This document shows, piece after piece, positions 1-64,000 of a stretch of DNA of 64,000 bases. The notes under the pieces are model-generated. The model did no database searches and had not been told where the DNA came from. It saw nothing but the letters and a program-made list of their open reading frames with translations. Source of the DNA: Sphaerolaimus hirsutus (taxonomy: Eukaryota > Nematoda > Chromadorea > Monhysterida > Sphaerolaimidae); assembly GCA_964036195.1 (NCBI GenBank), contig OZ038458.1, forward strand, positions 25,495,832 to 25,559,831. The letters run 5' to 3'. Each line of letters opens with the position of its first letter. The stretch's first letter is position 1. The position numbers and the translations under genes were made by a program.

Positions 1-152
1 TCAAGTTTGAGATTTCCGCATTTTGGTGTGTCTGACCATATTATGGGTGGGTCGCTTGCGCCCTCCCTCGGCAGCGAGGGATGGCGCTGGCGCGCCCACC
101 CGATATCAGCGATTTTTAGCGCCAGCGCCATCGCGTCATTCCGTCACTATGT

Positions 153-1543
153 AGCAAGGACGTATCCAGGGGGGGTGGGGGGTAGGGTTCAAACGATATC
201 ACTTTTCGATATCGATATTCGATATTTTTTCAAAATTTTCGATATCGATATTCGATATTCGATATTTTTTCAAAATTTTCGATATCGATATTCGATAGTT
301 TTTCGAAATTTTCGATATCGATATTCGATACGATATGGACCCTCGATATCGATATTCGATACTAAAAAATGGTCGATATTCGATATCGATATTTTGATAT
401 TTTCGATATTCGATATTTAGCTTTTGGTATAGCAAGGCATATTTCAAGCAGCATGTTGTATTTTCATATGGTTGCAAACATGGTTGATTATCTCTTTACT
501 GAAAAGTACAATTGATTTTAACAAGGTTTACAATGGTCAGAATGAAAAAATCGAAGAAAAAACATGACAAATCAAATTGTATCAGACAAACAAAAATTGG
601 TAGATAAAACAATTCATACTTATAACCCAATTGTTTAAGGGCATGTTGCAAAAAAGCAGCATATCAGCATTTTCTGGCTTCAAATATGAGGTAGGTAGTT
701 CAGTAGGTATGTGGCCAAACCAAATACAAGAAATGTGGAGTAAGCACTCCAACAAAGATAACATTAAATACTTTACTTTTACTCATCAACTTGGATACTA
801 TAAGCAAATCAAATTAATCACAAATATCTCAAAACAAAAATAATAACTTAATTAAGGACATTATACAGGTTCGATATATCGAAAATATGGTCGATATTCG
901 ATATCGATATTCGATATTTTTTCAAAATTTTCGATATCGATATTCGATATTCGATATTTTTTCAAAATTTTCGATATCGATATTCGATATTCGATATTTT
1001 TTCAAAATTTTCGATATCGATATTCGATATTAAAAAATGGTCGATATCCGGTATTCGATATTCGATACGATATATCGTTTGAACCCTAGTGGGGGGGGGG
1101 GCAGCAGCCCCCCTCCTTCCCGGGTGAGACCTCAAAAGTCGGTGAAAATGCGACTTTTGGTACGACTTTTGAACGTGTTATGAATAAATTTTGCGCGCAA
1201 GCGCACATTTCACAATCACACAGCTTTATTATCAGAAAATGGGTCATTGTACTCTCAATTCACTATAAATTACACTAAATGGCGTGTTCATCGCCCTATT
1301 TGTATGTATATTTACATACAAATTAGCGATTTTCGGCGCCAACGCCAATGGCGCCATGGCGTGGCGCCTACGAATGGCGCAAGCGCCATGACGCTATTCC
1401 GCCACCATGTAGGGAAAATTTTAGGGGGGGACGCTGAGCCCGCCCCCCCGTTCGCGGGGCTGCGTAAACAAGCAGCCCCCCCGTTCGCGGGGCTCCGTAA
1501 ACAAGCAGCCCCCCCCGCTCCAAAATCCTGGATACGTCCCTGT
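153..1543. mobile_element. Non-autonomous DNA element with GACGTATCCAGG-type ends, split by a nested element
   Basis: The left end reads GGACGTATCCAGG near 153 and the right end CCTGGATACGTCCCTG near 1528-1543, so the ends are inverted. The interior carries C-rich and GGCGCC-rich blocks like the copy at 46521-46948. The flanks read TATGTAG on both sides (about 147 and 1544), which looks like a target-site duplication. The hAT-like element at 183-1088 interrupts it inside a G run. The sequences before 150 and from 1544 to about 1640 look like two halves of a third, outermost element of the same kind. No ORF resembling a transposase is present. Confidence 0.6.
183..1088. mobile_element. hAT-like MITE with GATATC tandem repeats, nested
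   Basis: The terminal inverted repeats are TAGGGTTCAAACGATAT and its complement, flanked on both sides by GTGGGGGG (an 8-bp duplication, although in low-complexity sequence). Both ends of the element consist of a roughly 36-bp tandem repeat built from GATATCGATATTCG and TTTTTTCAAAATTTTC (199-420 and 873-1075). The central 420-870 part is AT-rich unique sequence without a gene. Related GATATC-rich fragments occur at 3178-3225 and 39955-40035. Family assignment is inferred from the TAGGGTT terminus and 8-bp duplication. Confidence 0.7.
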
Positions 1544-1747
1544 TATGTAGGTAAAATTTCAGAGGGGTTCAGTCACCCCCGCTTACCGGGACCCGTAAAC
1601 AAACAACCCCCGCTCAAAAATCCCTGAAAGAGTCCCTGCCCCCCCCCCCCACATCACCGGGTCTACATGTGCACCGGGGTTACATGCGCACCGGGTTCTG
1701 GTCGACTGAAAAACTTTTGATTGTAAAATGTCAAGAAGATATTGAAA

Positions 1748-1885
1748 TCAAAGCAAATGAGGGGCTTTTTGTGTGCAGCGGGCGACAGTTTTACCGGTGA
1801 ATTGCACGTTTGGGGCGGGTTTCGCGCGGCAGTCGGGAGCCCAGTGGTTGTCGCCGCATCGTTTGCACGGCGCTGCGACCAGTAT
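1748..1885 (-). CDS. Possible zinc-knuckle (CCHC) 3' exon or transposon remnant
   Basis: On the minus strand this short GC-rich stretch encodes a CX2CX3HX4C zinc knuckle (CKRCGDNHWAPDC, 1829-1867) followed by about 27 residues and a stop at 1748-1750. It is open upstream for a few codons only, and a candidate acceptor (GGTCGCAG) precedes it. It lies downstream of, and in the same orientation as, the Tudor-domain gene at 2817-5812, so it could be its last exon. However, the phase does not fit directly and an intervening exon would be needed. Zinc knuckles of this spacing also occur in retroelement Gag proteins, so a transposon fragment is equally possible. Confidence 0.3.
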   Translation of the reverse strand: MLVAAPCKRCGDNHWAPDCRAKPAPNVQFTGKTVARCTQKAPHLL

Positions 1886-1888
1886 CTC

Positions 1889-2816
1889 AATCTAACCGAT
1901 TATGGGTTATTGCATTTATCAGGATGTAAAAATAGTGCAGGGAAATGAAGTGTTAGTGTAGCACCAATAGGTCGCAAGGAAACCAATTATCGTGAACAAC
2001 CACCACATACAGCACTCAACTAAAGAACACCGATATTTAGACACTATTAGTGCCCCCTGGGGTCTTATTCGAGGATATACGGTAGACACATCTCGTGCCC
2101 CCTAACAGTAACAAAACCACTCAAAAACAAAACAATGAACAGAACAGAGGATACAAAGTCAGCGAAGGGATACAAACTGACATCTGGGCGGAATCAGTTG
2201 TCTGCTGGAGCACTCGTAGAGTCTGTGCGACCCTCCGCAACAGGGGCAATTTAAATTAAAATGTGTCGGCGCCGACGAAACGTTGCTCGTGTTTTCTGCA
2301 AAGGTTCGAGAACTGTTTTAACAATAGATTTTTTTGTCCATAAACGGATTTAGTAGAGGGTGTTGGGTTTTGGAAGTTCTGCCCCCCCCCCTTTCACTGA
2401 AACAGCGCTGGAACGCGGGGGCAAAATATATAGGCTATTTCAATGCATAGAAGGCAGAAATGGGAAAAATGGCTAAAAACAAGTTTAAAGTAGCTAAAAC
2501 AGGCAAAAAATGGCTAAAAATAGGTATATAAACATGTGTATAGGCGAAAGCCGCGATTTTGAAGGTGAAAAGGCATAAAACTGTACGAAAATTAGCGATT
2601 TTGAGCAAAAAGTGGGGCAAAATTTCTCAAAAATCGCTCTAGATATGTAGATAGCTGGCCAATTTGGGGGATAGATTACCAAAAAAATTGCCTCCGGGAT
2701 AGATAGATAGCTGATCGGCCTCTGGGATAAATAGATAGATAGCTGACGGATTTAGGGGGGGCACGCTTTCAGTGCAGGGGTCTCCTAGGCCCCCCTAGGA
2801 GACCCCTGCACTGAAC
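1889..2816. other. Non-coding stretch with transposon remnants
   Basis: No supportable exon is visible. The segment from about 2390 to 2765 is AT-rich and matches a family with GATAGATAG stretches and GCGATTTTGAGCAAAA motifs, which also occurs near 5878-6120, 38775-39010, 54737-55140 and 61835-62080. A C run and CCCC-rich block near 2380 and the hairpin at 2768-2816 bound it. If the Tudor gene continues past 2817 this is its intron. Confidence 0.5.
2768..2816. repeat. Near-perfect hairpin at the donor of Tudor-gene intron 8
   Basis: Two arms of about 22 bp (TTCAGTGCAGGGGTCTCCTAGG and its exact complement) are separated by only a few bases. Read on the minus strand, the inferred 5' splice site of the last assembled Tudor exon (ACAG, then GTTCAG) falls at the first bases of the hairpin, so the donor GT appears to be provided by the repeat. 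The CAGGGGTCTCCTAG motif recurs at about 61837 in a related element. Confidence 0.7.
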
Positions 2817-5812
2817 CTGTACACCACCATACGTCACATTTATGTTAAGCCCCAAAACATCTGCAAAATTTTAATTAAATAGGTTCATTTAAATCAGCCG
2901 ACCATCAAATTTTTAAACCTACCCCCTCCAGAACCAATCGCCCAGTATAAAACATTGGCAACCCATAAATTTACCAAAGCCATTCAGTTGCCGTGGTAGA
3001 GTTGACTCGCTTTGACTTGACAGCTGCTTGACCACATCAGCGTGATAACTCAGGGCGCGCTGCAAAGTAAAGATGGTGCAATAAATTGGTTAGAGACTGT
3101 ATACTTACAAGGAAGAAAAAGGTCTGACTCGGGTATTTTGATGTATTTTTAAGCATGATTTTTTAATTTGCTAGAAATTATCGATATCCGATATAAAAAT
3201 ATTCGATACTCGATAGTCGATGAGATAATATCTATCATGATCATATTATATTATGACTTGACGCGGTTGACAATTCAAATTCACTTTCAAATATTGATAA
3301 TTTAAAATTTCGGTATAACGGTCAAACCCTGTCCTAAATAAATATTATCAAAAGTACTGAAAATTTAGTTGAAAATAAAATAAAAACTGTACCATCGGCG
3401 GCAACTGACGACCAAAGCCGAATGTTTTATCATCCACCACAAACATGGAATCAGAACTCGATTGGAAATCGAACGGCAAAATTAGATCGCACAACAACTT
3501 CTGGCCATCGTTGTTCACGAAAGGATCGACTGAAAATGGAAATGTACGGTTTTGGCGTGAATCCAAAATAGATTTTTGAGCAGCCAGAAAAATCGATGCT
3601 GATTTGAAAAATCGAATACAGGTGTGAGAGTATTTTAACTAGGGTGTCAAATTTCCGTTTCCGAAAGCAAATTTTTCCGTTCACAAGGCTGAATTTTTCG
3701 TTATTTTTCCGGCCACTCAACTTTTTGTTCCATTTCTGTTTCCGTTTTTCCAGCATATTTTTCCGTTTCCGGCTCAATTTTCAGTTTTGCCGCCTTTTTC
3801 CGTTTTCCGGCTAAATTTTCGGTTTTTCCACTTTTTCCATTTTTCAGCTCAATTTTCTGGAAGTTTTTTCCGTCTCATATTTCCTTATTCCGGCTCAACT
3901 GTCTGTTTTCTGTTTCAGCTAAACTGGTAAACATGCATGCAGATTTTCAATTATGTGAATTTTTTACATTTTCCATCAGAATTTCAGCAATTTTTTACTA
4001 TTTCCAGCTAATTTCAGCAAAATTTTTTCATTTTCCAGCAAAATTTCAGCAATTTTTTCTGTTTCTGTGCAAATTTCATTTTTCCGGCGTTGTTTTCCGT
4101 TTTGCGACTACTGAAACGAAATTTCCGTTTCCGTTTTCCGGCAAGTGCAAAAAATTTCCGTTTCCGTTTTCCGTAACAAATTTTCTTTGACACCCTCATT
4201 TTAACAGATAAAAAACGGAAAAAACAACAGTAGATAAAAACCGACGCATTTGAATAAAGGCCATCCTGTCGCACAACTCTGCAGTAAATAACTGATTCGT
4301 GCACAAATCGTCTCTTTTTTGGCACGTTGAAAGGCGGAGTCTAATGGAAAACGGTAGCGCGGCCGGCGGCCCCTTCTGCTGCAGCGACCGGCTCATTTTG
4401 TAGGCTTTTTTACACGGGACCGACACAAATTGACCAAAGTCTACGAGATACACCTGAAATTTTTCAGTGAGCATGCAGTGGGGATTTGAGTTCAAACATT
4501 TTCTAGACATTATTGCTAGGGTTCAAACGGAATCCCGATCCGGAATCCCAAAAAAGACACTCCCGATCCGGGATTCCCAAAAAAGCCACTCCAGATCCAA
4601 GGAAAACCAATCCCGTTTGAACCCTAATTATTGCCCCCCTTCCCGGATCAGACATAAAAAAGACTTGGACTGAATCAATCACTTGGAATAAAATGGACTG
4701 AAACTACCTGCTCAGAGAGGTACAGAAAAACTTGTAAATAAATACACTCACATCGAGCCTGAAAGGCACCTTGGCGTCATACACGACACCTCTGTAATAA
4801 TCTTCATACTGCTGCACAAAAACCAATACAGACGCGCCAAAACTTGGATTGTGGTAAACACTCTTTGGTCGCGTCGCCTGGTGGAGAAAAACAATTTACT
4901 TGTTCAGGGGATCGTGGGAATTACTGTGATTATGAAGCTTTTCATTTATAGCGCTGATAATTACCAAACCAATGTTTGATCAACTATACTCGGCGGACTC
5001 ATTCATGTCTTACGTTGGAAGCGTGCCAATGATGATAAAGCAAGCGATTTTTGTAAAAAAGGTGAAAAATCATTGTTGTGCATAAGTTAACGTATAGCGT
5101 TATAACAGAGATGACTTTTTCAACTTTGTATGAAAATTGTATGCGTTGGCACGCTTCCAGCGGGAACCACGCGTTAAGGGTGTAAACTGACTGGAGTATG
5201 TTAATGGAAAAGCGACAAGGAACAACGGCGCCATTCAGAAAAAAAAACGCTAGGCGCTGTAGAGGTGGCGCACTACAGTGTCATTAAATTGCGCCAATCC
5301 ATCACTATTATTGAAATACGTAATACCACAATGTAGAAAAGAACCCTGCCTGACTGACCAACACTTCAATCTCTCGCCGAATAGAGTCAGCAGAAACTAG
5401 CTGATCTAACAACTGCAGCCCCATGCCGTCCGGGCCATCTAGAAGCAAGGAAAGGGTGAATTGACCATAATTTAAGAAGTTGGACGAGTGCCAAATAAAA
5501 AAAATTGCGCAAACCATCGGCGTGGCAAACCAGTCCATAAGGCCTGGTGTCCCTCAGTTCTAACGGCGGATAGTCGCCAATCTGCACCCTCCAAGATTGA
5601 TTAACCTCGTCTGAAATCGCAAGCGCGAAAACTTTATCGCCCGGTTCAAAAAATAAAGCCCACAAAAAAACACGTCTCTCAAAAAAAAATGGATCAAACT
5701 TACCGTGAGTGACGACCAACAGACGGGGGTCTCCGGATTTTTCGGGAGGCTTATTGAAATTGGGGGCCGGCGGCGCTGTGAACATCGGCTGCCGAAGAGT
5801 GACAGCGGACAT
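2817..5812 (-). CDS. Tudor-domain protein (eight exons assembled, 3' end unresolved)
   Basis: The minus-strand exons are 5704-5812, 5515-5610, 5320-5438, 4752-4877, 4246-4453, 3393-3529, 2975-3059 and 2817-2860. They total 924 nt (308 codons) in one frame with GT-AG introns throughout and matching phases. The start ATG at 5812 has an A at -3 and an in-frame stop 18 nt upstream. Residues of about 90-190 form a Tudor fold: the EVLVSQAG lead strand, the YYRGVVYDA strand, then VYLVDFGQFVSV, the family's signature strand-turn (normally xFIDYGN), and the ALPFSIRL strand that opens the extended SN-like half. Tudor domains bind methylated arginine, often in piRNA or RNP assemblies; that role is inferred here. 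The donor after exon 3 (GTATTT) is weak; a read-through form would stop at 5308. The donor after exon 8 lies in a repeat hairpin and no certain next exon was found. Introns 1 and 2 are only 93 and 76 bp; others contain MITEs. Exact paralogue not recognised. Confidence 0.8.
3640..4197. mobile_element. hAT-like MITE made of TTTCCG repeats (Tudor-gene intron 5)
   Basis: The ends TAGGGTGTCAAATTTCCG and its imperfect complement are flanked by a perfect 8-bp duplication, ATTTTAAC, at 3632-3639 and 4198-4205. The body is a degenerate short tandem of TTTTCCG and TTTCAGC motifs. It lies within the intron between the Tudor exons 4246-4453 and 3393-3529. The terminal sequence and 8-bp duplication fit the hAT superfamily. 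Confidence 0.85.
4517..4626. mobile_element. Short hAT-like MITE (110 bp) in Tudor-gene intron 4
   Basis: The inverted ends begin TAGGGTTCAAACGG and a perfect 8-bp duplication ATTATTGC flanks it (4509-4516 and 4627-4634). The interior repeats CCCGATCC and GGAATCCC. Similar CGATCC-rich copies occur at 44903-45266 and as a fragment near 43040-43110. Confidence 0.85.
5015..5160. mobile_element. Small MITE with GGAAGCGTGCCAA ends (Tudor-gene intron 3)
   Basis: GGAAGCGTGCCAA at 5017-5029 and its exact complement at 5146-5158 bound about 145 bp of AT-rich sequence. It lies in the Tudor-gene intron between 4877 and 5320. No coding capacity is visible. Confidence 0.6.
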
Positions 5813-6698
5813 TCTGACTCGGTAGACTCAAGAACTTTCAATTTTGAAATAGTTACACGCTCGTACTTAAGGGCCGTGTGAGGACCGAATGTATTTATTT
5901 ACGTTTTGATTTTGGACAAGCAAATTTCGAGAGATTTTCACCTATGTTATGCTCAAAATTGCTGAAAATTTGCCCCATTTTGCCAATTTTTCAACTTACC
6001 ACTTTGCAAACTTTTGTAAACGCTATTCTCGTTTCTACACATGGTTATATACCGATTTTTTAAAGCTATTTTATCCTATTTTATTTATATTTAAAGCGAT
6101 TTCGCAATTTTTGGCCGGCTGCCTACTTCACGTGGGGGGTAACTCCGGCTATTGCGGGTGCGTCTCGAAATTATTGTATGCTGACATGAACTCATTTGTC
6201 AAATTCCAGCGTTTTTCATGTAAAAATAACCACATTTTTACTCAACAATTCGATAACCCAAATCCCAATGCATTGCTATTCGAATCTATACTACATTTGA
6301 TTATCAATCAGAACTGAAACAACCAGCGACTGCACGTTCGTTTAATTCGATCTCGCCGCAGTTGGCGATTCGGGGCGGCACACATTTCCACGCGCATTCC
6401 CAATGGACGCTGGCGGCAGTAGAAATCGACGGTTGGCGCGGCGGCAAAAACAGACAGGTGACCGAGGGACATAAGTCCCCGGAAACGATGGGAAATATTT
6501 TTTATTTTTAAAGTGGATTTTTTTCGGATTTAATTCTAAGGTCTACTTTAATTGACAGAATTAAAATCAGACCGTTTTTATTTATTATTAATTGTTTGAT
6601 TTTAATTACAAACATTTGAATTTTTGGATTTGAAAACAGCTTTTACACCAGTGTTTCCATTTTGTTTTCGCTGAAAGGCAGAAAACACAATTTTCATA
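5813..6698. other. Upstream region of the Tudor gene: AT-rich repeat and a GC-rich patch
   Basis: From about 5880 to 6120 the sequence is an AT-rich repeat of the family also seen at 2430-2700. From about 6340 to 6480 it becomes clearly GC-rich with several CpG (CTCGCCGCAG, GGCGCGGCGGC). That patch lies about 530-670 bp upstream of the Tudor start codon and could be promoter or 5' UTR sequence. No gene is seen. Confidence 0.4.
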
Positions 6699-6699
6699 A

Positions 6700-7114
6700 G
6701 ACCCCGTTTACACGGATTTTTTGTGACGACTCGACAACAATAAAACGTTCAATAAGTTGAGTAAAAAGGTTCCATATTCATTAGAAAAAGTGGTCAAGTA
6801 TACCTTCTACCTAAGCGAATATGCAGGCCAAATTGCAGACTCGTGCTTGTAGCTCAAGATTTATAACATTCGAAAAAAGTTTGCTATTGTCGCTGGCTGT
6901 CGGAGACAGTCCGACAACTGTCCGACAACTGCAAAAGTTTTGAAACGCCTTTAACTCATGAGCTACAAGTACGATTCTGCAATTTGACATGCATATTCGC
7001 CTAGGTAGAATGTACAGTTGACCACTTTTTATCATGAAAATAGAACCTTTTTACTCAACTTATGGAACTTTTTAGTGTTGGCGAGTCGTCACAAAAAATC
7101 CGTGTAAACGGGGC
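6700..7114. mobile_element. MITE of about 410 bp with long inverted ends
   Basis: The ends (CCCCGTTTACACGGATTTTT, continuing TTGTGACGACTCG) are complementary over more than 30 bp at about 6704-6740 and 7080-7112, and the interior is also partly palindromic (GAGTAAAAAGGTTC on both arms). No ORF is supportable. Confidence 0.75.
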
Positions 7115-7376
7115 CTAATGTTGATTTCTCAATAAAAATGCGATTACAACCTGCACTTAAAATCCGCGCCCAAAACATCGAAACTTAACGTTCAAAAAAG
7201 TTTCAAATTTTTGCCATCGTCCAATCGGAGGCGCATGTGCTCAGGTAGGTAATCTGGCGGATCATGCAGCCGCGCCGCATCCGGCCGCCCGCCATCGGCT
7301 CGCATAATAATAAATACATACTTATGTATGGAAAACGTGTGTATTTTATGTACCGAACTAGAGCATACACTTCTGG

Positions 7377-8344
7377 GTGCAGTCCCAGTCCCAGACCCTG
7401 TAAAATCTCAAATGTAATGCAGAGTTGTTACAAGTACCGAACTTTTTCAAAGTATACGTAAACGTAAAGTATTTATTTTTTACTCACCCCTAAGTACAGA
7501 AAACGTAAAGTAAATTTTTTTACTTTTACTCATGAGTAAACGTGAGTAAACGTACTTTTCCCGCAGAAAACGTAAACGTGAGTACTTTTGAGAAATGTCG
7601 CCAAAATTTTCGAGAAATGTTGCTCAAAATTAGGTATTTTCAAAACTTTTTGCCTATTTTACGCAATTTTTGACTATATTTTTGGTTCTATACCCATTTT
7701 CGACTAGTTTCATGTATTTTTAGCTAATTTTCTTCGTTTTTTTCCCTTCTATGCCTTTAAAGACCTATATAAAAGGTTATCTAAAATACGTTTTCTGTAC
7801 TCGAGTACTTTCAAAAAGTATACGTAAAAACGAGTACCAGAACTTTTTTCGGAGGAAACGTAAACGTATTTACCCTGTACTCGAGTATACGTATTTATCG
7901 AGTAAAAGTAAATACGTTTTAACAACTATGATGTAATGTAAAGTATAAAGAGTCATGTAAAATGCCCTGCAAAATGAAAACGAAGTTAGCCATTTTACAG
8001 GGCATTTTATATGACTTCAGACACTTTGCATGACATTTGACATTGCCCAGGTCATTTTACATGGCGTTAGACACTTCGCATGACATTTTACAGGGTATTT
8101 TACATGATTTTAAACTGTTTGCGTGGAATTTGGCATATTACTGGGCATTTTCAATTTTATAGGGCATTCAAATTTTACATGGTATTTTACTTGACTTTTT
8201 ACATTTTACAGGGTTTTTTACTTAACTTCAGACACTTTGCACGGCATTTGACATTTTCCAGGTCATTTTACATGCCTTTAGACTTGCATTTAGACCCTGC
8301 ATGACATTTGACAGGGCATTTTACACGGTCTGGGACTGCCCCCT
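7377..8344 (+). mobile_element. Non-genic copy of the introner family, split by a hAT-like MITE
   Basis: The left end GTGCAGTCCCAGTCCCAGACCCTGT (with a small duplication) and right end GGTCTGGGACTGCCCC match the ends of the four arrestin introns. The interior repeats CATTTTACATGAC and TTTGCATGACATTT many times. The hAT-like element at 7420-7930 is inserted with the duplication ATGTAATG; removing it restores the typical introner subterminal sequence. No exon is recognisable on either side. Confidence 0.85.
7420..7930. mobile_element. hAT-like MITE (CAGAGTTGTTA family) nested in an introner copy
   Basis: The ends CAGAGTTGTTA and TAACAACTATG are inverted and flanked by a perfect 8-bp duplication, ATGTAATG, at 7412-7419 and 7931-7938. 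The body consists of AAACGTAAAGTA, GAGTAAACG and CGAGTACTTTCAAAAAGTA motifs shared by copies at 15536, 24640, 33598, 40321, 43434 and 50334. This is the most widespread family in the window. Confidence 0.9.
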
Positions 8345-8612
8345 GGTCGGTATTTCGCAAACGCATGAAACGTGAGATGACTAGCAGAAAGTCAATTGTA
8401 TCTCTCTGGTTGGTGTATAAAAAATCGCACTTCATTATAGATCAATCTAAATATTTATTCATTGTGCGCTGTGTGGGCGGATTATGATGCATGCTCAACA
8501 GTTGTGTGCACTGAGTCACCCATATTGGCCCTACACCCACTAGTTTTCACCGTGACTTCTGTGAAAACTGAAATGGCGACATGGCGACATTCAGCCTACT
8601 CTTATTGTATGC

Positions 8613-9045
8613 TACCGTATTACCTCGAAATACCCCCAGGGGGTTTATTATTTCGCCAGCAAAATTTGAGGGGGGGATAATTCGAGGGGGGGGTTTATTC
8701 GAGGGGGGGGGTCTATTATTTCGCCAGAAATTTTCGGAAATTCCCCATACGCAGACGTAGAAAAATCGAACAATCACATAGATTTATATGTGTTTATAGG
8801 CATATATTACTGTATATAAACAAAAACCCTTCCCTAACGTCACTTAATCATCAGTTTTAACGTGTGTTCTGCATAGTACAGATCACAAACTGCGGTATCT
8901 GTCATGTACGTTCACGTTACACTCAATTTTAGGGGGGGGTATTTCGAGGGGGGGGTTTATTATTTCCTCAGCCGAAATTTAGGGGGGGTATTTCGAGGGG
9001 GGGGTTAATTCAAGGGGGGGGGGATAATTCGAGGTAATACGGTAT
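8613..9045. mobile_element. G-run element with ACCGTATTxCCTCGAA ends
   Basis: The ends are TACCGTATTACCTCGAA and its complement. The interior alternates GGGGGGGTATTTCGAGG and GGTTTATTATTTCGCC with long G runs. Sister copies lie at 34383-34819, 34862-35125, 35314-35427 and about 62215-62528. A related group with TACCGTATTTxCTCGAATAATTCCCC lies at 20807-24074, 24695-25198 and 31626-31946. Confidence 0.7.
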
Positions 9046-9199
9046 ATGTGTTTTAGTTTTCAAATTTTCAAATTTAAACTTTCATTAATTTGAACTCGCA
9101 TTCAAATTTGATAAAACCATTCAGCCGTGTTGATTAATCTGCATTTGGGAAAAATTCAGTTTTCCCACGAAGTCATGGTGAAAACTAGTGTGTGTAGGC

Positions 9200-10129
9200 T
9201 AGGGTGTCAAATTTCCGTTTTCCATTACCGCTTTTCCGCAGGAAATTTTTTTACCTTTTCATTTTCCATTTTCCGGCAGCTGAAATTTTTTTACCTTTCC
9301 GTTTTCCGGCAGCTGAAAATTTTTTACCTTTCCATTTTCTGTTTTCCGGCAGCCGAAAATTTTTTACCTTTCCGTTTTCATTTTTCTGGCCCATTTTTCT
9401 GTTTTCTGGCTGAAAAATTTTTACCTTTCCGTTTCCATTTTTCCAGGCCATTTTTCAATTTTCTGGCTCGATTTTCAATTTTCTGGCATTTTTCCATTAT
9501 TTTTCCAATCTGTTTTTATCTTTTTTCACTATGGTGTTTTTAACTACCAGGTTCTTGTGTCGCTCATAATTTTTATCTGTATCCAAATCTGTAAAAAAAC
9601 ACAAAGTAATTTTGGACACATACTTTGCAGTCTGCTGAGTATACTTTCTACTGTTCAGATACATCAAAGTTCACTTTTACTAAATTCTTATTGTTGTTGT
9701 AGTGTACTTTTGCTACCTTTTGATGATTTTTTGTTGGTTCAGTTAAGCTTCAACTACAAGTGAAGTTACTGTCATGATTTATAGTTGCAGAATCTACAGC
9801 TACCACAATCAAAGCCAAACAGGCAAACTTGCATGCAGGTTTCCTCCTGCAAATTTGTCCATTTCCGTGCAAATTTCACTTTATTTTTTTCCGTTTCCGT
9901 GAAAATTTCGCTTTCCGTTTTCCATTTTCTGGCATTTCATTTTTCTGTTTTCTGTTTTCCGGCCGAGAATTTTTTTAACCTTTCCGTTTTCCGCTGAGCG
10001 AAATTTTTTTACCTTTCCGTTTTCCGTTTTCCGGCCGATAATTTTTTTTACCTTTCCGTTTTCTGTAAAGTTTAAAATTTTTACCTTTCCGTTTTCCATT
10101 TTCCGTAAAAACTTTTTTTGGACACCCTA
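9200..10129. mobile_element. hAT-like MITE made of TTTCCG/ACCTTTCCG repeats
   Basis: TAGGGTGTCAAATTTCCG at the left end and the complement of TAGGGTGTCC at the right are flanked by a perfect 8-bp duplication GTGTAGGC (9192-9199 and 10130-10137). The interior is a degenerate tandem of AATTTTTTTACCTTTCCGTTTTCC-like units, interrupted at about 9540-9860 by unique AT-rich sequence. It is a longer relative of 3640-4197. Confidence 0.85.
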
Positions 10130-10620
10130 GTGTAGGCACATTAGTAGGCACCCTGCGCACACTAGTTTGCACACGTAATTTCGGGAACTTATAAATGAGC
10201 TTTGAACGTGTTTGAGTTTTCCACAATGAGTCATTTTTAATCTCCGTCAACTGCAGTTCACGGCCACCTCAATGTAGGAAACTCAAATGCGTTCTTAGCT
10301 GATTTGTGAGTCTCCTAAATTTCGTGTGAAAACTATTGTGCGCAGGCACAATACTACCTTTTTAGTTTGCTTACTTGCAAAAAATTACTGACATCAATCT
10401 CATATCTCCACCTATACAATTTCGAGAGAACTGCACGCTAAGGATGCTTCAATGCAAAAGATAGGAGGCACAATCACAGGCCTCATTGTGCCCGATTCGT
10501 GTGTGTTTTTGCACACAATGCAGTCACTATTTATTAGTACAAATGCCCTTTACAAACACGATCCACAATCTTGACAAACAGGGTTAGTAGATGGCAAAGT
10601 TGCTTCCCAATAATGCAATT
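10130..10620. other. Palindromic MITE remnants, no gene
   Basis: From 10130 to 10345 is a partial palindrome with GCGCACACTAGTTTxCACACG-type ends and internal CTCAAATGCGTTC blocks. It is the same family as 32290-32460, 41595-41705, 41930-42090 and 57577-57770. The rest to 10620 shows no feature. Confidence 0.5.
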
Positions 10621-10860
10621 GCACATGTATAGGGGGTTGACTTGAGTTTTTAGGGGCTGAGTTTACAATTCAGGGTTGAGTTGATGGGTGTTGATAACTT
10701 AGGGTTGAGTTGACAGAAGTTTAAAGATAAGGGGCTGTTGACACAAGTTTAAAAATTAGAGGCTGAGTTTATGGGAGTTGAGTTGATGGGTGTTTGCCAA
10801 ATTAGGGGCTGAGTTTATGGGAGTTAACAATAACATTACCATAATCCTTAAGTGAGGCCC
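10621..10860. repeat. Degenerate 30-bp tandem (GGGGCTGAGTTxATGGGAGTT)
   Basis: Several imperfect units of TTAGGGGCTGAGTTTATGGG are seen immediately before the satellite array; the same unit forms the cleaner array at 13085-13490 on its other side, so the satellite is embedded between two blocks of this repeat. Confidence 0.65.
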
Positions 10861-13085
10861 CCAGGGCTAAAAAATATAAATTGTGATATAATGCATTTGT
10901 GGGTTACTGATTACAATGATTTGAAATATGCACTCCATTCTGACAGTACATTACGATAACCCTGAAATTGAACCCAAAATGGGGCCAAAATTTTCAAATT
11001 GTGAAATGATGCATTGTGGGTTTCTAATTGCACTGATTTGATATATAATGCACTCCATTTTGACACTACATTACCATAACCCTGAAAATGAACCACTGGG
11101 GCCAAAAACTTTCAATTTGTGAAATGATGCATTTTTGGGTTTCTGGTTGCACTGATTTCAAATTTAGGTTTCTGATTGCACTGATTTGATATATGCACTC
11201 CATTGACACTACATTACCATAACCCTGAAAAATGAACCCATGGGGCCAAATACTTTCAATTTGAGAAATGATGCATTTTCAGGTTTCTGATTGCACTCAT
11301 TTGAAATATGCACTTCATTTTGACACTACATTACCATAACCCTGAAAATGAACCACTGGGGCCAAAAAATTTCAATTTTTGAAATGATGCATTTTTGGGT
11401 TTCTGATTGCACTGATTTCAAATTTGGGTTTCTGATTGCACTGATTTGATATATGCACTCCATTTTGACACTACATTACCATAACCCTCAAAATGGACCC
11501 ATGGGGTTAAATACTTTCAATTTGAGAAATGATGCATTTTCGGGTTTCTGATTGCACTCATCTGAAATATGCACTTCATTTTGACACTACATTACCATAA
11601 CCCTAAAATGAACCCCCTGGGCCAAAAACTTTCAAATCATAAAATGATGGATTTGTGAGTTTCTGAGTGTAGTGATTTCAAATATGCCCAGGGCTTAAAA
11701 AATTAGAAATTGTGAAATGATTCAATGTGGGTTTCTAATTGCACTGATTTGAAATATGCACTCCGTTTTGACACTACATAACCCTGAAAACTACATAACC
11801 ATAACCCTGAAAATGAACCTCTGGAGCCAAAAACTTTCAATTTGTGAAATCATTCATTTTTGGGTTTCTGATTGCACTGATTTCAAATTTGGGTCTATGA
11901 TTGCACCAATTTGATATATGCACTCCATTTTGACACTACATTACCATAACCCTAAAAATGAACCCATGGGGCCAAATACTTTCAATTTGAGAAATGATGC
12001 ATTTTCGGGTTTCTGATAGCACTCATTTGAAATATGCACTTCATTTTGACACTACATTACCATAACCCTAAAAATGAACCCCCTGGGCCAAAAACTTTCA
12101 AACCATAAAATGATGGATTTGTGGGTTTCAGAGTGTAGCTATTTCAAATATGCCCAGGGCTTAAAAAATTAGAAATTGTGAAATGATTCGATGTGGGTTT
12201 CTAATTGCACTGATTTGAAATATGCAATCCATTTTGACACTACATAACCCTGAAAACTACATAACCATAACCCTGAAAATGAACCTCTGGAGCCAAAAAC
12301 TTTCAATTTGTGAAATCATTCATTTTCAGGTTTCTGATTGCACTCATTTGAAATATGCACTTCATTTTGACACTACATTACCATAACCATAAAAATGAAC
12401 CCCCTAAGCCAAAAACTTTCAAATCATAAAATGATGCATTTGTGGGTTTCTGATTGTAGCGATTTCAAATATGCACTCCATTTTGACACTACATTACTAA
12501 AACTCTGAAATTGAACCCCTAGACCCAAAAATTTCTAATTGTAAAATGATGCATTTTGCAGGTTTCTTATTGCACTGATTTGAAATGACTCAATTTCAAC
12601 TCTACATTACTGTAAGCCTTAAATTGAACCCATGGGGCTAATAAATTAGAAATTGTGAAATGATGCATTTGTGGCTTTTTGATTGCCTTGATTTGAAATA
12701 TGCACTTCATTTTGACACTACATTACCATAACCCTGAAAATGAACCCCCAGGGCCAAAAATTTTCAAATCATAAAATGATGTGTTTGTGGGTTTCTGATT
12801 GTAGCGATTTCAAATATGCACTCCATTTTGACACCACATTACTAAAACCCTGATAATGAACCCCTGGGCACAAAAACTTTCAATTTGTGAAATGATGCAT
12901 TTGTGGGTTTTATATTGCAGTGATTTGAGATGTGCACTCCATTTCTACTCTACATTACCATAACCTTTTAAGTCTAACCCTTGGGGCTAAAAAATTGAAA
13001 ATTGTGAATTGATGCATTTGTGGATTGATGATAGTGATTTTTTGAAATATTCATACCATTTTCACACTACATTACCATAAACCTG
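10860..13085. repeat. Satellite array of about 115-120-bp units
   Basis: About fifteen head-to-tail copies carry the landmarks ACACTACATTACCATAACCC, AATGAACCCxTGGGGCCAAA, GAAATGATGCATTT and GGTTTCTGATTGCACTGATT. Unit length is mostly near 115-120 bp, with some longer units from internal duplication of the GGTTTCTGATTGCACTGATTT block, giving a loose higher-order pattern (for example 11400-11700 against 11860-12190). No ORF is meaningful. Confidence 0.9.
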
Positions 13086-13490
13086 AAAATGAGTTTACGG
13101 GAGTTTCCAAATTAGGGGCTGAGTTTATGGGAGTTTCCAAATTAGGGGCTGATTTTAAGGGAGTTTCCAAATTAGGGGCTGAGTTTATGGGAGTTTCTAA
13201 ATTAGGGGCTGAGTTTATTGGAGTATCCAAATTAGGGCTGAGTTTACAGCAGTTTCCAAATTATGGGTTGAGTTTACAGGAGTTTCCAAAATTGGGGGCT
13301 GAGTTTATGGGAGTTTTCAAATTAGAGGCTGAGTTTATGGGAGCTTACAAATAAGTGGCTGAGTTTATGGGAGTTTGCAAGTTAGGGGCTGAGTTTACGA
13401 GAGTTTGCAAGTTAGGGGCTGAGTTTATAGGAGTTTCCAAATTAGGGGCTGAGTTTACAGGAGTTTCCAAACTAGGGGCTGTTTACAGGA
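13085..13490. repeat. Tandem array of about 30-bp units
   Basis: About thirteen copies of GGAGTTTCCAAATTAGGGG followed by CTGAGTTTAT are seen. The long reading frame over it is just the repeat translated (GVSKLGAEFM) and is not a gene. Confidence 0.9.
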
Positions 13491-14032
13491 TTTAGAGGGG
13501 GTCCACATGGGGTGCCATTTTTGGGGGGTCTCCAGGGGGTGCCATTTTCTGGAGGTACATATGGGGGTGCCATTTCAAGGGGGTCCACATAGGGTGCCAT
13601 TTTTTGGGTGGTCCCCAGGGGTGCCATTTTTTGGTGGTCCTCAGGGGGGTGCTATATTTTTTTTTGCAGGGGGGTCCTAAGGGGGTGCCATTTTGGGGTG
13701 GTCCCAAGGGGGTGCCATTTTTGGGGGGTCCCTAAGGGGGAGCCAACTTTGGGTGGGTCCCCAGGGGGTGCCATTTTTGTGGGGGTTCCTAGGGGGTGCC
13801 ATGTTTGGGGGGTCCCCAGGGGGTGCTATTTTGGGGGGTCCCAAGGGGGTGCCATTTTTGGGGGGTCCATAAGGGGTGCCATTTTTCGGTGGTCCTCAGG
13901 GGGTGCGATATTTGTGGGGCCCTAGGGGGTCTCATTTTTGGGCGGTTCCCAGGGGGTGCCACTTTTGGGGGGTTCCCCGGGGGGTGCCATTTGGAGGGGG
14001 GTCCCCATTGGGGTGTCAGTTTTTGCAAGCCT
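13490..14032. repeat. G-rich tandem array of about 27-30-bp units
   Basis: Roughly nineteen degenerate copies of GGGGGTGCCATTTTTGGGGG followed by GTCCCCA are seen. Open frames on both strands across it are repeat translation. The strand asymmetry (G-rich top strand) is strong. Confidence 0.9.
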
Positions 14033-14050
14033 CTGAGTAGTGGGTACCTA

Positions 14051-14523
14051 TAGCAGGATTCTCTCCAACCTTCAGTTGGGTTTTGTGGTTCTCTACAATT
14101 AATACCACAAGGATTTACAAACACAAAAAGAACAGCAAAGCACAAATGTAACCAATTGAAGATTACAACAAAGTTTGACACCTTGCAAAAACCACACTAT
14201 CATATCACAAAACCTATACCACACAGAATGCACACTGCACACCATCATACCAAATCGCAAACTGTCCACATTTTACTACCGAGTTTCATGCCCAACCATT
14301 TTACAGTTAACAGTTTTACATTTTACCAACCAAGTTTACAAAAATCCATTCCAAAACATTGCATCTTTGGTATTGGTCTTGTTATTGTTGGTGCATTACA
14401 TACTGCATTTCAAAACACATGCCTAGCATGTGGGCAAACTTAACTAAAGTATCATATTTTCTCCAATGGTATTAATTGTAGAGAACCACAAAACCCGACC
14501 GAAGGTCGGAGAGAATCCTGCTA
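14051..14523. mobile_element. MITE with long TAGCAGGATTCTCTCC inverted ends
   Basis: The left end TAGCAGGATTCTCTCCAACC and the matching right end (…GGAGAGAATCCTGCTA) are complementary for about 55 bp, including GGTTTTGTGGTTCTCTACA and ATTAATACCA. The 360-bp core is A+C-rich unique sequence; frames across it show no recognisable protein. Confidence 0.85.
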
Positions 14524-15123
14524 GTTTATTTACAACTATATTAAGGCGATTTGATTCCAGCTTTTGCAGGCTTTCTCCTGGCAATAAAAGCATTAGATAA
14601 TTTAGTAGGAAGCTTTATATGGATTGGAAAGTCAGCCACCATGAAAACGAAATAAAAGTAAATAAATTTCGGCAACTAAATAAATATTTTATGGTCATAC
14701 ATTTCATGACTGACTTACCATTGAAATACTTCCTCGTTGACTGTGCGTACAAGGAAACGACTTGACTTGCCGCTCTCCACACTCTTAATTAAAATCCAAA
14801 CTTTTAGCCGCCCATTACACTTTATATTCACATTTTATGCCCCATTTTGTATAAAGCGAACATTTCTATCAAACCCACATGCACACACTTTCACATTCAC
14901 AATTACCAATATCCCCAATCGTAGTACACCATAATTCCGATCGTTGGCAGCGTGCCAGCGCGGCGGGCGGGCGGTGCAGCGGCGACAAACAAGTTCCCAG
15001 CGTCACATCGGGGCGGCAAGCGGCGGCACGCGCCGGCGACATAACTGCGGCCATATCCGGCCGGCCCGCTTCATTACCTGCGCGCAGTGGCCGTTCGAAC
15101 GCGCGATCGGTTAGTCCGCTCTG
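14524..15123. other. Unassigned sequence with a GC-rich, CpG-rich patch
   Basis: No gene is seen. The first 420 bp are AT-rich unique sequence. From about 14940 to 15120 it is strongly GC-rich with many CpG. Frames there show arginine/alanine-rich low-complexity translations on both strands and no conserved motif. Confidence 0.35.
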
Positions 15124-15285
15124 GGGGCACTCCCAGAGCCTGTCAAATGTCATGTAAAATGTCATGCAAAGTGTCTGAAGTCATGTAAAATGCCCGGTAA
15201 AATGGCTTTTACCGGGCATTTTACATGACTTTAGACAATTTGCATGACATTTTACAGTACATTTTACGGGGTCTGGGATTGGTAC
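15124..15285 (-). mobile_element. Non-genic introner-family copy, minus orientation
   Basis: Read on the minus strand it starts GTACCAATCCCAGACCCCG and ends CTCTGGGAGTGCCCCCAG, so even outside a gene it keeps the same left/right asymmetry and splice-like ends. The interior is the CATTTTACATGACTTTAGAC palindrome. It is flanked by GC-rich sequence on both sides. Confidence 0.85.
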
Positions 15286-15535
15286 CGGGCCGGCGCTTTG
15301 GCCGCGCCGGCCGCACTGCGTTATTGTAGTCATTATTACACAGTTGACAGTGATTTGTGCCGCGCGGCAGCAGCTGGCCCACCGGTCACGCCCGGCCGCG
15401 CTTCCATTCTGGACGGGTTGTACATTGCCCGGTCACTGTACACTGGATGATTTCGGGTATTTTAAGCCCATAATGTGCACCCATCTGGGCGGGTCTGTCT
15501 GGCGCCAAACGCCCGCTGCAGTCGCCAGAGTTGCT

Positions 15536-16943
15536 AAAAGTACTGAACTTTTCAAAGTAAACGTAAAGTATTTTATTTTTACCCACCCCAGAGTACAGTA
15601 GTGATGGAAAAGCGCCAGAAAAAATGGCGCCAGGCGCCAAGGGCGCCATGGCGCCATTCGGAAAGTGGGCGCCAAGCGCCAAGGGCGCCACAGAAAAAGG
15701 GCGCCAGGCGCCAAGGGCGCCATGGCGCCATGGCGCCATTCAGAAAGTGGGCGCCAGGCGCCAGGGGCGCCACGGAAAGAGGGCGCCAAGCGCCAAGGGC
15801 GCCATGGCGCCATTTGGAAAATAGGGCGCCAGGCGCCAAGGGCGCCAGGATAAAAAAGTGCCTACAACACCATGCGTGTGCTAAAAATGTTGCTACAGCA
15901 CCATTGTACGCGCATTCACTTCTAAATTCGCGTTCTCCAGGATGTAATGAACAAAAACAAGGCTAGCAACAAAAAATTTTTGATTAAAATCCACATGACG
16001 AATTCAAACGCAATGGAAATTGTCATTTGACAACAATCCATTCATTACAAATAGACCTTTCCAAACAATGTTTCCTAATTGCAACAATTTATATCCGTTT
16101 ATTTATGATTTTGCAAGTTAACGATCCATCATTCTTGTCTTCTGATCCGTCAGACACATCTGATGAACCGTTGGACGAAAGATTTCCACCCACTCACACC
16201 ACTCCGTCCATTTTTCTGGCGAATTTAGATCATCCACGGATGCGTTTTTCATTTTTTTTTGTTTACACAGCACTCACCGTGAAACCCTGCTGGCGCCTTT
16301 TTGGCGCCCTTCTAAAGCAGGGCGCCAGGCGCCAAGGGCGCCACGGAAAAAGGGCGCCACGCGCCAAGGGCGCCATGGCGCCTTTCAGAATGTGGGCGCC
16401 AGGCGCCAAGGGCGCCACAGAAAAAGGGCGCCAAGCGCCAATGGCGCCATGGCGCGGCGCCCTTTGGCGCCCTCAAATGGCGCCAGCGCCATGGCGCCAT
16501 TCCATCGCTAGAGTACAGAAAACGTAAACTAATTTTTCCCTTTTACACTGCGTAAAAGGTGAGTAAACGTAAATACCCGTATTTATACTCAGGGAAAACG
16601 TAATAGCACGGATTTTTTCGATTTTGTACCTAGGAAAACCTTAAAATGAGTGGAAGTTTATCGTTAAAGTGAAAGTTAAGCGAGGGTCGTCGCTTTCCGT
16701 ACCCATCGCAACTTACCTATATAATTTTCGCTGCCATTTTTGCGGCCATTTCGATTCGTTTGAGTGGTTTTTGCTTTTTATGCACCCCATTAATTTCTCA
16801 ATTACGTTTTCTGTACTCGCGTACTTTCAAAAAGTACGATGGATAAGTGAGTACCGGTATTCGGGAGGAAGCGTAAAAGTATTTACGCAGTACTCAAGTA
16901 TACGTATTTAACGAGTAAACGTAAATACGTTTCAACAACTGTG
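15536..16943. mobile_element. hAT-like MITE (CAGAGTTG family) with a nested GGCGCC element
   Basis: The ends CAGAGTTGCTAAAAGTACTG and CAACAACTGTG are flanked by GCAGTCGC and GCTGTCGC (7 of 8 identical). Between about 15600 and 16513 it is interrupted by a second element whose two ends are dense arrays of GGCGCCAGGCGCCAAGGGCG. The 400-bp core of that insert (15870-16290) is AT-rich and its frames show no recognised protein. Confidence 0.8.
15601..16513. repeat. GGCGCC-rich palindromic insert
   Basis: GGCGCCAAGGGCGCCATGGC units are tandemly repeated at 15610-15860 and 16290-16510. The unit is self-complementary, so frames such as GAKRQGRHGKRAPGAKGAM on both strands are repeat artefacts. The CGCCATGGCG words also appear in the elements at 1330-1400 and 46625-46700. 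Confidence 0.75.
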
Positions 16944-17888
16944 GCTGTCGCGCCGCCGGGGTAACTCTATCCGGCACAAGTTGGTGGAACCTGCCGGCGC
17001 GGACTAATGGCGAATAACTACATGTATGTTTGATTGTGTGTCGTTAGGTACCTACATACAATTTGTGTGTTATTTTTTGTTATTATATACATATTTAGAT
17101 GTCACTGGGTTCAAGCTCTGAACGCATGTGCTTGTACACAAAAATACGTACCTAAGCGCATCAACTAAATGAATACACGTACCTAGTAGTGTTTTTTGTT
17201 TGATGTTCTAGGAATATTTGATTTTCGATTTTCCATGATAATCATTATTTGTCAAACATACAAATTTAGACTATAAAAATTGATTATGTAAATAGAACAA
17301 ATTTATGTGCTTAAATTATGCTGAAACTGGGCCAATGCCCGCGCTAAATTTGTTCACGGGATGACACCTAAAAAATTTCAAGATGTTGTCGCTATTCTTT
17401 TCTGATGTTAAAAATTCACCGTGTCCGTGACTCACTGCAATATTTACAATTGACAGAAAGATCAAATTACCCCCTTCCAAACTTAGAACTCGCAGTGTTT
17501 GTTTGTTGAACACAAAAAAGTACCGCATCAAAACCGGTTTTCCGAACCGGCGGACCATTTATCTCGGCGGCGGCGCGACATTACAAAAAACAGCTGACTA
17601 AAACCGCAGCGCGCGGCGCCATAGGGATCATACACACTAGTTGACATCGCAAATTCGTGTTAACTGAATGGCAACTGAAAAACACAAAAAATCTTTGATC
17701 GTACAACAAGAAACCATGAAAATTAAGTGTCTCTGCTCTATCACATAGGAAGGTTGAAACCACATAATCAACCCAACTTGAGTTGACACAAATTTCAACG
17801 TCAACTAGTCTGCGTAGCCCCACACCTACTGTCAACTCGCGCGCACTTCGTAGCCAGTCAACTAAAACCCATAATAACCTACCTAAAA
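16944..17888 (+). promoter_or_regulatory. Upstream region of the arrestin gene, with CpG-rich patch and MITE
   Basis: A GC-rich patch (about 17540-17620, CTCGGCGGCGGCGCGACA) lies about 300 bp upstream of the arrestin ATG. A MITE with CACACTAGTTGACATCG ends occupies about 17622-17820. The final 60 bp before the ATG are unique. A promoter here is inferred from position only; no TATA or initiator is convincing. The rest (16944-17540) shows no gene. Confidence 0.3.
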
Positions 17889-20800
17889 ATGGCCGTGGAA
17901 TCGTGGCGTTGCAGCGACGAGGTCTGGGTGGGCGACCAGTACATGCGCGCCCCGCCCGCCGCCATGCGCCAGAGTTACTCGATCGCCAGAGCGGCAGTTG
18001 CCGCCGAGCTGCCCGAGCTGCCCAACGGATACGCTACTTCGGATAGAGCTAAAGCGGCTGTTAAGACGGCAGGTTTTGGACGTCGGTTTTTTTAATCCAG
18101 TTTTTTTGGAGTTAACGAAATTGCTTGAAAAATCCCCCCCCCCCCCCCCCTCTACAAGACGGGTGAGGAAAAAAATCCCCCTTAAGGCATAAATGTGATC
18201 AATTTGTTATCCCAATTTGAACAAAAATGGCATGTTATATTGTTTATAAACCATATTTTGTGCAATGGGTTGAAATTAGATGATATTCAGAAACATGCTT
18301 GAAAAGTTTGACGAAATAATAATTCCTCCCTTTGAATAATTCCCCCTCCCCTCGAATAGTTCCCCCTGAAAAAAGTTCAATGAAGAAATAAGTCACCACG
18401 GAATTATTCGAGCAAATACGGTACTTTGTTGATTTGAGTAAATTGCTACTTTGAATAACTCCCCTGTATCAGCAAGTGTGTCAGCAAAAAAGCTGCCATG
18501 TATTGGCCCCGGTGATTGGCAATGAAATTGGCAGAATTCATTTACACCGCACAAAAACAATTATGATTAGTAAATACAAATATATTCAATATTTTGCGTG
18601 ATATGTACTCTTGTTTCGCTATTGTGATTTGTGATTGATAATTTTTTTACTAAAAAAAGTGATGATGAAAAAAACTCCCTCGCCGTATCAAAAATATGAC
18701 TCCCAAAGCTGGTTACTGTCCTGAATACCAAAATGAAAATTGGAGGTAATAGGTAGACACAGTGAAAGTAGACAGATGGCCGCACCACCTGATATTTACA
18801 CATCTAAGTATGCACACAGCGACCGCACAATACCCACCGCACCGGCGCAGAGATTCACATGCGCGAGTCTACCGACACCGCATTCGTGCAGCACCGACGG
18901 CACCGCTACCTAAAGCGCTACGAAGCGTCGCCGAGCCACGACGCCGCTGCAAGTTCGTTGAACATGGCGAGCACGTCGAACGGGGAGAACGGGCGCGACG
19001 AGGCCGCCTGGTGCCAGTCTCGGACTCTGGGAAATGATCTGGGAGATGGGAAATGTCATGCAAAGTGTCTAAAAACATGGAAAACACTTTGCATGACATT
19101 CTACATTTTACAGAGCATTTTACAGAGTCCGGGACTGCCCTCAGGGTGGACGAGCACGAGATGTTCTCCATGGAGAACAGGGAGAGCGGCGTCACTGTCG
19201 ATTTGGACGCCCTGTCGCCGGCGCAACTGGAACGGTTGGAACAGAAAATCGTAAGTTGACGGCAGTGCACTGACGATGGAAAACCATCTGGAAAAAAACT
19301 TTTTTTCAACTTTAGGGTTTTTTTTAAAATAACTTTTAGAATTTCGATTTTTTTTTTCTGAAAATAATTTGTCTAATTTTCTAATTTTTATTTGCGACCG
19401 TTACAGTGGACGCACAGTGCGCTGCATCTTGGTGTGTATGTTTGTGTGTCAATCTATTTCTATATGCGTTTTATAGATATAAAAAGGCCATATTTATGAT
19501 GCAATTTTTATATTTGAATTTCAACAATGAAAATTCTAAACAAATTTCGTCGACAAAAACGCCATTTTCTCTCAGACAATCTCCCCTGTGCAATCAGAGG
19601 ACTGCGAGCAGCCGAGCACATCCAATCAGCACCAGCCGCACAGCATGCACCAACTGCACCAGCAGTTCAGACACTCGAACAGGTGCCAGTCCCGGAGCCT
19701 GTTAAATATCCTGTAAAAGTGAAATGTCATGCAAAGTGTCCAAAGTCATGTAAAATGCCCTGCAAAATGGCAAAAGTCATGTAAAATGCTCTGGAAAATG
19801 GCAAACGTGTTTGCCATTTTCCAGGGCATTTTACATGACTTTTGACATTTTCCAGGGCATTTTACATGGTGTTTGACATTTTCCAGTGCATTTTACATGA
19901 CTTTGGACACTTTGCATGATATTTCACATTTTACAGGACATTTAACAGGCTCTGGGACTGCCCCAGGATGAGCGGCGACAGGGCAAGCCACGGCCGGTCG
20001 CCGTCGCGCCGCGGCAACGTGCAGCGCACTTCGAGCAGCGTGCCGCCGCCCAGCGCGCACATCGTCACCAGATTCGGCACGTTTGACATATTTTATAAGA
20101 ACTTGGAGACCGCATATTTGGGCGACGTACTGCATGGATGGATGGAGCTGCAGTTGACTAGGTAAGTTTTCGATTGAGGGCGATTGAACAATTCGGTTTG
20201 GTAATTGCGGTAATAAAGGCGCCGACGGGCGCCCGGCCAATTTTCCGGCACTTTTCTTTTATTAGCTCTGGTTTATCTGAAGGTATTTTTGTTGCGTGTT
20301 TTGTGGGTTCGAAATGTGTTTTCAAATGTTTTTAGGGTTTTTTAATGCCGGACTGCAGTCGTTTTTCAAAACGCCGCCTGAATGTTTGCTGTGTAGTAAA
20401 TATGATTTTAGAGTATACCGTAAATATTTGCATCAACAATTACCCTTCTTGAGTAGTCCCCCCCTCAAAAAAAGTCACCCAAATTCCCCTCCTCCCAGAC
20501 CAATGGATATCATCAAAATGACCGTTTCATTCTACGGAGAAATTACCTACACCATCGGCGGTGCTCCATCTCGAACGGCCCGCTTCGAAAGGCAATCCCA
20601 AAATTTATGGCGTGCGCCAAGAGCGAAAAATGAAAGGAACCGCGGAATTTCAACTGCGGCGCACATCGCACCGGGATTTTATGTGTACGAGTTTTACGTT
20701 GGGACGCGAATCGACTTGCCCAGTGCATTTGTCAGCAAGGAAGGGGCTATTAGCAGTTTGGTCTACTATTGTGAGGTGTGTTACTGCTTTGTTACTCTCC

Positions 20801-23800
20801 AAAACTACCGTATTTGCTTGAATAGTTCCCCTTTAATAATCACCCCTGTTAGACAAGTGAGGACAAAATTATCTCCCTTGAATAATCCCCTTTTGCATAA
20901 TTACCCCGTGAAAAAGCCCCCTTGAATAATTCCCCCCTTAAGGCATATGATCAAGTGGTTTTGTTCAGTGTGAAGAGAAATAGTAAAGTTATGTTATTTT
21001 GAGAATAGAGCATACCTAAACACCTTCCCGGTCAAGTAAGCCACCCATTTTTTTATTTCATTTCCGAAGCTATGTCTCGGGCTATGGTGGGGTTATAGAG
21101 CTGAATCTTTGTGAATATATACTTGTAACATCCCTCTACTCTGCATCAATGGGGGGAGGCATGGCGACCAACTACAGGGTGGGTTGCCCTATATGCAACA
21201 ATTTTTTGCCAGGTTTTCAGTGTCCGAAACAAGTACACCACCCACTTGATTAGCTACACTAAAGGGGCTGTATCTCCAGTTGTGGGGGTGGTAGAAAGCT
21301 AAAATTTGAGGGGTATCTTGGCAACACCCACCCCTACTATACGCCAGTGGGGCAGCTCCCGACGACCCACTACAGTTTGTGCCGCACTGTAGTAAGTTGT
21401 TGTTTTTTTTAAACCACCCAAGTGTCCCAAGTAAGTTCACCACCTAAAGGAATTATAAAAATTTTTTGAGAACACACCCTATATAAAAACTGAATCATGT
21501 TTTCACCCTGGTTCTGCTAATTAAAATTTTTTCCTTTGTTTAGCCACCCTCATCATAAATGGCAGACCAAAAATTTCACTTTAAACCAATTTTTTGCTCC
21601 ACACTTTAAAAGTTGGTTTACAAAGTTCAGTAGAGGAGGGTCTAAGTTTCAAAGTTATGTAAACAACATGACCTCCAAAATGGCAACAAGGAAATTTATT
21701 TTGGGTGGAATGAAAAAGTGAAAATTCTGTAAATTTTTGTTCCTGCAATGACATCATTATGACATCATAGAATTCACCCAAAAATTTCACCCAAAATAAA
21801 TTTCCTTATGTTGCCATTTTGGAGGTCATGTTGTTTACATAACTTTGAAACTTAGACCCTCCTCTACTGAACTTTGTAAACCAACTTTTAAAGTGTGGAA
21901 CAAAAAATTGGTCTAAAGTGAAATTTTTGGTCTGCCATTTATGATGGGGATGGCTAAACAAAGGAAAAAAATTTAATTAGCAGAACTAGGGTGAAAACTT
22001 GATTCAGTTTTTATAAACACCTTCCCGGACAAGTTCACCACCCATTTTTTTATTTCACTTCGAATGCAATATCTCTGTCCATGGGGGTGTTATAAGGCTG
22101 AAACGTTGTATATATAAAGTTGTAAGACCCCCTTACTCCCCAACATGGGGGGAGGTGCGGCGACTCACTACAGGGTGGGTCACCCTATATGCAACAATTT
22201 TTGTGGCGGTTTTGGTGTCCCAAGCAAGTTCACCACCCACTTGATTAGCGACACTTTGAAGGCTATATCTCCAGCTGTGAGGGCGGTAGAAAGCTGAAAT
22301 TTGGGGGATGTCTTGCCAACAACCCCCCTCACAATACACCAGTGGGGCGGCTGCCGACGATCCACTAAAGCATGGGTCACTGCATATAAAGTTGATAATT
22401 TTTTTAAGAACAGCTTAAGTGTCAGAAACAAGTTCGCCACCCAGCTGCATTACAAAAAAATGTTGTGAGAACATACCTGATATAAAATTGAATCAGATTT
22501 GAACCCTAGTTCTGCTCATAAAAATTTTTTCAGTAGGGCACCCACCCTGTCCCATAAACAGCGGACTGAAAATTTCACTTTAAACCAATTTTTTGTATCA
22601 CACTTAAAAAGTTGGTTTACAAAGTTCACTAGAGGAGGGTCTAAGGTTCAAAATTATGTAAACAACATAACCTCTAAAATGCTTCCATAAGGAAATTTAT
22701 TTGGGGTGAATGAAAAAGTGAAAATTGTGTCAAATTTTGTTCCTGAAATGACATCATTTTGACATCATAGAATTCACCCCAAGTAAATTTCCTTATGGAG
22801 GCATTTTAGAGGTTATGTTGTTTACATAACTTTGAACCTTAGTCCATTCTCTAGTGAACTTTGTAAACCAACTTTGTAAGTGTGTAACAAAAAAATGGTT
22901 AAAAGTGAAATTTTCATTCTACCGTTTATGGGACAGGGTGGGTGCACTACTGAAAAAATTTTTTTGGGTTGAAATAGTGTTCCAACCCGATTCAGTTTTC
23001 CAACCCGATTAGGTATGTTGTTGCAACATTTTTTCAATGCAGTTGGCTGATAAACTTGTTTTGGGACACTTGGGCTGTTTTTAGAAAATGGTCAACTTAA
23101 TATGCAGTGACCCATGCTTTAGTGGGTCGTTGGCAGCCGCCCCACTGGTGTATTGTGAGGGGGTTGTTGGCAAGAACTCCCTTAAATTTCAGCTTTATAC
23201 CGCCATCACAGCTGGAGATATGGGCCTCATAGTGTAGCCAATCAAGTGGGTGGTGAACTTGTTTGGGACACCAAAAACGCCAAAAAAATTTGTTGCATAT
23301 AGGGCGACCCACCCTGTAGTGAGTCGCCGCACCTCCCCCATTGTTTGGGAGTAGAGGGGTCTTACAACTTTATGTATACAAAGTTTCAGCTTTATAACAC
23401 CCCCATGGACGGAGATATTGCATTCGAAGTGAAATAAAAAAATGGGTGGTGAACTTGTCCGGGAAGGTGTTTAAAAGGTATGTTCTCAAAAAAAATTTTT
23501 AGTTCCTTTAGGTGGTGAACTTACTTGGGACACTTGTGTCGCTTTTTTTAAAAAAACAACAACTTTATACAGTGTGGCACAAACTGTAGTGGGTCGTCGG
23601 GAGCTGCCCCACTGGCGTAAAGTAAAGTGGGTGTTGCCAAGATACCCCTAAAATTTTAGAGTTCTACCACCCCCACAACTGGAGATACAGCCCATTTAGT
23701 GTAGCTAATCAAGGGGGTGGTGTACTTGTTTGGGACAATGAAAACCTGGCAAAAAATTGTTGCATATAGGGCGACTCACCCTGTAGTTTGTCGCCATGCC

Positions 23801-26271
23801 TCCCCCCATTGATGCAGAGTAGAGGGATGTTACAAGTATATATTCACAAAGATTCAGCTCTATAACCCCACCATAGCCCGAGATATAGCTTCCGAAGTGA
23901 AAGAAAAAAATGGGTGGCTTACTTGACCGGGAAGGTGTTTATTTAGTGAAATGATTTGATCGAAAAATTCTCTAAAATTTTGACGAAAAAAATTCTTCCC
24001 CTTGAATGACGCCCCCCTCAAAAAAAGTCTGACGAAAAAATAATTCCCCAGGGAATTATTCGAGCAAATACAGGGTATACACGCAGCAATTGTGCACACG
24101 CAGTGCACTGCACTCTACCCTGAACCAACACAGGTGCGCATCACCGAGGCCAGACCGGCGCCGCCCAACTCTCACCACCCGCGCGCCGTGGAGCACATCA
24201 AGCGGCGGCCGGCCTACCTGCGCACGTCGCCCGGCGCCGCGCCGCACCAGGTGCCTGTCCCAGACCCTGTAAAATGTCAAATGTCATGTAAAGTGTCTAA
24301 AGTCACGTAAAAATGGCAAACGTACGTTACCGGGCATTTTACCGGGCATTTTACATGACTTTGGCACTTTGCGTGACATTTGACATTTTCCAGGGTCCGG
24401 GACTGCCCCCAGCTGTGCAAGCGTATCACCGCGCCGGAGCGCGCATTGGGGGGCCGCGCGTCGGCGGTGGTGCAGCGCTGCGTGCTGCCCGTGCGCAACG
24501 TGCTCGACCCCAGCGGGTGCGTCGTGTGCACGGTGCACGTGGCGCAGCGGCAGTGCGCCCCCGGCGACAACCTCGTGTTCAGCGTCGAGGTGCTCAACTG
24601 CCATAGGCAGCTGCGCGTACACGCCACGCTCATGCAGGTCGGAGTTGTTGGAAGTACGAAACTAATTAGGTATAAATATGTAAATGTAACGTATCTACCG
24701 TATTTACTCGTAGTAAGGGAAGGGCGAAACCCTGCAAAGGGGTAGGGCCCTGTATCCCATTGGTAAATAATAATAATAATAACTCGAATAATTCCCCCGG
24801 GGAATTATTTTTTCGTCAGACATTTTTGAGGGGGGAACTATTCAAGGGGGGAATTATTCAAGTGGGGGGATTATTATTTCGTCAAAATTTTTAGCCATGT
24901 TTCTATCACACTAAATACGCATCCTGTTTCCACTGGTAGTGCACATTACATTGCATCTTTGAACACCGGATGTACTGCATTTACATTCTGTGAATGAAAC
25001 CACACACAGCTCTTTTGCTTGGGTTGACTTCATCGATAGTTTTTTTAATAAATGTGCATATTTACACTACCTTCCATCATTTGGGCGGGGGGATTATTCA
25101 AGTGGGGGAATTATATTTTCCTCACTCGCCTAACAGGGGGGAATTATTCGAGTGGGGGAATTATTCAAGTGGGGGGAATTATTCGAGTAAATACGGTATT
25201 TTAATTTTATTTTACCTATTTTTTTAGGTATTATACCTATTTATTTTTTACTTACCCCCAAGTGCAGAAATGTAAAGTATGTTTTTTACTTTCTCTCATG
25301 AGTAAACGTGGGTAAATTGCTTTTTTCCTGGAAAACGTAAAAGTGAGTATTTTTGAGAAATTTTGCCAAAATTTACAATCCAAATCACTAATTTTCATAT
25401 ATTTTGCTCATTTTCATGATCAAATTCGCCTAAGTGTATTAAAAAATTTTCTTGCCATATATATACCTATATGATCTTACGTACCGATTTTTGTATATTT
25501 TTCTTTATTTTTAGTTTTTTCACCCTTTGTCACTTCCGTGCCTTGAAAAAGTTTGAAATGTTTAACAGAAATACGTTTTATGTACACGAGTACTTTCAAA
25601 AAGTATACGTAAAAGCGTGTACAGGAACTTTTTTTCGGCGGAGGCGTAAACATATTGACTCTGTACTGGAGTATATTTACGTAGGTATTTATCGAGTAAA
25701 AGTAATTAGGTAGATACATATTTGCAACTGTGAATTGCAGGTGGCCAAGCTGGTCGGCCGGCCGGCGGACACGTACGGCGGCGATTTGGTGCGGCACACG
25801 CTCTACCGCATCAAGCTGGGCACGGTGGCGGCGGCCGAGTCGGCCAAAACTTGGGCCGGACAGACGGTCTGGGTGCCGCAGCCGAAACTCGTGCCCGTGC
25901 ACATCAGCCAGGTGCCAGTCCCACACCCTGTATAGTGTAGAGTAAAGTATCAAATGTCAGGTAAATTGCCATGACAAATGTTAAGTAAAGTGTCAATTGT
26001 CACGTAAAGTTCAGTAATAATTTTTTTGCGTTTTGATTGACATTTTACTTGACATTTGACACTTTACTCTACACTTTACAGGGTCTGGGACTGCCCCCAG
26101 ATACACAGGGCGCGCATGGTTTTTCTGGGCTACCACTTCGTGCTAAGCGTCAAGCCACTTGTGGGGAAGGGAATCGATTTGCAGATACCCTTGGTTGTGA
26201 GAAACTCGATTAGACCGGTCGCTAGAAAGTATAGGAGTGGGTTGATTCAATCCGGCGCGGTCACATTGTGA
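17889..26271 (+). CDS. Alpha-arrestin-like (arrestin-domain) protein, ten exons, about 570 aa
   Basis: The exons are 17889-18072, 18851-19010, 19145-19250, 19576-19682, 19967-20161, 20499-20775, 24134-24250, 24413-24637, 25741-25911 and 26101-26271. They sum to 1713 nt in one frame with matching phases. Residues 1 to about 190 form a Ser/Gln/His-rich extension without a recognised domain. The arrestin N fold follows: FDIFYKNLETAYLGDVLHGW (the NPExYxPGDxVxG position), IIKMTVSFYGEI, GFYVYEFYVG, LPSAFVSKEGAISSLVYYCEV. The C fold has CTVHVAQRQCAPGDNLVF, VHATLMQVAKLV and ends DLQIPLVV. The family links membrane cargo to ubiquitin ligases and trafficking; no PPxY motif is visible in the short tail. 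Exon 1 and its junction to exon 2 are least certain (GTTTTG or GTTAAG donor). Introns 2, 4, 7 and 9 are introner elements and intron 8 is a hAT-like element. An AATAAA lies at 26476. Confidence 0.85.
18073..18850 (+). other. Arrestin intron 1
   Basis: It contains a 14-nt C run (about 18137-18150) and a truncated element of the TACCGTATTTGCTCGAATAATTCC group at about 18330-18425. It ends with a CACCGCACCGGCGCAG acceptor; an alternative acceptor lies at ATGCACACAG near 18820. The donor choice is uncertain, so the 5' part of this gene needs transcript support. Confidence 0.5.
19011..19144 (+). mobile_element. Introner A: element-derived arrestin intron 2 (134 bp)
   Basis: The intron runs exactly from GTGCCAGTCTCGGACTCTG to CAGAGTCCGGGACTGCCCTCAG, which are inverted copies of each other apart from the outermost bases. 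Excision joins codon TG+G (Trp) and restores the frame AAW-VDEHEMF. The interior is the ATGTCATGCAAAGTGTC / GACACTTTGCATGACAT type palindrome (here AACACTTTGCATGACATTC). This copy is the shortest and most diverged of the four. Confidence 0.88.
19683..19966 (+). mobile_element. Introner B: element-derived arrestin intron 4 (284 bp)
   Basis: The intron starts GTGCCAGTCCCGGAGCCTG and ends GGCTCTGGGACTGCCCCAG. Excision joins AG+G (Arg) and gives HSNR-MSGDRAS in frame. Almost the whole intron is one palindrome of CATGTAAAATGC and GCATTTTACATGAC blocks. The exon flank is AACAG and the intron ends CCCCAG, so CAG is repeated on both sides. Confidence 0.92.
20776..24133 (+). other. Arrestin intron 6 with three nested elements
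   Basis: The intron joins YYCE to VRITEAR in phase 0. It contains a TACCGTATTTGCTTGAATAG element (about 20807-24074), inside which sits a foldback element (21018-23940), inside which sits a second foldback copy (22015-23472). Almost none of the intron is unique sequence. Confidence 0.8.
21018..23940. mobile_element. Long foldback element with a second copy nested inside
   Basis: Ends AAACACCTTCCCGGTCAAGT and its complement mark the outer copy. An inner copy with AAACACCTTCCCGGACAAGT ends occupies 22015-23472. Each copy is about 1.46 kb and nearly fully palindromic, with centres near 21740 and 22770 in ATGACATCATxxTGACATCAT. Related copies lie at 59748-61202 (intact) and 36699 to about 38775 (interrupted). 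No ORF is conserved between copies. Confidence 0.9.
24251..24412 (+). mobile_element. Introner C: element-derived arrestin intron 7 (162 bp)
   Basis: The intron is bounded by CACCAG, GTGCCTGTCCCAGACCCTG on the left and CAGGGTCCGGGACTGCCCCCAG on the right. Excision joins GAAPHQ to LCKRITAPE in phase 0. The interior (TGTAAAATGTCAAATGTCATG and its complement) matches the other copies closely. CAG occurs immediately before the left end and as the last three intron bases. Confidence 0.93.
24640..25734. mobile_element. hAT-like MITE that constitutes arrestin intron 8
   Basis: The intron spans 24638-25740. Two bases after its start comes CGGAGTTGTTGGAAGTAC, the diverged left end of the CAGAGTTGTTAAAAGTAC family, and its right end (CGAGTAAAAGTAA then TTTGCAACTGTG) stops eight bases before exon 9. 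The flanks read ATGCAGGT on the left and TTGCAGGT on the right (7 of 8 identical); the right copy starts two bases beyond the canonical CTGTG end. A TACCGTATTTACTCG element (24695-25198) is nested in it. Splicing joins ATLMQ to VAKLVG. Confidence 0.75.
24695..25198. mobile_element. Nested TACCGTATTTACTCG element
   Basis: The ends TACCGTATTTACTCG and CGAGTAAATACGGTA are exact complements. The interior repeats GGGGGAATTATTCAAG and related words. It sits inside the hAT-like element forming arrestin intron 8, so it arrived later. Confidence 0.8.
25912..26100 (+). mobile_element. Introner D: element-derived arrestin intron 9 (189 bp)
   Basis: Boundaries are AGCCAG, GTGCCAGTCCCACACCCTG and CAGGGTCTGGGACTGCCCCCAG. 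Excision joins PVHISQ to IHRARMVF in phase 0. The subterminal sequence differs from the other copies (AGTGTAGAGTAAAGT and its complement), so this is a distinct subfamily with the same ends. Confidence 0.93.
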
Positions 26272-27046
26272 TGACGTTGACTTTTTCTGATCGTCATAAA
26301 AAAGTGCACTGAACGTTGTGATTTGATGGAATTTTATTGAGAATATTGAGTAGGAACAATAGATGTCATGTGTTGTAAAGTTGCATATTTAAATACCTAT
26401 TTATTTACGACAGCGTCAAAGATGTGAATATAACAGGGTGAACGGATTGTGAAGTGAACAGTTTGTCAATTGTAAAATAAATGCATAAATTACTTGCTAA
26501 TGACTGGAAATTCGTAATGCACAGTGCACATTGTTTGGCACAAACAAATCGGGAAAGACATGGCTGTAACACTAGATATTATGTCAAGTCAAATAAATAA
26601 AATTAGGAAACGGTGAAAATTGTATGAAACCGGTGTTGTAAAAACCAATTATCGCTGTACAGAATCCTCAAAAAGAAACAGAATATTAGCGTATTACTTC
26701 TAAAAGAAGAACAATGTTCGAAGACACATGAGCTTCATAGTGTAGTGCTATTCTATTTGAGGAAATACGGTGTGGCACGTATTTTAAAACTAATTTTAGC
26801 CCTAAATACAATTCTAGCGGAAAAGCTCGATCTATTTAGGTAATAATTACATAGGTATAATTATCATATGCATTTTATACATGTTATTGGTTGCATATTT
26901 TATCATGAAAAATAGCTACACAACAATATCTTGCTTGCACAAATGGCAAATTGCCAGGTCTCTCAACGCACTGACAAAAAGTTGAATAAAACGTGAAAAA
27001 GTTGACATAAAGCAAATCTACCCCCCAAAAAAATTGACGCAATAAT
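26272..27046. other. Intergenic region between convergent arrestin and ZP genes
   Basis: The arrestin gene (plus) and ZP gene (minus) converge here. The 775 bp are AT-rich. AATAAA at 26476 and 26594 are candidate arrestin poly(A) signals. No repeat family of the window is obvious. Confidence 0.5.
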
Positions 27047-30000
27047 TTACTTCTGCCCTCTCAGCTGAGCATTGGTTCTGTACAAGACGCACACGGCGGC
27101 GGACAGCATGGACAGCAGGCAGCACAGGAACAAGCCGGGCACGAACAAGAGCCGCAGATCGACGCAGTCCTTGTGCCCGTGCGACAGGCGGCCCAGCGCC
27201 GAGCGGAATCTCTCGTCCGACGATTCCAAGCCGAAGTCTGGTTGGGGGGAAAAAACGATGAAAATGTGACGTTTTGAAAAAAATTGTGACGTTTTGTAAA
27301 AAATTGTGACGTTTTAAATAATTACCACGTTTTGAAAAATTGGCGCCACGCACGCTGTATGTCCACTGATTTCGTGTCAACTGAATTTTAAAGTGAAAAA
27401 ACTAAATAAAAATAGTGATTTTCACATAATGACACATTTTCATTGTTTCTGTTAAGTCTGATGCTTTTAGAAGTTTGTGTTTTTCAGTTGACATTGAGTT
27501 GACACGAATTTGCGATGTCAACTAGCTGGTGTGGCCACATCGTTACGTTTTCAAACATAAAAAATAAAAATGCAAAATCAAGCTCACCAGCCACAGGATC
27601 AATAACATCAATCTGTCTTGCAATCACGGTGACCTCAGTGACGGCCGGCTCGGCTTGTTCGGGCTCGAAACTGGACACGGAAGCGACAACGCCGCTCACT
27701 TCAATGTTGTCGTCGGCGTCACGTTTGAGACGTTGGGAGAACACGCTGCGCACCGGCAGACCGACACCGATGGAACATTGCGGTCGCTGCGGGGGGGGGG
27801 GGGGGGAGTTGGATGGTAGTGACGATTTATGGGCCATGGACCGCATGCTATGCATTTTCTGAAGGAAACACTCCGGCATGACGTCAAGATTAATCAAATC
27901 AACAGTTTTCCGAAAAGGAAGAAAAAAACGTTTCCGAAAAAAGACAGCCGTCAAAAAACATTGTTGTGAAAGTGCATGCATAAGTATCCATGCATGTGCT
28001 CGCATGTTAGTGACAAAGACATACATAATTTTGGACGCATGCCAATTAGGAATTGGCGGTCCGATGAGTATGATGTTGTTCAATTGCCAGATCCATACAA
28101 TCACAAGTGACAACAAAATTTTATTCTACAAGACAGGTTTCAACTGACAATATGTTTTTCAGTATATCATATAATTTATCTAAGTTTTCTTGCCGCCAGC
28201 ATTCAATTCCTGTATATAACTCCCAACTTTTTTAATTGGAATGGTACGCAATTGCAGGTGAAGGTACAATGTCAAATTTCAAGAATATAATTATTTTGTA
28301 AACTGAATTTAGGTAGATTCACAGTTGGTATTGTAGTAGTTGATGAACTTACTACAAGATAGTAAATAAGTTCAATCAACTATTTACTACAGTATGAAAG
28401 TTGTGACTTCACCCTTGTGCCAATTCCATACCCTGTAAAATGTCCTGTAAAATGACAAATGGCAGGCAAAGTACCAAAAGTCACGTAAAATGTCCAGGGA
28501 AATGGCAAATGTCAAATGTCAAAGTTTGCATGACATTAGACGTTGTACAGGGCACTTGCTCTTAACGTTGAAAGATCTGCGGGATCAGAGCCAAGGTAAA
28601 AGTGTTAAAAAGCCAAAATACCCACCGGGCAGGTGTCATCGCGTTTAATATCGAGTCTGACGGAGCACTGGAAATTGACGACAACTTTGTCTGCAAACTT
28701 GAAAGCGTGCGCCTCCTTGGAAACCATCAAATGGTTCGGCGGGTCATTGTAATCGAGGTTTTGCAGCAGAAATTTGTCAATTTCACACCTGCAAAGCGGA
28801 GCGACAACGTAAAACGTCACAAAAAACGTCACTTCAACGTAAACCGCAACGTCAATCAAAATCTCAAACAAAAATCACCCAGCCTCGTCGAGCACCATAG
28901 CCTCAGTACCCGAGTCATCTCTCACGAAGCACGAATGTACAGTCATGCACCACAGTCCGGGGGCACTAGAATCGCAGGTCCACTTGTGCAGGAGCTTGTC
29001 GCCCACGGCCACGATGGTGGCTGGGTCTTCGGTTTCTAGTTCTAGGACTTCGTACCGGCACCGGGGCATCTCGGCGAATACGGTGTTGGGGATGAGGTCT
29101 TTCATGCTGCAGTTGGGGGGGGGGGTAATGGGGTGAGGCACGGTAGTATACCACTGAAACTCATATGTTTTAAACAGATTTGTGTTTACCAGTAGTTGAA
29201 TTGTTTTTGATCACCACACCATCAACACACATTAGTTGACAAACCTCTTTTTCTGGTCAACTCAAAAGTGTTCAAAACAAATTTGTGAGTTTCCAAAATT
29301 TTGGTAGTGTACTAGTGTGTACAGTGCCAATGTGGTGAGGCTCGCTCGAAACGCGAAAAAGTGCACATTTTTCACTCAAAGCGGCCCTTTTTATCATTTG
29401 AGTGGTTATGCGCCTACCTGACTGTCAGCGGGAATGTGACAGTTTTCTCTGTTTCCATGTAAAAGCAGCTGATTTCGAAACCTCTGTCGACTTTGGTGAT
29501 GAAATCTTCATGGAAAGAGACCATCACGCGAACATTGACGTAGAGACCCGGCGGGTTGTCCTGTAGGGAGTTTGTTGGGAAAAAGTAAATTTATATATAT
29601 TTAATTTATACTTATCACGACATCGCGAGTACTTATTTACATTTTACACATGCTAAGCCTTTTGCTAAGCCACTTATAAGCACTCATGACAACACAATGT
29701 TTTAAAATAATCACAACTGTGAGACTGCGCATTTTTAGGACAATATTTGATAGTTTTTCCTGAGCAGCATCGCAATATTTAAATTACATTGATTTAAATG
29801 AGCTTTGCATATCTATGCCAAATTGATAATCTCGCAGACACACCGTGGGCTCACACAGACTAGTTGACATCGCAAATAAATGTCAACTAAAGAATACAAA
29901 AAAATTCAAGAGCATCACACTAAACGGAAACATTAAAAATTGAGTGCCACGGTATAAAATCAACTATGCCATCACATAGAAAAATAAAAATCACATACCT

Positions 30001-32182
30001 AATTAGGTAACCAAAATATAGTTGACATACAGTTGACACAAATTTCGATGTCAACTAGTACGCGTAGCCCCTTTCAACCTCCAACCGACCGATCTGATGC
30101 TGGTGATGCCGCAGCCGGCCTTGGGCAGGCTGATGGAGGTGCTGCGGCGGCCGCGCTGCGTCGTCTCCACGCACTCTTCTTCGTTGGCGTGGCCGACGGC
30201 GAACACGCGCCCGTTGAACGGCTCCTCGGTGGTCCAGCTGATGTCGATGTTGTCCTCGCCGCACTCCACCTCCGCGTTGCCTGAGAAGTGTGATGCGTGG
30301 TGAAGTGCCGTGATGTGTGTCGTCACAGAGACGCACATGAATGACAGCCACTTCACTGCGCTTGCGGACGCTTCACGACACTGCACGAACCACGCAATGT
30401 ATGCTGCGATGGTTCGTGAAGTTCGCATCACGAATCGCGAAAACACTTCGTCTCAAATCTCATGAAGCGTGTGGAAGTTTCTTCACAAAAGCCGCTTCAC
30501 GCGTATTCAGCCCGCTTCCACACCAGTAACGAGTCACTTGTAATATTTAATTGAGGCGTCTAATTCTAAAAGTCGACAAGTCCACAAAATGCGATTTTGA
30601 GTAAATCGCATTTTAAGCTTTATTTCCAGTTCCAGGTCCGTGGTGCGTTTCCAATGGGGTTCTGTCATGCTCAACATTAAATTCCAAATGTTAACAAAAA
30701 AGTGTCAAATTTTCAGCCCCTGCTCTCAAGTCTCAACGTACATGTGAAAAATTGGGTGTCTATAAAATTCTACTCGGACAGAACAAAACTGTACTTGTCG
30801 ACTTGGGAAAATGTACTTGTCGACTTCTTGCACTCGAGAACATTTTTGTTCCCGCCCGCGTTGCGCCTGCCTTATGGGAAATTTATGGACTTGTCGACTT
30901 TTAGAAATCGGTGTCCATGATGGACTTATACTCGGCAAACACGATACTCTACAAACAGATAGCAGTTATGTCTTCAGCTGGCAGACGGCCAGCCGAGAAC
31001 TTATGGAAGACGTGCTGATGGCCAAGTGATGACCATCAAGCCGATGTGATGGCGAGAGTTGATGATGGTGACAAAAGTGATCACGTCACGATGGAGTGTT
31101 TCCTCCAGAAAAATGTACGGCGTATTGTCATCCGAGTATACCACATTTCTTGCGTTTTTTCCCATAAAAAAATGCTGCGGAAGGTGGACTTGTCGACTTT
31201 TAGCCCAAAACTAATTGGACTTGTCGACTTCTTGCCCAAATTTTTTGCATTTTTCTGAAAAATGTCGAATTTGGCACTTTGCCATATGGGCGTGTGAGGT
31301 CAAAAAATTTATGGAAAATTATGAAAAATGTGCGGGAGTAACCCCAGATGGCGTTTCTGGGCCTAACTCAAAATTTTCATATTTTGGACTTGTCGATTTT
31401 TAGAATTGGACGCCTCAATTGTATTTTATGGCCAATCACCTATATTGTAGATCCTATTATGAGACAAATTCCGCACTGATTTTAAAATGTTAAGAGAATT
31501 TACGATGAGTAAATGTTTAGAATTTAGATAGCCGATAAATTTGAACACCTTAAATAGATTTCACTCGACATTGAATTCGAACCCTTGGTTCGAGATTTGT
31601 CACTTAACGGATCGTGGAAAACATGTACCGTATTTGCTTGAATAATCCCCCTGGGGGATTATTATTTCGCCAGACTTTTTTGAGGGGGGAACTATTCGAG
31701 GGGGGGGGAATTTTTCAAGGGGGGGAATTATTATTTCGTCAAAATTTTCAAGCATCCTTCTATCAAGTCTTTTCACGAACTTTTCACGTGCCATTTTTGT
31801 TATAATTTGACACAACTAATTGATTAAATATTTTTAAGGGGGGATTATTCGAGGGGGGGAATTCTTATTTCCTCACCCGCCTTACAGGGGGGGATTATTC
31901 GAGGGGGGGAATTATTCAAGGGGGGAACTATTCAAGCAAATACGGTAATTATGTTGACGAATCACGACTAGAAATTACCTTTCAATTGTAAATATAAGAT
32001 ATCGAAAAACGTGAAAATTGGGTAAAAAGGATCAAAATAGAAAATGCGCCAAACTTCCCATAATTCAACGTACCAATGATCCTGTTCGGAATGGGCAAGG
32101 CATGCACGATCGTGATGATGGGCGCCAGCAGGGCTCCAAGCCACAGTCGCACCATGATGACAAAAAATTGGAAATGTGTCAA
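27047..32182 (-). CDS. ZP-domain, cuticlin-like type I membrane protein, seven exons
   Basis: The exons are 32074-32182, 30090-30280, 29418-29560, 28879-29106, 28626-28788, 27588-27786 and 27047-27237, all GT-AG with consistent phases. The start is 32182 (407 aa) or 32155 (398 aa); the latter gives a compact signal peptide MVRLWLGALLAPIITIVHA. The ZP domain follows: VECGEDNIDISW, EEPFNGRVFAVG, then ISCFYMETEKTV, RCRYEVLE, KWTCDSSAPGLWCMTVHSC, DEAGCEIDKFLL, FKFADKVVVNFQCSV and TCPRPQC. This cysteine pattern and spacing are those of cuticlins, which polymerise in apical extracellular matrix after cleavage. A furin-type site QRLKR/D follows the ZP domain, then an acidic spacer and one C-terminal membrane segment (LLFVPGLFLCCLLSMLSAAV) with a short basic tail. 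The protein appears complete. Poly-C tracts of 11 and 16 nt precede exons 4 and 6. Confidence 0.93.
28417..28555 (+). mobile_element. Truncated introner-family copy in a ZP-gene intron
   Basis: The left end GTGCCAATTCCATACCCTGT and interior TGTAAAATGTCCTGTAAAATG are preserved, but the right end (about 28540) lacks GGGACTGCCCC. It lies antisense in the ZP intron between 27787 and 28625 and is not an intron by itself. Confidence 0.7.
29850..30076. mobile_element. MITE with ACTAGTTGACATCG ends beside a splice donor (ZP intron 2)
   Basis: GACTAGTTGACATCGCAAAT near 29870 and its counterpart GATGTCAACTAGTACGCG at about 30048-30065 form the inverted ends, with outer GGGCTCACAC and GGGGCTACGCG. The element stops about 15 bp from the 5' splice site of ZP exon 2 (30089/30090). 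The same family occurs at 17622-17820, 27350-27540, 36388-36670, 42308-42600 and 53229-53405. Confidence 0.75.
30549..31421. mobile_element. 870-bp element with TTGAGGCGTCTAATTC ends (ZP intron 1)
   Basis: The left end TTGAGGCGTCTAATTCTAAA and the AGTCGACAAGTCCA that follows are repeated as complement at 31385-31420. GGACTTGTCGACTTTTAG recurs inside about six times. No transposase-like ORF is present. Confidence 0.75.
31626..31946. mobile_element. TACCGTATTTGCTTGAATAA element (ZP intron 1)
   Basis: The ends ACCGTATTTGCTTGAATAA and TTCAAGCAAATACGGT are inverted; the body has GGGGGGGATTATTCGAGG repeats. It ends about 128 bp before ZP exon 1. Confidence 0.75.
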
Positions 32183-33597
32183 GTGAAAATGACAAGCGCA
32201 ACTGCGGCCCTGGACTAGAAACTGCGGGGGTAAGACTGCAAATTAGGAGATTTTTTGAAAGTATTTATTGTGGCGAACTCTTTATTGTGGCCGCGCACAC
32301 TAGTACACCACCGAAATTTTAGAAATTCTTGGGAAATCTGTGGAAAATTCTGAAATCTGTGTTGAACACATTTGAGTTTACCACAATGAATGATGATGTG
32401 GTAAACTCAAATGTGTTAAAAACAGATTTACGAGTTTCCCACGAGTTTACAGCACCACTACAACTGTATCGTGGGGTTTATTCGAAGCAATCAGTAGACT
32501 ATAAAAATAAACAAGCGAGAAGAGAAATGCCATCGAATGCCGCCGAACAAATCGAAAATGCGGTAATGGCAGAACTGACGATGGGGCGGGCGTTGAAATT
32601 GCCCCAATATCACCTGTTCAAGGAAGCGAACCTTGACGGCGATCAATCGAAGTTATTATCATCGTACTGACAGCGCGGCCAAGTGTCAACGGCGCGGGCA
32701 AAGTGCCCTTTGTAAAGTGGCCCATGTTGACTTGACCTCCAGCGCGCGACAAGTGAAACAATGGCCGCGCGGCGCCATTACAACCAGGGGCACTGGCGCG
32801 GCCGCATTTGTGCCCGTTGACTGCGCGCCGCCGCGCCGCCGTTCCACACCGACGACAATCTCCTTAACTGCGGCCATTATGTAGACCATCCACGGCGGTG
32901 GCTCATTCTGCCGCGCGGCGAAAATGGTACAAACTTCACTTTTGCCCGCCTCTATCAGTGGCGAACTATCGGTGCACCGGAAAATATGTACTAAAAGACT
33001 TGCAAAAACACTTGTACGACCGCATTATTTACAATAGATGGATGATTATTTCGGTGAAAGGGAAAGTTAAACACGCGGAAATGAATTTCTGGAATGTCGA
33101 CCGGGTTGACAAATCATTGTCGACCCAAATTTGCGTGGGCCAATTTTTTCGCTTCCTTCTCGGTAATGATGCATGACTATGAGTTTAGAACATGATTTCG
33201 TTCTAAATGAACACGTCAAAAAATCAAGTGTTCGATGTATCGCGCGGCGCAAAACTGTAAGTATTTACGTGTAAAATTCAAACAAACGACCGACTGCCAC
33301 CGAGACCACCAGTCTTTCTTATTATTGTATTTTTACAAAACAAAGCACCAACTATTACAATTTGCAAGTTGACCGGGATTTCCCGCTAGAATCGCTTATT
33401 CACGGGTATTCCTGTCAAAAATTGCGGTTTTATGTCACAACGACCTGGGACGATCATCGTTCGTTTCAAAATAAATGAGAATGGGTCACGTGAATGCGCT
33501 TGGCGGCTAGGCTTAGAAAGTTTGCGCTCAGACAGGCGAGAATGTTTGCGTGTGCAAAAGTGAATGTGCAAGGTTATTTGTTAGTTTGCCATTTTAC
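32183..33597. promoter_or_regulatory. Upstream region of the ZP gene: palindrome and CpG-rich island
   Basis: A GCGCACACTAGT-type palindrome (32290-32460) is followed at about 32670-32950 by a CpG-rich stretch (GGCCGCGCGGCGCC, GCGCGCCGCCGCGCCGCC), 500-780 bp upstream of the ZP start codon. It is the most promoter-like segment for that gene but no core motif is convincing. The rest to 33597 shows no gene; the open frames there have no family resemblance. Confidence 0.3.
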
Positions 33598-34090
33598 CAG
33601 AGTTGTTAAAAATACTGAACTTTTTTCAAAGTAAACGTAAACGCAAAGTATTTATTTTTTACTCAACCCTGAGTACAGAAAACGTAAAGTATTTTTAAAA
33701 TACTTTTACGCTGCGTAAAACGTGAGTAAACGTAAATACCAGTATTTTTAGACAGGGAAAACGTAAAAGCTAGTATTTTTTCAATTTTGTACTAAAAAAA
33801 AATCCAAAGGTGAGTAGAGCAAACGTGGAAGTCATCGCTTTCCCTACCCGTCGCAACTTTGATCATTGCCGCTGCGATTTTCACACCTACTTCAATTCGT
33901 TTGAATAGTTTTTGCTTGTTTTGCACCCCATTATTTTTTTGGAATTATGTTTCCTGTACTCGCGTACTTTCAAAAAGTACGCGAGTAAGTGAGTACCGGT
34001 ATTTTTTTCGGGAGGAAACGTAAAGGTATTTACGCAGTACTCGAGTATACGTAAAAGTCGAGTAAACGTAAATACGTTTTAACAACTATG
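33598..34090. mobile_element. hAT-like MITE (CAGAGTTGTTAAAA family) nested in an introner fragment
   Basis: The ends CAGAGTTGTTAAAAATAC and TTTTAACAACTATG are flanked by a perfect duplication CATTTTAC (33590-33597 and 34091-34098). The sequence to the right (CATTTTACATGACTTTTGAC to about 34145) is introner-family, and the left flank TTTGCCATTTTAC fits its interior. Confidence 0.9.
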
Positions 34091-34382
34091 CATTTTACAT
34101 GACTTTTGACACTTTGCATGACATTTGACATTTTACAAGATCTAAGAGTTCCCTTGGAACGTAGTGTTCCAAAAGTCAAGGCACTTACTGTATTTCTTCT
34201 AATAGAACGGCATACCTCTCCAATAGAACGTCAGGTTTAAGCAGGCTTCTGCACTCATGAAAAAAAATAGAACGGCAGCCTCCAATTGAATGGCAGCCTC
34301 CAATTAACAGCAGTCTCCAATTGAATGGCAGGTAGAAATTACATTGGAGGAGTGCCCAAGCACAAAGATATGAGAAAATGGA

Positions 34383-35430
34383 TACCGTATTTCCTCGAAA
34401 TACCCCCCGGGGGGTGATTGTTTCATAGTGCTCCCGAGAAAGAGGGGGTTAAACGAGGGGGGGGGGTATTTCGAGGGGGGGGTTTATTATTTCGCAAGAA
34501 ATTTTTTGAAATCCTAGTACAAAATCGTTGTTTGTGATGTGCGCTGGGGTAGAAAAATGCATCAATAACTGACATGTATAGACTCCTGTAGACTAATATT
34601 AGTACGTAGATGGTATAAACATTGTTCTAACGTGATTCCGACACTGTTTTAACGTGTGTTCTGCACTACGCAGAACACATACTGCAGTATTTGTCATGTA
34701 CGTTCTCTCTACACTCAATCTGGGGGGGGTATTTCGAGGGGGGGGGGGTGATTGTTTCATAGTGGTCTCGAGAGGGGGGGTCAAACGAGGGGGGGGGGTA
34801 TTTCGAGGAAATACGGTAGTGAGTTTCATTCACAGTTTTGCCCTAACCGTTCAAATATGCATACCGTATTTCCTCGAATTACCCCCCGGGGGGTTTATTT
34901 TTTCAGAGTGAAAATTTTAAAGGAAAAACTTGAAAAATGCAACAATAACCACTATTTATAAGTTTTTACAGCCTTATATAAGGTTGTAGATGGTAAAAAC
35001 GATGTTCTAATGTAACACAGTAAGTGTTTTGAACGTCTGTTATGCATTTCCCGGATCATAAATTCATAGTGCCCATTTTGAGGGGGGTATTTCGAGGGGG
35101 GGGGGGTATTTCGAGGAAATACGGTATTCAATTTCAAATTGATGCTTTGATATTAAAATGTTGCTGAAGTTTCATAAAAATAAAATCATATTCAATCAAA
35201 TAATCTGTTAAAAAAATTGGTGAAAAAGTAGAACAGCAGCCTCCAATAGAACGGCAGGTAGAAAGTTGTCTTAAAAATAATTCAACCAGTTCAGCGCTCT
35301 TCTATCAAATGAAATACGGTATTTCCTCGAAATACTCCCTTGAATTAACCCCCCCTCGAAATACCCTCAGGTGTTTTCGAGCTGAGGAAAAAATAAATCC
35401 CCTGGGGGTATTTCGAGGAAATACAGTATA
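34383..35430. mobile_element. Three adjacent G-run elements (ACCGTATTTCCTCGAA family)
   Basis: Copies at 34383-34819, 34862-35125 and about 35314-35427 each have ACCGTATTTCCTCGAA and its complement at the ends and GGGGGGGTATTTCGAGG inside. Short tandem words AATGGCAGCCTCCAATxGAA lie at 34205-34340 and 35235-35260. Confidence 0.7.
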
Positions 35431-36698
35431 TTGCTTGAAAAGTGTGAAGATCGTATTCTATTCGAAGATCGCGAACATCCTCACATTTGCACACCTGATT
35501 TTGCATAGACAAACGTACGACTGCGCCAAGCGGCGGCGATTCGCAATTTGGCTTCACATAAAATGCAAAGATCGGGGGGGGGGGGAATAAGGAATCACTG
35601 CCAAAATACAAAATAAGCGATCAATAGCTCCCACGCTACCCGATTCCCGATGGCCGTCCGAAAGTCGGAAAGTGTAATGCAGTTTTTGTATTTAATACGA
35701 AAAACTTTCGTCGGGCCGGGCAGGTGAAATGGGCCCGCCGCCTCCGCGATGACAGTTTACACGGAAAAATTGGAAAAACGTTTACGTAACCGTCGCGCCG
35801 CCGCTAGACACGTGAGCAGCTGGACAGTCGGGATAATGTCGAGAGAAATTGAAAAATGCGATTACAAGAATGTGGATGTTTGAAGCGATCCATCTATAGC
35901 GTCAGCTTTGCGGGAGGTTAAAAAACCCCGGAATGTTGTCATCTATGTTGTACTCGACTGCAGTTATTTCCTTAAGAGTACAGAGAGTACTTTTGCCATC
36001 CGAGAACTCTACTTTTCAGAAATAATACTTTGAAATAGCACGAAAACACCTTTTCGTTGTCCAGGGTAAACATTCGTAACGCTACCTTCTATAATCTCCA
36101 GAAAGAAAAGGTAATGTTACTCACTTTTACGCTTTCCTGAGAAAAAATACCTGCATCAGCGCTTTCTGGGAAAGAAGTATTTTACTCTCGTTTCCTGGCG
36201 AGAAAAAGTAAAAAATAAGGTTTTACGCTTTCTGTACTCGGGGGGTGAGTAAAAACCAAATACTGAAAGCATACGCATACTTTGGTTCGGTACTTTTTAA
36301 TAACTCTGGAGAAAACACTGATTACATCACTTTCAAACACTTACGCGCACTGGCGCACACTTGTGCGCTGCCCTTTGGCTCTACAGACTAGTTGAAAAAA
36401 ACTCAAATGTCAACTGGTTGGCTCCCATCCCAATTCTAAGCTTGCTGACTTCCGAGAATGACGTTCAAATGCAAGAGTGTTGAAACATGTTGCAAATGAA
36501 GTTGTAGTGTTGTACAAAATACAACGGTGTACAAAGCGGTGTACAACGCGGGCATGCAGTAAATAAACATACCTTTATGTATACAATAATGAGTAGTGTC
36601 ACACGTTAGCAAGCTTTGAATTGAGATCGGAAACTGTTGACATTGGGTTTTTTGTCAACTGGTGTGTGTTAGGCCTTTCAGAGACGGTATCACGATGT
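35431..36698. other. No gene seen; CpG-rich patch and MITE fragments
   Basis: A GC-richer patch at about 35630-35830 shows no conserved frame. A diverged CAGAGTTG-family remnant covers about 35990-36310, and an ACTAGTTGA palindrome 36388-36670. Confidence 0.45.
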
Positions 36699-38775
36699 AA
36701 ACACCTTCCCGGACAAGTTCACCACCCATTTTTTTTCACTTCAGATACAATCTCTGGCTATGGGAGTGGTATAAAACTAATATTAGGTGGGTATATAGTC
36801 CTAACACCCCGCTACTCCGTATCAATGGGGGAAGGTGCGGTGACTCACTTCAGGATGGGTCGCCCTATATGCAAACATTTTTTGTGGCTTTTTCAGTGTC
36901 CCAAACAAGTTCACCACCCACTTGATTAGCTATACTACGAAGGCCATATCTCCAGCTGTGAGCGCAATACAAAGCTGAAATTTGGAGGATGTCTTGCAAA
37001 GAACCCCCTCTCAGAATACACCAGTGGGTGGGGCCGATGACCCACTACAGCATGGGTCACCCCATATAGTTTACATTTTTTTAAAACGACCCAAGTCTCA
37101 CAAACAAGTTCGCCACCCAAATGCATTATAAAGAAATGTTGTGAGAACATACTTGATATCAAATTTAATCAGATTTGAACCCTAGTTCTGCTCATTAAAA
37201 TTTTTTCAGTAGGGCACACACCCCATCCCATAACCAGCAGACTGAAAATTTCACTTGCAACCATTTTTTTGTTTCACACTTTGAAAGTTTGTTTACAAAC
37301 TTCACTAGGGGAGGGTCTAAGGTTCAAAGTTATGTTAATCATTTAGCATACTTATATATTTGATGTCTCTTTCATTTACAGCATTGTACTTTGCATAAAA
37401 ATCTACCATACTCCATTAGAATTATGATGAAAAAGTAAGTTTTTTTTGTCCAAAACAAATTGTTTTCACAATGACTTAATTCATCCTGGCACAGTAACAT
37501 TCTGCACAAAAAGCAAGTATACAAATAAATCTTACATTTGCAAGAAGGTATATGAATGTTTTCTTTCGGTAATACCAGATCGTATCAATCTTTATTTCAT
37601 TCATTTTTTACAATATTACAAACAAAAAATTGAAACACTCAACCATATTTTAAGAGCCACACCCTATTGAAGCTAGCACATTTTCATACTTTCTAATATT
37701 CAAGGGCAGCATTCTTTTTAGATTAAGTTACCTTTGATTACTGTGACAATGTTTGCACAATGATAACAGACCATGTGGCATCTGTTACATAGTTGTAGAG
37801 TTCATTTACTTGTGAAATTTGTAACAGGTTATAAACTTGTCAAGTGAGAGTGAATATGATGTGTTTACTTTGTTCTCACAGGGTGCACTTGATACACATG
37901 GGAAAAACAGATGCAACTCACATTGAGGATTACCATCAGTACATATACAATTACCAACCATAAATATAAGATTACCACCAGTACATTGAAACTTTTGCAT
38001 ATTGTTCAGCCTAGGATTACCATCAGTACATGAATGGGGATTACCATCGCGGAGATTACCATCAGTACCCTCCCTAAAATGCCTGCATAAGGAAATTCAT
38101 TTGGGGTGAATGAAAAAGTGAACATTATGTTCCTGTGATGATGTGATTATGACATCATAATTTTCACTGCAAATAAATTTCCTTATGGAGGCATTTTAGA
38201 GGTCATGTTGTTTACGTAACTTTGAACCTTGGACCCTTCCCTAGTGAACTTTGTAAACCAACTTTTTAAGTGTCAGACAAAAAATTGGTTTAAAGTGAAA
38301 GTTTTGGTCTGCTGTTTATGGAATGGGGTGGGTGCCCTACTGAAAAAAATTTAATGAGCAGAACTACGGTTTGAATCTGACTCAATTTCATATCAGGTAT
38401 GTTTTCACAACATTTTTTGTAATGCAGTTGGGTGGCAAACTTGTTTGGGACACTTGGGTTGTTTGAAAACAGAACAACTGTACTTGCAGCAACACATACT
38501 GTAGTGGGTCACTGCCATGCAGCCCCACTGGGGTATTGTAAGGGGGTTGTTGGCAAGGCATCCCCCAAATGTCAGCTTTCTATCACGCTCACAGCTGGCG
38601 ATTTATGGCCCTCGTAGTGTAGCTAATGAAGTCGGTGGTGAACTTGTTTGGGACACTGAAAAAGCCAAAAAAATTGTTGCATATAGGGCAACCCACCATG
38701 TAGTGAGTCGCCCCACCTCCCCCCATTGAAGCAGAGTAGGGGGTGTTACAACTTTATATATTCAAAGTTTCGGCT
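36699..38775. mobile_element. Foldback element copy, interrupted and right-truncated
   Basis: The left end AAACACCTTCCCGGACAAGT and both arms match 59748-61202. A 730-bp insert (about 37340-38070) containing GATTACCATCAGTAC short repeats interrupts it, and the right end is replaced at about 38775 by GATAGATAG-family sequence. Confidence 0.75.
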
Positions 38776-39488
38776 TGGGGAAAAATCGCTCAAAATATGC
38801 ACCACATAAATAGATAACTGAGCGATATCTGTTTGGGGGGGGGGGGGGGGCTCAGGAGATAGTACCCAAAAAATTTGCCTCGGGATAGATAGATAGATGG
38901 GTAGACTCCGGGATAGATAATAACGATAACCGGCCGATTTTAGGGGGCGCCCTCCATTGGAGACCCCTACAGCAGGTCTACATGTCGAGCGGATTTACAT
39001 GTCCAGGGGTCAAAGTCCTTTTTGTCTTGCCAATGAACCTCCATTATAGTTCCAATATACGCACAATCCCGAATAAGGAAAGAGCTAAAAAAAGCTTATC
39101 CAACCACAGAAATGTCTCAAAATCCTGAAAACTGTTAGCATTTAAAAAAATACATAGGAAAATGTAAAAATACATCCGCATCAGACCACACGTAGCAGAT
39201 ACACAAAAATGGGCACTCATTGACGCAGCCTAAGGCAGCGGCCGCCCACAAATCACAGTCCATCAAAAACAGTCGGTCACATGAGCGAGATCTTCCTGTA
39301 CAGCTAATCGGGACAGGCGAGATTTGCACATCGGCCGACAGAATGAACTTCACGTTGCTACAAAATTGCGCGCGGCGAGATCGTTTCTTACAGCCGCCAG
39401 ATTTTGGCGAGATTATTTCTTGGCGGGATATTAAAGTAGCGTTTGAATATATCCACAAGTTTCAATATTTCATTTTTTTAGGATAGTA
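38776..39488. other. GATAGATAG-family remnant and unassigned sequence
   Basis: From 38776 to 39010 the sequence has a long G run and GATAGATAGATGGG. From 39011 to 39488 it is unique and slightly GC-rich near 39230-39400, with no recognisable protein. Confidence 0.4.
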
Positions 39489-39735
39489 GGGGCCAGTCCC
39501 AGACCATGTGAAATATCACATGTCATGTAAAAGACCATGTAAAGTGTAATGTCACGTAAAATACCCTGCAAGTATCCAAACCTAATTTTATAGTCCAAAT
39601 CTTATGTTAACGTAAGATTTGGATACTAATGTAGTAGTAGAGTGAACTTACTACAGTTCACTCAACTACTACACTAAGGAATAACGTTTGGATACTCGGC
39701 AGGATCTTTTAAGACATTTGGCACTTTACAGAGTC
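39489..39735 (+). mobile_element. Degraded introner-family copy with an internal insert
   Basis: The left end GCCAGTCCCAGACCATGTG is clear; AAATATCACATGTCATG follows. An insert at about 39575-39700 is itself palindromic (ATCTTATGTTAACGTAAGAT). The right end is not recognisable. It lies outside any gene. Confidence 0.65.
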
Positions 39736-40320
39736 TTTTACCATGACGTGAAATTTTGAAGTTGACGTGAAAGTTCTGGGTTTAATAGTGTAAAGTGAAG
39801 TGTCCATCGTGATGCAAAATTCCATACAAATTTGTCATATCATGCAAAATATCAAGTTCAGTAAAACAAATAATTCTTTTCTAATATTAATTGACATTTT
39901 GCATGACATCTTATGTTAACACACGACTTTACACTAAACACCTTCATAAATTGGCCTATTATCGATGTCGATATTCGTCTCTATATCAATATCCGATAAA
40001 AAAGGTACCGGATATCCGACTCGATATATTTACACGCAGACGATCCCAACCCTATCCCATAGTAAAAAAGGCGGATTCCAACGCGTTAGTCGATCACAGT
40101 ATGATTTATGACGATCTAAGAACGGAAACGGTCAGATAGGTGACCGTGAATTGCGCGTCAATTGCACAAAAAACACAGTCGGAAATACTGTCGACCGGAT
40201 CTGCGAAACTATCGAGTCGGCTAAATTTGTAATTATTCACTAATTGTCGACATTTGCGCGCGCGCGCGATTTCGACGCCGTTCAATTTGGGACGCGGCGA
40301 GAAAAATCGAAAGTCTAAGG
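39736..40320. other. No gene seen; GATATCGATATT-like remnant
   Basis: A GATATC-rich remnant occupies 39955-40035; the rest is unassigned. Confidence 0.4.
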
Positions 40321-40798
40321 CATAGTTGTTAAAACGTATTTACGTTTACTCGATAAATACGTTTACGTTTAAAATATACCGGTACTCACATACACAAATA
40401 CTCTTTGAAAATACGCGAGTACAGAAAACGTATTTAAAGGGGGCAGAAAATGCCATCTTGCCAGATAGAAAGACATTTTCCTAAGAAATACTTATCAGGG
40501 GAGAAAAACACATATCTGATGTGTTTCAGAGTAAAAATTGAAGAAAAACACACACATTTTTTGTTATTTTTGTGAGAGAAATACTCACTTTTACTTTTTC
40601 TGTGAGAAAAATACTCATTTTCACATTTTCCCTGGAAATAATACTTATTTTTACGTTTTCCTTGGAAAAAGTATTTTACTCACCTTTTACGCAGCGTAAA
40701 AGTAAAAATAAAATACTTTACGTTTTCTGTACTCAGGTGTGAGTAAAAAAAATACTTCACGTTTACTTTAAAAACGTTCAGTACTTTTAACAACTCTG
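40321..40798. mobile_element. hAT-like MITE (CATAGTTGTTAAAA copy)
   Basis: The ends CATAGTTGTTAAAACG and TTTAACAACTCTG are inverted, with flanks GTCTAAGG and CTCTGAGG (6 of 8). The body is in the opposite orientation to most copies of this family. Confidence 0.8.
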
Positions 40799-43034
40799 CT
40801 CTGAGGATGGATGGACATCAAGGTGAAAAAGTGTCATAGCGAAATTGCGCAACAAAACGGATATACTCCGACCAAATAAATTTCAATAAATAAATATAAT
40901 GTGTCGACTTTATCTCCATACGAATACCGTAATCTAACGAATATTTCTGCGGTGATCGGAAAAGTTGGCAAAGTAAAATTCACCAATAGCAAAATAACGA
41001 AAAGCTCGGGATGCAAAAATACAACTCATACGAATCTGCCAGCTTAATATATTGTCTAGCGTTTGAGATTCCAAAAATAAATAAAACATGTTCTCAAAAA
41101 AAATTACATGATAATCACCGGCAGATAAGTTTCAGACTTTAGATTAAATGTGATAGAATGACACCAACAATAGTGACAATCTATTCAGTAATTAGCTTAT
41201 TATCTGAAAATACGAACGCATAATTATCGATAAAAATATTTAGTCACATCAATATAAACAAAAATTCATTATATTTAGGTATTAAAAAACACTGGCAAGT
41301 CACACTGTTGATGGAATTCTGTTCACGCTGAAAATGAAAAATGCCGCAACCCACATTTTAATGCAAAAACAATAACAAAGGGTGCTTATTTGCGGATTTT
41401 TATTTGAAAGGTGTAGAATATACCCACAGGCACTAAAATACAAAAATCAAAAAGGGCCCGATAAAATCGACAAAGCGACTAATGTTGCGATAAAGCGGCC
41501 GGATGTAAGCTGTTTACAAATTCAAAAACACACACAAAACTAATAAAAATGATCGTAGTTTTAATCTTTCTAAGCAAAAAAGGTTGTAGCAATGGCCATG
41601 CGCACACTAGTTTTCACACGAAATTTCGAAAGCTCATAAATGAGCTTTGAGATTTGTGAGTTTTCGAAATTTCGTGTGAAAACTAGTGTGCGCAGGCACA
41701 ATAGATCTTCCCGAAAAAATGACCTTAAAAGACAGTGGTCATTATGGTGCCATTTCACACCGATATGTCGAGTGACAAAATTTCAGATTAAGCTTTAAAT
41801 CTCGGTAACATGGCCCGCAATTAACTTCAACTGGACGAGTCAAAGTGCTAGAAACGGGCAGAAATAGAATATAGGGGTCTGAGAAATTTGTCACCTCACA
41901 TGGTGCTGAATTGGCCCCACACACACTATAGTTGACAACCGGAATTTCCAAGGCCTGCAAATCTGTTTTAAACACATTTGAGTTGACCGGAATGAGGAGT
42001 TCGTCAACTACCGTTGATGGAAATTGAAAATGATTCATTACGGTAAACTCCATTGTGTTTCAGATTTTTAGTTGTCACACAGTGACAGTGTGCGTAGACA
42101 CATCGGCTAAAACGAACAATACTTGAACGAGGAAATTGTTACCAATGCATGGATTTCGTTGCATTACGAGGAGAATAAGTTCAATACAACATCATATTTA
42201 TGAAAGGCGCGCCGCCAACTGAAGCTGAAATCAAAAGCTTCCCGCCGGCGGCACTATCCTAGCACCGTCACCTTGCGATTGTTCATTCACATTTACACCA
42301 TTGGGCCGACACGCGCTAGTTGACAACGAAACCTAATGTCAACTGGTCCCGATCCCAATTCAAAGCTTGCTGACGAGCCAACGAACGATGTTCAAATGCA
42401 AAAGTGTTGAACATTGTTGCAAATGAAGGTGTGGTTTTGGGAAAAAACATATTGCGGTATGTGCAATGTAAATATTTATAATTAATAATGAAGTAAATAT
42501 AGGTGTATACTATTGATGCGTAGTGAAAATCGTCAGCAAGCTTTGAATTGGGATCGGAACCAGTTGACATTTGGTGTAGTTGTCAACTAGTGTGTGCAGG
42601 GCGATTAACCCAATGCAAGCAGTATCAAAACTTTACATATCCACAAGCGTGTTTGAGCACATGAGGCGATTAACGCACCGGCCGTCGACCAACTGCGTGA
42701 CAATGGAAAAATCGTCTATCAATTTCGTCGATAGTCAGCAGTTACCTGAAATATGATGAGTAATGGTTAAATTTGATCACCAATTAATCCCCTTAAATGA
42801 AAATGAACGCAAAATATGCGTGTGAATTTCGACTGTTACGCTGTTTGGTAAAAACTACATCGCTACTCAAATTTGAAGCAAACAACCAAAAGGGTTCAAT
42901 CAAACAGGATCTAATTTTTCATAAAAAAAGTCTAAAACCGCACTTGAATGCCAGAGAAGTGGCATAAAAGCACGCTGTACGTCTCCGTTCACATTTTTCA
43001 GTACAAAAAGTACTTTTTCACTTTTTTAGTTTCC
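40799..43034. other. Intergenic region, palindromic MITEs, no gene
   Basis: It contains a near-perfect palindrome at 41595-41705 (ends GCGCACACTAGTTTTCACAC), a second at 41930-42090, and an ACTAGTTGACA element at 42308-42600. The remainder is AT-rich unique sequence with no supportable exon. This is downstream of the WAVE gene. Confidence 0.5.
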
Positions 43035-43136
43035 AAAAAATGTTCCGGAATCGGGATCGGAACCGCTGTATCCCGGAAATGATCGGGATTCGGGATCCCG
43101 TTTCAACCAACCCCCCCCCCCCCCACCTGTCGCACT

Positions 43137-46100
43137 TCACTCGTCGTCCCACTCGTCGCTGTTGGGCTCGTCGGCGGCGTCGTCGCTCTGGTCGCTGTGG
43201 CCGCCGTGCACCGCCTCCATGCGCTTGCGCAGGATCGCAGCCACGTCGTGGCCCTGCATGGCCGCCTTCTCGTCGCGCTCCTGCTCCTTGGCCCGGTCCA
43301 CCTGCCAAGAGGGGGGGGGGGGGGTTATTAGGGGGGTGCTATTTGGGGGGTGATTTCGGGGTGACTTTTTTTCATGTGCAATTCTTAAAACAAAAACATA
43401 GTAACCGGAGCTTCGTTCTACTGCAGAGTTGTTAAAAGTGCAGAAAAACGTAAAGTACCACTTTTTAAATTTTACTCATAAGTAAACGTGAGTAAAATAC
43501 ATTTGTCTCAGGAAAACGTAAAAGTCAGTATTTTTTAGAACTTTCGCAACAATTTTTTGCTCAAAATCATTAATTTTTGTACATTTTTGCCCATTTTCAC
43601 CTTCAAATTCAATATTTGATATACTTTATGTCTAGTTCTAGCTATTTGTGGCTATAAATGTGCTTATATCCATTTTTGACTATTTTACCCACTTTTAAGT
43701 TTTTTTCTCCGCCTTTTAGCTTTCTTCTATTGCTTGAACAAGTTCTATGTACTCGAGCACTTTCAAAAAGTATACGTAACCAAGTACACCGAGTACAGGT
43801 ACTTTTTTCAGAGGAAACCTAAACGTATTTACTCGAGTAAACGTAAAAACGTCTTAAAAACTGTGTTCTAGTACCACCGTCCCCACATCCGACACAAACC
43901 CGACTCTCAAACAATCGACGCGACGCACTTTTTTCAACGTGATGCCGGCGCGTATGGCCTTGAGCAGGTCCGAGTGCGCGTCCATCACCGGCGCCACGGG
44001 CTTCTTCGGCTTGACCGCCGGCGCCGCCTGCGACGCGTTCGCGTCCGCCCGCTTGCCGCCTGTGTGGCAGGGGGTTCGGTGGATATGGATGTGTGATTTA
44101 GGATTGCAGTGATTGTGGAAGGTGGTTGGGTGTTCCACAAAACGTGACGGGTTGTGTGCACGTACGTAATGCATTTCTCGGAAAACGTTATTTTTTGTAA
44201 AACGTCCTGCTTCCAAAAACTGAAAAAATACCAACTTTGTTATTTATTTTATAAACACAAATTTTATGGCTTTTCACATCGCATATCGCTGGATTTTTAC
44301 GGGTCTGTGCCGGTGCGCATGTAACCCGGTGCACATGTAGGCCAAATTTCCCGAATTTTTCCATCAGACTGATATTTTATAAGTAAATCGGTCCTCGTAT
44401 TGTCAATCCACAAAATACACCAAATACACCCTTCGTTCTACATGTACACCGGGTGGAGCACAGACTTTTCGCAAAACCCTCCATCCTTTCTTTTTGAACA
44501 CCCGCCAACGTAAACAAAACGTTGGAAACCTCCGATCGTAAAATTCCCACACAAACGCACCACCCATGAGCGCCGACGGGGGCGGGGGCGGCGGCGGCGG
44601 CGGGATATTACCACCAAGCGGCGGGCCATTCTGCAGCGGCGGCGCCACGCCCCCATTAGCGGCGTCGGGCGGCGGCGAGGGCATCTTGTCCGTCATCACG
44701 CTGGTGCTCATGATGGGCGCCTGCGACGAGAACGACGACGCCAGCCCGTTGGCCAGCAGGGGCGGCGGCGGCGGCGGCAGCTCGGGGGAGGAGGATCGGC
44801 CGTTCAGTCGCATGCAGTCCATGTCGTGCGGCAGGTCGCCGTTGGCGCGCTCCTGAGCAAGGGAGTCAAGTGTCTCGATCGATTACAGTTTAGAGTGCAA
44901 GGTAGGGCTCAAACGGTATCCCGATTCCGAAACATTTTAAAACCCGTTCCCGATCCGAAAATCGTTTCTTAAATCTCGGATATTTTTTACAAAATTTACA
45001 AAACAACTTTTTTACCGAGAAACGTGTACGGATACACCCAGCGAATTATTTTATGCCACTTCTCTGGCATCGGACGGTTTTTTAGACCTTTTTGTGAAAA
45101 TTTAGAGAAAAACTGTCAATACCAGAACATTATCCAAAATCCCCGATCCTGATACAAAAAAATCAACAAATCAACACCGATCCCGAAAACCCAAAAAGCA
45201 ATCCCGACACCGATAACCCAAAAAAACAATCCCGATTCCGAAAATTCAATCCCAATTCAAACCCTAGCACAAGGCCACAAAGCACCCAACCCACAGGGCT
45301 CGTGAGCGGCGGGGGCGCGGGCGGCGCGTGCGCCGGTCTGGGCGTGCCGCCGCGCGTCGGCGTGCTCCGACTGCCCGATGCGGAACTGGCCGCCGGGCTA
45401 GACGGGTCGCGTTGCTGCTGCTGCTGCTGTTGCTGCCGCTGCACGATTGTTTGTGTCGCTGAGGGCGGTGCGCTGTGGGGGTTTTGGGGTGGTGTGTGAT
45501 TAGCAGATCTAGACTAGTTACACTCATGCACAAGGTTCAAGTTTATTTCTTTATTTTTTTTGTGGAAATAATTTAACATGATAAATATTTGACATATTTA
45601 CAACCACCACCACTGACGAAATTTACTGTACATGATGTATCTGCCATAGTGTTTGATTATTTAACACAACTCTTTGCTATGGCTCGACATTTTTGCAAAC
45701 CGGCTATGCGAAAATTAATTTCCTTGTCCCAATTACGAATATCAGCACTTGGGTTGAATGCCATTCGGAACGCAAGTATGATTTACGAACTTGATTTGGA
45801 TTCAAACCGATCAGGGATGAAAAAAATTATTTAAGCACCCTGATTTCTTTCAAAATAAATTTGATCAGGCATTGTGTTGCTTTAAAAACTAGATTTAAAA
45901 AAAACACTTTCCAACCCTAGCAACAACGACACCACACAAAAGAAAACAACACACTACCACACTCACCCATCATGCTGCGTGTGCCCAGCGTGCGACAAGT
46001 TCACCGGCCGCTGACTCTGTCCATTGTACCCCTGGCGCTGCTGCTGGGCGTGCTGCTGCGGCGACGCCACGTAGCCCACGTTGTAGTGCGGCAGCGAGCC

Positions 46101-49100
46101 GTACGAGTCCGCCGCCGACTGGTAGCCCGACGACACGTTGTTGCCCGGCCCGTGCGCCGGCGTGTAGGTCGATGCGGCTGCAGCGCCGCTGCTAGACGCC
46201 TCGCACACTTCGGGGCGCACCTTTGGGGGAGACGAATGTAGCGCGTTTGATACGGTAAACTTGTGATATGAAAGCCCAACACGTGTTATTTAGTTTATGG
46301 GCGAAATTTACAAACTATACAATGAATGAAACCATATTTTGGTGAATAAAGGCCAAGTGAAAAATTGTGCACAAAATTAACCAAAAGTGGGAGCAATGTG
46401 ATGTAATGCAATTTTTTTGCAACGTCTACTCGTTTATTCAGATGGAATACGGTAGATTTCATCGCAAGGTATGCCGTCAGTTCAATATTGCTACACACAC
46501 CAGATGATTTAGTTTCCAACAGGGACGTATCCAGGATTTTTGAGCGGGGGGGCTGCTTGTTCACGGAGCCCGGCGAGGGGGGGGGGGGGGGCTCAGCCCC
46601 CCCCCCAACATTTTAGCTACATAGTGGCGGAATGGCGCCATGGCGCTGGCGCCATTAGTAGGCGCCACGCCATGGCGCCATTGGCGTTGGCGTTAGCGCC
46701 ATGGAACGCTGTATATGTATGTAAATATAAATACAAAACAGCAAAAAGCACAACATTTTTAATGATTTGCGGCCACATGGACCAAATTTGATGATAATAC
46801 CTTATATCTGGTGAAGAATGCGCGCTTGCGCGCAAATTTTTTTACGCTGACGTTAAAAAAGTCGCGTTTTCTGGTCACTTTCTGGTCTCGCCCCGGGAGG
46901 GGGGGGGCTGCAGCCCCCCCCCCCGCCCCCGCCCTGGATACGGCCCTGGTTTCCAAAATATCTTGTAAATATCCGAACGTAAACTGGTGTGCGTGGGGTC
47001 ACTCAAAATGACTGAATTTTTTTAATCAGTTTTTTAAATTTAGTTGTAGGCCAGTGTGTGGCCACTAAAATGACTTTAATCCCCTAATAGGCACCAAAAC
47101 AGCCCAAACAAACCATGCCGGGCGGGGGCTGTTGATATCTGCCGTAAGTGCCATACGCCTGCTGGCTGCCATTCAAGTAATGACTAGACGACGGCTGTTG
47201 ACCCGCCGCCGCGGCTCGAGCCGCCTGAAACCGTGTCAATTCCATTAAATTTGAATTGAGCTGGTGATTTATGGGATTGAAATTAAAAGATCAACCTTTG
47301 CACAAGCGTGCAATACAGTGAACAAGCGTGTTTTCGTTAATAACGGAGAAATGGATGTATATTTATTAAGTATTTATGTGTTGTCTGCAATGTGGATTAA
47401 TTGAGCATAGATAAAACAGAAAAACTCAGTTTTTCCCGAGGTCCACGACACGTGTAGCCACCTTTCACACCGCTATTTGCCCACGCAAAGTTATTACTTT
47501 TAGACTCATTCTTTCAACATATTCATCCCAACATTGAGCGAGTTTGTAAGTTAAACTTCTGCACAAAACAAAAAATCCAGCGGAATACAAGAGCCTGTTG
47601 ACCTATGGTCGAATTCTAAATATCTGAAAGTTATGTATCCGTTTTTACGAACATCTTACGGGAATTTACGGAATGAATTGGCACGAGTGAGGTCATACGC
47701 CCATAGGTCAAAAGACTCTTGTACTCAGCTAACCCCCCCCCCCAAACCACAAACCTGCTGCTGTCTCAAAAACTCTGGCGTCTGGTACTCCTCGGGGAAC
47801 TTCTGTATAACCGCGTTGACCATTTCTTGGCGGTGGTCGCGCGGCGGCCGCACCCGGTGCTGCTGCTGCAGTTGTTGCTGCTGCACTTGTTGCGGCTGCG
47901 CGCCGGCGGCCGGCTGTGGGCGCTCCGCGCTGCGGTGCTTCGGCTGGGAAGGGGGGGGGGTTGATTGATTTGGAGTGTGATTTTTGATTGTGAAAGAACG
48001 TTTCATCTAATACTTGCTTTTTCCTTCTTAATTTTTGCAATTCGTTACTGTAGAGTGGACCATTTAAATACATTGTTTGTGTTTTAAGAAGGTTTCATTC
48101 CATTATTTATTTTTACTTCTCAATTTTTCCCATTCATTACTGTGGACCATTGAAATACACTTTTTGTTTTAAGACCGTTTCATTTCATACTTACTTTTTA
48201 CTTTTCAATTCTCCCCATTCACAACAATGGAGCATTCATTGTTGTTTTTTTTACCACAGAACAATCAATTAGACCAAACATATTTAATCACTTCGCGCAG
48301 CATTGACAAAAAAACATGATTCACGTAGATGATGCAAGCAAAAAAATGCTAAAAACATCCATGACGCATCAGGATCCATTCGACAAAGACTGACTTAACC
48401 CCGCCCACAATTTCAGCACAAAACCCCCAGTTCACCGACACAAAACCCCCGACCCCCGTCACCCAATTTGAATAAGCCGCGTACAGCGACAAGTTTGTTT
48501 GCCCTGCTCACCGCACAGACACAACATTCAAATCAAGTGCTGCGCGCGCTGCACCGCGAGCAAACAAGACACACGTAAAATGGCCGGCGCACAAACGCCG
48601 CCAAACGTGCAGAAACAGTACATTCCCCGCTCAGCGAGCTGCGCGGCAGCAGCCATTAGCATCGGGTGGTTTTTGGCTCGCTGCCAGCCGCCCACAGCGG
48701 CAGGCACGGGCGTCACGCTCCATGCAGCGCGGCGTGGGGCATGGCGGCGCACTGACACAAGAACGCGTTATTGCCCGGCTGGAGGCCGCTCAAAATGCCA
48801 TCACTGCATGCGCGAGTGATACAACCCACGAGCAGCCGCCGGCCGCTCGTGAGCGAGCGACAAATTACCGTCGGCGCTCACGCGTTCACGGAGGGTCGCG
48901 CGGTCCCACATCTCATTAGCGCGGCTGAAGACACGGGCGCGCGGCCTTAGAAAGATAGCCCGTGGCGCGCGACAAATCCCACGCGAATACAATAGAACAC
49001 GGTGTTCTTGGAGCCTTCCCACGGGGGATATATGAACTGAAGATGGCCGGAAATTTTTTATTTATATTATTTTTCAACCAGAACGAGTCTCACCTTCTTC

Positions 49101-52100
49101 CGAGAAAACTACAAAACACAAAAACGCCCTTCAAAAGTGCCCCCTCGAAAACCAGGCGACACAAATATTCACATATAATCTCCGGCTGCCCACACAAAAC
49201 CTGCAGCCAAGAAGTTCGACCCCCCAGTGTCGCGGCAGCGGCCGCAGTGGTAGCAAAAACCGGATGTGCCGCGGCGGCGGAGCGGCTGCAAGCGATGCAA
49301 CGGCCGCGCGGCCACTGGAGGACAGATGCTTCTCGTGCCAACCCATCTGCATACGTACTTATGTATGCATTTGTGTACGTGTACTGTACTACACTGCGAT
49401 ATGCGATGCTATTGCTGCGTTATTCCACTTGGCCGCACTTCCCGCCGTACCTTTGAAAGTGGGCCCACAAATCACGTGTTTAATCGACCACCGGCTAGGA
49501 GGCTCAAACGTATGAAATGCCACGATTATGGCTTTATTGGAGCTTTTTTATGGGGCAAAGAGGTTATTCTCCAGAACAGATGCACAGATGATATCTTCCA
49601 CTGAAAGTGTGTGTTTTCAAAGCGCAGCTACACTTCCGCTGCGGCGCCAGGTTTTTTAACTGACAGCTGCACCAACAAATTCAATTGAGCCGCATTCCAA
49701 AAGAAAAATTGAAAATATTAAGATTACTGGCCTGGGCCCGAATTTATCTACACTTAAGACGCCCGACAAACTTGAAAACTGTTTGTAAAACGACCTCTAA
49801 GCAAATGTATTGGATTTAGATCCATAAAATTTGAAAAACATGTTTATTCACAATCCTTTTCAAACATTGCAGTTTATTTTGAATTTTAAAAAACGCTCAA
49901 AATGACTGTCGGAAAGTTTCGTGACAATCCGCCAAACACCCTGTTTTACTTTTATCGAGCGAATAAAAATATTGTTTACAACTTTATTCATCAAAATCCA
50001 TTAAATTTGTCCAAAGATCGTTTTATGGATGCATTTAAGTTTGTCGTGCATGCATTTACATGCCGATTGGATTTGGGTTCACATGCACATGATTCACTAA
50101 CATGATACAAAAATCAAAATAATTGAAAAATATGCCGCTGCAGCTGCGGCGACAAAAAGTCATGCGACCGCGCCAGTACAAAAATAAACGAAAGAAACCA
50201 TTTTAGGCAAATCAAAAAAATAGCCCGCTGCGAACTTTAACTGCGGTAGGCGCGGCGCAGTCAAGGAAAACCAATCACTTCAATGGAAGTGTAATTGCAG
50301 TTGCTCATGGGGCAAAACGGCACCAGTCGCACGCAGAGTTGTGAAAAGTGCCGAACTTTTGTGAAAGTATGAGTATGCGGCAAGTATTTTGTTTTTACTC
50401 ACACCTCGAGTACAGAAAGTGTAAGGTAGATTTTTGTTACTTTTACTCGCGAGTAGATGATAGTAAAATACTTTTTTTCAGAAAGCGTAAATGCGAGTAG
50501 TTTTTCTCGGGAACGCTTACCTTTTCTTTCTTAAAAATGTAGAGGGGAGCATTATCAATGTTTACCCTGGACAAAAAAGGTGTTTTCTTTCTATTAATAG
50601 GTAAGTATTCTTTATGAAAAGAATGAAAAGCAGTATTCTCAAATGGCAAAAATACTCTTTCTGTACTCACAAAAATGACTCTACTGTACTAGAGTACTCT
50701 CAAAAAGTAAGCGTACAGGCGAGTACAGATACTTTTTTCAAAGCATGCGTATGCGTATTTATATGGTTGGTACTCGAGTATGCGTACTTTATGAGTAAAC
50801 GTAAATACGCATTAACAACTGTGGTCACACGAACGGCACATTAGTATTTACGCGTGCAAGGTCATACATTTTGGGCATGCAAAAGCGCAAAATCATAACT
50901 GTGCACAGCCTTCAATGCGTAATGTGGCGACCATTGTTGGCATTATGTGCCGTTGTGCTAGCAGAACAAAAATGTGAGCTACATGTAGGGTTGGAAAAAA
51001 AACGTTTTTTTTTAACTCAATGTTTTTTTTTTAACTCAATGTTTTTTTTTAAAAACGTTTTTTTTTTAAAAGCTCCCAGATATGACCTAGTGTCAACATA
51101 TATAGGTATATCAGACACTGGCAATACTCTGTGATGTTCAATATGACCATATAATGGCTGTGGAGCCATGGGATAGCATTATAAGTGGTGATTTGTGTCA
51201 AAAATATCCATTTTTCGTCGACATATCGTTCGTATATCGCCTTATAGTCGAATGTTCATGACTTCAGGTAAAGTTTGGCACGGAATGGTGATCAAACAAG
51301 GTTATAAAAGGAGGTTGTTACTTTGGGAGTGAAGTTACACACTGTGGAGGTACATGGAAGCACATTACCTCAATATTATATATTACAGCAACATATGTCG
51401 GCTTATTCACCCATGGTAGCACATAGAAATGGATGTTTTGATACTAAAAATGCAACAAAACCAATGAAAACAACCACCAATGTCAATTTGTGTGTGAAAT
51501 TGCGCGCTTGCGCGCAAAAATTTTGCAAAATACCTAGTGCTTAGTACTAAAAATTTCGGCTGATGTTTTTAAAAAAAAAAACATTTCGGACGTCATGTTT
51601 TTTAAAAAAAAAAAACGTTTTTAAAAAAAAAACGTTTAAAAAAAAACATCGGCCAACCCTAGCTACATGTTTACCTAATCCGTTTGTCACTGTTGTTTTT
51701 GCCCGATTACATTGGAAGTTGTTTTGATGGTACTTTTGTCGATTTTTTTTCATTAAATAATCTCGAGAAAAACCCTTCGTATAAAAATGGTCATAAAAAA
51801 CCGCTTTTGTTCAGCTCTAGCTCTAGCTTCAGTTATGATTTTACACATGCAAACACACGCTCATGCCCTAACGGCGGGCGGACATTTGCACGCGAACACT
51901 TCAAGGATGGCCCCCATCAAAACAGGTGAGTACCCGCCGCGGCCCAAATGCGAACGCAATTCGCATTTGAGTTGCAAACTTAGCGAAAATTTTCCCACTA
52001 AATCCCCTCTAGTTGCATAAAACCGAGCGCAGCCGCCCCAATCGACATTTGTGCAAATGGTGTCCCGATTGCAAATATAAAAAACATTTTGCGGTTTCAC

Positions 52101-55100
52101 GAGTACTTTGCCACCTGCGGCAACGGACTGGCTACCGTAATTGCACGAATTTGGAAAGTTCCAATTGGTTCAATTATTCGCACAGGGGAAAGTTATGGCG
52201 TCAGACTTCAATAAATACAAGCTGACTCAAACAACAGGAGACAAATCCGAGAACAACCCGTTTTTCATAAACTGTGGTAATAAAATTGCTATACAGCTTT
52301 GGTAAAGCAAAAAACCCCCTGTTATTTTCAATTTTAACTATCAACATTTTCATGAACATGTAGGTAAATATCTTTTAAATTCGTTTTACTGCTGTTTCCC
52401 CCCCATTTTTTCCATCTGTAAATTATGCGTTCATATTTGAGTTCGCCCAAAACCTGAAACCAGACCCAGGGCACTGAATTTCGAGAGTTATACGGGACCG
52501 GATCAACCCCCATCCATACAATTACACAAACGCATAAAATACACCGGTGCATAAAATACACGGTGTTTGCATAGATGTACAAGTGGGCGTACTTGCAGCG
52601 GGAAACGTGTGATGATAAATAGACCCGATTATTCACTGCGATTCCGCTGGTTCAGGTAAATGGCGGTTTGATTTGAATTATTTAAAATGTCGGTTTGAAT
52701 GGAAACATTGTAAATTCTCAACCAATGCCGCAAAAATGAACACTTAAAAAATACGGGTTAATAAAGGACCAAAAAACTTTTGATCAATTCAATTAACCCG
52801 ACACAGTAGAGTGTTTTCATCAGATAAAAACACACATGTTTACAAAGAACGCGTCTCCCGCAAAAAAACACACGATCACGTGAAAATTTCAAGCCGAGAT
52901 TTAAATTTTATCCAATTTCAGCGGCTACACAAATTTGTCAGTTACACCTTTACGAGGTGTAATACATTATCGCCAGACCGTTTCCACGAAATCTATTATA
53001 TTACCACCACAAAACCCTTCAAGTAGGACTTGAATAAAAAAATTCAATTCACAGCAAAAACACACAACTGCGGTTAAAAAACTCCCGCCAGTGACTCATT
53101 GCAAATTCAATCAGAAAACTGCGTTCCCGACAAAAAAATAGTAAGTGAAAGGCACGTGTCGCGGCACTTTTTCACACACAAAACAACCAAGGCTATATAC
53201 ACCGCCGCGGCGACACTTACAGCGGCAAAAAGGGCCCACACACACTAGTTGACAAAAAAATTCGTGTCAACTGAATGTCAACTGAATAACACAACTTAAA
53301 ATTAACTATGCTCTATCACATAAGAAAGTTGAAATCACATTTAAGTAACCAAAATTTAGTTGAATTTAGTTGACAAGAATTTTGATGTCAACTAGTGTGC
53401 GTGGTCCCAAAGTTGACAAGGTAAAACGTACGTATGTTTTTTTATTCCCAACAAACTTGAGAGAAAGAGAGAACAAAGAGTGTCTGTAACGCAAATAATG
53501 GCGCACCGCACACTGAAATTTTGCGTTCAGCGTTCGAACGTTTCTGCACGCTGAACTACAAACGCTGAAATCAAAATCTAAAGAACACAACGTTTTTGAA
53601 GTGTAAAAACTTCGACTCACATGCAAATTGCGCGAAATATTACAAATTCTGAAGTTTTTACGCTTCAAAAACGTTGTGTTCTTTAGATTTTGATTTCAGC
53701 GTTTATAGTTCAGCGTGCAAAAACGTTCGAACGCTGAACGCAAAATTTCAGTGTGCGGTGCGGCAATAAGTCCGTGAATAAACAAACAGACCTCGCATAA
53801 ATATTTCAGAGCATAAAACACAAACAGCCCTTAAAGTGTCAAGTGCGGTGATAAGAGAAAATTGACTAACGTGTCTGGACCGCTTAACGTTTTCGCTGTC
53901 CTTTAACATTTCCTGCCGCCAAAGGTCGAAAAAGTATTCGGGGTCCGTGTAAAATTTCAGGCCCCGCCGGTCGTCTTCTCTGCAATAAAAGCAAATAATG
54001 CACATCAATTTCTTCAATGGAGGGGGTAATTAACAGAGGGGTTCAGTGTGGGGGTTGGGGGTACCAGAAATGTTACCACCCCCAAACGCTCCAGATATCC
54101 CTCTAACCGCCGGGCGGCTCAGCTATCTATCTAATAAATCGACCACATACATAAAACGATTTTCACTCAAAATCGCAAATTTTCAAACTTTAATAGTGCT
54201 CATCTTCAAAATTACAATTGTGATTGTTTAGACTTCAAAATACCTATCGTGATTTTTAGACTTCAATGTCATTATCGTTATGCGAATTTATGCCTATTGT
54301 CTACTATTTATGACTCTATGGATTTCTTTTTATCGTTTTTCACCTTTCTAGCGCTTTCCCCCCCCCTCTTTTCTTCTACACGTAAAAAAGCCATAAATTG
54401 AGCACCGGCGACACCCATTAATTAAAAAATCAATTTTTAAAAACTTTTTTTTAAACTAATTTTTTTTAAATCAAACATTCGAAAACCCTCAATATCTGCC
54501 ACCCCCTGCAAGCAGCTCACCTAAACACATTCAACTTGTCCAGGTCGGGGGGCTTGTCCGCCCTGGCGTAGCACTCGGCCAAGGCGGTGGGCAGCGTCTG
54601 CCTGGACAGCGACTGCTGGTCCACCAGCGCCGCGCTGCGGAACGCCTTGCGCATGCCGATCTCAGACAAAGGCGTGCGCTCGTCGTTCGAGTTCAGTTCC
54701 GCCACCTGAGGGGGGGGGGGGGGGGAAGGGGTTTTGAAGTTGGAGCAGGGACGTAGGCAGGCTTTTGAGCAGGGGGCGGGGCGGATTGTGTACTGAGGTC
54801 AGTGAACTCGCCCCCCTAAAATTTGGTCGCTATTCGGCGGTTGGGTGGTTACCTAACCCCAATTGGAGACCCCTGGGGGGTTACTCTCCAAATCGGCCAA
54901 ATATCTATCTATCTCGGAAGTTTCTCAACTATCTATTTATGTGGAGCAATTTTTGAGAACTTGTCATACCTTCTTATGGTTTTTCATGATTATATGGCAT
55001 ACTTTCAGGGTATTTGTTACATTTTAGCATATTTTGGCTACTTTTAAACCATTTTTGGCGATTCTCCCCCCTTTCGATACCCTGAAAAAGCCTATAAATT

Positions 55101-55908
55101 CTGCACCCGGTCCCGATCAAAAATATGATCCCGTTAAAAACTGAGCCCCTAATTTTCATGGGCTATACTCATCCAAAAACGCACCTTGACCGCCAATCGA
55201 TCCGTTCTCGCAGCCAACTGGGTGCACCTGTGCTGCAGCTTGACTGCCTCGTGGAAGAGCTCGCCGAACACGTCCTCGGCGTGTCTGGACAGCGACGCCA
55301 GCTGCCGCACGCAGTTCGCCAGCGCCCCGTTAGCCACGCACTCGAGCTCGTCCTGGGGGGGGGGGGGGGGTGGTTATCAAAAGTTTTGGAGGATTTTTTT
55401 ATGAATTAAATATGAGTCTCTGTTGACGCGAACTCAGATATTTTCAGTTACCGGGCCCAGGGGAGTTACCATCGAAAGGCTGCAGAAGGGGTGTCCTATG
55501 GGGGCCTACCCATCCAACCCCCGGAGGGTCGAAATCTAAAAGACCCCTGGCCGCAGATAAGCACTAAGTGGACTTTTTCGCCTTTCATGTGAATTTTTAC
55601 CTGTTTTCAGCCATTTTTGGCTATATATGAGCTTACATACCTTTTTTGTCATTTTTCACCTATTTTCTTTCGATTTTTCTTTTTTTGCTTCTACACCTTG
55701 AAAAAGCGAAAAAGACACCATGGCACCCACCCCCATTTTTGACAGCTACCCCTCGGGATGAGCGATTTACAACATAGGTATATTAACCCCGGGGGGTCCA
55801 AACTCACTAAACCCCGAGTCCCACAACAATTCGCACCTGTTTGACGGACGGCGGTATTCGATGGCGGCACAATTCCTGCGGCGACACGTTCCGCTTGGTC
55901 AGCGGCAT
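43137..55908 (-). CDS. WASF: WAVE/SCAR actin-nucleation promoting factor (WASF homologue), eleven exons, 617 aa
   Basis: The exons are 55837-55908, 55185-55352, 54521-54705, 53871-53979, 47755-47943, 47114-47224, 45967-46220, 45295-45472, 44561-44852, 43929-44059 and 43137-43301, all GT-AG and in frame (1854 nt). The N-terminus MPLTKRNVSPQELC, then ELECVANGALANCVRQLASL, EDVFGELFHEA, MRKAFRSAALVDQQSL and GLKFYTDPEYFFDLW, is the WAVE homology domain that docks with Abi, HSPC300 and the Sra1/Nap1 dimer. A long Gln/Pro-rich centre follows (exons 5-9, with poly-Q and poly-P runs). The C-terminus is WH2 (MDAHSDLLKAIRAGITLKKV), central (AAMQGHDVAAILRKRMEAV) and acidic with the Arp2/3-binding Trp (SDEWDDE, stop). 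It is complete. The basic region after the homology domain is short. Intron 4 (5.9 kb) is repeat-filled. Exon 8 start was chosen by phase (CCCCCACAG acceptor). Poly-C tracts precede exons 2, 3, 5 and 11. Confidence 0.95.
43434..43865. mobile_element. hAT-like MITE in WAVE intron 10
   Basis: CAGAGTTGTTAAAAGTGCAG and TTAAAAACTGTG are the ends; flanks TTCTACTG and TTCTAGTA agree at 6 of 8 positions. It fills most of the 627-bp intron but stops 63 bp short of exon 10, so it did not create the splice sites. Confidence 0.8.
44903..45266. mobile_element. hAT-like MITE filling WAVE intron 8
   Basis: The ends TAGGGCTCAAACGGTATCCC and TTCAAACCCTA are flanked by GTGCAAGG and GCACAAGG (6 of 8). The interior has ATCCCGAT-type repeats. 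It makes up 364 of the 442 bp of the intron, leaving 50 and 28 bp of flank. Confidence 0.8.
45473..45966. other. WAVE intron 7
   Basis: AT-rich sequence with no repeat clearly bounded, though CCAACCCTA at about 45914 looks like one end of a TAGGGTTGG element. The donor is GG/GTGAGT and the acceptor CCCCCACAG/C. Confidence 0.5.
46521..46948. mobile_element. Element with CAGGGACGTATCCAGG ends (WAVE intron 6)
   Basis: CAGGGACGTATCCAGG at 46521 and CCTGGATACGGCCCTG at about 46932-46948 are inverted ends. G runs, C runs and GGCGCCATGGCGCTGGCGCC words fill it. It is the reverse-oriented sister of 153-1543. Confidence 0.75.
50334..50823. mobile_element. hAT-like MITE (CAGAGTTGTGAAAAG copy)
   Basis: The ends CAGAGTTGTGAAAAGTGCCG and TTAACAACTGTG are flanked by GTCGCACG and GTCACACG (7 of 8). 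The body has the usual CTCGAGTACAGA and GAGTACTCTCAAAAAGTA motifs. Confidence 0.85.
50986..51661. mobile_element. hAT-like MITE (TAGGGTTGG ends, poly-T/A arms)
   Basis: The ends TAGGGTTGGAAAAAAAACG and CGGCCAACCCTA are flanked by a perfect 8-bp duplication, GCTACATG (50978-50985 and 51662-51669). Both arms are runs of ACGTTTTTTTTTAA-type words; the 450-bp core is unique. Confidence 0.9.
53229..53405. mobile_element. MITE with GGGCCCACACACACTAGTTG ends
   Basis: The ends GGGCCCACACACACTAGTTG and CAACTAGTGTGCGTGGTCCC are complementary with few mismatches, and TTCGTGTCAACTGAATG repeats inside. It is the most intact member of the ACTAGTTGACA family in the window. Confidence 0.8.
53502..53764. repeat. 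Long inverted repeat 107 bp from WAVE exon 4
   Basis: GCACCGCACACTGAAATTTT at the left and its complement at the right bound two arms of about 120 bp that are nearly identical (including CGTTCGAACGTTT and AAATCTAAAGAACACAACG). The spacer is about 25 bp. It is most likely a MITE; in the intron transcript it would form a long hairpin. Confidence 0.85.
54722..55184. other. WAVE intron 2: G run and GATAGATAG-family element
   Basis: GCAGGGACGTAGGCAGG begins near 54744; TATCTATCTATCTCGG and CAATTTTTGAGAAC words follow, as in 2430-2760 and 61835-62080. It fills most of the 479-bp intron. Confidence 0.55.
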
Positions 55909-57576
55909 GGTGCGTTTCGTCCAGTCGCAATTCGTAAAAGCTGCTTAACTGCCGCGCGTCGAGTAAAACATAAGATAAGTTGATAGAAGTCTTCTTGGAA
56001 TCATGGTAGGAATAGTTAGAGTGAGTGTCTGTGGAAAACGTGTGGGATCGAGGAAAATTGAAGAAACCTAAAAATCACACTTATAGATGTCTATGCAAAT
56101 GTCCAAAAGTAGCAAAAAACCTAGCTAGTTCACTTCGAAAGCCGTGGTTTCTAAAGCGCATTACAAATGCAAAGGCAATGACAGCAAAGCGGCGCATTCA
56201 CGCAAAAAAACGACACCAGAACATGAAATGCGGCAGCATAAGTGCGGCGGCATGCTCGCAGCCCATCACAAGCCGCGACATTACGCAATGTGTCGCCCGG
56301 CGCGCCGCCGCGGCACCAGTCGCTTCGGGTGGCCGGTCGACGTTCGCCGTCGCGCAACCAAATGAGCCGCGCGGCGCACGTGCCGTCGAACAAACACGAC
56401 GCATGCTTAGCTTAGCATCCAAAGCATTGTGCCCGCGCAACAGGGCCGCCACAGCACGGGCAGAACGCTCTTCTGAGCTGAAATACACACATCCGCAGAC
56501 GGGCGGCCAAGCTGACAGCATGATACGCAATGCTGTGACCAAAACCCGCTGCGCATGTAGACCCGGTGATCGGGGGCATTGGCATTGGCGCCAAAAAAAT
56601 CGCTCATATGTATGTAAATACACAAAGATATAAAGCGACGAGCACGCTATTCGGTGTATTTTATAGGGAGTTATAGTACGAGAGCCGATTTACTTACAAA
56701 ATATCAGTGTGATGGAAAAATGCCAGAAAATGGGCCTACATGTGCACTGGGTTTACATGCGCACCGGCACAGGGCCAATGCTATCGCATCGCATGCGGCC
56801 GTATTTAAGCGTAACACGCAGATTCAGGTATTCAAACGTGCGCAGTTTGATTCATGAGCATGACTATCATTCAAGCTGTCTATTCAGGACCATCATTATC
56901 AATGCGATAAAACACACTTAAAAGACGCACTCTTAAAAGCTGATATGTAGCATGAGTTGAGTATAAATATATACCTGTCCCTGGACACTAAATGAATGCG
57001 AATTACGAAGGGAAATACGCCAGACATGAACTAATCTGGCGGAAAAATTAATCAACATGTAGATGAAGCCTAGTGGATGGGAGGGCTGACATTTGATTAG
57101 AAAATACTACTTCGGTTGAATTAAGCAGGAGAAAATTAAAAGTACCGTAGTATTTAATCAACGGTTGAAATTACGATCTTAAAACACGTGTTTTTCAGTG
57201 TCCAGCGATGATAAATTTTAGCCCATGTTTCAGCAGAAAGCGGTGAAATTGAAAATAACCGCTAAACGGCTATAGCTACATGAGTACAGTTACAGAAACA
57301 CACAAATACTTACAAAATGCAGTGTTCAGCCGAACAAATTCACCTACACCGCAACGACAATTCCATTTTCACGCGCTAGCAGCCAATAGGTTGCAAATGT
57401 GCGTGCACTTCACTGATAAACATTCCTGGATAGCCGTATAACCTAGCTACATACCTCAAAACTGCTATCGCTGAACCCCGGGGGAATTACACACTTTCGC
57501 ATGACGGAATGTAAGCGGCAAGGAAACTACATTCGTGCGTAGACAGGAAACTCGACGCGATGGAATGTGCCTGCGC
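55909..57576. promoter_or_regulatory. Upstream region of the WAVE gene with CpG-rich island
   Basis: From about 56210 to 56560 the sequence is CpG-rich (GCCCGGCGCGCCGCCGCGGC) and lies about 300-650 bp upstream of the WAVE ATG. Long frames on both strands there are alanine/arginine-rich and show no family, as expected of GC-rich non-coding DNA. Beyond 56600 it is AT-rich and unassigned. Confidence 0.35.
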
Positions 57577-59465
57577 ACAATGGGTTTCACACGAAACTTA
57601 GAAAACTCACAAATCAGCTTAGAACGCATTTGAGTTTCCTACATTGAGGTGGCCGTCAACTGCTGTTGACGGAGATTGAAAATGACTCATTGTGGAAAAC
57701 TCAAACACGTTCAAAGCTCATTTTTGAGTTTTCGAAATTTCGTGTTAAAACTAGCGTGCGCAGGGCCAATGTTGCAAATAGTGTCGTGGTTTGTTTTAGA
57801 TGCGGAAATGTGGCGGGAACAGGAGGGTGGGAATGAATCATGATGTGTCTGGACAACTGCAAAAAATATGTGTCTTTCTTGTAATGTGTTCGCAGAATAG
57901 ATTTCTCCGGAAGGATTAATAGTCCTGTTCCTGTTATAAAAACAAAAATAACCTCTCTTCACTACTGCTAAAATTCGACACCATAAAAAGAGCACTATAA
58001 ATCAACAATACCTCAAGAAGCAATAGAGAAAATACGACAAAAACCAACACACAAATTCTCACAGAAAACTTAGAGCGAGCGCCGACAAAATACGCAACTC
58101 AATGCAAAACGACGACAAAGAACAAAATCGGATCAAAAGCTACGTTGCAACGGAAAATCGGCGGGTTGTAAAACGACCGCAACGAAGCAAAACGGCCTTA
58201 TCACGACGCTATCAAAGCAGGTATTTTTCGGCCGCGCTTTTTACGATGTACACACTCGTACTTTTTAGGGGAAAAATGTTTTGGATACGGTTCGTTGAAA
58301 GTGGGCCTGAAAATTGATCGTCATGCAAGCACACCGTTTTTATTCATGACTCTATTTCGTTCGTGATTTGAGTGTAGTTTCTGCCGCAGCCGGTAAACCG
58401 CAACAACCGACGAAAAGGGCACTTGGTGATGAGTGAGTACAAATCTATAATATAAATTTTAAATAATTTTGGAAACGAGCCAAGCGAAACGTTATTTTGT
58501 TGGACATGTGCCAACTTATTCCGTAAAATAGACGAAAGCACGCCAGTAGGACATTGCGCGTTTTATTGAAATCACGTAGTACGTTACTTTGTTTCTACAT
58601 ATGCTGCGCAGCAGCTTCGGGCGCCATTTAAATTTCAAGCATGTCATTGTTTTGTCTACTCTCCGCCTTCGTTGACATTTTACAGGGAACCCGTCAATTT
58701 TTCTTGGCATTTATGCTTGTAATTTGACAGGTGTTGGAAATGATCCAAAGCGCTTCCTTATGCTGTTTTTCTCATCAAAATTATTTGTTTTGACTAATAG
58801 GTAGGTAAGTCTATTTGTATTTTAAGCACACCATTCTCCAAAAGGGAACATTGTGCGGACACAGTAACAGTGGTGTATTGCATGGAGCATTTTATACATT
58901 TTTTGGATAAAGTGATACAAGTAAGCATATTATACATTATTATTAAGTAAGCATGTCGTTCTTCTAATGTACCACAAGTTAATAATATTTACCTTGAGTC
59001 CCACCATTAAAAGCTTGTTCTGTTATAGGTTTGAACCAGGGAACACTTCCTTCCAGACCCTATGAAATGCCCTGTAAAATGTAAAATGTCATGTAAAATG
59101 CCTGTAAAATGACGAACGAAGTTGACACGACTTTTAACACTTGTAAATATGACAGGACATTTTAAACGTTCACGTAAATTATACCCGAGCACACATCCAT
59201 CCAATCCAAACCACGATCAATGGACAAATTTAGTGTAAATCAACGCGTCATCATCCACATTATTTTACAACCTCACTACACACAATCAAGAATATTTGGC
59301 AATCACCCATTGGGTCTGGTCGATTTGGTGCGGCTGCGTTTGCTAATGCTAATCGATGTGTTGCCGCCGGCGGCCACAGATTTCCTGGTGGATTTTTGTG
59401 TTCCATCGCCAGTTGGCTCTGCGTCGGATTGGGTGCACAGATTATAGTGGTGCAGCTGTTGGTGA
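57577..59465. other. Palindromic MITE, introner fragment, no gene
   Basis: A GCGCAC...GTGCGC palindrome occupies about 57577-57770. A degraded introner-family fragment (TGAAATGCCCTGTAAAATG) lies at about 59053-59160. From 59240 to 59460 a minus-strand frame of about 53 codons ends in a stop near 59300; it is discussed with the copy at 59466-59584. Confidence 0.4.
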
Positions 59466-59584
59466 CTGGGGGCGGCCACGCACCCTGAAAAGTATCATGT
59501 AAAGTGTCAAATGTCAATTAGAATATTTTCCGACATGACATTTGAAAAAATTGAATGACACTTTACGGGGTGCGGGACTGCCAC
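59466..59584 (-). mobile_element. Introner-family copy with intact splice-like ends, minus orientation
   Basis: On the minus strand it reads TTCAG, GTGGCAGTCCCGCACCCCG at the left and CAGGGTGCGTGGCCGCCCCCAG, TCACC at the right, with CAG on both sides. The interior (AAAGTGTCATTC and TTGACATTTGACACTTTAC) is short and palindromic. Excision would join two minus-strand frames in phase 2, but I found no acceptor upstream, so no gene is claimed. Confidence 0.8.
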
Positions 59585-59747
59585 CTGAACAATAGACTTT
59601 TGAGTTGTTTTAATGCGTGATCAATTACGATTCGCGTTTTGGACGATCCCACCCAAGGTATTATTTTTTAACACGCTGCTATTCTTTCATTTAACGCAAC
59701 AAAAATGCAACAAAAAGCACCATGTATAAGAGTCTATAGACTTACAT

Positions 59748-61202
59748 AAACACCTTCCCGGACAAGTTCACCACCCAATTTTTTATTTCACTTCGGATGT
59801 AATATCTCCGCCTATGGGGGTGCTATAAAGCTGAAAGTTTGAATATACAAACTTGTAACACCCCCCTACTCTGCTTCAATGAGTGGGGGTGGGGCGACTC
59901 ACTGCAGGGTGGGTTGCCCTATACACAACAACTTTTTTCAGCTTTTTTGGTGTCCCAAACAAGTTCACCACCGACTTGATTAGCTACACTTCGAGGGTCG
60001 TATCTCCAGCTGTGAGCCTGGTATAAAGCTTAAATTTGGGGGATGTTTTGCTAATGACCCCCCTTACAATACACCAGTGGGGCTGCCTGCCAGCGACCCA
60101 CTACAGTATGCGCTGCTACATGTACAGTTGTTCATTTTTTAAAAATGACCCAAGTGTCCCAAACAGGTTTGCCACCCAACTGCATTATAAAAAAGGTTGT
60201 GAGAACATACCTGATAAAAAATTGAGTCAGATTTGAACCTTAGTTCTGCTCATGCAAATTTTTTCAGTAGGGCACCCACCCCGTCCCATAAACGTCAGAC
60301 CGAAAATTTCACTTTTAACCAATTTTTTGTTTCACACTTAAAAAGTTGGTTTACAAAGTCCACTAGGGAAGGATCCAAGGTTCAAAGTTACATAAACAAC
60401 ATGACCTCTAAAATGCCTCCATAAGGAAATTTATTTGGGGTGAATATTATGATGTCATAATCACATGATCACAGGAACAAAATTTGACAAAATTCCCACT
60501 TTTTCATTCACCCCAAATAAATTTCCTTATGCAGGCATTTTAGAGGTCATGTTGTTTACATAACTTTGAACCTTAGACCCTTCCCTAATGAACTTTGTAA
60601 ACCAACTTTTTAAGTGTGAAACAAAAATTGGTTTAAAGTGAAATTTTCAGTCTGCTGTTTGTGGGACAGGGTGGGTGCACTACTGAAAAATTTATAATGA
60701 GCAGAACTAGGGTGCAAATTTTATTCAATTTTATATCAGGTATGTTCTCACAACATTTTTCTATAATCCAGTTGGGTGGCGAACTTGTTTGAGAGACTTG
60801 GGTTGTCTTAAAAAATGAACAAATTTATATGCGGCTACCCTTGCTGTAGTGGGTCATTGGCAGCCACCCACTTGTGTATTGTAAGAGGGGGTTGTTTGAA
60901 AGACATCCCCCAAATTTCAGCTTTCTATCACGCTCACAGCTGGAGATATGGCCCTCGTAGTGTAGCTAGTCAAGTGTGTGGTGAACTTGTTTAGGACACG
61001 GAAAAAAACACAAAAAATGTTTGCATATAGGGCGACCCACCCTGTAGTGAGTCGCCGCACCTTCCCCCCATTGATACGGAGTAGCGGGGTGTTAGGACTA
61101 TATACCCACCAAATATTAGCTTTGTACCACTCCCGTAGCCAGAGATATTGCATCTGAAGTGAAATAAAAAAATGGGTGGTGAACTTGTCCGGGAAGGTGT
61201 TT
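59748..61202. mobile_element. Intact 1.46-kb foldback element
   Basis: Ends AAACACCTTCCCGGACAAGT and its complement; both arms of about 700 bp are complementary with many small mismatches, meeting near 60465 at ATGATGTCATAATCACATGATC. The flanks share ACAT. It is the uninterrupted reference for the copies at 21018-23940, 22015-23472 and 36699-38775. Confidence 0.9.
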
Positions 61203-62721
61203 ACATATTTAAGTATGTACCTAGATGGTGTAAAACAGGTTCTAACGTAACACAGTCATTGTTTTTAACGTCTGTTCTGCATCGTCCGGATCAGTGACGA
61301 AAAATGTGGCGGTGACGCAGTGATTGTCACCGCCTGCTTTTTCGATGTCATCGCAAGAAAATGAAGTGTCATCGCGGTGACAATCACCGCCACATTTTCA
61401 GAGCAACGGCTAAGGGCACAATTTTTGAGAATCCATTTTGAGAATTCCATAAATAGGTAGAAGCGCAAGCAAATAGCGTGGCGTCAAATTAGCATTTGAC
61501 ACACATAAAAACGGCTCGCCTGCCCCTTTTGCACACAGCCAGTGGGAGTAAAAATTCAAATCGTTTTGATGTACACAAACACACCGGAGAGGTGAGCATT
61601 GCAGGGAATGTAAAAGCATTTTCCAATAGCTTTTCGGATTTCGTTTTTCACTTCCTTCAGCTGTGTATTTGTGAGAATGATAATTTTTCAGTGCGCAGAA
61701 TTTTTTGACATCGATCATTAATGCAGTTGTGACCATTTTGTGACATCGATCATTAATTAATCGACCAAAAACTGCAGTTTGTGATCTATATATTGCAGAA
61801 CACACATTAAATGCAATGACTGAGTTATGTTAGGCAGGGGTCTCCTAGATTTCGACACTCCGGGGGTTGGACACATAGCAAATCGCTCCTCAAGAGGGAT
61901 AGATAGCTGAAAATTTTTCTGGAGGGGTGGCGGGGTTGGGGGAGGGTTTCGCGGGGGTTCAATATATAGGCTTTTTTGAGGTGCAGAAAAAAGAAAAGGG
62001 AGAAGTAGGTGAAAAATGCTAAAAATAGGTATATAAGCCCATCTACTGTATTTAGTGCTTTACTAAATATCTATATGAAGCCGTGCCCGTGGAGGGGTAC
62101 AAATTCACTGAACCCCTGAGATGCTTATACATGTCAGTTATTGTTGCATTTTTCTACTTCTGCATATGTTACTTGCAAGGAATACCTAAGTACTGGGAGA
62201 TGAAAAAATCCTGGAAAATACCCCCCCCCCCTTGTAAATTACACTCAAAAAATAAGCCCCCTGGGTGTATTTCAAGGAAATATGGTAAATATATATACAA
62301 ATATTGGTGTCACTGCCTCAAAAATGCCTGTCACTCACTGTCACCGCCAGAATTTTTGACCTTTTTTCGTCTATGGTCCGGATAACAAACAGTAGCTTTT
62401 GTCATGTACGTTCTGTTTACAGTCAATTTTGGGGGGGGGGGGGTATTTCGAGGGGGGCTAATAAATTCAAAGTGTCCATTTTGAGGGGGGGGTATTTCGA
62501 GAAGGGGGTATTTCGAGGAAATACTGTACTTCAATATATTTGCTTTGTGCATGTGTGCATTCCAAACCTCCAAAAATCTGAAAGCAGGTTTTCCTATCGA
62601 CTAACCCCTTTCCTTCGCCTGCTTAGCTTCACTCTTATTTGTGAGTTCGCTTTTAGCCGAGCGGCTTAGCGATTTTGAAGGAGGTGTGGGCGGAGTACGG
62701 CCCGGTTTTTTTACCGGCGGC
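61203..62721. other. Repeat remnants, no gene
   Basis: A short palindrome GTGACAATCACCGCC lies at about 61320-61395, a GATAGATAG-family element at 61835-62080, and a G-run element at about 62215-62528. No exon is supportable. Confidence 0.5.
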
Positions 62722-62896
62722 CAGGGGCAGTCCCAGACCCTGTAAAACACCCTGGAAAATGTCAAATGTTATGGAAAATGACCTGTAAAATGGCAAACGT
62801 ACCTTTGCCATTCTGCCGGGCATTTTACATCACTTTAAACACTTTGCATGATATTTGACATTTGACATGACATTTGACAGGGTTTGGGACTGGCAC
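62722..62896 (-). mobile_element. Introner-family copy with intact ends, minus orientation
   Basis: Minus-strand ends are GTGCCAGTCCCAAACCCTGTC and AGGGTCTGGGACTGCCCCTG. The interior palindrome (TACATCACTTTAAACACTTTGC and complement) is well preserved. It has no flanking exon that I can recognise, so it is a candidate recent non-genic insertion. Confidence 0.85.
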
Positions 62897-63720
62897 CGGG
62901 CAGCCAATACTGCAGGCTTCGGTAGGCTGGCGCCCGGTGGGCGCAGAAAAAGTGGCTCCTGTATTGTTGGGGTGTATTATTATAAATATGAAAAACGATT
63001 TAGTTCTGACGTAAAATTCAGCTGCATTTGCACAAACACAAACATTGTCAAGCCAAGGGGGTTCTGGGGCGGCGATAACGAAAGCGCGCAGAGTTTCTTC
63101 CTGCTTTTTTGTGAAGGGCCTATCGAACATCTGAAGTGGGTAGGGTCGGGGCAGGTCGGCCGAGCCGAACGCTAATCTCCGAGCCGCTTCTGTCAGTCTG
63201 CGTGTTTGGAGTTTGTATGTCTATCCAAATTTGCAAGTGTAAAACATTGCAAAATAACTTTATTTTACGTTTTCTTGAGTAATAGGTAAATAGAAAGAAA
63301 CATTGGGTTTTACTTTTTTTCCGAGGAAAAGCACTTTACGTTTGCCAGGCTAAAAATCGTTTACTCAACGTTGTCTGTACTCTGTATCAGTAAAAAAATG
63401 GCTAACGCCAAACAAAAAGTGGACGCTGCCTCCACAGCAAATAGAGATGAAGTGTGTCTCTCAAATGGACATGAAGTGCGTCTCTCAAATGGACATTAAT
63501 ATATATTGGATGCACAAAAGTAATGTATCATTGCTTAGAAAATGGCATACACTTCACTGATAACACACTTTACTGTGGTTACATATCCCACCTGAATAAA
63601 GAAACTATTTGTATTACATCACAAGAGTTACATGTATTGACTGTTAAATGCACAAAAGCAATATATCATTACATCTGCATTGTGAGAAATGTCTCACATG
63701 GAACCCAGACTTTTACTTAT
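62897..63720. other. Unassigned sequence, repeat fragments
   Basis: A diverged fragment resembling the CAGAGTTG family lies at about 63240-63400. TGCACAAAAGTAATGTATCATT recurs about 140 bp later as TGCACAAAAGCAATATATCATT, so the long frame there is repeat-derived. Confidence 0.4.
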
Positions 63721-63721
63721 T

Positions 63722-64000
63722 CAATAGTTTTCAAGGCAGATTACAGTGTCAGACGTACACATCCATGTAAAAAAAGTTTCACACCCTTCAACTATCTGAG
63801 ACAAAAAGGAAAAAAATTCACTCAAGTTTATCACAGCTGCGTGAGCTGTGCTATGTGTGTGTTTAAAACCAAAAAGCTCACGCAGCTGTGATAAACTTGA
63901 GTGAATTTTTTTCCTTTTTGTCTCAGATAGTTGAAGGGTGTGAAACTTTTTTTACATGGATGTATAGGTCTAACACTGTAATCTGCCTTGAAAACTATTG
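63722..64000. repeat. Long inverted repeat reaching the window edge
   Basis: CAATAGTTTTCAAGGCAGAT at 63722 and its complement ending at 64000 bound arms of about 125 bp that are almost perfectly complementary, around a 25-30-bp spacer near 63861. The symmetry may continue beyond the window. High arm identity suggests recent origin. Confidence 0.9.

Follow-up and report, generated by a model that had tools for sequence, protein, structure and literature searches.

Copies of a hairpin-forming inverted-repeat element as probable introners in an arrestin-like gene of an animal genome

The window is a stretch of 64,000 nucleotides (C14:25495832-25559831) from a genome of 348 Mb in 762 contigs. On its forward strand lies an arrestin-like gene, whose nine coding exons are listed in Table 1. 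Four of the eight coding introns each consist of one whole copy of the same element, and these copies are flush with the splice sites. Counted from the ATG at 18964 they are introns 1, 3, 6 and 8. The numbering 2, 4, 7 and 9 of nine, used in the earlier note, requires one extra upstream intron compared to the present model. The other four introns (19251-19575, 20162-20498, 20776-24133 and 24638-25740) carry, in this order, the donors GTAAGT, GTAAGT, GTGTGT and GTCGGA. Other repeats are also found in this gene. Intron 5 contains a large palindromic element (21017-23941) with outer arms of 315 nt (21017-21331 and 23627-23941) that are 96% complementary, and GGGGAATTATTC-like repeat units are located in and beside the ordinary introns (20436-20934, 23989-24080 and 24690-25190).

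The gene had been described as an arrestin, and this identity could be maintained only in a weakened form. When the product was searched against Pfam as separate halves, Arrestin_N (E 0.0011) and Arrestin_C (E 0.12) were matched in the expected order, each along most of its profile; both matches, however, remained under the curated cut-offs. The whole 471-aa product matched Arrestin_N alone (E 0.0064). Because of these sub-threshold matches, and because no arrestin was found among the PDB matches of the product, the gene is called arrestin-like and is regarded as divergent. Its predicted structure is of low confidence (mean pLDDT 35.6), exons 1-3 are without a domain and no close paralogue was found that could serve as an empty site. 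GC is highest at the third codon position in every exon, in exon 5 only slightly.

Table 1. Features of the window, in window coordinates. The lengths of the four element introns include the final CAG.
Feature	Position	Strand	Description
Arrestin-like gene	18964..26271	+	471-aa open frame, ATG at 18964 to stop at 26271, nine coding exons
Arrestin-like gene, exons 1-5	18964-19010, 19145-19250, 19576-19682, 19967-20161, 20499-20775	+	
Arrestin-like gene, exons 6-9	24134-24250, 24413-24637, 25741-25911, 26101-26271	+	
Candidate introner 1 (coding intron 1)	19011..19144	+	134 bp; flank CTG, GTGCCAGTCTC ... GGGACTGCCCT, then CAG; phase 2; hairpin -0.53 kcal/mol per nt
Candidate introner 2 (coding intron 3)	19683..19966	+	284 bp; flank CAG, right end one C shorter, then CAG; phase 2; hairpin -0.67 kcal/mol per nt
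Candidate introner 3 (coding intron 6)	24251..24412	+	162 bp; flank CAG, GTGCCTGTCCC ... GGGACTGCCCC, then CAG; phase 0; hairpin -0.54 kcal/mol per nt
Candidate introner 4 (coding intron 8)	25912..26100	+	189 bp; flank CAG, GTGCCAGTCCC ... GGGACTGCCCC, then CAG; phase 0; hairpin -0.50 kcal/mol per nt
Compound or broken copy	7383..8342	+	two profile clusters, 7383-7430 and 7930-8342
Free copy	15124..15285	-	left GTACC, right CAG; profile 99.3 bits; joined frame unconvincing, no intron role seen
Free, partly decayed copy	28417..28557	+	profile 69.5 bits
Free copy	59469..59584	-	CAG on both flanks; profile 42.9 bits; joined frame unconvincing, no intron role seen
Full-length free copy	62724..62896	-	left flank CCG; profile 141 bits; joined frame unconvincing, no intron role seen

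All four element introns were found where the earlier note had placed them, and they are alike up to both splice borders. The start it had given, GTGCCxGTCxC, is present in all four. The end GGGACTGCCCxCAG applies to three, whereas the segment ending at 19966 reads GGGACTGCCCCAG and is one base shorter. When these and the four other introns are removed, the frame stays open over the full 471 aa, as had been claimed, with the element introns in phases 2, 2, 0 and 0. Retention of introns 3, 6 and 8 would add three, three and five stops, respectively; retained intron 1 adds no stop, but its length of 134 bp shifts the frame. The weak Arrestin_C match extends across the junction of the fourth copy, located after residue 110 of the queried half. 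Identity among the four is 60-81% over aligned columns. Since they differ in length and interior and lie between unrelated exons, we take them as separate insertions. Splicing to another AG within the final 60 nt would put three of the four introns out of frame; the 284-bp intron has two such AGs, 18 and 30 nt from its end, that would preserve it. A TTTAC motif located 22-23 nt upstream of the acceptor in two introns, with TTTAAC and TTTTCC at this place in the remaining two, faintly suggests a branch point.

Seven flush candidates were folded: the four in the arrestin-like gene, one in a kinase gene and two more (L038 and L048), all discussed below. All of them form an end-to-end hairpin, with energies between -0.38 and -0.67 kcal/mol per nt. 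The stem starts at nt 3-5 and stops 5-7 nt short of the last base. With 30 mononucleotide shuffles per sequence as reference, z ranges from -6.3 to -20.9. For two of the ordinary introns in the arrestin-like gene the values are -0.22 and -0.23 kcal/mol per nt (z -3.4 and 0.8). The element folds in this way because of its inverted repeats, and the hairpin need not be functional. It would nevertheless keep both splice sites close to each other and might compensate for the weak donor GTGCC.

The typical ends of the element, read by eye, are GTGCCAGTCCCAGACCCTGTAAAA and TTTTACAGGGTCTGGGACTGCCCC. They had been described as inverted copies of one another, which holds for most of their length but not for the tips: the left end starts with GTGCC and the reversed right end with GGGGC. 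Only one orientation of the element therefore starts with GT. In the genome, GTGCCNGTCNC gave 6542 matches compared to 1302 for the reversed pattern. A strict two-ended pattern (exact 11-bp ends, elements of 133-193 bp) gave 499 copies compared to none for its reverse; on these two comparisons chance is excluded. The strict copies are flanked (left/right) by CAG/CAG in 179 cases, CTG/CTG in 94, CTG/CAG in 42 and CAG/CTG in 13, with other flanks in the remaining 171. Concordant flanks (179 + 94) thus prevail over discordant ones (13 + 42; Fisher p 3e-34). As this agreement goes far beyond chance, the element duplicates a 3-bp CWG target upon insertion. Inverted repeats and concordant CWG flanks together constitute the signature of a mobile element. 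Intron 1 of the arrestin-like gene is itself of the CTG/CAG type.

Two observations concern relatives and copies of the element. At L031:5000-5240, another palindromic element with CAG as left flank starts GTGCCAGTCTCACATA but differs in its interior, suggesting that there are several related families. In L041, L042 and L043, three near-identical neighbouring regions, the same CTG-flanked element is present at 5000-5179; given the near-identity of these regions, it was copied together with its surroundings.

Many copies of the element are not introns. A profile of the element detected 14 clusters in the window, ten of them outside the arrestin-like gene, so the free copies claimed nearby are real. 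Over 28 loci and the window, 92 clusters were found; this number is no estimate of density, because the motif itself was the criterion for choosing the loci, and L041-L043 are nearly the same sequence. These many free insertions, and the 3-bp CWG duplication that would supply the acceptor, go beyond the earlier note.

Copies of the element are found as candidate introns in two unrelated genes: the arrestin-like gene and a kinase gene on contig C1 (L037). In the latter, an element (5000-5191; left flank AAG, right flank CAG) lies flush between the codons for GTGNFAK and VFK, and splits the glycine-rich loop of the kinase. When pieces of the downstream exons are added by eye, the product has a PF07714 match (protein tyrosine and serine/threonine kinase; E 5.8e-43) that covers residues 28-226 and thus includes the junction, which follows residue 35. 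Tyrosine kinases fill the best 60 of its 989 PDB matches, in which the alignments begin past the junction. The catalytic loop of this kinase (L037:7220-7429) reads HADLAARN, where the usual form is HRDLAARN. In L038 and L048, CAG-flanked flush copies also leave an open joined frame. By eye, L038 was taken for an ABC transporter, for which no match was obtained in Pfam or PDB; the frame of L048, despite being open, has no family or structure match and no third-position GC bias. Among the 23 copies outside the arrestin introns and the 14 candidates (overlapping sets) whose joined frame was tested, the kinase was the only one with a family match across the junction.

If neither insertion preference nor selection is at work, CAG and CTG targets are expected to be equally frequent in the orientation of the element. 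This is nearly the case for left ends regardless of element length, which are preceded by CAG 1706 times and by CTG 1494 times (p 2e-4); for the strict copies the ratio is 179 to 94 (1.9:1, p 3e-7). Left ends outside the four strict classes lean far less (1514 to 1358, 1.11:1), and compared to these the strict copies are shifted towards CAG with an odds ratio of 1.71 (p 4.5e-5). The discordant copies are the cleanest test, because neutral decay yields CAG/CTG and CTG/CAG equally often whatever the insertion preference, unless mutation differs by side. Here, CAG is on the acceptor side in 42 copies and on the left side in 13 (p 1.1e-4). Both the CAG excess of the strict copies and this discordance fit selection for splicing. 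A context effect on mutation at one side could contribute to the 42:13 ratio, and right ends that carry CAG along may be a source of it as well. When the CTG/CTG and CAG/CTG counts are taken as neutral baselines, introns may account for roughly 85 + 29 = 114 of the 328 strict copies in which both flanks are CWG. Because only one of the four arrestin element introns (the one at 25912) has the strict pattern, the true number may, again as a rough estimate, be a few hundred. A sister family with the ends GTGCCAGTTCC and GGAACTGGCCC also has a GT end and CWG flanks, with 10 CAG/CAG and 19 CTG/CTG copies (p 0.14). It shows no CAG excess, which argues against a built-in orientation bias and indicates that more is needed than a GT end and a CWG target. 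At L040:9724-9892, the joined frame around a CTG-flanked copy of this sister family is open for 95 aa, the only match being at chance level (E 0.15).

The following mechanism is proposed. A non-autonomous inverted-repeat DNA transposon (MITE) would insert at CWG and duplicate these three bases. Its left end, GTGCC, could act as 5' splice site, and if the target is CAG on the coding strand, the right-hand duplicate could act as 3' splice site. The resulting arrangement, CAG|GTGCC...GCCCC-CAG|, would thus obtain its donor GT from the element and its acceptor from the duplicate, and removal of the element plus one CAG would restore the exon. This removal would be performed by the ordinary spliceosome, possibly helped at the weak donor by the end-to-end RNA hairpin, which would bring the splice sites together. 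Well-spliced copies would survive in exons, while others would be lost.

As far as sequence goes, the element qualifies as an introner. The best reading, to which we assign a probability of roughly 0.86, is that these are introners in an animal genome, derived from a CWG-inserting inverted-repeat MITE. It is supported by the flush ends, the target duplication, the open spliced frame, the flush copy in the kinase gene and the two genome-wide signs that involve a CAG acceptor. A more far-reaching proposal is offered only tentatively: hundreds of introns would have been made by one hairpin MITE family, with a CWG-targeting transposase that duplicates a whole acceptor whenever the insertion site is CAG, and with a hairpin that aids splicing in place of a strong donor.

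Three other explanations have to be weighed against the introner reading. The elements could have landed in pre-existing introns, the older intron sequence being trimmed later, in which case the introns would not be element-made. Such nesting does occur: in L030, two elements are nested in an ordinary intron, the gene being one whose PHD-finger match falls just short of the cut-off (E 1e-4). All four arrestin copies and the one in the kinase gene coincide with the intron borders to the base, however, and three of the four arrestin copies still have CAG on both sides, as is expected of an insertion into an exon, which makes this origin very improbable. We consider it about as improbable, if not slightly more so, that the gene model is wrong and that the insertions lie in decayed or non-coding sequence whose frame is open by accident. 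The sub-threshold Pfam matches, the PDB search without an arrestin, the lack of a close paralogue and the domain-free exons 1-3 would speak for it; against it stand a frame of 471 aa over nine exons without a stop, the third-position GC in each exon and the corresponding arrangement in a gene that clearly encodes a kinase.

The genome-wide CAG excess could also reflect an insertion or mutation preference of the element instead of splicing, and the slight lean to CAG of the other left ends points in this direction. The discordant flanks cannot come from an insertion preference, though, and the sister family lacks the excess. This explanation is unlikely, if less so than the other two, and it would leave the arrestin and kinase cases untouched.

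The 3-bp duplication hints at a PIF/Harbinger-like transposase. A 3-bp CWG duplication and terminal inverted repeats are indeed present, a trait that fits other superfamilies with 3-bp duplications as well, and membership of PIF/Harbinger is accordingly suggested only faintly. A CWG target occurs in some animal Harbingers. PIF/Harbinger MITEs share with the element the 3-bp target duplication, short inverted repeats and no coding capacity, but the target given for Tourist is TWA, in contrast to the CWG of the present element (PMC9710019, PMC12595863). In L009-L028, a family of Harbinger-type (PF13359) transposases is found, with many near-identical copies across the genome, which looks like a recent burst; each match is interrupted by an intron-like stretch with stops. 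This abundant family had 163 matches when 150 out of 306 candidates were scored. Its right end was read at 20 loci; in 19 of them it is GTGTGCGTGGGGCC or a similar sequence, followed mostly by AAT or ATT. It was rejected as partner, as this end differs from that of the element and no introner-type ends bracket the transposases (right ends only, one family). Among the transposases read, none has element-matching ends, and a comparison of the lone left ends in L030, L031, L046, L048 and L007 among loci for a longer element yielded no autonomous element.

Introners are a known kind of element that is rarely reported from animals. Those of Chrysochromulina sp. likewise bring their own 5' splice site, obtain the 3' splice site from target duplication and occur in many copies as introns that are similar end to end (Gozashti et al. 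2022, PMC9860276). They differ in their 4-bp duplication, and are described there without inverted repeats; here, the duplication is 3 bp (CWG), the inverted repeats are long, the host is an animal and splicing is predicted. The introner elements of Amoebophrya share inverted repeats at both ends, direct repeats of 3-5 nt at the exon borders and a predicted hairpin joining the exon ends, but have mostly non-canonical splice sites and a dinoflagellate host, in contrast to the GT-AG found here (PMC7789003). According to the 2022 survey, introners were detected in 175 of 3,325 genomes, and the only two groups that had them within animals and land plants were animal groups (PMC9860276). In a literature search judged by titles, no paper describing the present element was found. 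A 2025 paper reportedly deals with horizontal transfer of introner-type transposons, so that other animal cases may be in print.

The origin of new introns is a long-open question. This genome would provide an animal introner system in which intact copies are numerous, the target rule is simple and CAG versus CTG insertions serve as an internal control. With these, the birth of introns, the cost of splicing and the effect of the hairpin would become directly measurable.
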